DNA from: Glandiceps talaboti
Lineage: Eukaryota; Hemichordata; Enteropneusta; Spengelidae
Assembly (NCBI RefSeq): GCF_964340395.1
Contig: NC_135561.1
Coordinates: 144,001-208,000 of the forward strand
Length of the DNA: 64,000 bases
Reading direction: 5' to 3'
Positions 1-64,000 of this stretch are shown here, piece after piece. The number at the start of each line of letters is the position of its first letter. Position 1 is the stretch's first letter. The position numbers and the translations under genes were made by a program. The notes under the pieces are model-generated. The model did no database searches, had not been told where the DNA came from, and saw only the letters and a program-made list of their open reading frames with translations.

Positions 1-1206
1 GTGGTTGGAACACAGTTCTGTACTACTTGTAGTACATCAGTGGTTGGAACACACAGTTCTGTACTATATGTAGTACATCAGTGGTTGGAACACACAGTTC
101 TGTACTATATGTAGTACATCAGTGGTTGGAACACACAGTTCTGTACTATATGTAGTACATCAGTGGTTGGAACACAGTTCTGTACTACATGTAGTACATC
201 AGTGGTTGGAACACACAGTTCTGTACTACATGTAGTACATCAGTGGTTGGAACACAGTTCTGTACTACATGTAGTACATCAGTGGTTGGAACACAGTTCT
301 GTACTACTTGTAGTACATCAGTGGTTGGAACACAGTTCTTTACTACATGTAGTACATCAGTGGTTGGAACACACAGTTCTGTACTACATGTAGTACATCA
401 GTGGTTGGAACACAGTTCTTTACTACATGTAGTACATCAGTGGTTGGAACACAGTTCTGTACTACATGTAGTACATCAGTGGTTGGAACACAGTTCTTTA
501 CTACATGTAGTACATCAGTGGTGGGAACACACAGTTCTGTACTACTTGTAGTACATCAGTGGTTGGAACACAGTTCTGTACTACATGTAGTACATCAGTG
601 GTTGGAACACAGTTCTGTACTACATGTAGTACATCAGTGGTTGGAACACAGTTCTTTACTACATGTAGTACATCAGTGGTTGGAACACAGTTCTGTACTA
701 CATGTAGTACATCAGTGGTTGGAACACAGTTCTTTACTACATGTAGTACATCAGTGGTTGGAACACAGTTCTTTACTACATGTAGTACATCAGTGGTTGG
801 AACACAGTTCTGTACTACATGTAGTACATCAGTGGTTGGAACACAGTTCTGTACTACATGTAGTACATCAGTGGTTGGAACACAGTTCTTTACTACATGT
901 AGTACATCAGTGGTGGGAACACACAGTTCTGTACTACATGTAGTACATCGGTGGTTGGAACACAGTTCTGTACTACATGTAGTACATCAGTGGTTGGAAC
1001 ACAGTTCTGTACTACTTGTAGTACATCAGTGGTTGGAACACAGTTCTTTACTACATGTAGTACATCAGTGGTGGGAACACACAGTTCTGTACTACTTGTA
1101 GTACATCAGTGGTTGGAACACAGTTCTGTACTACATGTAGTACATCAGTGGTTGGAACACAGTTCTTTACTACATGTAGTACATCAGTGGTGGGAACACA
1201 GTTCTA
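1..1206. repeat. 39/41-bp minisatellite array with palindromic core
   Basis: About 30 tandem units of 39 bp, with a 41-bp variant that carries one extra 'ca' (cacacag instead of cacag). The array is cut by the left window edge. Most units hold the perfect 18-bp palindrome TGTACTACATGTAGTACA; some carry single changes (acttgta, atatgta, tttact) that break it. Because 39 is divisible by 3, several frames stay open for up to 180 codons, giving a 13-residue repeat. I read these as by-products of the array, not as a gene. It lies 5' of an SF1 exon, so it is probably intronic. Confidence 0.95.
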
Positions 1207-1774
1207 TTTATAGCAACACAGTTTGTAACCGTTTGTGATTGACTTTAATGTACAGCCAAACCTGTGTATAGCAGCCACCCAGGGGACTGACATAAAGTGG
1301 CTGTTATAGGGAGGTGGCCATTCTGTTAAGGGTTGTTAATTTATTCATAATCACTGACTCCACATATGGATGGCACGTCAGAAAGAAATATTAAACATGA
1401 TTGTTGAACTACAGTATGGAAGTAAAGGATTGAAGGAGAGTCGGAATGGTTTGATATTTGGCAGTAACATGGAAGACGTGATGTGTGAACTTGTAACTTG
1501 CTTGACCAAACCCACAAATTAGCATAAAAGAGTATAAACACTCTGACAAGTATGGTCAAGATGATGGACACCTAACACTCGGCACACACAGATCTCCAAG
1601 TGTTGTCTTTTAGTTCACTGAATGTCAAATGGCAGTCATAATGATTTCCATCCAGATCATTTTCATTGCAATGAAAGTTTTGTAAGGTAGCAAGTGATTT
1701 AGTTCTCATCTCTGGGAAACATTTGCAAATTGGATGGAAAGAACAAAAGATATCCGTAGTGTTATAGGCATGGT

Positions 1775-1816
1775 GTGCTGTCTGTCTGTCTGTGTGTGTG
1801 TGTGTATATGTGTCTG

Positions 1817-1906
<90 letters not shown>

Positions 1907-1937
1907 TCTCTCTGTGTGTGTGTGTGTGTGTGTGTGG
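1775..1937. repeat. Compound (TG)n/(TC)n microsatellite
   Basis: An uninterrupted TC tract of roughly 90 bp is flanked on both sides by TG runs. The serine/leucine-rich open frames on either strand are artefacts of the dinucleotide repeat. The same compound repeat sits at the equivalent place in the related dispersed repeat near 20.65 kb. Confidence 0.97.
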
Positions 1938-1939
1938 AA

Positions 1940-2820
1940 AAACCTCCAGACCAGACTTTTTGGTGGCGGGGACATTACCTTTGGGTGTTTAGTTTGGAAA
2001 TTGTTCAAAGCAAAATGACTGCATCACACGTATGTGATTTCGGTCATTTTTGGTCAAAAAATTTAAACTCAGAAACTACTGGGCAGATATGTCTAAAATT
2101 TGGTGGGAATGTTCTTAGGGGTGTGTAGATTAAGATTTGGTCATGACAAGATGATTCCATCAGTGACTAATATGCACATTAGGGCTAAAAATGTCTTTTT
2201 GGTCAAAAATCTCTCATTCCAAAACTAATGACCAAATTGGGCTGAAATTAAATGGGTGTGCATTTTGGGGTGTATAGATGAAAAAATATAAAGTATATAA
2301 TGATCTCATCAGTGATATGCAAATTAGGTGTAAGAATGTGAATTATATAGACAAAAAGTTCTATCTCAAAAAGTACTTGGTCAGTGAGACAGATTTTGTT
2401 CAAAGCATTTTGACAGTTAGCTCTAGCAACCATGACCTTAGCAACAACCAAATGCCAGTATATTTTACTAAAATAACATCATCTGGTAGGCGAGTGAGTA
2501 AACATTCAAAAAATGTATGTAAATATCCCTAGCAACCATGACCACACCCATAGCAACAGTCAAATGATGGTGTATTTCACAAAAATAAAAGGGATTCTTG
2601 GACAAATGAACAAACATTCAAAAAGTGTATGCAGATATGTGTAGCAACATGACCTCGCCCATAGCAACAGCCAAATGATTGGGTATATTGCAAAGATAAC
2701 AACAGGGCTGGATAGGCAATTTGATAATCATTCAGCAAATGAACACCTATACCTAGTTTGAATCAGCATGTGGATAAGCAATTTTAAAAACTACAGTTGT
2801 GCTACCACGCCATTGACGCT
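1940..2820 (+). repeat. Dispersed repeat family A, copy 1
   Basis: Contains blocks shared with copies near 12.3-13.3, 20.0-21.1 and 40.2-40.4 kb. One block follows the TG run and reads like 'gggacattacctttgggtgt..agtttggaaattgttcaaagcaaaatga'. A second block repeats 'agcaaccatgacc(a)cacccatagcaacagtcaaatga'. A third ends 'acagttgtgctac..cgccattg'. Copies differ by many substitutions, so this is an old family. No coding capacity is seen. Confidence 0.75.
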
Positions 2821-3165
2821 AGATTTTGACAATGTCAAAGTGCAACTGGCCAAAAGAACTGCTAAAAGGTGGCTGCTGGCTACATTAGGCAAGTGGCCAC
2901 TATAAAACATGGCTGCTAGCACAGGTTTGACTGTACTAGATATTGAATGATATCCTGTTACAGCTCCCTCACTGTTATGTTGCATGCTTTATAGCATGAA
3001 GTGTGTGTGTGTTTGTGCGCGCACGCATGCGTGCGTGTGTGTGGAAACAATGGTAAAATTGTCATGGCAATGCCCTTAATACTCTTGAGTAGCATTATGA
3101 ATGAATTTATGAAATTGAGCGTATTCACTATTCTGGTACTAAAGAATTTCTTTCCCATTCTACAG

Positions 3166-3228
3166 GCAGTGCTCCATCCCTAGCTACTACCAATGCTGGG
3201 GCACCACCACCTTGGTACCAGACACAAG
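3166..3228 (+). CDS. SF1: SF1 (splicing factor 1), penultimate coding exon, partial gene
   Basis: A 63-bp exon lies between a strong acceptor (ttctttcccattctacag) and the donor CAAG|GTACAG. It is phase 1 at both ends, so 63 bases keep the frame. It encodes SAPSLATTNAGAPPPWYQTQ with split glycines at each border. The PPPWYQ motif belongs to the proline-rich C-terminal region of SF1, the branch-point-binding protein that recognises the intron branch site together with U2AF in the nucleus. The exon joins in frame to the terminal exon at 8598. The KH and zinc-knuckle domains must be encoded upstream of this window. Confidence 0.8.
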
Positions 3229-3329
3229 GTACAGAAAAAATACACACACACTACTAATACTGTTACTTGAAAACAAACGTAAAGCCTTATTTCTGTCTGT
3301 CCTGTCTGCAAACAGAGTTTTAGTTCTCA

Positions 3330-3525
3330 TGACCTGAAATGGAATTGTACCACCTAGGTGCATCATAAAAATAAGTCGTTCAATTTCTTAGTCCACACAA
3401 TGACTTTTACTCCACACAGTACATTACAAATGTATAAGTGTGTGTGTGCGTGTGTTGATCTTTTGGTTCTATTTTGACCCCTCTAGCATGAGGTAAAAAT
3501 CTATTACAGGTACTGGGAATTCATA
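3330..3525 (+). repeat. SINE-like dispersed repeat family B, copy 1
   Basis: This segment of about 190 bp aligns by eye with 7772-7955 and 58548-58740. Shared blocks are 'cctgaaatggaattgtaccacc', 'ttcaatttcttagtccacac', 'ttctattttgacccctctagcatgaggtaaaaatc' and 'ggtactgggaattc'. The copies are diverged and lack an obvious poly-A tail. Confidence 0.65.
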
Positions 3526-4226
3526 AATGGGTCCTGGTGTGTATCACATGCACACTAGTAGCCCTGCATCATTTATGATCTTGTACATCCCTATGCAGAA
3601 CCCAGTGTCATATTTTGGTCAAGGACACAATTTGGTAGTTGTCTTCTGACTCCACATCAGTTCCTATGTAATTTTACAGCTCCTCTGATAAGAGAATGTG
3701 AGATTAAATTATGGGTCTTTAATGGGGTGTTAACACTGAAAATATGTATGTGGGTTATTAAATCACATTTGTACTGTAACAAATGTTATACTTGGTACTG
3801 TAAGTGTAAAAACAGTGATGAAAACTGCAATTTTAAATTCTTGCCATCAAATGTAAAGATAACACTGTTTAATTTCCAGTTATACAGTATTGCACTATGG
3901 TAGTTACATTGGCTATGACAAGTTTAGACAGACACAAACTAAACCTATTGTTGTAACACCAATTGACATTATTACACTCACATGTATTGTAACAGTTCTG
4001 CAAAATCTGTAGCCCTGAAAAAATAGGTCAGTGTATGGGAAGACCCTGCAGTGTTTTTATCATGGTAGTCAGTAGACTTCCAGTGTTTACACACTCTCAA
4101 TTACATTGTGATTATATCTACATTACTTAGTGAGATTCAGCTATCTCTCTGTATAGTAAGCTACTTTTCTGTCACAGCTTATCAAAACCAATGTTACCAC
4201 CATTGAAAGGACACTAAGATGTTTGT

Positions 4227-5330
4227 GATGATGTAACCCTTCTGTATAACTATATGTTATCGTATACCTATGCCTATATCAATCATTCTTGATGATGTAA
4301 CCCTTCTATATAACTATATGTTATCATATACCTATGCCTATATCAATCTTTCTTGATGATGTAACCCTTCTATATAACTATATGTTATCATATACCTATG
4401 CCTATATCAATCATTCTTGATGATGTAACCCTTCTATATAACTATATGTTATCATATACCTATGCCTATATCAATCATTCTTGATGATGTAACCCTTCTA
4501 TATAACTATATGTTATCATATACCTATGCCTATATCAATCATTCTTGATGATGTAACCCTTCTATATAACTATATGTTATCATATACCTATGCCTATATC
4601 AATCATTCTTGATGATGTAACCCTTCTGTATAACTATATGTTATCATATACCTATGCCTATATCAATCATTCTTGATGATGTAACCCTTCTATATAACTA
4701 TATGTTATCATATACCTATGCCTATATCAATCATTCTTGATGATGTAACCCTTCTGTATAACTATATGTTATCATATACCTATGCCTATATCAATCATTC
4801 TTGATGATGTAACCCTTCTGTATAACTATATGTTATCGTATACCTATGCCTATATCAATCATTCTTGATGATGTAACCATTCTATATAACTATATGTTAT
4901 CGTATACCTATGCCTATATCAATCATTCTTGATGATGTAACCCTTCTGTATAACTATATGTTATCGTATACCTATGCCTATATCAATCATTCTTGATGAT
5001 GTAACCCTTCTGTATAACTATATGTTATCATATACCTATGCCTATATCAATCATTCTTGATGATGTAACCCTTCTCTATAACTATATGTTATCATATACC
5101 TATGCCTATATCAATCATTCTTGATGATGTAACCCTTCTGTATAACTATATGTTATCATATACCTATGCCTATATCAATCATTCTTGATGATGTAACCCT
5201 TCTGTATAACTATATGTTATCATATACCTATGCCTATGCCTATGTCAATCATTCTTGATGATGTAACCCTTCTATATAACTATATGTTATCAAATACCTA
5301 TGCCTATACCAATCATTCTTGATGATGTTT
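4227..5330. repeat. 64-bp minisatellite array in SF1 intron
   Basis: About 17 head-to-tail copies of a 64-bp unit starting 'gatgatgtaacccttctatata'. Copies differ by only a few substitutions (tctgtata/tctatata/tctctata, atcgtata/atcatata). One copy has an internal duplication of 'tatgcc' near 5233. The near-identity implies recent homogenisation. It lies inside the intron between the last two SF1 coding exons. Confidence 0.97.
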
Positions 5331-7738
5331 AATGCAAAAATATCACTTCTGATATGAGAACAAACAAACAAAAATGGCAGTCAATGTTCAATGATGATGG
5401 TATTGCATATGACAAAACTGAGACATCTTTCAAAGATGGGGAATTTTGCTGACAATATCCATACCCAAATGATACTATTTATGATCATACATTAAATTAT
5501 AATTTCACAACCACACTCTACAGATACGTCATTTCACGGCGTTATCAACAGGACTGTAGGCCACCTGCTGTGTGCTCCACTGCACCACATTAATATACTA
5601 CAGAAGTTGTGAAGATTGTTGTTGACCATCTAGTTTTATTAACAGTTTAAAGCATTTTCTAAACCTGCACTACTACCAAAGTTGTATTTCCAAATAATTA
5701 TGACATTTCACTCCGAAATCTGATGAAAGTTGACAATCATTTAAACATTTCATTGAAGCAGTTTGACTCGATCAGTAGACTATGCACATGAACATCACCT
5801 GACAATAGAGTTGCACAAAGCCCATAGCAGGCTGTGGTCTTTTTTATTTTTCATGTCTATTCTCTTTGTATTCCTGGGCATAGGAATATGATAAATTGGT
5901 TATTACCCGATATCACCACTTCATTTGTTGCATCACTGTGGTTGCCGTTTTGGCATCGTGACACTCGTCTAACGATTTGTGTCATGATGCTAATAACACA
6001 GCACTCACGGCAATTCAGTGATTGAAGATTGAAGCTAATTTTTGTATAGCTTTATACTACCTGTCAGTTTGTGGCTTCCCAATGCCAAATGTGAACAGAA
6101 TTCCCATCTACTAATCCTAACATCTACAATTGGCTGATCATACTGCCACCTAGTGGTCAGCTGAAACTATGAAATTGTCATTCTAATGAGTATTATTAAC
6201 CAAGATACATCGAAAGCTCAATATTGAAAACTTTGAATTGCTTGTGCATTATAACCTATGTAACTCATTTGATCTACCAAGCTGATGAACATTTTTTGGT
6301 CAGAATTCCCATGTTTCTTCATAAAAAGAAAATTCATCCCACAACTCCTCATTGCCTCTTTCTTGTAGCTTTGACAAATTATGTGTCTATTTACTTGTCA
6401 GTTGCTGTCACATTAACTAACTATGCTTTCCTTCTACTCTCTGTTCATTTTCAAGAGGAAAGCAGACATTTTATAATAAACTGGGTTCTGGAGAGTCACT
6501 TCAAGAGTTTACATCACCTAAAATAATACTTGTGATTAAACACCTTGTACCTTTATCTTTGCTGTGGGCCACATTTCCTCATTGGAGTCTGCAGAAATGA
6601 TAATTCATGACTCCTAAGTACATATTCCCTTCAGTGTAAAACATCTCTGAGAAGATGATGCTAAATCATGAAATTACTCTCCAGAACCCATAGTTTATGA
6701 AGATGTCTCTATATCCTAGAGTGGTGTTCCCCCTTAACATATACTTTTGTGTTCTTAGAGGGGATGATAAAAAATTTCAGGACACTAACAGATTATACAA
6801 TAGTGCTCTTGTTTGTAGCTTCTACCCTTCCTTCCTGTCTTCTTGTATCTGTGATTTATGTATAAAATAGTTCATGTTGCTGGTTACTGATATATTTTTT
6901 TCTGTACTTATGTATTTTTATTCAATTAGATGTAGGATGAGAGTAATATAAGTTAATAAAAGATTCTTATTTCTATGGTTATCAAGACAGAGCTTGATAG
7001 TAAATGTTGGAATAAGTTTTCCATACATGTTTGTACCAGCAAATCAAGCAGTAAGAACACAAACTTATTTTACTCATTGAAAATTAATGTTTCTTTGAGT
7101 CACAAAGCTTCTTTTTCACAGTTCACAACTGTATTGTGCATGCATTTAGTGACAGGCAAGCATTAACATGGTGAACCTTATTACAAACAGGCAAAGTAAA
7201 CAATTGAATTGGATTAATAACAGTTTGCACTGAATGTTGGAAGTACAGAGATAAGTATTACATTCCAAAGTTTGATGACCTCTTTACATCATATCTTACA
7301 TTCATGCACAAATGATTTCAAGTTCCTCAACAGTTGATGTGCATGTACAGGAAAAAGGACATCTCTCTTTAGTTCAATATGCTGTGCCAAGTGGTATTGA
7401 TCTAGTTCAGTTGTTCACTTTCCCAGTCTGTAACAAGTTTGGCATGTTAATGCTTGTTGTGTTTGTACTGAAAGATGTGTTATTGGAGGCATTTCTGTTA
7501 ATCACTTGCTATAATTTAATACATGTGAAAGATTAGTAGGCATGCCCACAACAAGCAATCTTTCTGTGTACTCACAGTAATGATCACATATAAGATATAT
7601 GCTAATTTGAATTCCAGTCAATTCAATATGTCAAATGTTGTGTTGCTATCTTGATCATTGTACTCATATAGTAAATGATAGGCTGTAATGATAAAGCTAG
7701 TCACATAATGTTGTAGCTTACAGGGTTGTGTCCAGGCC
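5331..7738. other. SF1 last-intron sequence; no gene seen
   Basis: AT-rich intron. Open frames are short and lack splice context or recognisable protein sequence. It includes a pair of inverted segments (6474-6503 and 6672-6703, 'ggttctggagagt..' and its complement) belonging to a dispersed family also seen near 13.34-13.40 and 43.36-43.44 kb. Confidence 0.7.
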
Positions 7739-7955
7739 ATTGTAGTGTAGTGGCTAGCATCTGGATTCTTGTGTCCTGAAATAGAATTAGACTCCCAATG
7801 CTCTTCATAAAAAATAACAATCATTTTAGTTCTTGTTGACACTATGACTTCCACTCTACATGCTACTATAGGCACATGTGAGAATATGTCAGTCTTGTTG
7901 CATGTGACCCTTGAGAATGAGGTAAAAATGATATTGCGGGTACCAAGAATGGAAA
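7739..7955 (+). mobile_element. SINE-like element, family B copy 2, with tRNA-like head
   Basis: The first 60 bp read like a decayed tRNA promoter: an A-box-like 'tagtgtagtggctagca', then a B-box-like 'agaattagactcc' about 35 bp later. The downstream body (7772-7955) is shared with the copies near 3.3 and 58.5 kb. A tRNA-like head on a conserved body is the layout of a tRNA-derived SINE. It is too degenerate to be a functional tRNA. The other two copies do not show a clear A box. Confidence 0.5.
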
Positions 7956-8302
7956 GATTCGTAATTGTGAGTGTTCCTGTTCATTACTTGCAAACACATG
8001 AGTGGGCAATTGCGAGAGTGTCCACAAGGAGAATATTTCAGTCTTGGTGATGCACATTGTTTATTTTCTGAAAACAATGGCTAGATTTACCCAAACATAA
8101 AATCTGTGTTACTCATCTTTCCTAAACTGCTATCATTATGTTCTTGGGTGTTAATGTGATTAGCTGACACTACTTGCAGACAGACAACTTTAGTGCTACA
8201 CTTATAAGTTATAACTAATGACAACATTCTAACACAGTGTTTGCAGATATTCTCCTTCCTTTTCTGGTCCAAAAGGCTACTGTGTACATGTTGTATTTTT
8301 TG

Positions 8303-8518
8303 TCCCAACTTGTCCCAAAAGACACTGGTTTACTCATTGTATACTTGTCCTAAAAGACACTGGTTTACTTAGTGTATACTTGGCCTAAAAGACACTCGTT
8401 TTAATACTTAGTGTATACTTAGTATATATATTATCAATATTATTATATTATTATTACTTGTCCCAAAAGGCACTGGTTTACTCAGTGTATACTTGTCCCA
8501 AAAGGCACTGTTTACATT
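8303..8518. repeat. Degenerate tandem repeat (35-40 bp)
   Basis: About five imperfect copies of 'cttgtcccaaaagacactggtttactcattgtata', interrupted by an AT-rich stretch around 8402-8455. It lies about 80 bp before the acceptor of the last SF1 exon. Confidence 0.8.
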
Positions 8519-8597
8519 GTGTATTTGTACATTATAAAGGTTGTTGTTGATGGTTCTTATATATCCTAAACTGTGTAATTCATATTTGACATTTCAG

Positions 8598-8947
8598 GTT
8601 CATCACATGGAGCTACAACAACAGTTTCTGCAAGTATGCCACCATTACCACCATGGCAAGCACCAGGAAATCCATCTATGGGTAATATGCCACCATGGCA
8701 CCAACCACCACCACCACCAATGCCACCACCGCAACCACCTTCAATGATGCATCCACACATGCAGCCAGGGATGCCACCACCCCCAGTACAGCCACCTCTA
8801 CCACCAGGCCCCCCTCCCCCTCCTCCAATGGGTATGATGCCATATGGGCAGCCTCCCCCACCACCTCCTCCAGTAGATGTTTCACAGGGTATGGGTGCAG
8901 TACCTCCTCTGTTACCCCCAGCACCTCCACCACCACCACCAAACTAA
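8598..8947 (+). CDS. SF1: SF1 (splicing factor 1), terminal coding exon
   Basis: The acceptor 'atttcag' is followed by an open frame in phase 1, which matches the donor at 3228. The exon encodes SSHGATTTVSASMPPLPPWQ and continues as a proline tract rich in PPWQ/PPWH, PPPPP and GMM motifs, ending PPAPPPPPPN-stop. Human SF1 has the same type of C-terminus (LPPWQ motifs, PPLPPG, ending PAPPPPPP-Q-N), which supports the assignment. This low-complexity tail in SF1 binds partners with proline-recognising domains. The joined CDS in the window is 413 bases including the stop. The ATG at 8636 is internal and not a start. Confidence 0.85.
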
Positions 8948-10260
8948 AATGTAACGGCAATTTTCAACCATATACCATTACCTGTATACATTTCATCATA
9001 ATGAGCACAAGAGATATGGAACTACTCTTTCCAGTATCTTGGGTTTTGTTTACTAGCATCATTTCTTTTATTATTATGTTTGTTAGAAAGGTTATAGAAA
9101 TTCCATGGCTCATACTGTCCAACATGAAACCTGCACAGTTCTCTCTTGTACTTTCCTATGTCCTCAGATATGTATCCTAGGAAATGTTGGTCAAGTCAAG
9201 ATTTGGGGTGTGTGGTTGAATTCATCTACCAGAATCTATCCTCGCTATCCCTAAGTTGAAGTGTATGCATTGTAATATATTCATGCACACAAAGCAGTAA
9301 TGGTCAAATACTTTTGATAAAAATGAAATAAATGAAATACAAAGGAAAAAAAATACAAATTTTAGAAATTTACTGTATCTCAAACAATGTATAAAATACC
9401 TCTTGAATGTACATGTATTTGATATTTTCAAGAGTAAGTTAACTACAGTTATGTAATCTGTGTATGACATCCTATGAATACACCATATTCTGAAGTTAAC
9501 TACAGTTATGTAATCTGTGTACAACATCTATGAATACACCATATTCTGAAGTTAACTAGTTATGTAATCTGTGTATGACATCCTATGAATACATATTCTG
9601 ATTATCAGAAATAAAAGATTCCATGGTTTGGTCTCTAGAAGAGCTGTGGCTGATAGTGACAGCCAGAATCATGAAGTTTTGCACAAAGTTACCACTCAAT
9701 TTCCATGTTTGTAAGGCTTTATGCATTGCTATATGATCAATGGCTATAACCGGATTTTAGCCCCCACTTTGCCATTTCTGGGGTGCACTGTTGTGATCCT
9801 TGCATATAAAATGACCAGAACTTCAGTAACTGGAATATGGGGAATTAGCTTTGCAAGAGGTATTGACATCCAAAGTTGCTTTGCAAGAAGTAGTTAGATA
9901 TTTGCTTGAAATAGTTGCCGCTGCTCTTAATTCTTTTAGTTATCAGTTTATCTACAGTATTTTCAGGGATTGATGTTTAGGTACTAGGTGGTGAGTGTGA
10001 GTGAACATTAAAGAATATAATGAAGCACTACAAAGTATGAAATCCTCAGGACCTTGTCAAATCTTCAATTAATTGTTGTCACTTGAAATGTCATGAATAT
10101 TGTGTACAAAGAACTGTAAGCTTAAAGTCATAAGTCCTAGGTAAGCAAGGTGTTGTGTGCAAGATTTATTAACGTCTGTGTTGTAAAACTTCTTTAATTT
10201 TTTTAGAAGAATTTTTGTGTGCTTCACCATTGTATTCCTGATTAAAATGTTAATAAAAAA
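8948..10260 (+). other. Putative SF1 3' untranslated region
   Basis: Follows the SF1 stop codon directly. Candidate polyadenylation signals AATAAA occur at 9610-9615, 10252-10257 and, further away, 11232-11237. Nothing in the sequence decides which is used, so the end given here is a guess at the middle signal. Confidence 0.45.
9433..9601. repeat. Three-copy tandem repeat, about 57 bp
   Basis: Three tandem copies of 'gttaactacagttatgtaatctgtgta' plus 'catcctatgaatacaccatattctga'. The third copy is shortened. Lies within the presumed SF1 3' UTR. Confidence 0.9.
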
Positions 10261-10998
10261 ACAGCTGACAATTGAAATTCCTGTAAAGTAACACTGGCAG
10301 TTCTTTCTTTGAATCTAAATTTGACAATTATAAGCCCCCTCATAAAAAAAGACAATAAGTAGTAAAATGGACACATTTTTACAATAACTGGAGTTTATGC
10401 TGTAGTTTTAAAGACTTGGTCAAAAGAAAATGTTACACATAGGAACACCATTTTAATTATATTATTAGAATACAAATTATTATGCAATTATATATAATGA
10501 CGTGTGGTTTGAAGTTATTGGAGCTCTTGTCCAAAAAAAAACTAGACAGAAAAAAAGAAATATTTTGTCAATGTAAATATGAAAGCTTTGTTTTGAAAAT
10601 TCATATTCTACAGTATACAAAATCAGAATACCTTGAGTCTATGCTGCATTGGATGCAAGTTACTGTAAGACTGGCTTCTTTGTATCCAGTTTATAACCAC
10701 TATAAAGAATATGGTATTCACTAAATATTAGTTGTGGTGACCCTTTATATTGATTTGTTTTTAACCCATTTTTCCCACTTTCTTGTAAATCTTGTTCACA
10801 GGTATTGCAGGCAGGGAAATACATACACAAGTATTATTTTTGGAGTACATATCAATTTTTATTAATATCAGCCATATTCGTACTTAAAACCCAATATTTA
10901 TCGGTAACTCAAAAACTATATTATATAAAGACCATTCAAAAGAATACCCTACATAGATGTAAGCTTTTTGTTAAGATTTTGACCTTCACTTTCAGTTT

Positions 10999-11122
10999 CA
11001 GTTATTAAATACCAAGTCCATGACAACATTGTCATGGGGGGGGGGGGGGGGGGACCTCTTCTGTTTCAGTTATTAAATACCAAGTCCATGACAACATTGT
11101 CATGGGGGGGAGGACCTCTTCT
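10999..11122. repeat. Duplicated segment ending in a G-run
   Basis: The segment 'cagttattaaataccaagtccatgacaacattgtcatggggg..aggacctcttctg' occurs twice in tandem. The first copy carries a run of about 18 G and the second a short one. Each copy contains the small inverted repeat CATGACAACATTGTCATG. Confidence 0.9.
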
Positions 11123-11239
11123 GCAAACACTTGTTCTCATTGTAACCACAGACAAGTATAAAGTAGACTTGTCTGTGTTGTAACATTACTCTAACAGTTT
11201 TAAAATGATAGATCAGTTGGCAGATTAAAGAAATAAAGT

Positions 11240-12295
11240 GTGTACATATTGGTGATGCTTTTATTTAATAATCATGCATTTAACAGTCTGGATACCATAA
11301 AAATCAGATATAGTGTGAACTGAATTTCAGCGTTTAAGTATTATTTTCATCCAGTCATGTGTTGCCATCTTGAGATGAGTTTCTGATCCATAGAGGGCGG
11401 TATTTTTAAAAAAATGGTCGACGTCAAGAAATGGAGGGTCATGAGAAACAAATAAATGAGGCCACCTATATGCAGATATTTGTTAATGGAAAGATAATAC
11501 TAGTAATTGTAAAGATGACCTAAAAACAGTGGTATAGAATTTATGTAACAGATTCTGCTAAGCTTACAAGCTGAAATAAATGGTGTGCTCCTTTTCACCA
11601 ACTGCTGTCTGTATTGGCTTCAAATATTTCTTTCTTTGTGAAGTCATTTTGCTTTTCTACCAGTGTGCATATTTTGTCCCATGAGTCTTCTATAAAATGC
11701 TGATACACCCCTCAACACTACACAAAAGTCAATGAAATGTATGCAATGGAGGACAATTCATGGAGATCAATACAGTATATTATGCTAATCCATTATCAAA
11801 GTAAGGTGTACTGTACTGTACATTTATACTAAAGTTTAGCATTTCCTGCACAAACTAGAGATGAGCTAGTATTGTACATCTGAAAATTGTTGCCAAAACA
11901 GATTTGATAAATGCAGCATGTACGTGTGTGTGAGTGAGTGACATTGTTGTCTCATGGAAGTTACCGAACATGTATCAGATGAAGAATAAATAATTTGTTT
12001 TGAGCAACAGCTCATGCACCAAAAAAATTGCACAAAGTGACTCATTACAATAGTTAAAAACAATCCATCAAAAATCTTTAAAATTGATTTTTGATCTGAA
12101 CAATTTCAAATAAATCAAAAAATAATGACAATCCAGAAGTAATGAGCTCTTAGGAGTCATGACTTTATTTTATCATCTGATATGTATGTCTGCTAACTGG
12201 AACACTGCTAAGGCAGTTACGGAACAATGAATATAAAACTCGTTTCAATTTGGTGTTTCTTGGCAATATAGTTCAAGTTTTAACACAACTTAGCC
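11240..12295. other. Non-coding, nothing recognised
   Basis: AT-rich DNA with scattered short open frames on both strands. None has protein-like composition, splice context or similarity that I recognise. Confidence 0.6.
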
Positions 12296-13330
12296 AATAA
12301 GGTTCAGTAGGGCTATAGGCATATCAGGGTGTGTGTATGCACGTGCGCAACTTAAAACTAAAAAAATGCTGGACTGATTGTTTTGATATTTGGTGGGGGA
12401 TGTTCCCCTTGGTGTGTTGGGATATTGTTCAAATCAAAATGGCTGTACTGCAGAGGTTAGACTGTCGACAGTCGCTCGCGCCTTTTTTTCCTACGTTTTA
12501 TGTAAACTTAAGCTTAAGTCGTCGCCGCGCTCCGATCCGGCGCAACACTACTATAAGCGCACACTGAAATGTAGCGAAAAAAGGCGCGAGCGACTGTCGA
12601 CAGTCTATGCAGAGGTGTGTATTTTGAGTCTAATTAAATGCAATGTCTGGAAGCAAAGAGCTTCCAGTCTGAAGCTATAGTTTTATTGATGTCATGAAAT
12701 CGTGAAATCTGTTATGGCGTATTTTGTACCTCTGATTGCTTGAAAACACTGTTATTAGCACAGCTGAATTATATTCATTCATGCTTGGTTCATTCATGCT
12801 ATAGACCAGATAAAGTGTCTTGTCCATCTATGGGTGACTTACAGTGAAAAAAAAAAGTCAAGATGTTGCAATGTGCAGTTCCTTTGTTGTTGGGTGATTA
12901 TATGTAATTTCTTGTGATATTTATCTACTTGCCTAACCCACCCTGTTATTATTTTTACAATATACACAGGTTGTTGCCATGGCCATGGTCTTGTTGCTAG
13001 GTATAGCTGTATACATTTTTAAAACATTTTTTAACTTGCCTACCAATCACTGCTTTCAACTATGCAATATCCATCATTTGGCTGTTGCTATGGGCATGGC
13101 CTTGTTGCTAGGCAGATATGTATAGTTTGTCTTGAACAATGTTCTAACTAGAGACTGAAATAAACATCCATACCAAATATTAATTAAATGATCATGCGCA
13201 TTGCATGGTAACAAATATGGATTGGCATGTGGATATACATTTTTTTTTTTAATACACGTATCAACAATTTTACAATAAAATTATTGTGCTACAACACCAT
13301 TGGTGCTATTTTTATGTGATGTAAAATCAT
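12296..13330. repeat. Dispersed repeat family A, composite copy 2
   Basis: 12296-12457 and 12608-12700 match the 'ggttcagtag..ttataggcat..', 'gatatttggtgggggatgttcccctt' and 'ttgttcaaatcaaaatgg' blocks of the copies at 1.94 and 20.6 kb. The stretch 12965-13115 carries the 'cctagcaaca..catgcccatagcaaca' blocks in reverse orientation. The 'attgcatggtaacaaatatggattggcat..ttgtgctacaacaccattgg' block near 13200-13310 is in direct orientation. The copy is interrupted by a younger MITE at 12458-12607. Confidence 0.7.
12458..12607. mobile_element. 150-bp palindromic MITE with exact 9-bp target-site duplication
   Basis: The termini are perfect inverted repeats of about 30 bp: TAGACTGTCGACAGTCGCTC at the left and its complement ending GACTGTCGACAGTCTA at the right. 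TGCAGAGGT lies immediately outside both ends (12449-12457 and 12608-12616), a 9-bp target-site duplication. It is much more GC-rich than its surroundings. It sits inside an older dispersed repeat, which dates it as younger. Termini plus a 9-bp duplication fit the Mutator (MULE) superfamily. No coding capacity. A decayed relative lies at 33846. Confidence 0.9.
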
Positions 13331-13448
13331 GAACTATTTTCAGAACCCGAGTTTACGAAAATGCCTTTGTTTTGTGGAGTGGTTTCCCCTTTAATTTCAA
13401 CCACAGTGCCTCTTTGACGGTACAATGTAACATATGTACAGATCTTAC

Positions 13449-13786
13449 AATTGGCGCGCTCCAAAATCTTTTATTGTAACGCATATACCCATGGTGTCTC
13501 TGATATTGACATAGCATTTACGTTGTGTTGTACAGTTGAGAAAGATTCCAGGTTTCTTGAATGGACATTTGTTATTCAAATACGCATTAACCTCCATAAA
13601 CCTTAAATTCTTCATTAATTTTAACCGGAACATACTGAGGAAGACATCGAAAGTGTCTGCTGTGTTGTGTTGTAAATTATACTTCCGCTCAGGGCCCATT
13701 GTTTTAAGTAGTTGTTTGAGGTGGAGCTCGAGTACAATGGCCTGGGTCACAATCACAACAATATTGTATATTGTGCTAAGTGACAT
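13449..13786 (-). CDS. Weak candidate first coding exon, minus strand, unidentified protein
   Basis: The minus-strand frame is open for 112 codons from an ATG with a purine at -3 (cacaggATG) to a possible donor (CAATT|GTAAGA) that overlaps the in-frame stop. The N-terminus MSLSTIYNIVVIVTQAIVL is hydrophobic and could be a signal peptide. The rest contains several lysines and three cysteines (NKCPFKKPG, LNCTTQRKCYVN). I do not recognise the family and see no convincing next exon downstream on this strand. It may be chance, since open frames of this size occur in AT-rich DNA. Confidence 0.2.
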
Positions 13787-13799
13787 CCTGTGATTACAA

Positions 13800-14680
13800 G
13801 CTTGAACTTGAAGCAAGATGTGTACATGGTACAATCATAGTCTTCTATAGAGGGAATGTGGTACAATGTATAACATTTTATATCACTACATACATATTAC
13901 ACATTCAGATAAGCCCTTTAACAATTGACTGTGTGTACAATATGCATTACAAAATGTATGAATCATTCCCAGAGATTGATTTTCACCAACGAAGCTGAAC
14001 GACTGCGTAGTGGGTCGACGGTCAGAAATATATCTTGCGTGGTGACCGTCTTTGTGGTCTTTTGTAGTTATTAGCTGTATACTTTAGCATAGCAGCAACA
14101 GCAAGTCGGGTTTTAAGTTCCTGCGTATACTCCCAAGAAAAGTCTCTTAAACTTTTTGGACTCGGAGTGATCAGCTGGAATCCACACTCATCAATTTAGT
14201 AAGTTATTTACAGTCATTTTGATTTCCCGTATATTGTACTGGTATATGTGTTGAGTAAATACCTAACAATTACATTTATAAATAAGTAAGTGTTTTCAAA
14301 GATGTTTGAAACTCGCCCAAGAACTCATTTGGACCAGAATTTGAAGCCCTCCGACATTTCGAACTAAACTTCAGAATTTTTTTTGTATGGTGCCTGAATT
14401 CCAAAGTGTATTTATGAGAATTTAATATTACTCAAGACTAGAGTTGTATGCAATGCTTAAAAACCTAGACCACTAACGAATTAGTGGTCTGAGTTAAAAT
14501 ATACATATGATGGACACGGTGTTGTTTTCACATTGTTTTCTATATAGACAAATGGGATGGTTTTCAAACCAAGAATGCGAACATGTATGAGTAACAATTG
14601 TTAATATTCTGTCTTTTCTTGATGAAATCTGATTTGTTCGTTGATCGAGATTATAATTATAATTATACTGTGTGTATGCA
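13800..14680. other. Non-coding; possible 5' exon ending near 14198
   Basis: The stretch 13990-14200 is less AT-rich and ends in a consensus donor (aattta|gtaagt) at about 14199, so it could be an untranslated first exon on the + strand. No long open frame is present and no partner exon can be named. Confidence 0.25.
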
Positions 14681-14682
14681 CG

Positions 14683-14716
<34 letters not shown>

Positions 14717-14721
14717 TACGT

Positions 14722-14760
<39 letters not shown>
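14680..14760. repeat. (TG)n microsatellite
   Basis: Interrupted TG repeat with a central 'tacgtacg'. The histidine/threonine-rich minus-strand frame is an artefact of it. Confidence 0.95.
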
Positions 14761-14769
14761 GTAAAATGT

Positions 14770-15769
14770 AATATAAGCTTAGTATCATAACATTGCACCA
14801 CAGTATTATAGTATTTGTAAAATAGTATTCCGATAATGGACAGTGTGCCTCATTTAGACTGTAGGCTTCACTACATTTCGACGAGACTGTCCTCTCCTCT
14901 ATAGATTAAAGAAGTTTGATACTTGCGTAAATATAAGCAAGCCTCTCATGGAACCGGAATGACAAGTACAAATTTGTTATTGTTACATACCAGTATATAG
15001 ATTCTTTCCAATGGACCTTGAACTTTCCGGCCTTCTCCAATTGCGATTTACCCTCGAAATCATTCAAATGAATCCCCATTCAAAAATTCGTTTTGAAAAA
15101 AGTGACTACTATAATAGTATTATACTGAGGCCTATAAATATAAACTGCATGGGAAGATCTAACGCGAACGTCTATAGTTGCAACGGGGTTACAACCTTTT
15201 CTTTTGCACTGTCTGTTCTCATCCGACAAAAAAAAACGTTTACTTCTATTTGTAATGGAATCTGTTTTATACCCCTAAATATTTCTTTAAAAAATCTTGT
15301 AAAATTGAGAAATGTAAGGACATTCGCCATACACACGCATATAGTTAATGTGCTATGGCACTAAAGATACAAAGTGTCACGACAATAAGAGAATATAGAC
15401 TATAGGGGAGATGGGACTGCTTTATGGTGACAAATTTCAGCACATGAATGGAACCCATTCTTATGATTTTTATAGTTAAAGTATTAGTATGCAATTTAGC
15501 CATGTAATTTACGTTACCATGGTTATATTTCAGAACAGTTTTACCAATGAAATATAGATCAATTTGTTCTTGACGGAATTATTTTATTTTGAACTTACGA
15601 ACTCATTCACACATTCACACATTCAAACAAGAAACCGATACATATTATTCAGTCATTGCAGAAAAAAATCGGGAACTTGAGTTTACCAATGCTCAACCCT
15701 TTCAAATAAAAATTTAAACACCATACTTGTATGAAATATACACCTATGCTTGTTGAACATCATCATCGA
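14770..15769. other. Non-coding, nothing recognised
   Basis: AT-rich sequence. The 117-codon + frame at 15011-15364 has no domain or motif that I recognise and lacks splice context. Confidence 0.5.
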
Positions 15770-16012
15770 AACCTTATTTGGCAATATATCCAGGTTTCTA
15801 TCAATATCCAACCTTATTTGGCAATATTTCCAGGTTTCTATCAATATCCAACCTTATTTGGTAATATATCCAGGTTTCTATCAATACCCAACCTTATTTG
15901 GCAATATGTCCCGGTTTCTATCAATACCCAACCTTATTTGGCAATATATCCCGGTTTCTATCAATGCCCAACCTTATTTGGCAATATATCCAGTATTCTA
16001 TCAATATCCAAG
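15770..16012. repeat. 40-bp minisatellite, six copies
   Basis: Six copies of a 40-bp unit starting 'aaccttatttggcaatatat' and containing 'ccaggtttctatcaata'. Copies differ at few positions. The two overlapping open frames (YLAIYPGFYQ..-type repeats) come from the tandem structure. Confidence 0.95.
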
Positions 16013-16754
16013 TCATGTTGACGTACACTGATGTGTAATACAATTACATGTAATTTTGTACCTGTGATTTTGTTGGACTAACACCTCACACCGTAATGGA
16101 ACCAAACGAAAATCCGAATCAATTTTTTCCATTGTTGTGTACATTTATAATGCAACCAAACGACAATTTAAATTGACGTAACGTAAATTACCCATTGGTT
16201 TTTTGCCGAAAACTTTTCAAGCAATGCCTCTCAGTGTACATGAAAACAGGTCTGTTTTCAAATGTTTAAAGTTTGTCGTCATAACATCACTGTTTCGTAC
16301 AGTTAGTAAAGTTGTCGGGTAAATGAAAACGTCATATGACATATTTTACAAAGAACGTTATTTTTTGTGGCTTTAAATAGTGTAACCAAACACCGTTTTC
16401 AGGAGAAAACGTAACCACTTTGGGTTTGATTCTAAACTAAGAATCAATCAATGAAGCAGCTATTTATGAAAGAAAATGCAGAATCTGGTCATTACTGTCT
16501 TAAGACATAGAAATAACAGGAATTCGTTTTCTCAGTAATGAGACAAGTACTTGCTAAGGTTCAACAGAAAAATCGGAGAAACACTAACAATGAAAGTATT
16601 TTCATGATTTTGCCAGGAATCGAGTTCAAAAGCTCTTTCGGCAGATTTCACAAGCCAATCAAAGAGTATAATACATGTACGTACATTTCCTTGTCAAAGG
16701 GGTCTATCTCTTTTACCTCCCTGATGTACCAGTGACTGTCATATATCATAGCCC

Positions 16755-17103
16755 CCAGGGGGGGGGGGTCACATTTTACAAACCTGTTCTTGCTGGGGGA
16801 TGGTCATATTTTGCATTACAATGTTTGGGGAGGGTCACATTATATAATCCGTAGTTTTGTGACCAAATTGAAGATTCAGTTATTGTAAATTTGTTTTGTG
16901 TGTTTTCCGATGTAAAGGGAGATGAGCACTCAACATTTATATTTACGAGTACTTTACACATGCAAAAATACAAAAATTAAAATACATATATTGTAAGAAA
17001 ATTGTTTAATAAAACGATGCATTTTGTTGAGTGTACCCATCTCACCTTATCACTCACACTGTACGTGAATGTTGTTGTTATAATATGATGGTGATGGTAG
17101 CAG

Positions 17104-17141
<38 letters not shown>
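16755..17141 (+). mobile_element. Harbinger-like repeat family C, half copy 1
   Basis: Matches, in order, 'ggggtcacattttacaaacctgttctt', 'catattttgcattacaatgtttgggg', 'ccgtagttttgtgaccaaattgaag', 'cactcaacatttat', 'attgtaagaaaattgtttaataaaa' and 'ttgttgagtgta'. It ends with 'gttgttgttataatatgatggtgatggtagcagtgatgatg'. The same blocks appear in reverse complement in 48960-49279 and in direct orientation at 50034-50358. The terminal GGGAGCC is missing here. Confidence 0.8.
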
Positions 17142-17142
17142 T
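17101..17142. repeat. (GAT)n microsatellite
   Basis: About 13 GAT/ATG triplets at the end of repeat family C. The same microsatellite lies at the same place in the full-length copy (48904-48936, complementary strand), so it is ancestral to the element. Confidence 0.95.
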
Positions 17143-17719
17143 CCTACATTGAACTATTCATTTTACCCCTTCACACTATTATGGCCTGTTCTGGTCTTTG
17201 GCGAAGATCGATTGAATATGAAAGGCCAAGAAACGAAGGTAGCCTACCTTTGTCACATTCAAGGCCGACCTACGTGTATAGTTTGTTTCTTTTGTTAATG
17301 CCACGGCCACCTTTTTTTTAAAACTTGCCAGTGCCATACTAAAATTATGTCCTTCCAGCGGATGCATTTGAATGCAATTGATACTCTCTCAAAATGTTCG
17401 GTGTATAGCCGTGTGAAAGTAATATTTCATTGATTATTTCTTTTATATTTTCGGCTGGCCAACATCGTGGATTGTACCACCAGTAGACTAGTGTAGTGTT
17501 TTTTTCTCAAACGATAAAATAAAACTCTGAAAAAATAAATAACGCTAGATAGTAAACCGGTATTGGCTCGAACACAATTGCTAGTATAAAAGCTCAATAT
17601 GAACTCATCGGAGTTTCCCTTCTGTATTTTCCCTTCCAACTTGTTTCGGGTCAGTCGGTCGAGAAAGTATTTTTATCCTCGATGCGTACAGACGAGAACA
17701 AACAAGGGAATTTTCCATC

Positions 17720-17952
17720 GACTGTCGGTCGACTATTGGTCTAATTTTGTTATAAAACTCTCTGATTGGCTAACGATCGCTTTCTATGCAAATTATCTCT
17801 GAGTCATTTGACCTCGCGAGCTAGCTGTCTTCTTTCACAGTAAACGTAGCGCTAGAGTATGGTGAAGCACCTTCTTCCACTCTCGCTTGATTTCAGGTAG
17901 AAAAGGCTGAGAATTGTGACATTTCTTTTATACTACTACTGTGTTAATCTAA
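17720..17952 (+). promoter_or_regulatory. Putative promoter and untranslated first exon of the gene at 21.4-26 kb
   Basis: A CCAAT-type box (gattggc, about 17763-17770) and a TATA-like ttataaaac (about 17749-17757) precede a less AT-rich stretch with several CpG. A consensus donor (ATCTAAG|GTAAGC) falls at 17952. A second possible donor lies at 17884 (TTTCAG|GTAGAA). The ATG at 17859 gives only a 13-codon frame. The next good + strand acceptor with a coding exon is at 21443, so an untranslated exon spliced to it is the simplest reading. The CCAAT and TATA matches are downstream or upstream guesses, not mapped sites. Confidence 0.4.
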
Positions 17953-20030
17953 GGTAAGCTGGCTATAGACACATTTTGATAGGAAGTAAAAAAACGAGCG
18001 AAAGAAATACACGAGCCGTTATGTTCTATTGCATCATGCTGTCACAAAACAAAAACAGCTGACCGATTTATCCTTGAGGGAAGGCCACGGCCGTGCAGTG
18101 ATCGATGAAAACGTATTCATTCACACTTTAAAATTCGGAGGTGATATTTTATTTAATCGATTAATGTAAAAAGTTCACGATCCAATTCATCTCTAGTCTA
18201 AAGAAAGAACCGTTTGAGATGGAGTGACACTGTACTGGCAAACCCCCCGATCGACCACGGATTATTCCCTACATCCATGCCTGACCTTATGTATTGTATT
18301 ACTGAACTTGAACAGTGAAAACGCTGTCATAGACTCGGTGATGTTTATTTGTGTAGCCTGGTAGGGTACATAGCGTCAAAAATAGACAGCACATTTCATC
18401 TACGTTGACATGTACATGTGAGTATATACCAATGGGGACGCATCTATGTCAGTTCTAATATTACTTTATTTAGCGTACAGTAGACAATGCATGTATTAAA
18501 TTAAATGAAATACTAACACATCCATGAGTAGCAAAGATAACTTAACAATCCCATTTTGAAAACAAACTCGTAAACAGATATTCGTGGCATCTAACAACAT
18601 ATATTTGTACATGTATTTGGTTTTGTTATTGTCTGACACCGTTTTTAGATTACATAATATCACAGCTTATGCAACCTTTCCATATTATGTAACATTTGCA
18701 TTTGTAATCAGCTGTAGCTGGAAACATTGAGCTGGAGACATAATGAAAGGATCGTGTATTTACTTAGTAAATGTGAGAGGGGTTAGATATTTGTAGTTGG
18801 CTTCAAATTCAATTTTAATTATATATTATTATTCAGATATATTGTAAACACATTTCTTCAGAAAATTTATTTCATGTACATTCACTTGTTATTGATGATG
18901 TATGCAGCCTTGCAAGTTGCAGGACTGTTTTCTTCCCTGATTCTATGCTATATAGTTTCAAACTATTTGCTTCAATCTCTGTGTATTAGTAATGTTTCCC
19001 AGTTACTTCCATCTCCAAATTTATTGTTTGAACGGGCATTCATACCATAAATCATAGACTGGAATCCAGATTTGGATCAAGGCCCATGAGACATTGTCAA
19101 TGAGTGCACAATTTGGGCACAAAACTTACAAGTCATGGAAAATTTTCATGTGGAAACCAGGTCATGTCATACAATGAATTAATGATTTTTGCATCCCACT
19201 TGGTATGTTGACAGACCAATTGAAAGTTTGGTGAAAGCTTGGGGTCATACTTGCTTGTCCTCAAAACAAGTCAAGAGGGTTTGAGGTCAGATTCTGTGTA
19301 CAAGGTGTTAAAGTCAGGACTGATATGCACTTGTGCACATACCTCAAATCACCAGACTACCAGTACTTGGTGAAATTTTGGTAAGATAAAATGTCCAGTC
19401 CAAACAAGATAATAAAAAGCTGATGTAAGTTCTAACTCTTAAGTTATCAAACTTTTCAAATTACAACTACAATGAGTTTGATTCAGATTTAAAAGAAAGT
19501 ATGCTAGGCTAGCTTAAACTTTCATGCAGTGCTTGATAAACCCCTGGAACTTAATGAGGTGAAAAATGGCACAGAATAACTGTTTCATTGACCTTGTTGG
19601 GTCATTCTAGAAAGCCTTTGACAGGCAAAAGAATTATCAGTATGTTTTACTTTTAGTGCACTGCTGGTGAGGTAATACCTGTCCTATATTAGCATAAAGA
19701 AATCTACAGTAGAATGGCAATTAATCTAATGAATGCTTCATGTCATGCAAAGATCTCTCATTTTGTATATGGAAGTTGAGACAATGGAATCATCATTCAC
19801 ATGATTCAGTATCATTTTGCAAGTTGACAGCTGCAATCCAGGGTCACTTTGTGTACATGCAGCTATGCAGTCATATCAGCCATCCCATTTTCCATTACAT
19901 AACACTTACATGGAGTTATTTACATACAATGATTGTCTTATAGCCCACAGATTTGTCCTGTGATAGTGACAATGCTCTGGGCAACTATTTACAATGCTCT
20001 TGTTAATCAGTAAGGACAGAAGGCCATGAT
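17953..20030. other. Presumed intron, nothing recognised
   Basis: AT-rich, without tandem repeats or long open frames. The 67-codon frame at 19740-19943 has no recognisable feature. Confidence 0.5.
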
Positions 20031-20039
20031 CCCTGTTAT

Positions 20040-20640
20040 GTAAATCAGGCCTAAAAAATTGTATGGTTCAATTTGAGAATAGATGGGGTAGGTAGATTTG
20101 TTAGCACAACTGAACTGATACAGTGGGTATATCTGGAGATGTGTAGATGAAGCTGTATTCATAACATGATGAGCCCATCAGTAATATGCAAATTACGTAA
20201 ACAAAATCTCAATTTTGATTGAAAAAAAAAACATCTTGAAACTGCATGGTGAATGAGTTGAAACTTGGTAGGGATGTTTCTGGAGGTATCATTCTAGTTA
20301 TTGTTGAAAACAATTTGACAAAATTGGCCCTATCAACCATGACCACACCCTTAGCAACAGTGAAATGACGATGCAAATTACAATACAAAGATAACAACAG
20401 GGATGGATAGGTAAGTGACTAAAGCTTCAAAAATGTATGCAAATATGCCTAGCAACAGGACCATGCCCATAGCAACAGCTAAATGATGATTTATATGCAA
20501 AGATGAAAAGAAGACCCTGCCCATAGCAACAGACAAATACAGTTGTGCTATAATGCCATTGGTGATATTTTTTTGGTTTTGTAGCACAAGTGGACTGATC
20601 AGGTTCAGTAGTGTTATAGGCATGGTATGATGTCTGTCCA

Positions 20641-20678
<38 letters not shown>

Positions 20679-21150
20679 TGGACGACTTAAACTCAAAACC
20701 CACTACACCGATTGCCTTTGTATTTGGTAGGGACATTACTTTTGGTGTCTAGTTGGGAAATCGCTTAAAGCAAAATGATCACATCACAGGTTTGTAATTT
20801 GGGTTAAAAAATGTTATTTTTGGTCAAAAAATTACTGGGTACATTGGTCTGAAATTTGGTGGGAACGTGCTTAGGATGTGGAGATTAGGATTTGTTCATT
20901 ATATGATGATTCTATCAGTAATATTCTAGAAGTGTTATTCTGCAGATTTTGTTCAAAACATCTTAACACAGTTGGCCCTACAAACCATGACTATGCCCTT
21001 AGCAACAACCAAATGCCAGTATATTTTGGTCAAATAAGAACATCATTTGGTAGGCAAGTGTAAAAATGTATGCAAAAAATGTATGTAAACATTCCTAGCA
21101 ACCATGACCACACTCAGAGCAACAGCCTAATGATCGCATATATTGCAAAG
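20040..21150 (+). repeat. Dispersed repeat family A, copy 3
   Basis: Two overlapping partial copies. The first covers 20040-20570 ('gttagcacaactgaactgata..', 'accatgaccacacccttagcaacag', 'gttgtgctataatgccattgg'). The second covers 20580-21150 ('gttcagtagtgttataggcatgg', a TG run at 20644-20677, 'tttggtagggacattacttttggtgtctag', 'aatgatcacatcaca', 'accatgaccacactcagagcaacag'). The order of blocks matches the copy at 1.94 kb. Confidence 0.8.
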
Positions 21151-21442
21151 ACGTGTTGTAAATGATAGTTATATCAGGAAAAATGCAATTCTGAAAATTG
21201 AGCATTTTAAAATCAATAACATGTACATACACATATTATATTATTAGAATGAATGAATGAATGAATACTTGTGTGGAACAATAAGTATAATGTGTATTGC
21301 CTGTTCAAACATGTAGAATTTGGCTGTAAACATAATAATGTCTGTCGCCAAGAACATTTATTACGTACACTCATAACATTATTTACACCATCACACACTA
21401 TTAGAGTTATCTACATTTTATTTTTATTTTTTTCTCTTTCAG

Positions 21443-21625
21443 CTATTCAGTACATTTATAACAACATATCGAATACATTTATTTACATCATCATGGCTGC
21501 AGTACCAAATGCCTGTTTTGCTGCTTCTAACACCTATGCAAGCATTCATAGACAGAAACTGTTATCAGACCCAGCATTAAATGAGGTTACACCACCAGGA
21601 AGTCCTACAAGACCCATGTCACCTG
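21443..21625 (+). CDS. Unidentified small protein, exon with likely start codon
   Basis: A very good acceptor (tttttttctctttcag) opens this exon and ACCTG|GTAAGT closes it. The ATG at 21493 has an ideal context (A at -3, G at +4). It encodes 44 residues beginning MAAVPNACFAASNTYASIHR, followed by a stretch with proline-directed phosphorylation-type sites (TPPGSPTRPMSPG), and ends in phase 1. The frame is also open upstream of the ATG to the acceptor, so translation could start in an earlier exon. I do not recognise the family. The coding sequence within the exon is 21493-21625. Confidence 0.6.
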
Positions 21626-23019
21626 GTAAGTTACCAATTACCTCATCTAGATCCTTCACACTGGCGGATTTCAAGTAAAGTTTCCTTCACAGATGCTATA
21701 CTTACACTTTCAATATTTTTACTTTAGTTAAACATCAGTCAGAAAATGGGACCCAGGGTGCATATTCTAAGTTTTAAATCGGCCCACTGTGCCAGATGAG
21801 ATCAGTGGCATCTTTATGAAGCGCTGCCAGAAAACGAGTGAAAATTCTTACTAAGTATTAAATCGGCCCATTGTGCCAGATGACATCAGTGGTGTCATCA
21901 CTTGATCTGAATATAAATTAATCTGCCTATTGTTACTGTTAGATAGGACCAACCAATCACACACTTTAATTTCATGATGGACTTCAACGCATATAAGCGA
22001 GATTGAACCATTGCTGTATAAAATTGTAATATAATTTTACCATTAGTATAAGTCTCAGTGTCTGTGTAGGAGGCAGTAAATCAAAATCCATCAGAGTGAA
22101 GGATCTAGGCTAATCACTATCCATTTCATAAAAACTAATTTACATAAATGTAAAGGTCACCTGCTTAGTCAACAATCTCTCTGAAATCTAAATTGTTTTC
22201 ACATACTGTAAGTTTCCAACCTCTTTTAAATCAGCAAAACTATGTTTTCATAGATGATAGTTAATAGTCAATATATCGATGCTAGCTCAACCGTGTAGGT
22301 TACTTTAGTATATTGTATGTGAAAATGGAAGTAATATAGAAGAGGTGAAAATAAAAAGTTCATCTCATATTTGATTCATCAAAACAAGATGTTTTAGGGA
22401 ACTTTGGCTGCATTTGAATGTAAACACAGTTAAACATCTTGTACTGCAGTGCAGTTAGGTAGTTGGCAAATATAGTCATAGTACTAGTGTGTGTGTGTGT
22501 GTGTACATTATTCCATTCCAATTTGTATACCATCCAGTATTTATCACTGTACATGTAAAATAACCTCTTGATAGATAATAACTTGGTGCATGTTATAACA
22601 AGCTCATTAACTTTCAAATGGGAAAACAGAGAAAAATGAAAATAGTACATTGAAAACTCTATAAAGTTGTAACCGATTGGTTTGAAAATATTGAAAAAAG
22701 AATCTTTGTGTGTATAATTAATGACTATAGTCTAGATTATAGTATAATTATACAGATAAAGTAATAATGATGCATGCTTTCCAAGACCTATGTATGAGTC
22801 ATGTCAGTCGTTGCCTTCCCTGAAAAAGAGCAACAACCCCAAGTAACATGAGCAAATGGATGACATAACACCTAGTGAAGGTAGGGTTATTTCTGTAAAC
22901 ACATCACTTGTATGGCTAGCAACCATATCGTCATGGTAACAACCATATGATATTTGATGTTGAAGCAATCCTACTATTTGAATTTAATAAAAATGACAGG
23001 ACAATATCTTGTTCATTTT
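21626..23019. other. Intron of the unidentified gene; short duplications only
   Basis: Contains two direct copies of 'aaatcggcccantgtgccag..atcagtgg' (about 21773-21812 and 21862-21898) and a short TG run near 22487-22504. Nothing coding is recognised. Confidence 0.6.
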
Positions 23020-23616
23020 ATATACTAAACAAGAGAGAGAGGTCGTGAGTTAGTTGTCAGTGATGTATATACTAAACAAGAGAGAGGTCGTGAGTTAGTT
23101 GTCAGTGATGTATATACTAAACAAGAGAGAGGTCGTGAGTTAGTTGTCAGTGATGTATATACTAAACAAGAGAGAGGTCGTGAGTTAGTTGTCAGTGATG
23201 TATATACTAAACAAGAGAGAGGTCGTGAGTTAGTTGTCAGTGATGTATATACTAAACAAGAGAGAGGTCGTGAGTTAGTTGTCAGTGATGTATATACTAA
23301 ACAAGAGAGAGGTCGTGAGTTAGTTGTCAGTGATGTATATACTAAACAAGAGAGAGGTCGTGAGTTAGTTGTCAGTGATGTATATACTAAACAAGAGAGA
23401 GGTCATGAGTTAGTTGTCAGTGATGTATATACTAAACAAGAGAGAGGTCGTGAGTTAGTTGTCAGTGATGTTTATACTAAACAAGAGAGAGGTCGTGAGT
23501 TAGTTGTCAGTGATGTATATACTAAACAAGAGAGAGGTCGTGAGTTAGTTGTCAGTGATGTTTATACTAAACAAGAGAGAGGTCATGAGTTAGTTGTCAG
23601 TGATGTATATACTAAA
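23020..23616. repeat. 45-bp minisatellite array
   Basis: About 13 nearly identical copies of a 45-bp unit beginning 'tatactaaacaagagagagg' and containing 'tgagttagttgtcagtgatg'. Only single-base variants are seen (gtcgtg/gtcatg, tatata/tttata; the first copy has an extra 'ga'). Lies in the presumed intron between 21625 and 24615. Confidence 0.97.
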
Positions 23617-24614
23617 TTCACATCAGTAGCAAGCAGTAACACTAGCTGACCATAGAAGTTACATATTGCAAAAAGATTGTATGTACAGTAAAATGATATT
23701 ATCAGAATTCTGACTGTTTTAAATTTATAACAAAAACAACATACATGTATGACAGTGAAGTAGAACGCCATACATTTCTGATCATGACAAACTTATTGAC
23801 ATATATAATTTGAAATATCTATTTCAAGGATAACGGTGTCACATGTTGGATATTTGTTGAGTATCAACATTGCCTACAAGTGTATTAAATATCAAAACTT
23901 ATGCATGGGTACATACAAATGTATATTGTCATGTAATACAGTATGTCAGAATGATTATTTTCCATATTTTATCAATGTGGCAACATGCATGCCTGTCACA
24001 GTGTTCAAATAGCTGGTTAAATATTGTACATAGGCAGTGTATGCTATGGGCAAATTACATAATTAAAAAGTCAATATCATTTATGGTATTGATAATTCGC
24101 TATTATATCTCATTCTGATAAAATGTGTTGTCAAGGAGGACATACAAAAAAATAGATAGCAAATGAAATTAAGTTCATGTCTAAAGCCCTCACCAGATTT
24201 AATATGATAAATATCAATGTGTACTTGTATATATCTTGTTTTGAGTGCCTATATGCACAATATATGTACAGTATTAATAATGAAGTATTCAATGACCAAT
24301 ATGAAATATGGTAAATAAATGAACAAAAAATGTTCATCAGCTTGGTAGATCATTAGATTGTATGATAAGTTGTGTTACTCCACTCTAACCAGCCTGTTCT
24401 AGCCGTGATAAGAAAATCTTCCCTGAAACCTGAATAGATCTGAATAACCCATTGTATTGTACAGCCTAGTCCAATTACTGAGTAGTCTGCAGATTATTGA
24501 GAGTTGCTATATTTTCTGTCATGCAAGAAGAAAGAATAAAGTAAAGTAAAGCAAAACAGGTCCATTTCTTGATGAAATTATTAAGAGCTGTTGTTTTTTT
24601 TGTTTGTCTGACAG

Positions 24615-24880
24615 GAGCAAGTCCTTCCAAATGGATCAACTCTGCACTGAACTACTTTCACTTTCAAGGTAGACCCCGAAGTGAGTCAAATCCAGAGAAT
24701 AGGGGAACACTGCCCTCTATCAACAATGACCATCACTTTCATGATACTATTGAAATTTCAAGCCAATCACAAGATGATATTATCACTGCTCACTCCCATC
24801 TTGTGATGGAAACCAGTACTCACAAAAGTCAAAGTATGCCCTCTACCCCTCATAAAGTCATTATGAGTGGCAACAGATAA
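24615..24880 (+). CDS. Unidentified small protein, second coding exon (spliced or read-through end)
   Basis: The acceptor 'ttgtttgtctgacag' begins a frame in phase 1, which fits the donor at 21625. The joined sequence continues ..MSPG-ASPSKWINSALNYF. An internal donor (TTTCAAG|GTAGAC) would end a 54-bp exon at 24668 and splice in phase 1 to 25251. If it is not used, the frame stays open for 87 residues in all, including RPRSESNPE, to a stop at 24878-24880, giving a 132-residue hydrophilic protein. The read-through composition is protein-like, so this may be the main or an alternative C-terminus. Function unknown. Confidence 0.5.
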
Positions 24881-25250
24881 ACAATCACTACTAGTGAATG
24901 GTAACTGAAGAGACTGCCATTTGAACTGCTCACATGCAGTACCATGGCAACACAGTTGTCATGGTGATATCACCGACTGGACATTAGTATTCAACAGTAT
25001 TCTATTGCCAATTCGGGATTGTTGCATCATTTGAAATCACTTGTTTCACTGATGTTTGACTTGGCAGTTTGTCAAAATCTGTTCTTTTACATGTATGCAT
25101 CATAGAGTATACATGTGTGTTATAAGATTTCCATGGTCAAGTTAGGTGTCTTATTTATATATCAATATTCTAATATAACCTGCCACTTACAAAGAAATCT
25201 TTAAATTTATTGACTTTGTTTATTTGTTGTTGTTGTTTATTGTTTACAGG

Positions 25251-26015
25251 GTTCATTGCTAACTCTACAAACACCACACCAGCTGTTCAGTTTCAGCATA
25301 CAGCATGCTATGAAAGCTTCTATTTATGGTCCTAAGCCAGGAACTGTATCACCCAGTATGGCTGGACCAATGCCTGCTTTGGTTACATCTGGTTTCATAT
25401 AAAAAAGCTTCAGTGATACAAAATGTAATTTGTAGTCACTCACACAGCTCTAAAACTCATGTAAAATATCTGAGTATTATAATGATGTAACATTTTTACT
25501 CAGGAAAATGACATAATTACTGATACATCATTTCTCTTAAATATGAAAGGTGTATATCACAGCTAATACCTATGGAAGTCTTTGACTACAGTGAAAGGAG
25601 TATATAATCATATCTAAAAGTTTGTTAAGTATTAATTTGTTTGTCATAACATAGGTGGTGGATAAAACATAAAAGTTACAACTAATGTTAATCATTAAAT
25701 CCAGATAAGTTCAAATCTATTAGATTCATCTAACTTTGTTTCCAATGAAGACATTTAGTGAAAATTGTGTGCTTTCATTTGCCATTGGAGTGACATCCAT
25801 TACCATGGCAGTATTCCATACTACCTTGAGGTATGCAGAAATGAGGAAAAAAATAACATGTAAACTCTGTACAAGCAATAGAATTACATACTCTGAATTG
25901 TAAAATATTCATCAAATACAAATTGTTTTGGGGAACTAGTGCAATGTTAAAACAGTAATCCTGCAAATGTATTCACAGTGCACAATTCAATGCAAATAAA
26001 GTCCAAATCATAGAA
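25251..26015 (+). CDS. Unidentified small gene, terminal exon with polyadenylation signal
   Basis: The acceptor 'ttgtttacag' precedes two open frames. In phase 1, matching the 54-bp exon, it adds 28 residues (GFIANSTNTTPAVQFQ.., stop at about 25334), giving a 90-residue protein. In phase 0 it is open for 50 residues (GSLLTLQTPHQLFSFS.. ending ALVTSGFI-stop at about 25402), with a proline/glycine-rich tail that looks more protein-like. An upstream exon of the right phase was not found for that frame. An AATAAA at 25995-26000 could end the transcript. The exon itself is plausible; its frame is unresolved. Confidence 0.4.
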
Positions 26016-26610
26016 ATTATTTTAATGTTAAATATATTTCAAAACTTTCAAGATGATAAATACTGAAATATGTCTGTCAATATCACACTTTCATTAATGC
26101 AGTATTTAAACAACACAAACATACTACAAATAATGGACTCAAGGTATTATCTACTCAATGCTCATTACCATGGCCTAACATCATAGCTGGTGATGGTGTT
26201 GGGGGCTATTCCATGTTATCTGCATTTTGCAATGAACCCTATAAGCTCTCTTGACATTTTATAACTTGTATATCTCTTTCTCTCTCTGTAGATAAAAAAA
26301 ACTTTATAAACTCAATGTTGATGTGAAATATTTCAGTTCACTAATTATTTTTATGAAACAAGTAATAAATGTGTTGTTGTACTATGTTTTGATTACATGT
26401 ATGATGGCGTTTATAGTGTGCTACTTTGGGGAAGAAATCCCATCAAGGTCATCAATATGTAAGGATCTTGGTCCAAAGTTCAAAACTTAGCATATTCTTG
26501 ATTCAACATGAATATTCATGAATTTCAGTCAGTTTGGTAAAAATCAACAATGGTTGTATCTAGATCATGTGTAGATTGAGAGATTCATGGTTTTGTACAT
26601 GTCAGTAACA

Positions 26611-26901
26611 TGTGTTATTGGTTAACAGTCACACTCATGTAATTATTTGTTATTTGGTTAACAGTCACACATGTAATTATTTGTTATTTGGTTAACAGTC
26701 ACACTCATGTCATTTGTTATTTGGTAAACAGTCACACATGTAATTATTTGTTATTAGTTAACAGTCACACATGTAATTATTTGTTATTTGGTTAACAGTC
26801 ACACATGTAATTATTTGTTATTTGGTTAACAGTCACACTCATGTCATTATTTGTTATTTAGTTAACAGTCTCACTCATGTAATTATTTGTTATTTGGTTA
26901 A
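26611..26901. repeat. Irregular 30-36 bp minisatellite
   Basis: About nine copies of 'ggttaacagtcacac(tc)atgtaattatttgttattt' with length variation between copies. Confidence 0.93.
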
Positions 26902-28430
26902 AATGATTTTTCAGTCTACATCAGTCATGGCATAGTCTGTAAGGTATGCTGTGATGAGGCGCCCTCACACATCAGTCAGGGCGGGATGGCATGGCATATC
27001 TTACAGTCTTGTCATGGCATCGTCTATACACAACATGTCATGCTAAAATTACAGGATGACATTCAATGAATCTTACTCTCTCCCTGCCAGGATTTATTCA
27101 TATTTTGATTACTGCTTCAAGCATATAGTAATGTGATGAATAGCTTTTAAAAGAACGTTTTGATGCAAAATTACCTTTCAGTTATCTTTTATTGTTTGAT
27201 TTTATTTTATGAAGATATTTGAAATACAAAATCGGATCAATTGATATATTATTTCATTTCAAATGGTGCAAATTGCAAAGCTCCAACAGTTGTTGATGTG
27301 AAACTTCTACCACTAAGTTGTAAAGTGTATATACAAATGGAAATTTATGACTTACTCATGTTGATTAAAATATGGCATGTATATGAATGCAGCGAGAGTA
27401 ATCAAACGAGTTCCTGGATCTTTCCCAATCTGTGAGTTGTGCTGACATGGCTGAACGACTGGACTGTTACCATAGCACCCTCAAGTGATGGAATGCCTCC
27501 CAACATCTACATGCTATATACATATTTAGGTGAAAGTAAAAGGTCATTAGAATACGCAAATTGTATTCTAGTATAAAGTTTTACTTCTACATGTGCTGGT
27601 TTATTGTTGTAATTGTTACACTTTCAAACCAAGTGTTCAGTGTTATATATCTAACTGAATTATGTATGTCATGATAATAATGATACTTATTGTCAGCATA
27701 ATCTGATTAACTTGAAATCCAGTGAGTGGACAGCTATTTATTCACTTTTGTTGTTTGCTTGAATGTTCACATTTTGGTCTTGGTCACCACCCTTACAGCA
27801 TCACTCCTGGAACTAGCCTGAAAGATTCACAGGTTGTTTCCACTTATGTAGCGAGTGGTCGCATGAGGGGACAGTGACTGTGTCTTTCAGACTATCTTGG
27901 AACAACAAAATTTAAAACAAACAATACACAAAGTAAATAGAGGTAAAAAAAATAAAATGAGCTGCATTCACTACATTTTAATCGTATCATTGTCAGCTAG
28001 ACATAATGTATATATAATTTAGTGTGTTCTGTGGGATTCAAATTTTCTGATGAGTCATGTGAATTATTAGTTGATGACTATCAAATCTAAGCCAATTTCT
28101 GTAGATGAGAAACGGTCTCATTTAATGAATAATTTGTAAATGTACAAGTAGGACTTTTTTTTTACAAGAAGATTGATTTGATGGACACACTTTTCTCATT
28201 TAAAAAACTCATGGGGGGGGGGGCATATTTTCAAATTCAAGTTTGCAATTTCTTGCCTAGTTGGAAATATTGGTATATATCTGCAATGTATATGTAGAAC
28301 AACTTGTTTTCATGAAAGTGTTTAACAAATTTAAAACAACTGCAACAGAGAATTATCTGTATTTAAATTTCACATTACCAAGGGATCGATTCTGCAGGCA
28401 TTTAGTGTTACATGGTCATACATGGCTCCT
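26902..28430. other. Intergenic, nothing recognised
   Basis: AT-rich. Contains a poly-G run at about 28205-28213. Open frames are short and lack features. Confidence 0.55.
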
Positions 28431-29200
28431 TTGTTAGTCCCCGCCGGACGAAGTCCGGGACGGGGACTTATGGATTGGGTTCCATCTGTCCGTCCGTCCG
28501 TCTGCAGCCGTTTCTTGGAGATGCCTGGACCAATTTTTTTCAAACTTGGTACAGGGGCAACATACAATGGCATACATATGCACATCAATTTGTTTCATGA
28601 TACGATCCAATATGGCCGCCTAGCAGCCATTTTGTTTGCAAATTTTCCCTGTCTAAAGCCATAACTCAGACATGCTTGAACAGATCTCATTCAAAGTTGG
28701 TATTAGGACAGCGTTCTATGGCATATATGTGCATATTCATTGTTGTCATGATACGATCCAATATGGCCACCTGGCAGCCATTTTGTTTGTGAATTTTCAT
28801 GTCCAAAGCCATAACTCAGACATGCTTGAACAGATCTCATTCAAAGTTGTTATTAGGACAGTGTTCTATGACATACATGTGCATATCCATTTTCATTGTG
28901 ATACAATCCAATATGGCTGCCTGGCAGCCATTTTGTTTGCGAATTTTCCATGTCCAAAGCCATAACTCAGACATGCTTGAACAGATCTCATTCAAAGTTG
29001 GTATTAGGACAGTGTTCTATGACATACATGTGCATATTCATTGTTGTGATACGATCCAATATGGCTGCCTGGCAGCCATTTTGTTTGTGAATTTTCCATG
29101 TCCAAAGCCATAACTCAGACATACTTGAACAGATCACATTCAAAGTTGGTATGACATACATGTGCATATCCATTTTCATCGTGATATGATCCCCCATACC
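28431..29200. repeat. Dispersed repeat D with four internal ~150-bp units
   Basis: The head contains a snap-back stem (CCGGAC-gaa-GTCCGG within ccccgc..gacgggg) and 'gtccgtccgtccgtctgcag'. It is followed by about four tandem ~150-bp units that each contain 'aaagccataactcagacatgcttgaacagatctcattcaaagttggtattaggacag' and 'gatacgatccaatatggc..ggcagccattttgtttg'. Open frames in two phases (..DMLEQISFKVGIRT..) follow the repeat and are judged non-coding. Repeats of this wording are common in marine invertebrate genomes from general knowledge. Confidence 0.85.
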
Positions 29201-30428
29201 TGACCAATCCTTTATTGTTGTAGGCATGTACCATGTCCAACAAGCAGACACAACATATCTAAGTCTCTTTGATTTAGATTCACAAGTGTTGTTGCGTGAT
29301 CAGAGTAGTGATAATTCCTTAAAAGCCAATCATAGCGGGGACTATGTCATTCTCAATGACTTGTTAACCAATGGATAGATGTCTTTCAATGCTCGTACTT
29401 TATACTCAGGTCCCTGACACAGTTTCTGCTGTGGTACGAAGGTCAGTTATTATCATGTTTGCGTGACCGCCACCAAAATATTCCAGCATAATTCAAGCTT
29501 TCCCTTCCAAAGGAATGCATGTATGTTTCAAGGAAGCAAGTACAAGAGAATGGCTGCCATCAGAGTCATTGCACTATTAAGTACAACTAGGAAAAGGACT
29601 GTAAAGACATTCCAATTTTACTATTCCTATTACACTACCAATCATGGAATTCAATGCTCAGTTTCTCACATTTATGTTATCTTATCAGCATTGTCACAAG
29701 CAAGATATTTTTCTACTCATGCAATGAGCAAACCTCTTTGATGGTGTAGTGTGTCTTGGAGAATGCCAGAAAGAGGCTGTGTCTGTGGTTTACCACAATA
29801 GATGTCTCATCAGTGGAGCGATAAGGATCATTGTTGTGTTTTGGATTATCTTGTTCTGCAGTTCTGTCAGACAACTTTTTTTCTCACCAAGATTTTAATC
29901 CTAATCCAAGTTGGGACTTAAAACCAATACAGGATTAATTTTTGATAAAACCTGGGATTTTTTGAGATTGTTTCTTGGACTATATTTTATACATGGAGGT
30001 GTTTAAAGATAATCTTAGATTTAAGTAACTTCTCTTCAATATCACTCAGTCTTTTTGATACATTTTACACACAAGACTATTTCAAATCAGAGAGCCAATA
30101 TGTTCAAAATTTTGCTTTTTCACTTTTGGGACAATAAAGACACTTTGAGTATTACTTGCCTTAGAATGAATCTTTCCGAGTGAATGAAAAGCAGTTTGGA
30201 TTTTGAAGAAATGTCTTCATCATTTTTTGAGCAGAAATCTTCTCTTCACTAATTTATGTATGAAAAACCATCAGCTGCTAATTTCATTTTGAATGAAATC
30301 ACATCAGTATTATGGTTTTGAATTCACTGTTAGATGGCACACTTTATTGCCTCGCAAGATTTGCTTACTCATCACTCATTAGGGAGTTTTCAGTATGACT
30401 GATTTCTTATTACCTTATACACTTTACT
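29201..30428. other. Intergenic, nothing recognised
   Basis: The 92-codon frame at 29463-29741 has no recognisable domain. No tandem repeat is seen. Confidence 0.5.
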
Positions 30429-30610
30429 GGGCACACATACACTTTTTTATGAGTGAGACAACATGAGAAGTAATTGGATATGATATCCTTATATCAATGC
30501 TGACCAATCTGTTATTGTGTCACTCAGTGGGGATGATTGGTCAGCATTGATATAAGGATATCATATCCAATTACTTCTAATGTTGTCTTGCTCATAAAAA
30601 ACGTGTGCCC
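30429..30610. mobile_element. Foldback element (hairpin) with ~80-bp arms
   Basis: The arms 30429-30509 and 30535-30610 are inverted repeats, identical over the inner 45 bp or so (gaagtaattggatatgatat.. to ..tgctgaccaatc). A few differences and one small gap occur toward the ends (gggcacac..gtgtgccc). The loop is 25 bp. Flanks suggest at most a 2-3 bp duplication (tta/taa), which is not decisive. No coding capacity. Confidence 0.85.
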
Positions 30611-30671
30611 ATTAAATTGTCCAAGCAATTAAGAATTCTGTCATAATTAGCCCCTCTAAAGGATGAAGCCT

Positions 30672-31068
30672 GGGGGGGGGGGGGGGGCTAATATGTTGGG
30701 GCTCTGTTCGGCTGTCAGTCAGTCTGTACGTCCATATCCACCTGTATCTCCAATATGCAGGTGCCAATTTCAACCAAACCTGGTACAAATGTCAGATGTT
30801 ATAATAGAGGGCATATGCACTTCACTTGGTTTTACAACCCTCAAGGCAACAGCGAAATGGCGGCCATATTTGTCGTAAGTAATCACACTTTGCCCAATAA
30901 CTCTTGACGTTTAAGAGATAGCGACCTCATTCAAGTGTCTTCACCCATGTTATCATTCATGAGCTTTTTAATGGTACATTGACTTTTGACCTTAACTTCC
31001 ATCTTCAAGGTCAAATAGCCATATTTTGTACCCATCACTATACAAAAACACCAGTGATGGGTACAAAA
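30672..31068 (+). repeat. Dispersed repeat E with G-run and terminal hairpin
   Basis: Starts with a run of about 16 G and then 'ctaatatgttgggg..tctgttcggctgtcagtcagtctgt'. It includes 'gcgaaatggcggccatatttg', and 3'-ward a perfect 16-bp inverted repeat (31024-31039 and 31053-31068, TTTTGTACCCATCACT and complement). The style resembles repeat D. No copy of the whole unit is present elsewhere in the window. Confidence 0.45.
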
Positions 31069-31689
31069 ACGTATCTAGGTATACCCCCACGAGTATCTGT
31101 TTATTTGCTGGTTGATTTAATTATTTTTGTCCCTATACTTGTCGTTCGTTTGCTTGTTCATTTGTCGTTTATTTGATAGTTTGTTTATTTATTTATTTAT
31201 TTGTTTGTTTGTTTGTTTTGTTTTGTTTGTCACACGGTTCCTGGGTGCCCTGTGCCCAAACGAGAGTATGGGAAAAACATTTTCCAAATACCCCGCGATG
31301 AAAGTTACAGTACCGTACATTTCTGCCAAGCATAAAAATTGGGCTTTCAAGGCCTGTCTGTTGTTTTAATATATACCATTCACTTGAGAAGTGATAATTT
31401 GTAGCGAAGGTACCCAAATCGTTCAGTCTGCAATGTTGAAATGCTGAAAATATCAGAAGGTTATGAGAAACAATGATCGAAGGGACCAGTGCCAGTCTAG
31501 CAATTTGGTATAGAATCCGTCTATATACTTCGTGATATATGTCGGAAAGGGCAGTGTGAATAATAGAAGCTATATTATAAAACTTCGTAAAAACTTTTGC
31601 GCAAAGTTTTATAGAAAGTTAAAGATTGTTATTGTATAAGCCCAGTACTTTTTACACCTCGTGAACGAAATACAAAATTAAGAAGGTGT

Positions 31690-32119
31690 GAAGGATAACT
31701 ACATCTAAGGCGGGTGATATGAAAACCGTAATGGCTCCAGCATCACTCCCGAGCGGCCGCGGGTCTCAAGCGCTGAAGGAGATTGGAGTGTGCAAAAATC
31801 CACAAAGTTCTGTTCTGGGCCGGGAAACTTAGCACGGAAGAAGGGCGTCTCGCTACAAACTTTGTTTACACTGTGCAAGGGGACCTCTGCTCTGGTATAA
31901 ATCGACGCAACGAAACAGCAATCATGCAACAAAAATATCAAAGTAGAAACTTGTCAAAAGTTCCCGAGTTAGCTCGACCTAAAGAAGATACAAACGCGGG
32001 TATTGGGTCATTGGCAGGTCAACCACTATGCGTGTCCGAAGGTCATATGGTGTAATTACCCGACATGCTGTGTGGTTTCGATGGCGTCCAATTTCTGATG
32101 AGTTGAGTGCAGTGCAGTG
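31690..32119 (+). promoter_or_regulatory. CpG-rich segment with putative 5' exon of the zinc finger gene
   Basis: This stretch is clearly richer in CpG and GC than its surroundings (gagcggccgcgggtctc, gacgcaacg, cgacctaaag). It ends in a consensus donor (GTGCAGTG|GTAAGT) at 32119. The next + strand acceptor followed by coding sequence is at 34415, giving a 2.3-kb intron. The + frame 31783-32055 (90 codons) has no recognisable protein and is probably untranslated leader or chance. I infer a transcription start here. Confidence 0.4.
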
Positions 32120-32539
32120 GTAAGTTTTCGTAAGTTTGTGTGCATTGATTTCGCTTGTCAGCGCACTATCTAATAAGTAACTGAAAAGTATGACAATTGA
32201 AAATCACTCAATAATATTTGACCGAGGTTGTGAGACTGATAAACGAGTACTTAGTAATATAATGAAGTGCCCACTGGTGATTGCATTGAAACTGCTGGTC
32301 TGGACGAGTTTGCTCGCCCACGCTCGATCGTGTGAGTACATGCCGATACACACGCACAACGGACTTCAACTTGTTGCACGGCGTTCTTTGCTACCGCCTG
32401 GATGTCACCTTTCATATGAATCGTAGCGAGACGCTCTAATCACAGTTGTGAAACAATTTCTCTATTTTTCACAACGAAGAAAGTTTTAGCCCAACCCGGA
32501 TGCTCATACAGGCTTTCGGTCACGTGATACATGACGTAA

Positions 32540-32715
32540 GTGGCGGTGGTGGTGGGGGGGGGGGGTGTTATAAACGCCGTATTGAAATTCCTGCGGAAGT
32601 TACAGCGCCTATTACTTAGGGGAGGCGATATGAGTAACTTGTTTATAACAAATAAAAAATTTAAAAAACGTTGTCATATATTTATTTATTTATTTATTTA
32701 TTTTTTTTATTGTTT
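32540..32715. repeat. Low-complexity G-run and (TTTA)n
   Basis: A run of about 11 G at 32553 and an ATTT-type repeat at 32680-32705. Non-coding. Confidence 0.85.
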
Positions 32716-32929
32716 GGATCAGGCCGGAGGCTCATATTAATAAAATACTCTAGGAATGAGACTATACAGATATAAATCCTTAAAACTAAACTATCCATGA
32801 AAAAAGAGACAGCCAATACCCATAAACGAATAATGACTTATCAATAAAGAGTATCTCTCCAGTGCATGAACTGGGGAGAATCATGGTACATACATGAATA
32901 AACACACTGTACATAAACATTGCTACTAT

Positions 32930-33316
32930 TAGAATCTCTCAGTCCTCAGAGCTTCACTTTACTAAAATCTACACTAAATGAATTATTTTGTATGTACCGA
33001 TACCATCTACATAACATACTCCATCGTACTCGAACAACCTTGTACTGTGCGCCCTCATCGACCACATAGAGATATCTGTTCGTTGACATGTGACTGCGAT
33101 GCTCCGTATTTTTCGTGAAGTCCGAGCTTGGGCTTCGCGATAACACAGAGTGTCGCAGTCACACGTCAACGAATAGTTATCTCTATTATGGTCGATGAGG
33201 GCGCACAGTACAAGGATATTTGAGTACGATTAATTAGCTGGCATCGGTACATACAAAATAATTCGTTTAGCTTTAATTTTAGTAAAGCGAAGCTCCGAGG
33301 GCTGTAAGAGAGTCTA
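32930..33316. mobile_element. 387-bp foldback MITE with exact 9-bp target-site duplication
   Basis: An imperfect palindrome over its whole length. The left arm reads TAGAATCTCTCAG..cctcagagcttcactttactaaaatc and the right arm is its complement, ending ctgtaagagagtcta. The middle pairs 'atgtgactgcgatgctc' with 'gagtgtcgcagtcacacgt'. TGCTACTAT lies directly outside both ends (32921-32929 and 33317-33325). A 9-bp duplication and TAG..CTA ends fit a Mutator-type MITE. The arms differ at several sites and small gaps, so the element is not brand new. No coding capacity. Confidence 0.9.
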
Positions 33317-33845
33317 TGCTACTATCTAACACTCTCTTCACAAAATTGTAAACACTTTTCCAGACAAGTTAACTGAAAGACAAACCTGAAGATACTACAC
33401 AAATTAAAAAGTTTTCTAAAACAATTGTACGCAACTCGAACTTTGTTGTATGTTTTCAACTTACAGCCGTTTCGACAAAATAACGAACGATAATGTTGTT
33501 TAAAATGTTTATAGATCATTAGTTTTGATTTGCAAGTTTGTTGCAATGTTTATTGTAACTCTTCTGTATGAAGGAAACTCAAGTATAGTTTTATGGTCCA
33601 TACTCAGTGGGATCCTGACAGCATGGAGACCTCCCAATTTCCTAAATAGACACCATTGTGCAATGTCAATGTTACTGCACAAAATTCATTCATTCATTCT
33701 GTTGCAATACTTCATTGAGTGATTAATTTCGATATTTAGTTCATTTGTGAAATAGAAGTTGCATGGCTGTCTAAATTTAGAAATTGCATCATTTACTTGC
33801 AACAAGTTGATCAGACATAACTACATTCAGTGGCAAACAGTCGAC

Positions 33846-33971
33846 TAGACTGACGACAGTCGCTCATGCCTTTTTTCCCTACGTTTAATCTAAACTTAAG
33901 TCGTTTCTGATCCGGCGTAGTACTACTATAATCGCATACTGATATCGAGGGCCGAAGGCCCGAGCGACTGT
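33846..33971. mobile_element. Decayed relative of the 150-bp MITE at 12458
   Basis: Starts TAGACTGACGACAGTCGCTC and follows the 12458 element closely (cttttttccctacgttta, aaacttaagtcg, tgatccggcg, actactataa, cgagcgactgt). The right terminus is lost: the sequence departs after 'gagcgactgt'. No target duplication can be seen. Confidence 0.85.
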
Positions 33972-34462
33972 TCTCGCTCGTGTCATCTCCGTTTCTATTA
34001 CTTATTTATGATGTGACGACATTTAATGGGGGCGTTACTCTATCGTATGATCATATGACAGTTCAATGAAAGGTCACTCAACATTCAACGCACGTAAACT
34101 GCAGCGCAAATTTGACCTCGTAAATGCATTTTGATGGTCATAATCAAGTACTTTTTCCTTTCCTATCTTTCTTTGTTAAAGCTTGAAACCGCACGTTTTT
34201 TTAACATTCGTAAAAATCTAGAGATGCCTTTCAAATTTACACAATAACTTTGCAATATAACACACCAGGTTGGGCCTTTGTCTTCAATGAAGGCTTGTTT
34301 CAAAAGTACCATAAGCAAAGTTCCATATGGCAAAGTTTTGATAGATTTCAAGATCTTTATTTGTAGTAAAATTTGGAAATCACAGCTGCAATGTTTGTTT
34401 TCTGTTTTTCATAGAAACTGGTACAGTGCCCAAAATACTCGCATGTTGTAACAACTGTGTTA

Positions 34463-36355
34463 ATGATGGAACTTGAGGTGATGCCCGAGTTAAAGACAGA
34501 GAATACAGAGATAATGGAGGATATGCTAATAGATGTGGTAAGCACTTCACCTGATGTGAAAAGTGCCACATATGTGGGAACTGTTACACATAATATGGAA
34601 AGCTCTACATGTGATGTGGAAAGTGGTACACATGATATGGAAAGTACTACACATGGTATGGAAAGTGCTACACCTGTTGTAGTGACTGATGAAACCAAAC
34701 CTGACATAAAGACAGAGCTAGCCAAACCTGACGTAACATTAAAGACGGGAAAAGCTAAAACATCAAAGAAGAGAAGAAAGACAGGAAAATTTCATCTAGG
34801 AAATGATGTGATGGAAAAAGATGGTACATTCACATGCTCTCTTTGTGGGTGGAGGTGCTGTAGTGAAAAGCTAATCCGGAAACATATGCAGTCACATGCT
34901 GTCAACAAGTTCCAGTGTCAGTTTTGTAGTTACAGCTCGACTGGAAAGATCGGCTTGAAGAGACATATGCAAAAACACTTGCGAACCAAGCTTTATAACT
35001 GTTCCTTTTGTGAGTTTATAACCCCACATAAACCAGTTCTCATTAATCATGAACGTGTGCACACTGGAGAAAAGCCATTCAAATGTGATGAGTGCCCATA
35101 TGAATGCCGTCAACAAGGCCACCTGGTCGCCCACAAGAGGATCCATTCAGGTGTGAAACCATACAAATGTAAGCATTGTAATTATGCGACCGCACAGAGT
35201 AACCACCTCCAGACGCATATGAAAAGACATACTGGTGCAAGACCATACAAGTGTACATTTTGTGACTACACGTGTGGTGAAAGATGCACTCTCAAAATTC
35301 ATCGTCGTAAACACACTGGAGAAAAACCATTCAAGTGTGACCAATGTGATTACCGTAGTGCTCGCAAGTCTCACCTATGCGAACACATGAAAACTCACAC
35401 TGGAGAAAAACCGTATAAATGTGAAATATGCAACTTTTCAACCGCACAACACCCACACATGATTATGCACACACGTAAACATACACGAGAAAAACCTTTC
35501 AAGTGTAAGGCATGTCCGTACAGGTCAGTTTGTCGCAGTGCTTTGAGAGTCCACTTTAAAATGCACACATCAAATGAAGCATTTCGGTGTGGATTTTGCA
35601 CGTTTACTAGTTCTCGTCAAATATTTGTCAAAAATCACATTACACAGCTCCATTCTCGAATGGATCCCCTTAAATGTGACAAATGTCCGTTTGAGACGGT
35701 GGAGGAGGAAGAATTTAATTCCCATATTGCTTTGCACAACAACCACAAATCGTATGACTGCAATATGTGTAAGTATTCAACTCCATTCAAGATTCTGATT
35801 AATCGCCATATGGGGGAGCACTTTAAAACTGCTTCTCGTTACTTCAACAAAGCCAGTATGCTGTATCATTGCAAGGAGTGTTCATTTTCATGTTTTGATT
35901 CAGATAACTTAGAAGTCCATATAAAAAGGTATCATAAAACTAAAGATGGACCAGGTAAAAAAGTCACACGAAAAAGGTCACCCAAAAATTCAAAGCAGAA
36001 GACACAACAAATACACATGCCAATACCACAGATGGCTCAAAACCCAGACTCGCCAACTGAAGCAACTGCTGGTAACCTTCCCGAAATAAGTCCTGCTGGT
36101 GGCCTAACTGATATCAAAGTTAGTCCTGATGGTAGCCTGCCTAATGTCATACTAAGTCCTGAAAGTTCAATCATATCAATAGAATATCATGATTTAGGAA
36201 GCCTTACTAATGAAGAGGTGGAAGCAGTAATGAGACAAGAATCAGCCAGAGAGGATTTTTCATTTGTTTGCCAATACTGTGATAGAGGGTTTGAAGAAAA
36301 ATCAGACTGGCAAAAACATGTCCAAAGACATTTCATGAGATGGCCAACAAAATGA
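34463..36355 (+). CDS. C2H2 zinc finger protein with 14 fingers (630 residues)
   Basis: A single large exon from acceptor 'tgtttttcatag' at 34414; the first ATG in frame is at 34463. The N-terminal 120 residues are acidic, with short repeats (DVESGTHDMESTTHGMESAT) and a basic patch (SKKRRKTGKF). Thirteen C2H2 fingers run from about residue 123 to 491, many joined by TGEKP-type linkers (HTGEKPFKCDQC, HTGEKPYKCEIC). A spacer of about 110 residues then leads to a lone finger at 601-623 (FVCQYCDRGFEEKSDWQKH) near the end. All CxxC and HxxxH/HxxxxH pairs are present. This is a nuclear DNA-binding regulator. The finger pattern resembles REST/ZFP64-type polyfinger proteins, and the isolated C-terminal finger recalls that of REST, but orthology is not shown. 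The frame is open back to the acceptor, so an upstream start is possible. Confidence 0.92.
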   Translation: MMELEVMPELKTENTEIMEDMLIDVVSTSPDVKSATYVGTVTHNMESSTCDVESGTHDMESTTHGMESATPVVVTDETKPDIKTELAKPDVTLKTGKAKTSKKRRKTGKFHLGNDVMEKDGTFTCSLCGWRCCSEKLIRKHMQSHAVNKFQCQFCSYSSTGKIGLKRHMQKHLRTKLYNCSFCEFITPHKPVLINHERVHTGEKPFKCDECPYECRQQGHLVAHKRIHSGVKPYKCKHCNYATAQSNHLQTHMKRHTGARPYKCTFCDYTCGERCTLKIHRRKHTGEKPFKCDQCDYRSARKSHLCEHMKTHTGEKPYKCEICNFSTAQHPHMIMHTRKHTREKPFKCKACPYRSVCRSALRVHFKMHTSNEAFRCGFCTFTSSRQIFVKNHITQLHSRMDPLKCDKCPFETVEEEEFNSHIALHNNHKSYDCNMCKYSTPFKILINRHMGEHFKTASRYFNKASMLYHCKECSFSCFDSDNLEVHIKRYHKTKDGPGKKVTRKRSPKNSKQKTQQIHMPIPQMAQNPDSPTEATAGNLPEISPAGGLTDIKVSPDGSLPNVILSPESSIISIEYHDLGSLTNEEVEAVMRQESAREDFSFVCQYCDRGFEEKSDWQKHVQRHFMRWPTK

Positions 36356-36840
36356 TTTGAGTTTTAAGACCACCACAAGGCTTGTGGTCTTGAAGTAAAA
36401 CCTAACTGGATGAACTAGTTCTTAGGTGTGAGGGTGGGGGTGTGGTGTGTGTTGGGTAGGGTGAGATGGGATGACATTAACATGTTAGGCTAGCTGTTCA
36501 TTTTGTTGTGTCTTCAAAATTTGAGACACTAGTTATAAGTATCGGCTGTAGCCATTGTTGTCAGCAATACAAAGTAGAGTATTAGGATAAACTATGCAAA
36601 TTTATGTGAGTAGGTAATTTACATATACTGCTAATTTTGTACATGTCAGATAAAAGGAAACTAGAAATTCACACTCACAAGTAATGAAGGCTTGTTATTT
36701 CTCAGACATATGACATCCATACTGATAAAGCATCACCAGTATATACACTTATTTTTTTAACAACATTGTGTGTTTTATTAGGAAACATTTTGATAAAAGG
36801 ATCACTATACAAAGTAGAGTATTAAAATTATAATAAACTA
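36356..36840 (+). other. Putative 3' UTR of the zinc finger gene
   Basis: Begins just after the stop with a small hairpin (aagaccac..gtggtctt, about 36367-36392). A candidate AATAAA is at 36832-36837. The transcript end is not otherwise determined. Confidence 0.45.
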
Positions 36841-39800
36841 TGCAAATTTATGCAAGCATCAAAAACTTCAACGAAATGTAGTTGCAATAGTATGCTTTTG
36901 CTATAAATATGACTAATATATGCAAATGTATACTGTATTATGCATCCATGTAAGTAGTGTACTTTCCACATTAATTATTGAAAGAATCATGTTTGTTTTG
37001 GGTTATTTAGTGGATCCTTATCATTTTCTTTGTACATGTATTTCCTTTTGGTTTTAATAATATAGGTCATATTCAATTTTTTTATTTTTGGACTGTATCT
37101 TTAATATAATTAATTGCATACATATAACAGTTAATTGTGCATCATATATGGCACTTAAATACTAGTATATGTAGTTTGTGTCCAAGGTGGTGCCAAATCA
37201 GCTGATGTGCAGTTCTGTTATTTCTTGACAACAATTACTCCTATAATAGACCTGTTGTTAGACCTGCAGTTCCAAGATACATTGCCTGTTTTTCCATACA
37301 ACGCCGTGTATTTTGTAAATGCAGGGGCCTGTCATCATACCTGGCTTTACCAGTAAAATCCTTTGTCATTGATGGTGTGTAGTGTTTGTTTTGTTTCTAT
37401 AAAATCACTCCCAATTAAAGAGGTCATTAAGTCAATCCATCATTTTAGAATGAATGTAGTAAAGACAAAACAAGCTTTGTCTCACACCGTGTATCTTGGA
37501 ACCAAGACATCGACTATTATACTGTGACTCTTTGATATCTTGCATGTACAAATGTAGATTGGTTCTCGCTGTTAAATTTAATTATAAGTACAGTCTTTCT
37601 TTGATCAAGAAACTCAGAAAGTTAACTGCTAACCCAATCTGACTAAAAATGTGATCATGGATGATACAGATTTACTTGTTTATTTTACATGTACTGTGCT
37701 CATCATTTGTGTCCTATGCTGGGCATTGATCACCTCCTGTGTACAGGAATCTTGTATTGGACTTTAATCAGATTGGTTACAAACACAACATTGTTCAAAG
37801 GAGAACTGCTAAATGTTTTAATTACCAGTGACAACTTGTATCAGTGTGCATGCATACTTACATTGCAGTGCATGTACCTCTATGTAAGTGAATGTGTACA
37901 TAAAATCATGTGAACCCACTGTCAAATATTGCTGCTTCTGATAAATATACAACACAATGAATGAACTCCATGAGGCACTAAGTGTCAATGTGGGTACTCG
38001 GAGGTGGTTATGTGTGTCATGGGGCTATGTTTTTGAAAGTACAACTACCTCTGAGTGACCCACTCTGGAACTTTCATGGAATGGGGTTCTGTTATGATTA
38101 CATGTGTTTATCCAAAACAGCAAAATATTGCAGTAACACCCATGTACAAATCATAGACCCTGTTTAGTAGATTTAGAAACAACAGTGTATAAATTATAGT
38201 ACACAATTAGTACAAAAATATACAAATTGACAAATTGTAAACTGTGTGTAAGAGCAGATATAGATCTGTAATTTCTGTCTAAAGTCCAGTCTGACTTATA
38301 TTTGTCTTTAGTACACTTGTATTAACTACTACTTAACTATCAACTTAAATATGATTTTGTGTGATGCAATTGCACCTCAGCTTGTTACTCATTGTTTACT
38401 GTACTTTGAAATCTTGTAAAGAAGGCCTGCTGCACTCCAGCCATTTTTGAGGATTTCATGCAAGGTTAATAGGAAGACCTCCTGTGATGACATCATTTCT
38501 ACCCTACTTTTCTTTGGATATGCAGAGTATCAAGCATAGATTTTACTTGTTAGCTTCTCTATTACATGTATAACTGAAAGCAGCCTCATGATTGATTTTT
38601 TTTTTTAATTCTCCTGTAAACCTGGAAATTTTCACAGAAGACATATTTTCGTTTATTTCGCTGGAAAACAAAAACCCAATTGTAAGTAGTTACTGAAATG
38701 CCTTTTTGTACATGAACATAGTGTACCAGTCTGGTATTTAGTAAAACTAAGTAGTGACTGAAATGCCTTCTTGTACATGAACATTATGTGTACCAGTCTG
38801 GTATCTAGTAAAAGTTAGTATTTGAGAACTTAGCTGAAGACAGCAAAATTGCAGAATTTTCTGGTGGCAAAAATATCTAGGTTTACAGTATCATGTGAAT
38901 TGTATAATTCCCTAGGAACATTATTTTGAAATAAGATCTGAAATAATATACTGAAATAATGGCTGAAATTAACAATGAAATATCAAAGAAAATTTTGAAC
39001 GTATAAACATTTGCAATGCTATAGCACCTCAGGTTTGACACTGTATTTTGATAGTAAATAAATAGCATATATAACAGTCAGTGGAATCACATGTACAAAC
39101 TGTGTATACCACTTTCAACAATGTTTCCGTGGAATCTTCCTATGTATTGCATGTTTATTGGGAATGAATCAAGACAAAAATAGATGCCTTTCAATCAAAA
39201 TCAAATGAGGCCGGCCTATCTTACTTCAGATTTTGATATGATTGAATATTAGACATAAAAAAGTTTGAAAACTTTATAATTTTCATTTGAATAGAACAAC
39301 CTTCTGATTAATATTCCTACAGGGAACACAGGGTTGTCATTTTTTTAAATGAATTTCAGAAATTTATGAAAGAATAGGATTTTGATGATTTTGTATTTGT
39401 AAAATTAGATATCCTTTGAGCGTTGTGAATAAAACTCAAAGTTGTGTTTGCATATATCATCTTTGTGTTAGCTACATCACATTATGTTGTATGTGTGTGG
39501 ATTGGGCCTTTGACAAGGTGGGGGGGGGGGGTTTAAAGTACCGTAATAAAGTAAAGATTTGTGAGAAGGGCTCACCTTTCATTTATTGTCTACTTTTCCA
39601 ATGTCGCCTAAAATCATAAATATCGCCTGAAATCATAAATATCGCCTGAAATCATAAATATTGACTGCTGTCTGATGACATGTGGTAATCAAATGGATGA
39701 ATTATAATTCATAAAATAAAACTAGGTGAAGAGATAACATTGTTGTCTGCGCTCTGAGCTCATGCTTTTTTGAACAGAGCACTCTGAAATACTGTACCCG

Positions 39801-40225
39801 TTTGTTTTGGCGTACGCATTTTCATTGGTTGAGTGAATTCAATCAGCACTCATGTGGCTTGGGAAAACCATTGGTATTGTGTCAGATGTATGTAACGAGT
39901 GCTCACAAAAGAACAAACGACAGTAAACGTAACAGCCGAGAAGAAAACGCGATGTGTACACTACCTCCGATTTTAATCAGATTGGCATGTCCTATACGCC
40001 TGTTGACACTCGTGCTTTTAGTTTTAATGAGTAATTTGCTTAAATTCTTTTTGGCAGTTACACTGCATCATATAAGAATTCAAGCTTCAAATATCAATCA
40101 TGTAATTTGATGTATTCATTGATGATAACAAAGTATATTTTTGTTTTAGTTTTGATAGTAATAAGTTATTTGCATAATTAATTAGGCCCTATCTTAGAAT
40201 GCAAGCTTTGATTTCATATAAATTG
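36841..40225. other. Intergenic, no gene recognised; small duplications
   Basis: Holds a two-copy tandem of about 66 bp at 38683-38817 ('gtagtgactgaaatgcctt..ttgtacatgaacat..accagtctggtat'), a three-copy 18-bp repeat at 39605-39661 ('gcctgaaatcataaatat'), and a G-run at about 39521-39531. The frames at 37689-37913 and 39802-40110 have no recognisable content. Confidence 0.55.
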
Positions 40226-40229
40226 GTAC

Positions 40230-40450
40230 ATCATAAATCCAGTGATTGTTGGACAGGCAAGTGAATAAACATTCAAAAATGTTTGCAAATATGCCTAGCA
40301 ACAAACCACACCCATAGCAACAGTCAAATAATGGTGCTTATTGCATGGGTAACAAATGTGGATTGGCATTTGGATAAACATATTTTTGAATATCACAAAT
40401 TTTACAGTTGTGCTACAACGACATTGGCACTATTTTTTCTTGTGTGTGAT
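40230..40450 (+). repeat. Dispersed repeat family A, copy 4 (3' part)
   Basis: Carries the 'tgcctagcaaca..ccacacccatagcaacagtcaaataatgg', 'attgcatgggtaacaaatgtggattggcat' and 'acagttgtgctacaacgacattgg' blocks in the order seen in the other copies. Confidence 0.8.
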
Positions 40451-40555
40451 TCCAATGAGAACCATTTCATATAGGGTGATTTATGCTGGGTGAATGTATT
40501 GCAATTCTTGAATTACTCTGCCTTGCATGTGTGTCATTTTTGTCAGTGTTGATGT

Positions 40556-40556
<1 letters not shown>

Positions 40557-40598
<42 letters not shown>
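40557..40598. repeat. (TTG)n microsatellite
   Basis: About 13 perfect GTT/TTG triplets. Confidence 0.97.
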
Positions 40599-40600
<2 letters not shown>

Positions 40601-40687
40601 GTTTTTGTATTCTTATTAACTAGCGAAGTCTGAGTTCCCTGTGATAGTCTAGTTAATATATTGATAATAAAAATCTACATATTTTAA

Positions 40688-41937
40688 TAGTATGCAGTAC
40701 TAATTCATTGAAATACAAGCATTGCCTTATGTTTAGTATGCAGTACTAATTCATTGAAATACAAGCATTGCCTTATATTTAGTATGCAGTACTAATTCAT
40801 TGAAATACAAGCATTGCCTTATATTTAGTATGCAGTACTAATTCATTGAAATACAAGCATTGCCTTATATTTAGTATGCAGTACTAATTCATTGAAATAC
40901 AAGCATTGCTGTAAATGTTGTGAATTACAATGTTATAGTGAACAATTGAAATACAAGCATTGCCTTATATTTAGTATGCAGTACTAATTCATTGAAATAC
41001 AAGCATTGCCTTATATTTAGTATGCAGTACTAATTCATTGAAATACAAGCATTGCCTTATATTTAGTATGCAGTACTAATTCATTGAAATACAAGCATTG
41101 CCGTATATTTAGTATGCAGTACTAATTCATTGAAATACAAGCATTGCCTTATATTTAGTATGCAGTACTAATTCATTGAAATACAAGCATTGCTGTATAT
41201 TTAGTATGCAGTACTAATTCATTGAAATACAAGCATTGCCGTATATTTAGTATGCAGTACTAATTCATTGAAATACAAGCATTGCTGTAAATATTGTGAA
41301 TTACAATGTTATAGTGAACAATTGAAATACAAGCATTGCCTTATATTTAGTATGCAGTACTAATTCATTGAAATACAAGCATTGCCTTATATTTAGTATG
41401 CAGTACTAATTCATTGAAATACAAGCATTGCTGTAAATGTTGTGAATTACAATGTTATAGTGAACAATTGAAATACAAGCATTGCCTTATATTTAGTATG
41501 CAGTACTAATTCATTGAAATACAAGCATTGCCGTATATTTAGTATGCAGTACTAATTCATTGAAATACAAGCATTGCCGTATATTTAGTATGCAGTACTA
41601 ATTCATTGAAATACAAGCATTGCCTTATATTTAGTATGCAGTACTAGTTCATTGAAATACAAGCATTGCCTTATATTTAGTATGCAGTACTAATTCATTG
41701 AAATACAAGCATTGCCGTATATTTAGTATGTAGTACTAATTCATTGAAATACAAGCATTGCCTTATATTTAGTATGCAGTACTAGTTCATTGAAATACAA
41801 GCATTGCCTTATATTTAGTATGTAGTACTAGTTCATTGAAATACAAGCATTGCCTTATATTTAGTATGTAGTACTAGTTCATTGAAATACAAGCATTGCT
41901 GTAAATGTTGTGAATTACAATGTTATAGTGAACAATG
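40688..41937. repeat. 46-bp minisatellite with periodic 54-bp variant units
   Basis: About 26 copies of a 46-bp unit (agtatgcagtactaattcat, then tgaaatacaagcattgcctt and atattt). Four units keep the 13-bp 'aaatacaagcatt' but replace the other 33 bp by 41 different bases (gctgtaaatgttgtgaatta, then caatgttatagtgaacaatt and g). They start near 40906, 41283, 41430 and 41897. The last variant abuts the unique sequence on the right, so the variant may represent the ancestral flank copied into the array. Confidence 0.96.
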
Positions 41938-41988
41938 TTAGAAACTAAATCCCATGTAGAATCAATAGAAATATTAAGTAAAAGTAAA

Positions 41989-42359
41989 CAACTTTTTAAA
42001 GAGGCCAAATGGATGAGGATTGGGTATTTATTTTGGTTTTTTAATTTATAAAACAATTTTATCATGGCTTCCTACTTGAAAAATCACATAAGACAACATT
42101 GACAAAGTCTGTGTGTGTCACTCCATGCATTACAAAAAAGCTTCTTCTTTTTTTTAAATGTGTAAATAGTTTGTTTTAGTACGTCCAAGATTTTACACCT
42201 TTTATTGTTTTGCAATTTATTGAGTTACAAACAATGACTTGGCATATGTTGTTTCTCATGATTTTTTCAAGTACAATGCCATGATAAAATTGTTTTATAA
42301 AATTTAAAAAATCCAAATAAATACCCAATCCTCATCCATATGGCCACTTTTAAAAGTTG
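41989..42359. mobile_element. Palindromic MITE with ~118-bp inverted arms
   Basis: The left arm 41989-42107 and right arm 42235-42359 are inverted repeats over about 118 bp. Shared blocks are 'caactttt..aaag.ggcca.atggatgaggattgggtattta' and 'ataaaacaattttatcatggc', continuing to 'gacaaca..gacaaagtc' in imperfect form. The middle of about 125 bp is AT-rich. No target duplication is certain. It lies about 270 bp upstream of the ATP5IF1 start, near its promoter. Confidence 0.85.
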
Positions 42360-42633
42360 AAATTGAAATCATATACAATATGTGTAACTTATATAGTTCG
42401 GAATTTTAAAAAACCTAGCAAATATCGGGGAGCTATCAATCCACGATAAAGGGCCTGTGATATTTTCGATACACACGATCGATATAGTAAGTGGTATAGA
42501 TGTTGAGAGGTAAAGTAGACACTTGCACACAGTGTACGTACATGGTGTACTACTGACACATTCCTATTCATGCAAGGCAACGCTCTAAGATAACCTTTGA
42601 CCCAACTACCAGCAGTCTGTTCGTCCATCCAAA

Positions 42634-42689
42634 ATGGCGTTGGCAAGGTATGCAGGGCTCCGTTTAACAAGAAACTTGGCTGTTTTCAG
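42634..42689 (+). CDS. ATP5IF1: ATP5IF1 exon 1: mitochondrial ATP synthase inhibitory factor 1
   Basis: ATG in good context (aaaATGg). Encodes MALARYAGLRLTRNLAVF and two bases of the next codon, then donor TTTTCAG|GTAGGT. This is a typical mitochondrial presequence: arginine-rich, no acidic residues, amphipathic. With exons at 43125, 43715 and 46038 the gene encodes a 123-residue precursor. IF1 binds the F1 part of ATP synthase and blocks ATP hydrolysis when the matrix becomes acidic. The region upstream (42420-42630) contains CpG and is the presumed promoter; no TATA box is evident. Confidence 0.93.
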
Positions 42690-42858
42690 GTAGGTCGGTT
42701 TGTTAACTGCACGCCTTTCAGTGTATTTACTGAGTATCTTTCTGTTTGTGATTTACTGAAATCCTGAATGCAAGGATTGAAGGCGAAACCGAGATAACCG
42801 TAGATGAATTAGTCACGTAGCTTAGTGTCACCAACATGCATGCGATTAGGTCCGAATG

Positions 42859-43019
42859 TAGCTGCAATAATTGTAGCGTCTTGTTGCGGTTTTGTGGGTT
42901 TTTTCGTCTGTTTTGGTGACTTTTTAAGTTTTTGTGTTTAACACAAAAACTTAAAAAGTCACCAAAACAGACGAAAAAAACCACAAAACCGCAACAAGAC
43001 GCTACAATTATTGCAGCTA
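42859..43019. mobile_element. 161-bp near-perfect palindrome with 10-bp target-site duplication, ATP5IF1 intron 1
   Basis: Two 80-bp arms (42859-42938, 42940-43019) are complementary with about one difference (a G/T shift in 'gtgggtttttt' against 'ccaaaaaaa') around a single central base. Termini are TAGCTGCAAT and ATTGCAGCTA. GGTCCGAATG is present directly outside both ends (42849-42858 and 43020-43029). This proves insertion and, with the near-identity of the arms, a recent origin. The length of the duplication fits Mutator-type elements. The hydrophobic 108-codon minus frame across it is an artefact. Confidence 0.93.
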
Positions 43020-43124
43020 GGTCCGAATGGTGCAATATATTTATCGCTTGCAACAGAATATTTACTGCCCATTAAACAGTCGCATCTCTTTTCAAAATTT
43101 ATCTCGTTCGTTTCTATTTCATAG

Positions 43125-43176
43125 CCAAGCAAGATTGATGAGTGGTGTGGGAGAATACGGCTCTGGTGCAGGCAAG
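43125..43176 (+). CDS. ATP5IF1: ATP5IF1 exon 2
   Basis: The acceptor 'tttctatttcatag' joins in phase 2 to exon 1. Encodes SQARLMSGVGEYGSGAGK (residues 19-36), then donor GCAAG|GTAGG in phase 0. The presequence probably ends around the RLMSG segment. The glycine-rich start of the mature protein is usual for animal IF1. Confidence 0.93.
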
Positions 43177-43714
43177 GTAGGATAAACTTACAAATTCATA
43201 AAAACTTTGGTTTCAGATTCAGGAGAATCTGGCCTTGAAAAGTTGGATATGAAAAAGTTGGTTCTCTTGAATCTTCCTAATAGTACACATTTTAGAATTG
43301 GATAAAGTCAGAAACAAGCATATCACCCTGTGCTGTACATTAACAATCCTTAAAGTTCTAAATCTATTTTGTTCAAGGGGAATGCCACTCCAGGAAATAA
43401 AGATATATAAACTTTGGGTTGTGGAGAGTCATTTCATGATTTCATATCACATAAATTTCACTCATTTGCTAAGAAACACCAAACTTAGACTCTTTTCACC
43501 TCTAATGTTCTCTCAGATTATGTTTATGAAAATACAATTGTACCATAATTTCCCCCTTGAATAATACATGTATTTAATCTAAATGCAGTAACTACACGTA
43601 GTTACATGTGTTGAAGATGAGTCAACTGAACCATGTGTACAACAAAGTGTATGTCATGCATATAGCAAGAATCTCTGTTTTTATGTACTGTGAATTGTCC
43701 ATTATTTGTTGTAG

Positions 43715-43804
43715 GGTGGTGGTAGTGGAGGAGCTGTCAGAGAAGCAGGTGGTTCCTTTGGTAAAATGGAAGCTGCACATGAAGAACAATATTTCAGAAA
43801 ATTA
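43715..43804 (+). CDS. ATP5IF1: ATP5IF1 exon 3: inhibitory region
   Basis: 90 bases, phase 0 at both ends (acceptor 'ttatttgttgtag', donor AAATTA|GTAAGT). Residues 37-66 begin [20 protein letters not shown] and run on to HEEQYFRKL. This is the conserved minimal inhibitory segment of IF1 (human equivalent: [20 protein letters not shown], then RYFR), which inserts between alpha and beta subunits of F1. The key glutamate and the YFR motif are intact. Confidence 0.95.
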
Positions 43805-43867
43805 GTAAGTTTAACTGATATGGTTTGAAATTGATTTGTTTATCATTTCACCAACAAGGTATATTAT

Positions 43868-45551
43868 GTATGTCTCCATGGCTAACTAGCCATACTTGAT
43901 ATCCTATGGTTCACATCCAACTATCAATTCTGTTTGTATGTCTCCATGGCTATCAATTCTATTTGTATGTCTTCATGGCTATCAATTCTATTTGTATGTC
44001 TCCATGGCTATCAATTCTGTTTGTATGTCTTCATGGCTATCAATTCTATATGTATGTCTCCATGGCTAACTAGCCATACTTGATATCCTATGGTTCACAT
44101 CCAACTATCAATTCTATTTGTATGTCTTCATGGCTATCAATTCTATTTGTATGTCTCCATGGCTATCAATTCTGTTTGTATGTCTTCATGGCTATCAATT
44201 CTATATGTATGTCTCCATGGCTAACTAGCCATACTTGATATCCTATGGTTCACATCCAACTATCAATTCTATTTGTACGTCTCCATGGCTATCAATTCTA
44301 TTTGTACGTCTCCATGGCTATCAATTCTGTTTGTATGTCTTCATGTCTAACTAACCATACTTGATATCCTATGGTTCACATCTAACTATCAATTCTGTTT
44401 GTATGTCTTCATGTCTAACTAACCATACTTGATATCCTATGGTTCACATCTAACTATCAATTCTGTTTGTATGTCTCCATGGCTAACTAGCCATACTTGA
44501 TATCCTATGGTTCACATCTAACTATCAATTCTGTTTGTATGTCTTCATGTCTAACTAGCCATACTTGATATCCTATGGTTCACATCTAACTATCAATTCT
44601 GTTTGTATGTCTTCATGTCTAACTAGCCATACTTGATATCCTATGGTTCACATCTAACTATCAATTCTGTTTGTATGTCTTCATGTCTAACTAACCATAC
44701 TTGATATCCTATGGTTCACATCTAACTATCAATTCTGTTTGTATGTCTTCATGTCTAACTAACCATACTTGATATCCTATGGTTCACATCTAACTATCAA
44801 TTCTGTTTGTATGTCTTCATGTCTAACTAACCATACTTGATATCCTATGGTTCACATCTAACTATCAATTCTGTTTGTATGTCTTCATGTCTAACTAACC
44901 ATACTTGATATCCTATGGTTCACATCTAACTATCAATTCTGTTTGTATGTCTCCATGGCTAACTAGCCATACTTGATATCCTATGGTTCACATCTAACTA
45001 TCAATTCTATTTGCATGTCTCCATGGCTATCAATTCTATTTGCATGTCTCCATGGCTAACTAGCCATACTTGATATCCTATGGTTCACATCTAACTATCA
45101 ATTCTGTTTGTATGTCTTCATGTCTAACTAACCATACTTGATATCCTATGGTTCACATCTAACTATCAATTCTGTTTGTATGTCTTCATGTCTAACTAAC
45201 CATACTTGATATCCTATGGTTCACATCTAACTATCAATTCTGTTTGTATGTCTTCATGTCTAACTAACCATACTTGATATCCTATGGTTCACATCTAACT
45301 ATCAATTCTATTTGTATGTCTTCATGTCTAACTAACCATACTTGATATCCTATGGTTCACATCTAACTATCAATTCTGTTTGTATGTCTTCATGTCTAAC
45401 TAACCATACTTGATATCCTATGGTTCACATCTAACTATCAATTCTGTTTGTATGTCTTCATGTCTAACTAACCATACTTGATATCCTATGGTTCACATCT
45501 AACTATCAATTCTGTTTGTATGTCTTCATGTCTAACTAACCATACTTGATA
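43868..45551. repeat. 68-bp minisatellite with embedded 29-30 bp subunits, ATP5IF1 intron 3
   Basis: About 25 units. The main 68-bp unit contains 'ctatggttcacatctaacta', 'tcaattctgtttgtatgtct' and 'tcatgtctaactaaccatac', ending 'ttgatatc'. In the left third (43920-44330) and near 45010 shorter subunits of 29-30 bp ('tatcaattctatttgtatgt' plus 'ctccatggc') are interleaved with the long ones. The right two thirds are nearly pure 68-bp copies, suggesting that these amplified last. Confidence 0.96.
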
Positions 45552-46037
45552 CAGGACATTCAATGTTCACACATAAAACATTTTATATGATCATGGGTAT
45601 AATAATTAAATATAATTATCACCAATATTTGTCTTAATACACCCAAGGAAAATATTTGTGGCCTAAGGGGCCTTATGACTATGTTAAAATATGAGTAATG
45701 ACAAACCCTTAGGTCATAAGTACTTTGTAACTGAGTAAACAAAATATTTGGAATGATAATTATACCTCTGCAAGCATAATTTATGAAATGTTTAATAGTT
45801 ATTACTCATATTTTGAGCCATGCAGAACTAGTGATGTAGATATTTGTTGTCGTGACAGACCAGGGTAAATCCTGTAGTTTTTGTTTGAACATGTTCAACT
45901 TGGCTAGTGTAAGGTATAATGTGTATACAGTTACACCTAAGACTCTGATTTGCACAGACAAGGAACATTAGTATCATTATTATTATCATGAACAGGGACT
46001 GAGTATAAAAACTAATAGCTTGTTTTTACCCTTACAG

Positions 46038-46211
46038 CAAGCACAACAATTGAAATCACTAAAACATCAACATGATGAAGAAATCGAGCACCATGAAGCT
46101 GCTATTAGACGTCATTCTGAGGCCATAACAAGACATAAGAAGAGAATGCAACAAATAGATGATGAAGCTGATGATCTAGATAGTAGTGATAGTGATAATG
46201 AAAAGAAATAA
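46038..46211 (+). CDS. ATP5IF1: ATP5IF1 exon 4: coiled coil and C-terminus
   Basis: The acceptor 'tttacccttacag' begins in phase 0. Residues 67-123 begin QAQQLKSLKHQHDEEIEHHE and continue as a helix rich in His/Lys/Glu. His78 aligns with the pH-sensing His49 of bovine IF1, while the preceding position (His48) is glutamine. The helix is the dimerisation coiled coil. The last 16 residues (DEADDLDSSDSDNEKK) form an acidic tail absent from mammalian IF1, which makes this precursor longer than the 106-residue human one. Stop TAA at 46209-46211. Confidence 0.95.
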   Translation, partial: QAQQLKSLKHQHDEEIEHHEAAIRRHSEAITRHKKRMQQIDDEADDLDSSDSDNEKK

Positions 46212-47195
46212 ATCTATTAGAATAGAACCAGAATGGTAAGACCAGTGTCCTTGTACCATTCAGTTTTTTGGAGTGAGTCATGTTAGAGAAGATGATAACC
46301 TGAGTTCTGAAGTTTTCACAAAAACAAACTTTACCATAAACCTGTGATTTTAGTCCCACAATAGTATTTCAGTATCCCCAGTTCTTGTATCCATGTACAC
46401 ATTTACCCTGAACCTGTAAACTCCCATAATGCAACATGTTTAGTGGGTTGTCACTGTCAACGGACATGAGTTTAAATATCTTTGTGTAAGTTTTTTGTTA
46501 ACTTAGGGATACCCGTTAGGAGAAATTGGTACTTGACGGGGTACTTGTATAAATTTACATCTGCTTGAGGATGCCCACTGTTCAGTGGTATGTGAAATCT
46601 TAGAACTCAGGTTATTTGACTTATGTAGGTACCTAGAATTCGAGTTTGACCTCTTCAACTTTAATCTTTCACCTTTACCATGTAATCTACAGGTAAATTT
46701 AAAGTTACGTAACAAGCCAATTTGGCAGCCATATGATATGCTGTCTATTGTGAAGTTGTAATCTATTCCACCTGATTGGCCAAAAGTGATCAATTGTGGT
46801 ATTGACTATTGTCAGCTAATCAGCAGTCAGGTTACGGAGTGAGAAAAGATCATTTGTGGTACCTACCTAGTCGAACTATTTTGATATGAACCCAAAATTA
46901 CTGTCTTTGAAGTGTCAGCATCAGTTGTTGTTGTTGCAAACCCAAATTAACATGGAAGGAGATAAAAAGCTCATTTGTATGATTCCAAACATGATTAAAT
47001 AGTGGTGGAAGAGCCATAGATATTATAGCTATATACAACAAGTTTGCTGTGTAAAGAATTTAAAAATTATAAACTAACAATATTTGGTTCCTTGTCTTGT
47101 GGCTCTGTGTTTTAATCTGAAGGATTGTCTGCAATGTATTATGTGTGGTACATGTGATATGTATGGAATAATGTGAATAAATAAATAATACATAA
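46212..47195 (+). other. ATP5IF1 3' untranslated region
   Basis: Extends from the stop to a cluster of overlapping AATAAA signals around 47174-47188 (gtgaataaataaataatac). No long frame on the + strand. The 96-codon minus frame (46503-46793) has no recognisable domain. Confidence 0.55.
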
Positions 47196-47302
47196 TTTTC
47201 TAGTGGCTATGTTTGACAACTCTCTCTACACTAGCTGTATGGTTGTGGCTATGTTTGACAACACTCTCTGAAAAGAAATAAAAAAAACGTTCAAAGTAGT
47301 CT

Positions 47303-47494
47303 GGTCTATATCACAGAGAGCATGCGCATACAGTAATGAAACCAAACAATGCGACCCAGCTCTGCCTAACTGAAAAACTCTGCATCCTCAACACCGACAA
47401 ACAAACACTTCTCAACAAAAAATCTGAACTCATCTCAAAGTGCCAACACGAAAACAAGTTCTACATAGAGAACTTCAAAAGTAACATCACCTGA
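47303..47494 (+). pseudogene. Penelope-like retroelement, C-terminal fragment
   Basis: The frame ending with TGA at 47492-47494 reads ..QLCLTEKLCILNTDKQTLLN.. then ..KKSELISKCQHENKFYIENF... The pattern C-L-x-E-K-L-x-I-L .. L-N-K-[KR]-S-E-L-I-S-K-C-x-H-x-N-K-F is the zinc-finger-like tail that follows the GIY-YIG endonuclease in Penelope-like reverse transcriptase proteins (recognised from memory of the family). The frame is under 60 codons. The reverse transcriptase and endonuclease parts are absent upstream, so this is a 5'-truncated dead copy. It is followed by a tetranucleotide repeat, a common 3' end for truncated retroelements. Confidence 0.7.
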
Positions 47495-47502
47495 CAAATC
47501 TG

Positions 47503-47596
47503 CATGCATGCATGCATGCATACATACATACATACATACATACATACATACATACATACATACATACATACATACATACATACATACATACATACA
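47503..47596. repeat. (CATG)n(CATA)n microsatellite
   Basis: Four CATG units followed by about 19 CATA/TACA units, directly after the Penelope-like fragment. Confidence 0.97.
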
Positions 47597-48406
47597 AAGG
47601 CTCATTGAATAATGACGAGGTTCTCCCTAAATGAATTTCTGAACGCCATGATATAGAGAATCATGTGTCAAACCACTCCATTTTATGCAAAAATGGTATC
47701 AACCTTGATCTCAAACAGGCATCTACATGTGTAAAAGATCTATGAGCCCTCCTGTGGAAAAGTTTATATAGGACATGTCAACTTTATTTTGGAATGAGAA
47801 GGATTGATATATGATAAATCTCATACAATGATGTCAAATATGACCACAATTGTTATACATAGCCTCTTTTACATCATCAGACATCCACATACAGTTTGAA
47901 ATGGTAAAAGGATTGCATATGTTATAGCGCCATCAACGGTAGTAATTATCAAAAATTACATCATCTTTTTACGTACTCTTGAGGAAGGCAAAATAAGTTT
48001 TATGACCAGTTATACATCTTGTACGTTTATGCATAGACTAGTAGGGTCTATGGTTTATATCCATTACTTGTGTGCTTTTAGAGAAGGTATGTTGGCTGTG
48101 TTCATGTAAGTTTTAAAAATTTGTATTAATTCCGATCCTCCTCAACTCTTCCTCCTGAGCTCCTGTCTCCAAAGTCTCTTCCAAAATTTTTACTCCTTCA
48201 CAATTTGTTTCTTGTACTTGTACATTGACCGATAGTTTTGCAGGCTATTTAAAAATAATATTCCTATAGGTTTCACATCTTGCCTTGTCAAAAAATAGTT
48301 CGTAGTTGGGCTCCGCCAGATCTATTGCAATATTGATGTTTGTGATGATGAGTCCCGTGTTGGTGCCAGAAGAGTGCAGTTCTCAAATCATCTCCAGGCG
48401 TGTTTA

Positions 48407-48900
48407 GGGAGCCTGCAGTATTTGCGGGGGTGGGGGGGGTGGATCACACATGGTCTTTTAAGTAAAACATGACCCTCCCCCAATTCTCTATTTGTAAAAA
48501 TTGACCCTCCCCTTTGTCCCATTTTGTAAAACATGACCCTCCCAATGACAATTGCATATACTGAAAGTTAATCAATATTCCCATTATATGTATACATACA
48601 AATTAAATGATTTTGACTCTGTATTAGAAAGCAATATTTGTACATATAAAGTGACAAACAGTAAAAGACTGGATAGTTACCTTTCTCTTATAATCATACA
48701 CAGGCTAGTTAGTATCTAACATGTGCTTTCCATGTTGTACATACTCTGTCTGATCTGGTCATTTATAAAAGTTACCTGATATCATAGTCATCATCGTCAC
48801 CTTCACCTTCAGTATTGCCACTATCAGTGTCACTGACTCATCTTCACTACTTAAGTAAGTACATGTATTACTGTCCATGTTCTCTATGACATTCAAAACT

Positions 48901-48933
<33 letters not shown>

Positions 48934-49279
48934 CTGCTACCATCACCATCATATTTTAACAACAACATTCAACAAAATGCATCATTTTATTAAACGATTT
49001 TCTTACAATATATGCAGTTTTATTTTTGTATTTTGGCATGTAAAGTACTTGTAAAAATAAATGTTGAGTACTCATCTCACTTTTACATCTCAAAACACAC
49101 CAAAAAAAACCAAATTGATAATAATTTAATTTTTAATTTGGTCACAAAACTACGGATTATAAAATGTGACCCTCCCCAAATATTGTAATGCAAAATATAA
49201 CCCACCCCAAAGAACAGGTTTGTAAAATGTGCCACCCCGATTCCGCTGGCCCTCCCCCGTGTAAATACTGGAGGCTCCC
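48407..49279. mobile_element. 873-bp Harbinger-like non-autonomous element (family C, complete copy)
   Basis: The left end GGGAGCCTGCAGTATTTGCGGGGG and right end ..CCCCCGTGTAAATACTGGAGGCTCCC are inverted repeats. TTA lies directly outside both (48404-48406, 49280-49282). A TTA/TAA 3-bp duplication is typical of PIF/Harbinger elements. The interior is itself nearly palindromic in its G-rich parts ('aacatgaccctccc..' against 'gggagggtcacatttt'). It contains an (ATC)n run at 48904-48936. The right 320 bp correspond in reverse complement to the half copies at 16755 and 50034. No transposase. Confidence 0.8.
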
Positions 49280-49282
49280 TTA

Positions 49283-50030
49283 GAGTCAATGTGACATGTT
49301 TCTGTAGTGATGTGGGGGGGGGGGGTAATTCCATGGGTAACATTACGGGGAGGCTCCTCACAAACATTGAAACCCAAAGCGTTGTGATACCATTGTTATG
49401 CAAAAAGTATACCCTTTCTGATACCAAGTTGCATTTTAATTAGTAAAAGTCAGGGCTCCCAGGGGAAGCTAGCCCTAGATATAGTATGGCATGAGCGACT
49501 ATAGTACGGAAGTTTTGAAGGTAGATACACCAGGTTGAAACGCTTCCAGTGTTGACTGCATAGCCATAGTCACTGTTAATTAACACCAGTTTTGATTCAC
49601 CCAACCCTTTCTCATATCACCACCTCGACTCATGAAAAGTATACCCTTTCTGATACCAACCAGCATAAATAAAAACGATCCCTTTCGCGCGGACCATCCT
49701 TGTATTGTCATCTATGGGAGTATAATTGTGAATTCCTAACTGTGATTAAGTAAACTATCGTAACGGAAAAACTAATATTGTCTAATGTGGCTATACATTT
49801 TCGAAAACTTAAATTTCTTCCTCATGATCTCCGTGGGGCAATTTGATGGATATCCATATACAACGAGGCGTTGCACAGATTTGACCTAGCTGGTATTAGT
49901 TTCAGATATTGAAGTGCTCAGGACACTGCAGCTGTCGACTATAGATCCTCACCTTTTCGTGCGGATAGCTTCTCGAGATGACAAGCGAAGTCTCTGAGTA
50001 GCCTAGAATCTAGGCGAATGGAGATTTGTA
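49283..50030. other. Intergenic, nothing recognised
   Basis: Contains a G-run near 49314-49325 and a pair of 'aaaagtataccctttctgataccaa' direct repeats (about 49404-49428 and 49636-49660). No coding sequence is recognised. Confidence 0.5.
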
Positions 50031-50033
50031 ATG

Positions 50034-50358
50034 GGGAGCCTCAGTATTTACAAGGGGGAGGAATTGGGGGGTTGGTCACATTTTACAAACCTGTTCTTGG
50101 GGGAGGGTCATATTTTGCATTACAATGTTTGGGGGAGGGTCACATTTGACAATCCGTAGTTTTGTGGCCAAATTGAAGATTCGATTATTGTCAATTCGTT
50201 TTGTGTGTTTTCCGATGTAAAGTGAGATTAGCACTCAACATTTATTTTTACAAGTACTTTACATGCCAAAATACAAAAATAAAAATACATACATTGTAAG
50301 AAAATTGTTTAATAAAAACATTTTGTTGAGTGTACCATCTCACCTTATCACATCTCCC
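50034..50358 (+). mobile_element. Harbinger-like repeat family C, half copy 2
   Basis: Begins GGGAGCCTCAGTATTTACAAGGGGG and follows the half copy at 16755 block by block to 'ttgttgagtgtaccatctcaccttatcac'. It ends ctccctta, like the element terminus. If both ends are true termini, this is a short solo derivative with one internal half. A matching 3-bp duplication is not seen on the left. Confidence 0.75.
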
Positions 50359-50689
50359 TTATGATTGGGGAAATAACGAATTCACTGAATTCAAAACCAC
50401 CATTCGCATGGATCCTTGGCTAGTCTGTGGGTTGATAGACCACTGATATATGCCTGGTAAACCGTCTGCATGGTATAGTGCATACTTTACATGTAAATTC
50501 TCAATTTCTTAATTTGCGCGAATTCAAACTTTGAAAATACAAAATAAATAAATAATTCTAACAACGATCAGATCAGACGAACACTTTAACGAACGAACGA
50601 GACTTTGAAATGAAGGCTTTCATTAAAGCGCCCTCAAGAGGAAAGGGAAAGTGAACCTCATTAGTAAATCATCTGATTCGTTGGCTCGC

Positions 50690-51727
50690 TCTGCGGGGGT
50701 ATACGGTAGTTCGTCCGGAATAAAGAAGTGTTTGGTGTGTTTATTTGACGCCGTTGTTTGCCTATTTGGAAGAGTGTAAACAACTCAGTTTATTCAGGAA
50801 CATACTACATTTCGTGTACAGTAGCTGAAGCAGGGCTTTCGGGACTTGTTTCAACACACTAACGAAGTATCGAAAGAAGTTTATAGAAGACTTGGACATC
50901 GTCTGTAAACTGACAAAGTTTATGTATTCTTGTCCGTCTTCACGGTTGAAGGAGCTGTCACACTGAACCAACGTCTATAGCATCGGGAATGGATTGATAT
51001 GCCGAAGTAAACTGCGATCATAAACTAAACTTGACGAGGAACAGACACACCAGCAACGGAACCATGGAGAGAGAAGTTTACATTTACAAAAGCCATTGAG
51101 ATCGAGGTCTGAAGTAGAATTTCTCGTAATCCACTTTGAGATTGTAACAGTTCACCGGTATCAGTTACTAGTCGCTTTTGTTGATCCTTGGAATTTTGGC
51201 CTATTTCAAACAAACGTCTCCGTGTTTCCCTTCGATTTAGAACTTGCACATTTACAGCGTGTGACTAACGTTATTTCTGCGACGTTATATAGTTTGTGTA
51301 GAGAAGAAACGATCATTAAGAAATAAGAATAGTTGTGAGAGTATGAAAGCCCTGGCATGTGGCATGAATAGAGAAGTTGACAGGCCGTGAATAGAACGTA
51401 CGCGTACGAACAACTCGACTGGATACACTTCCATTGGCATTCACGGGGCAAACAAAGTACAAACTTTCGTTCTCTAATCTTGTTGGTGTAAACTATCGCT
51501 TTGTGTGTGTTTGTAGCAGAAAGTTTGTAAACTTCAACGATTGTCAGTTTGTGATAGGTGATATTAAGGACGTGCAATAACTCCGCGAGTGGCTATCGAC
51601 CATTGTGGTGTGACCCTATGTAACTGGACCCCGTAGATTATAATTTATACCCGTCTTTGTTTTCACTGTGTGTGGATGTCTTGTGGTGGCCTCTGTTTTC
51701 CTCCGAGACGATTGAATTTGAGACAAA
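50690..51727 (+). promoter_or_regulatory. Promoter and 5' untranslated region of SMO
   Basis: The stretch is CpG-containing, unlike the flanking AT-rich DNA, and leads without an obvious acceptor into the SMO start at 51728. Several upstream ATGs with short frames are present. The transcription start cannot be placed; no TATA box is apparent. The minus-strand frames over this interval are not supported. Confidence 0.45.
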
Positions 51728-52159
51728 ATGGCCGACGTCCTGAAGATCTTCGCCCTTATATTCATGTTGGTAACAACTGTTTGTGAAGTTTTTGCAAGTG
51801 TAGCTGACCCTTGCAAGAGGGCAACGACTTGTGAAGCAGTAACTTCGGACACATGTCTCGGGACGAAATTGTCACACTCATACACATCAACCATCCTGGC
51901 GAATGACTCGAGTTCCCAAGACGAAATCAGAGCAAAGCTGGCCATGTGGAAAGGTCTGCAATATGTACCGCGATGTTGGGAAGTCATCCAGCCATTACTT
52001 TGCTCTGTATACATGCCGAAATGCGAGAATGGGTTTGTGGAACTACCAAGCTTAGATATATGTACGGTAACGCGAGGACCGTGTCAGATCGTGGAATCGG
52101 AGAGAGGATGGCCGTCGTTTTTGCAGTGTGACCAAAATCATTTTAAGGATGGCTGTGAT
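51728..52159 (+). CDS. SMO: SMO exon 1: Smoothened, signal peptide and cysteine-rich domain (partial gene)
   Basis: ATG in good context (aaaATGg). 144 residues end in phase 0 at donor GAT|GTAAGT. Residues 1-23 are a signal peptide (MADVLKIFALIFMLVTTVCE..). Residues 29-143 form the Smoothened cysteine-rich domain, with cysteines at 29, 35, 43, 83, 92, 99, 112, 119, 134 and 143. The strings PRCWEVIQPLLC, VYMPKCEN and RGPCQIVE-ERGWP-FL match human SMO closely. Asp60, Trp74 and Tyr95 align with human D95, W109 and Y130, which line the sterol pocket. Smoothened is the seven-transmembrane transducer of Hedgehog signals, held in check by Patched. Exon 2 is at 60034; the helices follow beyond the window. 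Confidence 0.95.
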
Positions 52160-54035
52160 GTAAGTGTATAGTTATAATTATATTGCCATTTGTAAAGACT
52201 TTCTACTATACGCCTTTCGAATAATAACATACATAAACTAAACTAATCACGTAAAAGTAAGTAACTCGTAAATTCATAAAATAGACAATTATCAGTCTAC
52301 TAATATCACCAATACTATAGAGAGAATGATCTGAGTCAGATCGAAATGAATTTTTATTGGGTGATTTCAGAATTGAGGGTACAGTAGAAAGTCATACTTG
52401 GTTTCTAACCAATATGCCCCTCCAAGTTTGAAAACTAAATTAACGGATGTCTTGTGCATGAACGTACACTAAGTTGATTGCCCAGGTTGATTGGTAATTA
52501 TGTATAACAGTATAACGTTAGGTGTGAAATATGTGATTGTCACTGTTACTCTGTGTTTATCCGTGCTGTAAACAAGAAATATCCCACAATCAGACCATTA
52601 ACATACACTGTGTCAATTTCATTATGATCTCGGAACAATTACAATTCAATTTGACTGTTGCTTGAACGTGATGTTTCCTGCAAACTTCAGTGCGCACTAC
52701 ATCAAACAAACACCTCTAACAAACCTACCCGAAAATTTGAATATTAATATAAAAGATTATACCTTCTGTTCAGAAAGGAGACGGGAAGTGTATTGAAATG
52801 GTAATAAGCTACCTTGATGACTTGAGCTAGACTTATTCAGTTCTTTGTCCCAGGGGAACGTTCAGTATTTGTCGTGTACTTGGCAACATTGTATCAGTTC
52901 GTCTAAACTACACTTTCGTTGTATGTGTGAGCTGTGACACAGCGTGACGCAATGTGCTCTGCAACGGTGAATTATTGAAATTTCTGAACTCAGTCATTTT
53001 GAAATTATACATTAATCAAATATTTGCAAATGACATAATAAACTTAAATATACCACAAAAAACCCAAATAATCATATTAAAGTGTACTGAGTTTATGAGA
53101 GTGTAGGCATGCGCATACACACTTCTGTTGAATTTGATTACAAAATATTATAAGGGGGGGGGGGGGTATTTATATCTCTGCACATTTTCTGATTCCTATA
53201 TCTCCAATATATTGATTCTGATTCATTTGGTACAGGCATGGAAGTATAATATTTCCATGGTACAGGGAACAGAATTCTACAGTAGTAATCAATATTCCAT
53301 GGAATATTATTTATAGGGATACTTCAGTGATATGATAGCATAGAATAATTAGTAAAGTTAAATTTACATTTATTAATGAAATAATATTTTCAATGGAATG
53401 TTATTCCGGTAGAGGGGAGACATTATATTATAAGAGCAAAATGAAATTCCAATGAGAAATAGTTTGAATATTTACAATTTCAAATATAGTAATTTAAAAT
53501 CATCTTTCTACAGGGTGGGGTGGGGTGGGGTGTTTGTACACAAAATAACTACACATGTTGAAAAGATGTTGTGTTTGCACAGCAACTAGTGTGATTAAAC
53601 CAGAGTGTGAATTTCAGATTTTGGTTTTATGTAGTTGATGGTTTGCTTAATCTATCTGTTGGCATTCTCCAGGTTCTTACTTGTCTTCATTCCCCACAAA
53701 ATAAGAAGTAATTATATAATGTGTAGAAGTCTAATGTGCAAGTTTACCAGATTTATACCACTTTTACTTGGGTTCCCAAAATGTAGCAAATAATTATAAC
53801 TGTGCATTTCATCAGCCCTTTGTCCAAAATAACTAAAGTTTTACTAAATGTCCCCCTCTATTTACATAATACTTTGGTTTTGTTTACTGGATATATGTGA
53901 CTCCACTATACCCCTTCACTATTATGGCAGCACTGATCCAGCAAGTAGAGACTAGGGTTCCCGTAATTTAGCTAAATACTGGGAGTCCAATCTTCCACGA
54001 CTCCAAAATAAAAATGCACACACCATATCTTCATT
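52160..54035. other. SMO intron 1, proximal part
   Basis: AT-rich intron without coding signals. Contains G-rich runs at 53154-53166 and 53515-53530 (ggggtggggtggggtg), the latter with four G tracts that could form a G-quadruplex. Confidence 0.65.
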
Positions 54036-54036
54036 C

Positions 54037-54232
54037 TGACGTACCATCTCTGTGATCGGTGAAACATAAAAATGCATATATATCTCTATTCTGACATACC
54101 ATCTACATGATCGGTGAAACATAAAAGTGCATATACATTTTATTCTGACATACCATCTTTGTGATCGGTGAAACATAAAAGTGCATATATATTTTATTCT
54201 GATGTACCATCTACATGATAGGTAAAAACACA
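54037..54232. repeat. Four-copy tandem repeat, about 55 bp
   Basis: Copies begin near 54037, 54092, 54147 and 54200 with 'ctgacataccatctacatgatcggtgaaacataaaa' and end 'tgcatatatattttatt'. The tryptophan/arginine-rich minus frame (54005-54233) is produced by the repeat. Confidence 0.9.
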
Positions 54233-54639
54233 AACCAATTTAACAAAGTCAAACCCATCCCTACTCCTATGCTATTGTTATAGAAATACCCAACAATGAC
54301 TGGAATTGTCATTATCTTCCAGTTCACTAGTTCCTAACAATGTCATTAATAAGTACCCTTCCTCCCATAGCCATCTTTTCATTCATTCATTGTAGTACAA
54401 ACATGAACATATCTGTGGGCTGGTTTTATGATGGGGTCGTAAATGGTTATAGTGAATGGAACAAAAGATGGCATGCTTGTTTCTCATATAGGTATTGTTA
54501 TTGCAAACACACCCATGTCATAAAACACATGATATGAGTTGAATCATCATGTCATATAAGATTTATGGAAAATGCACCATCTCCTGCATTGGTTACATTC
54601 CAATAAGATGGAATATTAAAGAGATTTTGATCGATTTTA

Positions 54640-54821
54640 TAACAGTTAATAATATCCCTTATTATCATAGATGGCGTGAAATGCACATCGGAAAAAAACC
54701 CTTTACATGTAAACTTTTGCTGTTACTTTATTCAAAGAAAACTCCAACACATGCAGCATACAATGCTAATCAGTTAAAAACAGAGAAAACATTTTTGGAG
54801 TGTGTACAACTTTTTGAATAG
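54640..54821 (+). pseudogene. Possible decayed C2H2 zinc finger fragment
   Basis: The + frame contains MHIGKKPFTCKLLLLLYSKK followed by TEKTFLECVQLF. The first part resembles a finger linker and first half-finger (HTGEKPFTCKxC), with the second cysteine and histidines lost. The second part resembles another linker start (TxEKTFxEC). It could be a relic of a zinc finger gene in SMO intron 1, or chance. Confidence 0.2.
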
Positions 54822-54837
54822 AGGTCAACATGTTATC

Positions 54838-56043
54838 AAAATAAAACCAGTTTAGAATCCAGCTAAAAACTGGTTTTATTCCCAGAGTTAACACAGTATT
54901 TAGTTTAGAATCCAGCTAAACACTATGTTAACTTTGGGAATAAAACCAGTTTAGAATCCAGCTAAATACTGTGTTAACTCTGGGAATAAAACCAGTTTAG
55001 AATCCAGCTAAATACTGTGTTGACTTTGGGAATAAAACCAGTTTAGAATCCAGCTAAACACCATGTTAACTCTGGGAATAAAACCAGTTTAGAATCCAGC
55101 TAAATACTATGTTAACTTTGGGAATAAAACCAGTTTAGAATCCAGCTAAACACCATGTTAACTCTTGGAATAAAACCAGTTTAGAATCCAGCTAAATACT
55201 GTGTTAACTCTGGGAATAAAACCAGTTTAGAATCCAGCTAAACACTGTGTTAACTCTTGGAATAAAACCAGTTTAGAATCCAGCTAAATACTGTGTTAAC
55301 TCTGGGAATAAAACCAGTTTAGAATCCAGCTAAATACTATGTTAACTCTGTGAATAAAACCAGTTTAGAATCCAGCTAAACACCATGTTAACTCTGGGAA
55401 TAAAACCAGTTTAGAATCCAGCTAAATACTGTGTTAACTCTGGGAATAAAACCAGTTTAGAATCCAGCTAAACACTGTGTTAACTCTTGGAATAAAACCA
55501 GTTTAGAATCCAGCTAAATACTGTGTTAACTCTGGGAATAAAACCAGTTTAGAATCCAGCTAAATACTATGTTAACTCTGTGAATAAAACCAGTTTAGAA
55601 TCCAGCTAAACACCATGTTAACTCTGGGAATAAAACCAGTTTAGAATCCAGCTAAATACTATGTTAACTTTGGGAATAAAACCAGTTTAGAATCCAGCTA
55701 AACACCATGTTAACTTTGGGAATAAAACCAGTTTAGAATCCAGCTAAATACTATGTTAACTTTGGGAATAAAACCAGTTTAGAATCCAGCTAAATACTAT
55801 GTTAACTCTGGGAATAAAACCAGTTTAGAATCCAGCTAAATACTATGTTAACTCTGGGAATAAAACCAGTTTAGAATCCAGCTGAACACTGTGTTAACTT
55901 TGGGAATAAAACCAGTTTAGAATCCAGCTAAACACTATGTTAACTCTTGGAATAAAACCAGTTTAGAATCCAGCTAAATACTATGTTAACTCTGGGAATA
56001 AAACCAGTTTAGAATCCAGCTGAACACTGTGTTAACTCTGGGA
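54838..56043. repeat. 46-bp minisatellite with inverted first unit, SMO intron 1
   Basis: About 26 copies of a 46-bp unit (gaataaaaccagtttagaat, then ccagctaaatactgtgttaa and ctctgg), with alternating variants (aaatactgtg/aaacaccatg/aaatactatg; ctctgg/ctttgg/ctcttgg). At the left edge, 54865-54902 is the reverse complement of a unit, so the array begins with a head-to-head junction: one direct part-unit, one inverted unit, then the direct array. Confidence 0.96.
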
Positions 56044-56597
56044 AAACAAAATCTTGGTGAGATTTTTTTAAAACATGACAGTGAACCTACTATGAACCTC
56101 CAAATTTCCTTTGTTATTATTTCAAAATGACCAACAGCAAGCTTCCACATAGCAAAGTTTAGAGAGATTTGTAAAACTTTGATTTTCAGTGAAATTTGTT
56201 CCAATGTGCATTCTACCGTAATGTGCGGCATGCAGTACTCCTCAAAATAAGTCACTGAAATACACAGTTCATCATTTGAAATAAATAGCATATTACAATA
56301 GGTAATTACACTTTCATTTTTGAATTGAGGAAATTGTACATTTGAAATCTTAATTAGTACTTGAAAGTTATTAATAATAATGATGTATTACCTTTAATCA
56401 TGTATGCCACTATTAATCACTATAACTACTACTGTACAACTAGTAAATATGTTCTTCTCCATTAGCAATTGGAATTGTGGATTATATTTTTGTATACAAG
56501 GAAAAGAAACAGTGAGGGGAAAGTTTCGGAAACATCTAGTGTATAAATAATTAAATAGTGGAATTATTTTCAAATAAGGGTTTATACATTTTATTCC

Positions 56598-56607
56598 AAC
56601 ACACACA

Positions 56608-56639
<32 letters not shown>

Positions 56640-56715
56640 CACACGTATGTATGTATGTATGTATGTATGTATGTATGTATTCATGTATGTATGTATGTAT
56701 GTATGTATGCAGACA
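56598..56715. repeat. (CACG)n(CA)n(TATG)n compound microsatellite
   Basis: CACG and CA runs from 56600 to 56644 followed by GTAT units to about 56710, interrupted once by 'tattcatg'. Frames across it are artefacts. Confidence 0.96.
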
Positions 56716-57424
56716 TGAACCCACACATACTAATATATATATATACACATCATACATCATCATTAAGCTATATTTAGTGATGCAGACCAGATCCAGTACT
56801 TTTTACTGGATAAAAAATGCCATATTTTCAGCAATAAAAAGAACTCTAAAAGTCTGTGAATGCAGTTGAAAGTGTAGTGTTTGCTTCATGACTTGCCATG
56901 TTCATTGATTACATACAACTCCTATTGTGAGATATTCCATTGTATTAATAACATAGATAGTATTCATCATTTCACACAAGATGAACATATAACTAAATTA
57001 AACATCTATTTCCAGTGTAATACACTCTGAAATATGTCAATCGTCATACTGTCTATGTTTTGCCATTATCTGTCTTCCAGTGAATTAGAGTACTGACCCA
57101 ATCAAATCTCATTTCAGCTAAATTTCCCATGTGTCTTACATGTGCAAATCAGTGAAAATAAAATTTGTTTGTAGAAATTTAGTTAAATCCCTTGAAAGGA
57201 AAACATTCCATATAAATATTCAATAAAACATTCCATATAAATATTCAATAAATATCGTCTTTGCACAACGTGGGGAAAGTGTTAGCCATTCATTCTCTTT
57301 ATTATTTAGCAAATTGTATAAAAGTTTGAACAAGCACTCCTACCTTGACAATTGAATGGATTTATATAAAGAGAGTGACAGTAATACATAGAAAATCCAC
57401 TCCAAAATATATTTACTGTGCTAA

Positions 57425-57692
57425 TAATAAATTCACTCTAACCTATAAACACATGTATAATGTTTACATGCAAAATATGTGAATACATTTTAACCTACTC
57501 ACAGGTGTACAGTGTTTACTATGCAAATAAGTTGATGCACTGTAACCTACTCACAGGTGTACATTCTTTACTATGCAAATAAGCTAATACATTTTAACCT
57601 ACTCTCAGGTGTACATTATTTACTATGCAAATAAGTTGATACATTTTAACCTACTCACAGGTATACATTGTTTACTATGTAAATACGTTAAT
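57425..57692. repeat. Degenerate tandem repeat, about 53 bp, five copies
   Basis: Repeating 'attttaacctactcacaggtgtacattgtttactatgcaaataagttgatac' with substitutions. The first copy (about 57436) is the most diverged. Confidence 0.88.
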
Positions 57693-58547
57693 ACAGAATG
57701 CCAAAGCATTAGGTGGAGGAACATATCCACCAGCTATAGATGATTGCCATCAAACCTGATAGTACGACGATATATTAGCCGTCAATCATCATTTTGTATT
57801 TATTTACTCAGAGTTTGTAACACATCAAGTTTATCGCCTTTATCCATACACTAGGTTTGATTAGATGAGCACAAAACATTCTGTAGTAACTAAGGCATGG
57901 ATGAGTTTGAACTTATAAACAAAGAAGGAGAAACATAGAACATAGCATTTCAGGTCATAATGATATGCAAAACTATTTGAGTCTTGCTGGACCCTCCCTC
58001 TTTTTATTTGAATTAAGTTTTAATGGGATTATAATCAGGTTTGAGTAAATACTACATTTGAGTGAATTAAATTGATGTGACCTCAGTACTGTCTTTACTT
58101 CCTAGGGAAATCCCCACGTTGTTAAACTGTATACTAAGTACTTAGGTTGTTGGCACACCATTTAATTTGTTTGTTTAAGGTTTGCAACAAGTTTGCAAAG
58201 TTCTCCTTCATAGTTATTTTACAACCACTTGAAAAGCAGCCAATCTCTGTGTTTAATACACCTACATAGAAATATATGTGTGGTTGTACATAGACTTGGT
58301 GGAGGGTCTATGGTTGTACATATCATGGATGTTACCCAGTACTTTTCCTTCATGACCCAAAACCTTTTAGAAATATTTTGTGAATACTTTTGCAGGGAAA
58401 ACATGATTTTATAGATTATTCAACATCACAGAGTTCACTTTCTAGGAAGTCAGTCTGGTGACATAAATGGGATTATTGTGGTGAAATGATGATTTAGTCA
58501 TATTTAGTATTTGTCAGTGAATATTGTAAAATGCTTTCATAATTCTC

Positions 58548-58740
58548 AGTACCTGGAATAGAATTGTTCCACCGATAGGTATGTTGTGAAAACATTCAAT
58601 TTCTTAGTCGACACATACTCTTCCATTCAACATACTGTACATGCATTATATAGCCTAGACAGTCATGAGAATAAGTCAACCTTCTTGTTCTATTTTGACT
58701 CTAAGCATGAAGTGAAATGCTATTGCAAGTACTGTACCCT
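58548..58740 (+). repeat. SINE-like dispersed repeat family B, copy 3
   Basis: Shares 'cctggaatagaattgttccacc', 'aaacattcaatttcttagtcgacaca', 'ttgttctattttgactctaagcatgaagtgaaatgctattgcaagtactg' with copies at 3330 and 7739. Lies in SMO intron 1. Confidence 0.65.
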
Positions 58741-60033
58741 TTTCTAACAGAAAATAAGTTAATCATTGTCGACAAATAAATGAAAAAGTCAAGTTTTATT
58801 TAACATATTAGAATGTTTGACATTTCTTGAGTCTAATGGAAATTTGAATTAGTGCTAAATTGTAGAGAAACTTAATAATACAGGCTTAGGCTCGTTTATC
58901 CATGTGAGAAAATTACAATTTGTTGATTCTCACAATGAACAAGAAAGACGGTCTTGGACTGTGGCAGTGCTTTAAAAGAGGCTGTGGTTTATGACAATTC
59001 AATTTGTTGTCAAACAATGCATTTAAATATGATTTTAGACATTCATGATTTTTGCCATGCCATAATTTTACTCAAATAGAGAAACTGTTGACCAACATAC
59101 ATGCCAAGCTATCCATGAAAAATTGATCTGACAACACATCAGGTGTTCATAATTTATGGCGAGTGTAGTGTCAAGTATAGAAAATTGTGACCAGCATAGG
59201 ACAGACGGGGTGTCAATAAGTGAATATAATTTGACAAAGCCAATATCTTTGATTTCAGACATTCATGATTTTTGGCATGATTTCAAAAAATGAAATGCTA
59301 TATCTTTTATGCTTTTACATTTTTCATCTACTGACAGAATTTGTCATATTTGTAATTCCATTATCCATATTTCATTGTTGACTCATCGGAACCACTGACC
59401 AATATAATAGTGTAAAGTGTGTGTCTAGATTGATAGTGAAATCTACACCCTATATGAAGTGATATATACTCTGTGTGTGTTGTATTTTTATGGTGTAACT
59501 GAAACTGCTCTCAAAAAAAGTTATTTCTGGATTTTATCTTTCGATATCATTTAGTTATAAAGAAAAGATAGACAGACAGACAGACAGATAGATATATCTT
59601 ACTTGGCGTTTCAGTACCCTGTCAATAATCAGGGAGTAATCTAACATAATTGATAGTTTCCTTTGCTAGCATACATGTACCGCTATTAAACAGTCATTTG
59701 GTTTTCTCAATCTCATTTGAGATTTTATTTTTCTATGTACATATTTCCATTTATTTCATTTTCATTCTTTCTTTCTTTCTTTATCAATTATTTTTGTACA
59801 CGTAACAGTTCCAATGGAAATTACCAAATATCCATTTACAAAAGTAGGCCATGAAATTTTACAATAGATGTATGGAACATTATTTATAGTAATTATTAAT
59901 ATTTTTCAGAAAACTTGGTAATTTTTGGAATTTTCTAAGAATATATAAAAAGCGACATTACAAATACAACCCACAAAGTTACACACTGTATATAATGTTT
60001 AATAAATTTTATAATTTGTGTCTTTCATTTCAG
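58741..60033. other. SMO intron 1, distal part
   Basis: AT-rich. Holds one pair of direct repeats of about 33 bp ('tgattt.agacattcatgatttttggcatg', 59031-59063 and 59247-59281), a short (GACA)n near 59570-59586 and a (CTTT)n near 59766-59782. No coding sequence. Confidence 0.65.
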
Positions 60034-60243
60034 AATGTTTACGATCAACTGACTTTCAACACAACATCTGGTTGTGATCCCCCATTGGTTGCGACCCAAA
60101 ATCAGAAAAGTTGGTACGAAGATGTTGATGGTTGTGGAATTCAGTGTAAAAATCCATTATTTACTGCAGATGAACATGATAAAGTACATATCTTTATTGC
60201 AGTCATGGCATCCATATGTGTTGTGTGTACATTCTTCACTTTG
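60034..60243 (+). CDS. SMO: SMO exon 2: linker domain and start of transmembrane helix 1
   Basis: The acceptor 'tgtctttcatttcag' begins in phase 0, matching exon 1. 70 residues end at donor CACTTTG|GTAAGA in phase 0. The exon starts NVYDQLTFNTTSGCDPPLVA and continues with SWYEDVDGCGIQCKNPLFTADE, which matches the human SMO linker ([22 protein letters not shown]) almost residue for residue. It ends with the hydrophobic VHIFIAVMASICVVCTFFTL, the first membrane helix. One N-glycosylation motif (NTT) is visible. The next exon, expected to encode the rest of helices 1-2, was not found by 64000. The intron between the two exons is 7.9 kb. Confidence 0.95.
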
Positions 60244-60551
60244 GTAAGAATATTTGTAGTTCCTTTATGTCTTTCATTATCTATTACATGATGTGTGTAT
60301 GTTGTCTTAGTTGTCTATACATTGAATTTACCTCAGTCGATATGCTATCTTTTCAAATTCATAAAACAGTTTTACTTTTAGTTTTACTTTTACTTTTACA
60401 GTATTATAGTTTTCTTTCAGGCACTTGTTCCCACATAAGGATCTTCTGCCTCCTTCTCTTTGACCCTCTGGACTCATTCCACTGATACTTTAACTTAGAT
60501 ATTGTCACTACTGGATTACACATATTGATTAATTGTGCTTACCTAGTTCAT

Positions 60552-61612
60552 TCACTTGCTGTATATTTACTAAAAATCACTTGCTGTATATTTACTAAAA
60601 ATCACTTACTGTATATTTACTAAAAATCACTTACTGTATATTTACTAAAAATCACTTGCTGTATATTTACTAAAAATCACTTACTGTATATTTACTAAAA
60701 ATCACTTACTGTACATTCACTAAAAATCACTTACTGTACATTTACTAAAAATCACTTACTGTACATTCACTAAAAATCACTTACTGTACATTTACTAAAA
60801 ATCACTTGCTGTATATTTACTAAAAATCACTTACTGTATATTCACTAAAAATCACTTGCTGTATATTTACTAAAAATCACTTACGGTACATTTACTAAAA
60901 ATCACTTACTGTACATTCACTAAAAATCACTTACTGTACATTTACTAAAAATCACTTACTGTACATTCACTAAAAATCACTTACTGTACATTCACTAAAA
61001 ATCACTTACTGTACATTCACTAAAAATCACTTACTGTACATTTACTAAAAATCACTTACTGTATATTCACTAAAAATCACTTACTGTACATTTACTAAAA
61101 ATCACTTACTGTACATTCACTAAAAATCACTTACTGTACATTCACTAAAAATCACTTACTGTACATTTACTAAAAATCACTTACTGTACATTCACTAAAA
61201 ATCACTTACTGTACATTTACTAAAAATCATTTACTGTACATTCACTAAAAATCACTTACTGTACATTCACTAAAAATCACTTACTGTACATTTACTAAAA
61301 ATCACTTACTGTACATTTACTAAAAATCACTTACTGTACATTTACTAAAAATCACTTACTGTACATTTACTAAAAATCACTTACTGTATATTTACTAAAA
61401 ATCACTTACTGTACATTTACTAAAAATCACTTACTGTACATTTACTAAAAATCACTTACTGTATATTTACTAAAAATCACTTACTGTATATTTACTAAAA
61501 ATCACTTACTGTATATTTACTAAAAATCACACTGTATATTCACTAAAAATCACTTACTGTATATTTACTAAAAATCACTTACTGTATATGTACTAAAAAT
61601 CACTTACTCTTA
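60552..61612. repeat. 25-bp minisatellite, about 42 copies, SMO intron 2
   Basis: Unit 'cacttactgtatatttactaaaaat' with a few recurring variants (ttgctg, gtacatt, attcact). Starts about 310 bp after SMO exon 2. One unit near 61531 lacks part of 'cttact'. Confidence 0.97.
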
Positions 61613-62102
61613 CTGTTTTCTTATTAGTAAAAAATTAAAAGTAAATACCCATATGGCTATGGTTTAGCAACAGTTTTAAATGATATGATCTTATTGATCA
61701 AAGATTATTTCCTGTTCGTGTCCCAAAGATTATGTTCCTGTTCATAAAGTTGTTTTTATAATTTTTATCAATAAAAAATTATTCTTCGCTGTCATAATTG
61801 ATTCTTAAAATTAGTTGCTAATGGCAACAGTTTGAAAATAAGTTGAGACAAATTATTCTGAATAACATCAATTTTATATCACCCTAGGCAACAACTGGAA
61901 ATTGTGATTGAGATTTGAAATATTGCCATAGAAACCATTTGCTGTCTAGAAAAAATGTTTGTCATTGTTTTCATCCCAAGTAGCAAGGGTTATTACCTAC
62001 AGCTGTTCAACTGTGAATATGTTGATTTCATTACAATGAATGAAAACAGATGACATGGACCAAAACATTTATTTGTGTTTTCTAAAGACCTTATGTAGAA
62101 AC

Positions 62103-62318
62103 TCAAAACAATACAACACAATACAGCACAGCACACCACAGCACACCACAGCACAGCAACACAGCACACCACAGCACAGCACAACACAACACAACACAGC
62201 ACAGCACAGCACAGCAATACAACAGAGCACAGCACAACACAGCAGAGCACAGCAACACAGCACAGCAACACAACACAACACAACACAGCACACACAACAC
62301 AACACAACACAACACAAG
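62103..62318. repeat. CAACA/CAGCA low-complexity tract
   Basis: About 215 bp composed only of C, A and G in 'cacaaca', 'cagcaca' and 'caccaca' steps on the + strand. The cysteine/valine-rich minus frames (..CCVVLCC..) are artefacts of this pentanucleotide-like repeat. Confidence 0.95.
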
Positions 62319-64000
62319 TTGTGTAGTTGCTAAGATATTGGCACCTTTAACATTGGAAAATGTGGATCAGAGGAGGGAAATTCAGTAAACCTGTATGTAG
62401 CTAATTTCCATACCTTGTATCATAATTTTGGTTGAAACTACTCTAGTCCTGGTAAAATACCCAACTTACCCATGTAGATTTTACTTACATAATATCTTCC
62501 TTATGAAAAATAAGAAGAACCTATGAACATACTGATGAAGTACTGACTTTCTTATGAATTTAGAAATAGATATTATATATTGATGTGTAAAAGACTATAA
62601 TTGATGAGTTAGGAACTCAGTACTGCACATATATTCACCGATTTTACACAAAATATCCCAAGCTTAGAAATGTCAAAATATTAGTGAATGCAGTCTACAA
62701 GTAATTCTTTTGTGAAAATATGAATTTGATGGGACTTTGTTTATATTACAAGGAAAGAGTTCATACCTGGACACCGAGACCTAAGAAGGCAATAAAACTA
62801 GGACATTTGACACAAATCCTGACGAGAAATACTTCAAATAACTTTGTTGGTACTGGAAACTACACTGTAATACAGACATCTTTCAAAATTCATTCTTCCC
62901 AACAACAATAACAGACTGAGTATAATTGCATCTACCCAGCTTAACTATCAAAATGTTCTCTCCTGTCTCTCTGTCCGTTGATTGTAAACCTAGCTGTTAT
63001 CTGGTCCTCAGATGGCTGTTATCTAGTCCTCAGATGTACTGATACAGATACAGCCACAGACAGAGACTTTGTTTTTCTTTCAACCATTATATTCTGAAAA
63101 GGAATACATAGCTGCTTTGCAAGCTATTGTGACTGCTGTTGAAATGTTCTAAGAATGGTCTGTCAGAATGGCAGACAAAGTCTTGTTATAAGCCGATATA
63201 ATACCTGGACATAAAAGAAAACAAGAACTTCTTTTATTAGATTTGGATGTGTTGAAAAGAGGTTTCCATTTTGTGTGATGGAATTGTAATAATAAGAATC
63301 AAAAAGACCGTTCTGTGTCAATGAATGTAATAAACGAGGGTAGAAACTAGACTATAGAAATTCCGATGTCTTCTTTGTTTGGCAGCACAAACTGTCTTCT
63401 GAAGTTGAACTTTGTCAGCGTTTTTGTTCCAATTGTAGTGTTACTTGCATTCCCTGAGGCTACAATACCCTTTATGATAACACATGCTACACCAGTCACT
63501 TTGCAAGAATTCAACTTCTTTTTTTGCATTTGAAAAGAGTGCAATGGCTGCTTTGTTGTTGTTTAGCATAAGGAGGCTTTATAACAGGATGCCGACCACC
63601 CACTAATACATTCAAATAGAAACATGAAGAATGTATTGAAACTAGTTTTGTCACTTGAAAATTGCTTCAGGTGGTGTCTTGTGTAACCAAAAACTAGAAA
63701 AGTGGAAAATACTTTTATGTTTTATCAATCAGATGGAACAGTTATTTCTTTAACCCTTTCAGGACTAGAAACTTTCACGCCAAAATTTTTGAACAAAAAT
63801 TCTTGTTTCTCTGTAATTTTTGGAAAAAGATCAACTTTATTTTAGATCAGAATTCAAGAAATATTACTTCCCAATGAAATAATATTCTTAAATTTTAGAC
63901 AATGTTCTTACAATCAAGTTTCTATTTATTCCAATGTCGTCTCTAGGAATGAAAGGGTTAACAGAGTTTGTATACCAAATGATGGATTCGTACTGTAGGA
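62319..64000. other. SMO intron 2, no exon found
   Basis: The expected third SMO exon (membrane helices 1-2, with a sequence similar to ADWRNSNRYPAVILFYVN in human) is not present in any frame as far as I can read. The 63-codon frame at 62720-62911 is unrelated to it. Confidence 0.55.

Follow-up and report, generated by a model that had tools for sequence, protein, structure and literature searches.

Judged from its own letters and those of its relatives, the palindrome in intron 1 of ATP5IF1 in the window (the whole 64,000-nt stretch analyzed, C14:144001-208000 of a 590.4-Mb assembly of 47 contigs) belongs to a high-copy family of small transposable elements that are non-coding and can form hairpins. 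The reading that we favor, and consider quite probable, is that the element is a non-autonomous palindromic foldback MITE whose spacer-free tip was revised at or soon after insertion. The family, its target-site duplications, its central deletions and the contrast with three looped relatives were directly observed.

Structure and Insertion Site of the Palindrome

The initial annotation described a 161-bp near-perfect palindrome located in intron 1 of ATP5IF1, and its structure was confirmed: two 80-nt arms, complementary at 79 of 80 positions, meet at a 1-nt centre and are bordered on both sides by an exact GGTCCGAATG repeat. The left 10-bp target-site duplication occupies positions 42849–42858 of the window and the right one, also 10 bp, positions 43020–43029. 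The left arm (42859–42938, + strand) starts with TAGCTGCAATAATTGTAGCG, in common with other copies, and the right arm (80 nt, − strand) extends over 42940–43019. The sole arm mismatch is a G at position 42898, the partner of which at position 42980 is A (T on the other strand); these are positions 40 and 122 of the element. The centre (42939–42940) marks where 29 bp of the 190-bp full-length palindrome have been deleted, as follows from the alignment with locus L095, and the exact position of the deletion is ambiguous across a 3-bp AAC repeat. The duplications, the mismatch and the centre are unstranded features. A repeat search gave 12 bp for the duplication instead of 10 bp, since TA is found both at the end of the element and in the left flank. 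The energy of the RNA fold predicted for the 181-nt stretch was −134.5 kcal/mol, versus −37.9 kcal/mol (sd 4.0) in 200 shuffled sequences (z = −24); the palindrome is far beyond chance. No second copy of the element was found inside the window, where the best other BLAST match had an E-value of 0.33, and the joined flanks of the window copy matched the window locus alone in the assembly, with no empty duplicate of the site.

The assignment of the host gene was likewise correct, since exon 3, which begins at about position 43715 (+ strand), matches the Pfam IATP domain (E-value = 9.8 × 10−11). The coding part of exon 1 (42634–42689, + strand) starts at the ATG at position 42634, and exon 2 occupies positions 43125–43176 (+ strand). 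Between them lies the GT–AG intron 1 (42690–43124, + strand), the borders of which were read by eye.

Distribution of the Family in the Genome

A search of the genome with the element yielded 767 first-look candidates, of which 40 places were scored, and each of the 40 matched on both strands, as is characteristic of a palindrome, with 80–100% identity. All 40 scored places were fetched; they had been picked for similarity to the window copy, which is itself among them (L048), whereas L049–L078 and L093–L101 were chosen for exact ends on C1, C2 and C4. The end TAGCTGCAATAATTGTAGCG, or a close variant of it, is common to the 40 fetched places, the ends of the family also being given as TAGCTGCAAT; in a few copies (e.g., L039, L041 and L044), terminal bases were changed or lost. 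The exact 21-nt end occurs 603 times in the genome (310 + 293), and the reversed control sequence was found 0 times.

Target sites were assessed in 52 elements, namely, 45 short elements, six of 457–492 bp and one of 694 bp. Exact duplications were present in 37 of them (29 of 9 bp, seven of 10 bp and one of 11 bp), so that the window copy falls in the 10-bp minority; a further nine sites had duplications with a single mismatch, one of them lying in poly-C, while two matched at 8 of 10 positions and four had no duplication. Among 20,000 random pairs of flanks, 0 matched at 9 of 9 positions and 6 at 8 of 9. Thus, other copies with duplications of 9–10 bp, which the initial annotation had proposed to look for, were found in the window's own assembly, and the dispersed copies with their target duplications bear out its view that a palindromic element was inserted as a discrete unit. 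Three bases outward from the duplication, C was present at 42 of 70 strand-symmetrized positions (a raw count, made post hoc on the 35 elements with a duplication matching at 8 of 9 positions or better), which as a post hoc observation suggests a palindromic target preference.

The flanks of other copies likewise gave no convincing empty site: the matches had 70–76% identity across the junction (L015 and L027), or up to 81% in short tandem-like repeats. It was also observed that the flanks of L061 are inverted copies of one another (~95% identity over ~150 bp) and that L012 and L058 have both flanks in common; hence, some copies may sit nested inside other repeats.

Central Deletions in the Short Elements

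The intact short form is a spacer-free palindrome of 190 bp with 95-bp arms and the tip CGCACCTAACGTTAGGTGCG. It was found in L095, L096 and L097 as well as in L058, which is 195 bp long and has changes in the arms, with the tip intact. The copies L095, L096 and L097 are located on C2 (30.79, 30.91 and 30.98 Mb), one of them being inverted, and all have an intact tip and the same target duplication; therefore, they represent one insertion in a triplicated segment. The survival of the intact tip through this segmental duplication indicates that revision was not immediate in every copy.

In the alignment of the window copy with L095, all 161 retained bases are identical, a single 29-bp gap is present at the centre and the target sites differ. 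Consequently, loss of the tip is the only change between two independent insertions, and the arm mismatch, which L095 shares at its different target site, was most simply inherited. Neither this loss of 29 bp nor the frequency of central loss in the family had been recognized in the initial annotation. The initial annotation had derived the youth of the insertion from the identity of the two arms; its youth is supported for another reason, namely, the lack of any substitution between the window copy and L095.

The distribution of deletions was analyzed in 51 short elements, L096 and L097 having been removed as duplicates of L095. A deletion of at least 3 nt overlapped positions 86–105 in 48 of the 51 elements and was found elsewhere in 7 of them. 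The tip was intact in two elements, and three had lost up to 4 nt on a side. One-sided loss (10 nt or more from one half, with no more than 2 nt from the other) was found in 26 elements and two-sided loss in 20 of the 51, so one-sidedness is not the rule. Where more than 4 nt had disappeared (46 junctions), an overlap of 1–8 nt was seen at 29 junctions, a longer overlap at three, no overlap at seven and extra bases at seven (raw counts that include chance overlap), which suggests microhomology joining.

The rate of central change was estimated from copies with identical arms, using the 52 elements from which seven with gapped arms and two duplicates had been excluded. There were 29 pairs (formed by 10 copies) identical at 140 arm positions, and in 28 of these pairs the centres differed; thus, the centre changes much faster than substitutions accumulate. 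Four centre sequences, each present in two copies, recurred among the 41 readable centres, so some of the revised forms may themselves have transposed.

At the resolution of this comparison, gene conversion between the arms of inserted copies was rejected: of the private changes, 60 were one-sided and 0 were two-sided. In total, 46 elements compared over 76 arm columns gave 184 one-sided cells and 58 two-sided ones, the latter comprising 13 variants at 12 sites; a further 11 cells showed two changes that differed, and the 127 gapped cells were excluded. Since private two-sided changes were absent, the two-sided variants belong to source lineages. At arm position 40, the arms differ (G/T) in 10 of the 46 short elements, which by hand estimate fits near-random assortment, and at positions 37 and 75 the arms mostly agree.

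Long Relatives and the Central Loop

The ends of the family are also found in longer elements. The 694-bp element at L090 (C1) has 322-bp inverted repeats around a 50-nt loop, two arm mismatches (positions 20 and 70) and the target duplication TCCTTGGGG, and its outer ~95 bp correspond to the arm of the window palindrome. Two further 694-bp copies, L102 (C11) and L103 (C7), have the different target duplications CTTTGTATTA and CATGGGTCC. Each agrees with L090 at 691 of about 694 positions, and they agree with one another at 692 (>99%). Such near-identity at different target sites indicates that the 694-bp class moved recently. A class of about 440–490 bp with the same ends gave 619 first-look candidates. 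The simplest origin for the 190-bp form is the outer 95 bp of each 322-bp inverted repeat in the 694-bp relative.

In contrast to the short elements, the three near-identical insertions L090, L102 and L103, on which the loop comparison is based, have the 50-nt loop unchanged. A search with the inner repeat of the 694-bp element listed 40 places, of which 25 had a match to one arm only, 11 had two arms 47–51 bp apart and four had two arms without a gap. Nine of the 11 two-armed looped places were read. Six further looped centres, chosen for having both arms around a 47–51-bp gap, keep the loop with few substitutions, and among them L108 and L109 have an arm changed or deleted beside the loop. 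Small central revision was not seen in the youngest two-armed looped copies among the nine places read. It should be noted that looped copies break too: at the one-armed place L091, the loop is present and the sequence breaks 19 nt into the second arm. In four relatives of the 694-bp type (C10:11281059, C14:18254512, C18:13202410 and C18:22472226), the loop is absent and the arm matches meet at the same query positions; these four are perhaps a loop-less sublineage.

Proposed Origin of the Central Deletions

According to the favored reading, a transposase acting in trans would move the element, and the window copy would have entered intron 1 of ATP5IF1 with duplication of 10 bp of target. During insertion or shortly afterwards, a hairpin or cruciform may extrude from the spacer-free palindrome, and its tip would be opened or skipped and then rejoined, often at short matching sequences. 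Rejoining would remove central bases, in many cases from a single side, and the shortened centre, being more stable, would then be retained. The window copy would have passed through such a revision once, with the loss of 29 bp, and a loop would protect against it. What we infer in this scheme is the step carried out by a nuclease or during replication, when that step occurs, and which class of transposase is involved.

Experimental palindromes, as presented in the extracts of the papers cited here, behave similarly. In mice, about 35% of offspring carried junction changes in a perfect transgene palindrome, which was revised mostly by small central deletions; deletions made up 93% of 118 changes analyzed in derived cells, and lost symmetry made the palindrome 25-fold more stable (PMC8701086). 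A 35-bp spacer lowered the breakage of an experimental palindrome to background, and a 52-bp spacer is stated to block rearrangement for Alu repeats, so that spacers protect in these constructs as well (PMC8701086). In eukaryotic cells, frequent replication stalling was removed by a 52-bp spacer, but not by a 12-bp one (PMC7999016). The size polymorphism of human PATRR11 arises via central deletion, with symmetric as well as asymmetric short alleles (PMC3197554). The central deletions, symmetric or asymmetric, of these palindromes thus resemble those described here, and by analogy the same process would explain the central-deletion pattern of the family (PMC8701086, PMC3197554).

A different origin of the short copies would be that each arose separately by internal deletion from a long foldback element, with a centre fixed at birth and unchanged after. 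The arm is indeed the outer part of the inverted repeat of the 694-bp element, and many deletion junctions have the short overlaps that end joining predicts. Nevertheless, in 0 of 53 short elements did repeat sequence extend past position 95 by more than one base, although the repeat is 322 bp long, and three 7–8-nt words spanning position 95 in the 694-bp element were absent from all 53 centres. The lack of sequence past position 95, together with the retention of 93–95 nt on one side in 26 of 51 elements, points to one 190-bp parent; with the arm mismatch common to the window copy and L095 also against it, independent origin is improbable. Granting revision of the tip in a 190-bp parent, its timing may be narrowed to the jump itself: the excised element or the donor gap would be hairpinned and opened during transposition, and each jump would tend to give a new centre. 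In favor of this variant, centres differ even between copies whose arms are identical, so that the centre changes far faster than substitutions accrue; L058 and L095–L097, which inserted with intact tips, argue against it, and we regard this variant of the favored reading as unlikely, although deserving of some weight.

Mistakes in reading or assembling the hairpin tips might also account for the different centres, since palindromes are difficult for PCR and may trouble nanopore sequencing, according to an extract of PMC8701086. Some of the tip variation could have this source. As a general account it is very improbable, because some odd centres recur at unlinked sites on different arm backgrounds, the intact 190-bp tips of L058 and L095–L097 were assembled, and so were three 694-bp palindromes with the same loop. 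Retention of the palindrome for a function in RNA, as an intronic double-stranded hairpin for editing, splicing control or small RNAs, is the least credible of these explanations and would be surprising: by all appearances the window copy is young and unexceptional within a high-copy family, and the window has no Rfam match at gathering thresholds. Such a function would accord with the very strong fold predicted inside the intron and with the origin of primate mir-548 from Made1 palindromic MITEs, reported in an extract of PMC1784062.

Returning to revision of the spacer-free tip at or soon after insertion, a broader view of the family can be proposed tentatively, as one that may well fail: it would document in nature, and across the whole genome, how palindromes are repaired in an animal germline, with spacer-free copies scarred approximately once per jump, before any arm substitution, and copies with the 50-nt loop jumping unscarred. 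Tip revision may then belong to the transposition cycle and determine which forms persist. In the extracts of the literature cited above, the evidence on palindrome instability comes mostly from engineered constructs (transgenes and plasmids) and a few human sites, each a single locus; here, by contrast, a single palindrome has been inserted independently at many places on the chromosomes by one transposon family, in forms that lack or carry a 50-nt loop. From the family, the frequency, extent and sidedness of tip trimming in the germline can be measured, as can any protection by a loop.

Classification and Comparison with Known Elements

The family has dispersed copies, the same ends, a near-fixed duplication length and no coding capacity, as do transposable elements of the MITE type, and the 161–190 bp of the palindrome leave no room for a transposase. 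Long inverted repeats make up most of the element, both in the 694-bp relative and in the 190-bp form, as in foldback elements. The duplications of 9–11 bp lie within the 8–11 bp given for the Mutator-like (MULE) superfamily in an extract of PMC6446971. The initial annotation could not name a described family with these ends, and with respect to the ends this still holds; the structure, by contrast, fits a known kind, the Mutator/foldback MITEs. From the 9–10-bp duplications and the long inverted repeats, the transposase is probably Mutator-like.

No clear transposase-bearing copy with the ends of the family was found among the matches listed for the MULE Pfam domain, the inner repeat of the 694-bp element, the 460-bp class and the end sequence. 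The genome contains 31 MULE-domain matches, and none of the 16 on C1, C2 and C4 lies within 10 kb of the exact ends listed (from C1 to part of C5). The place L092 (C7) contains an open frame of 778 amino acids (L092:2110-4443) with a ZSWIM1/3-like MULE domain and a PHD finger; the ends of the family were absent within the 5 kb read. On C2, a one-armed match of 100% identity proved to be a broken copy and was rejected as an autonomous candidate. Two opposite-strand pairs were also observed: among the listed ends, C4:8190252/8191628, 1.4 kb apart, where an inner end pairs more closely, and among the matches listed for the 460-bp class, C12:20067543/20072206, 4.4 kb apart, where each is a nearly full short match.

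Foldback structure with 9-bp duplications, as in the window family, is a property of the Drosophila FB/NOF foldback elements, and Made1 of primates is a mariner-type MITE. In the extracts available, Made1 is similarly a near-perfect palindromic MITE that forms a hairpin once transcribed, but its arms are 37 bp long around 6 bp (PMC1784062). The nearest published kind found in the available extracts is the Mutator/Foldback element Tm1 of root-knot nematodes, including the MITE-like Tm1-ML, which has mostly 9-bp (8–10) target duplications, composite long inverted repeats and a gene-less MITE-like class, with a single putative transposase copy in M. incognita (PMC3169594). Unlike the window family, Tm1 has repeats composed of motif C units and other ends, a mean arm identity of 93% and no clear target preference; spacer-free palindromes with scarred centres are not described for it in the extract of PMC3169594. 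Tm1 motifs A1 and A2 (exact) and C (up to 3 mismatches) gave 0 matches on both strands of the window copy and the 694-bp element. The Muta1/Phantom Mutator-like elements of Aedes aegypti are similar in their long inverted repeats, 8–9-bp duplications and recent identical copies, but according to the extract of PMC5225508 Muta1 has a transposase and subterminal tandem repeats; in the window family, no clear transposase-bearing copy was found among the matches listed. Rehavkus also has 9-bp duplications, inverted repeats of up to about 400 bp and a foldback structure, and it is marked by a PHD-finger transposase and a minisatellite before the 3′ repeat (extract of PMC6446971); a frame with MULE and PHD domains is present in the genome at L092, where the ends of the window family were absent within the 5 kb read. 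Among the matches listed from open-licence articles in PMC, available as extracts, no MITE family was seen to be described as varying between copies through loss of the centre.

Other Features of the Window

An element-like unit of about 1.37 kb at positions 48965–50333, with terminal inverted repeats of ~300 bp (84% identical over 320 nt), is probably another DNA transposon. Three more foldback structures, with different sequences and loops of 25–241 nt, were observed at positions 30443–30601, 32930–33316 and 41989–42359. Many long minisatellite arrays, with units of 25–68 bp, were also present, at positions 1–1205, 4226–5328, 23019–23616, 40688–41899, 44318–45551, 54902–56044 and 60552–61608. 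Two Smoothened-like exons, from a gene that we take to be Smoothened, are located at positions 51722–52168 (Fz domain by Pfam) and at about 59893–60291 (from reading of the sequence).
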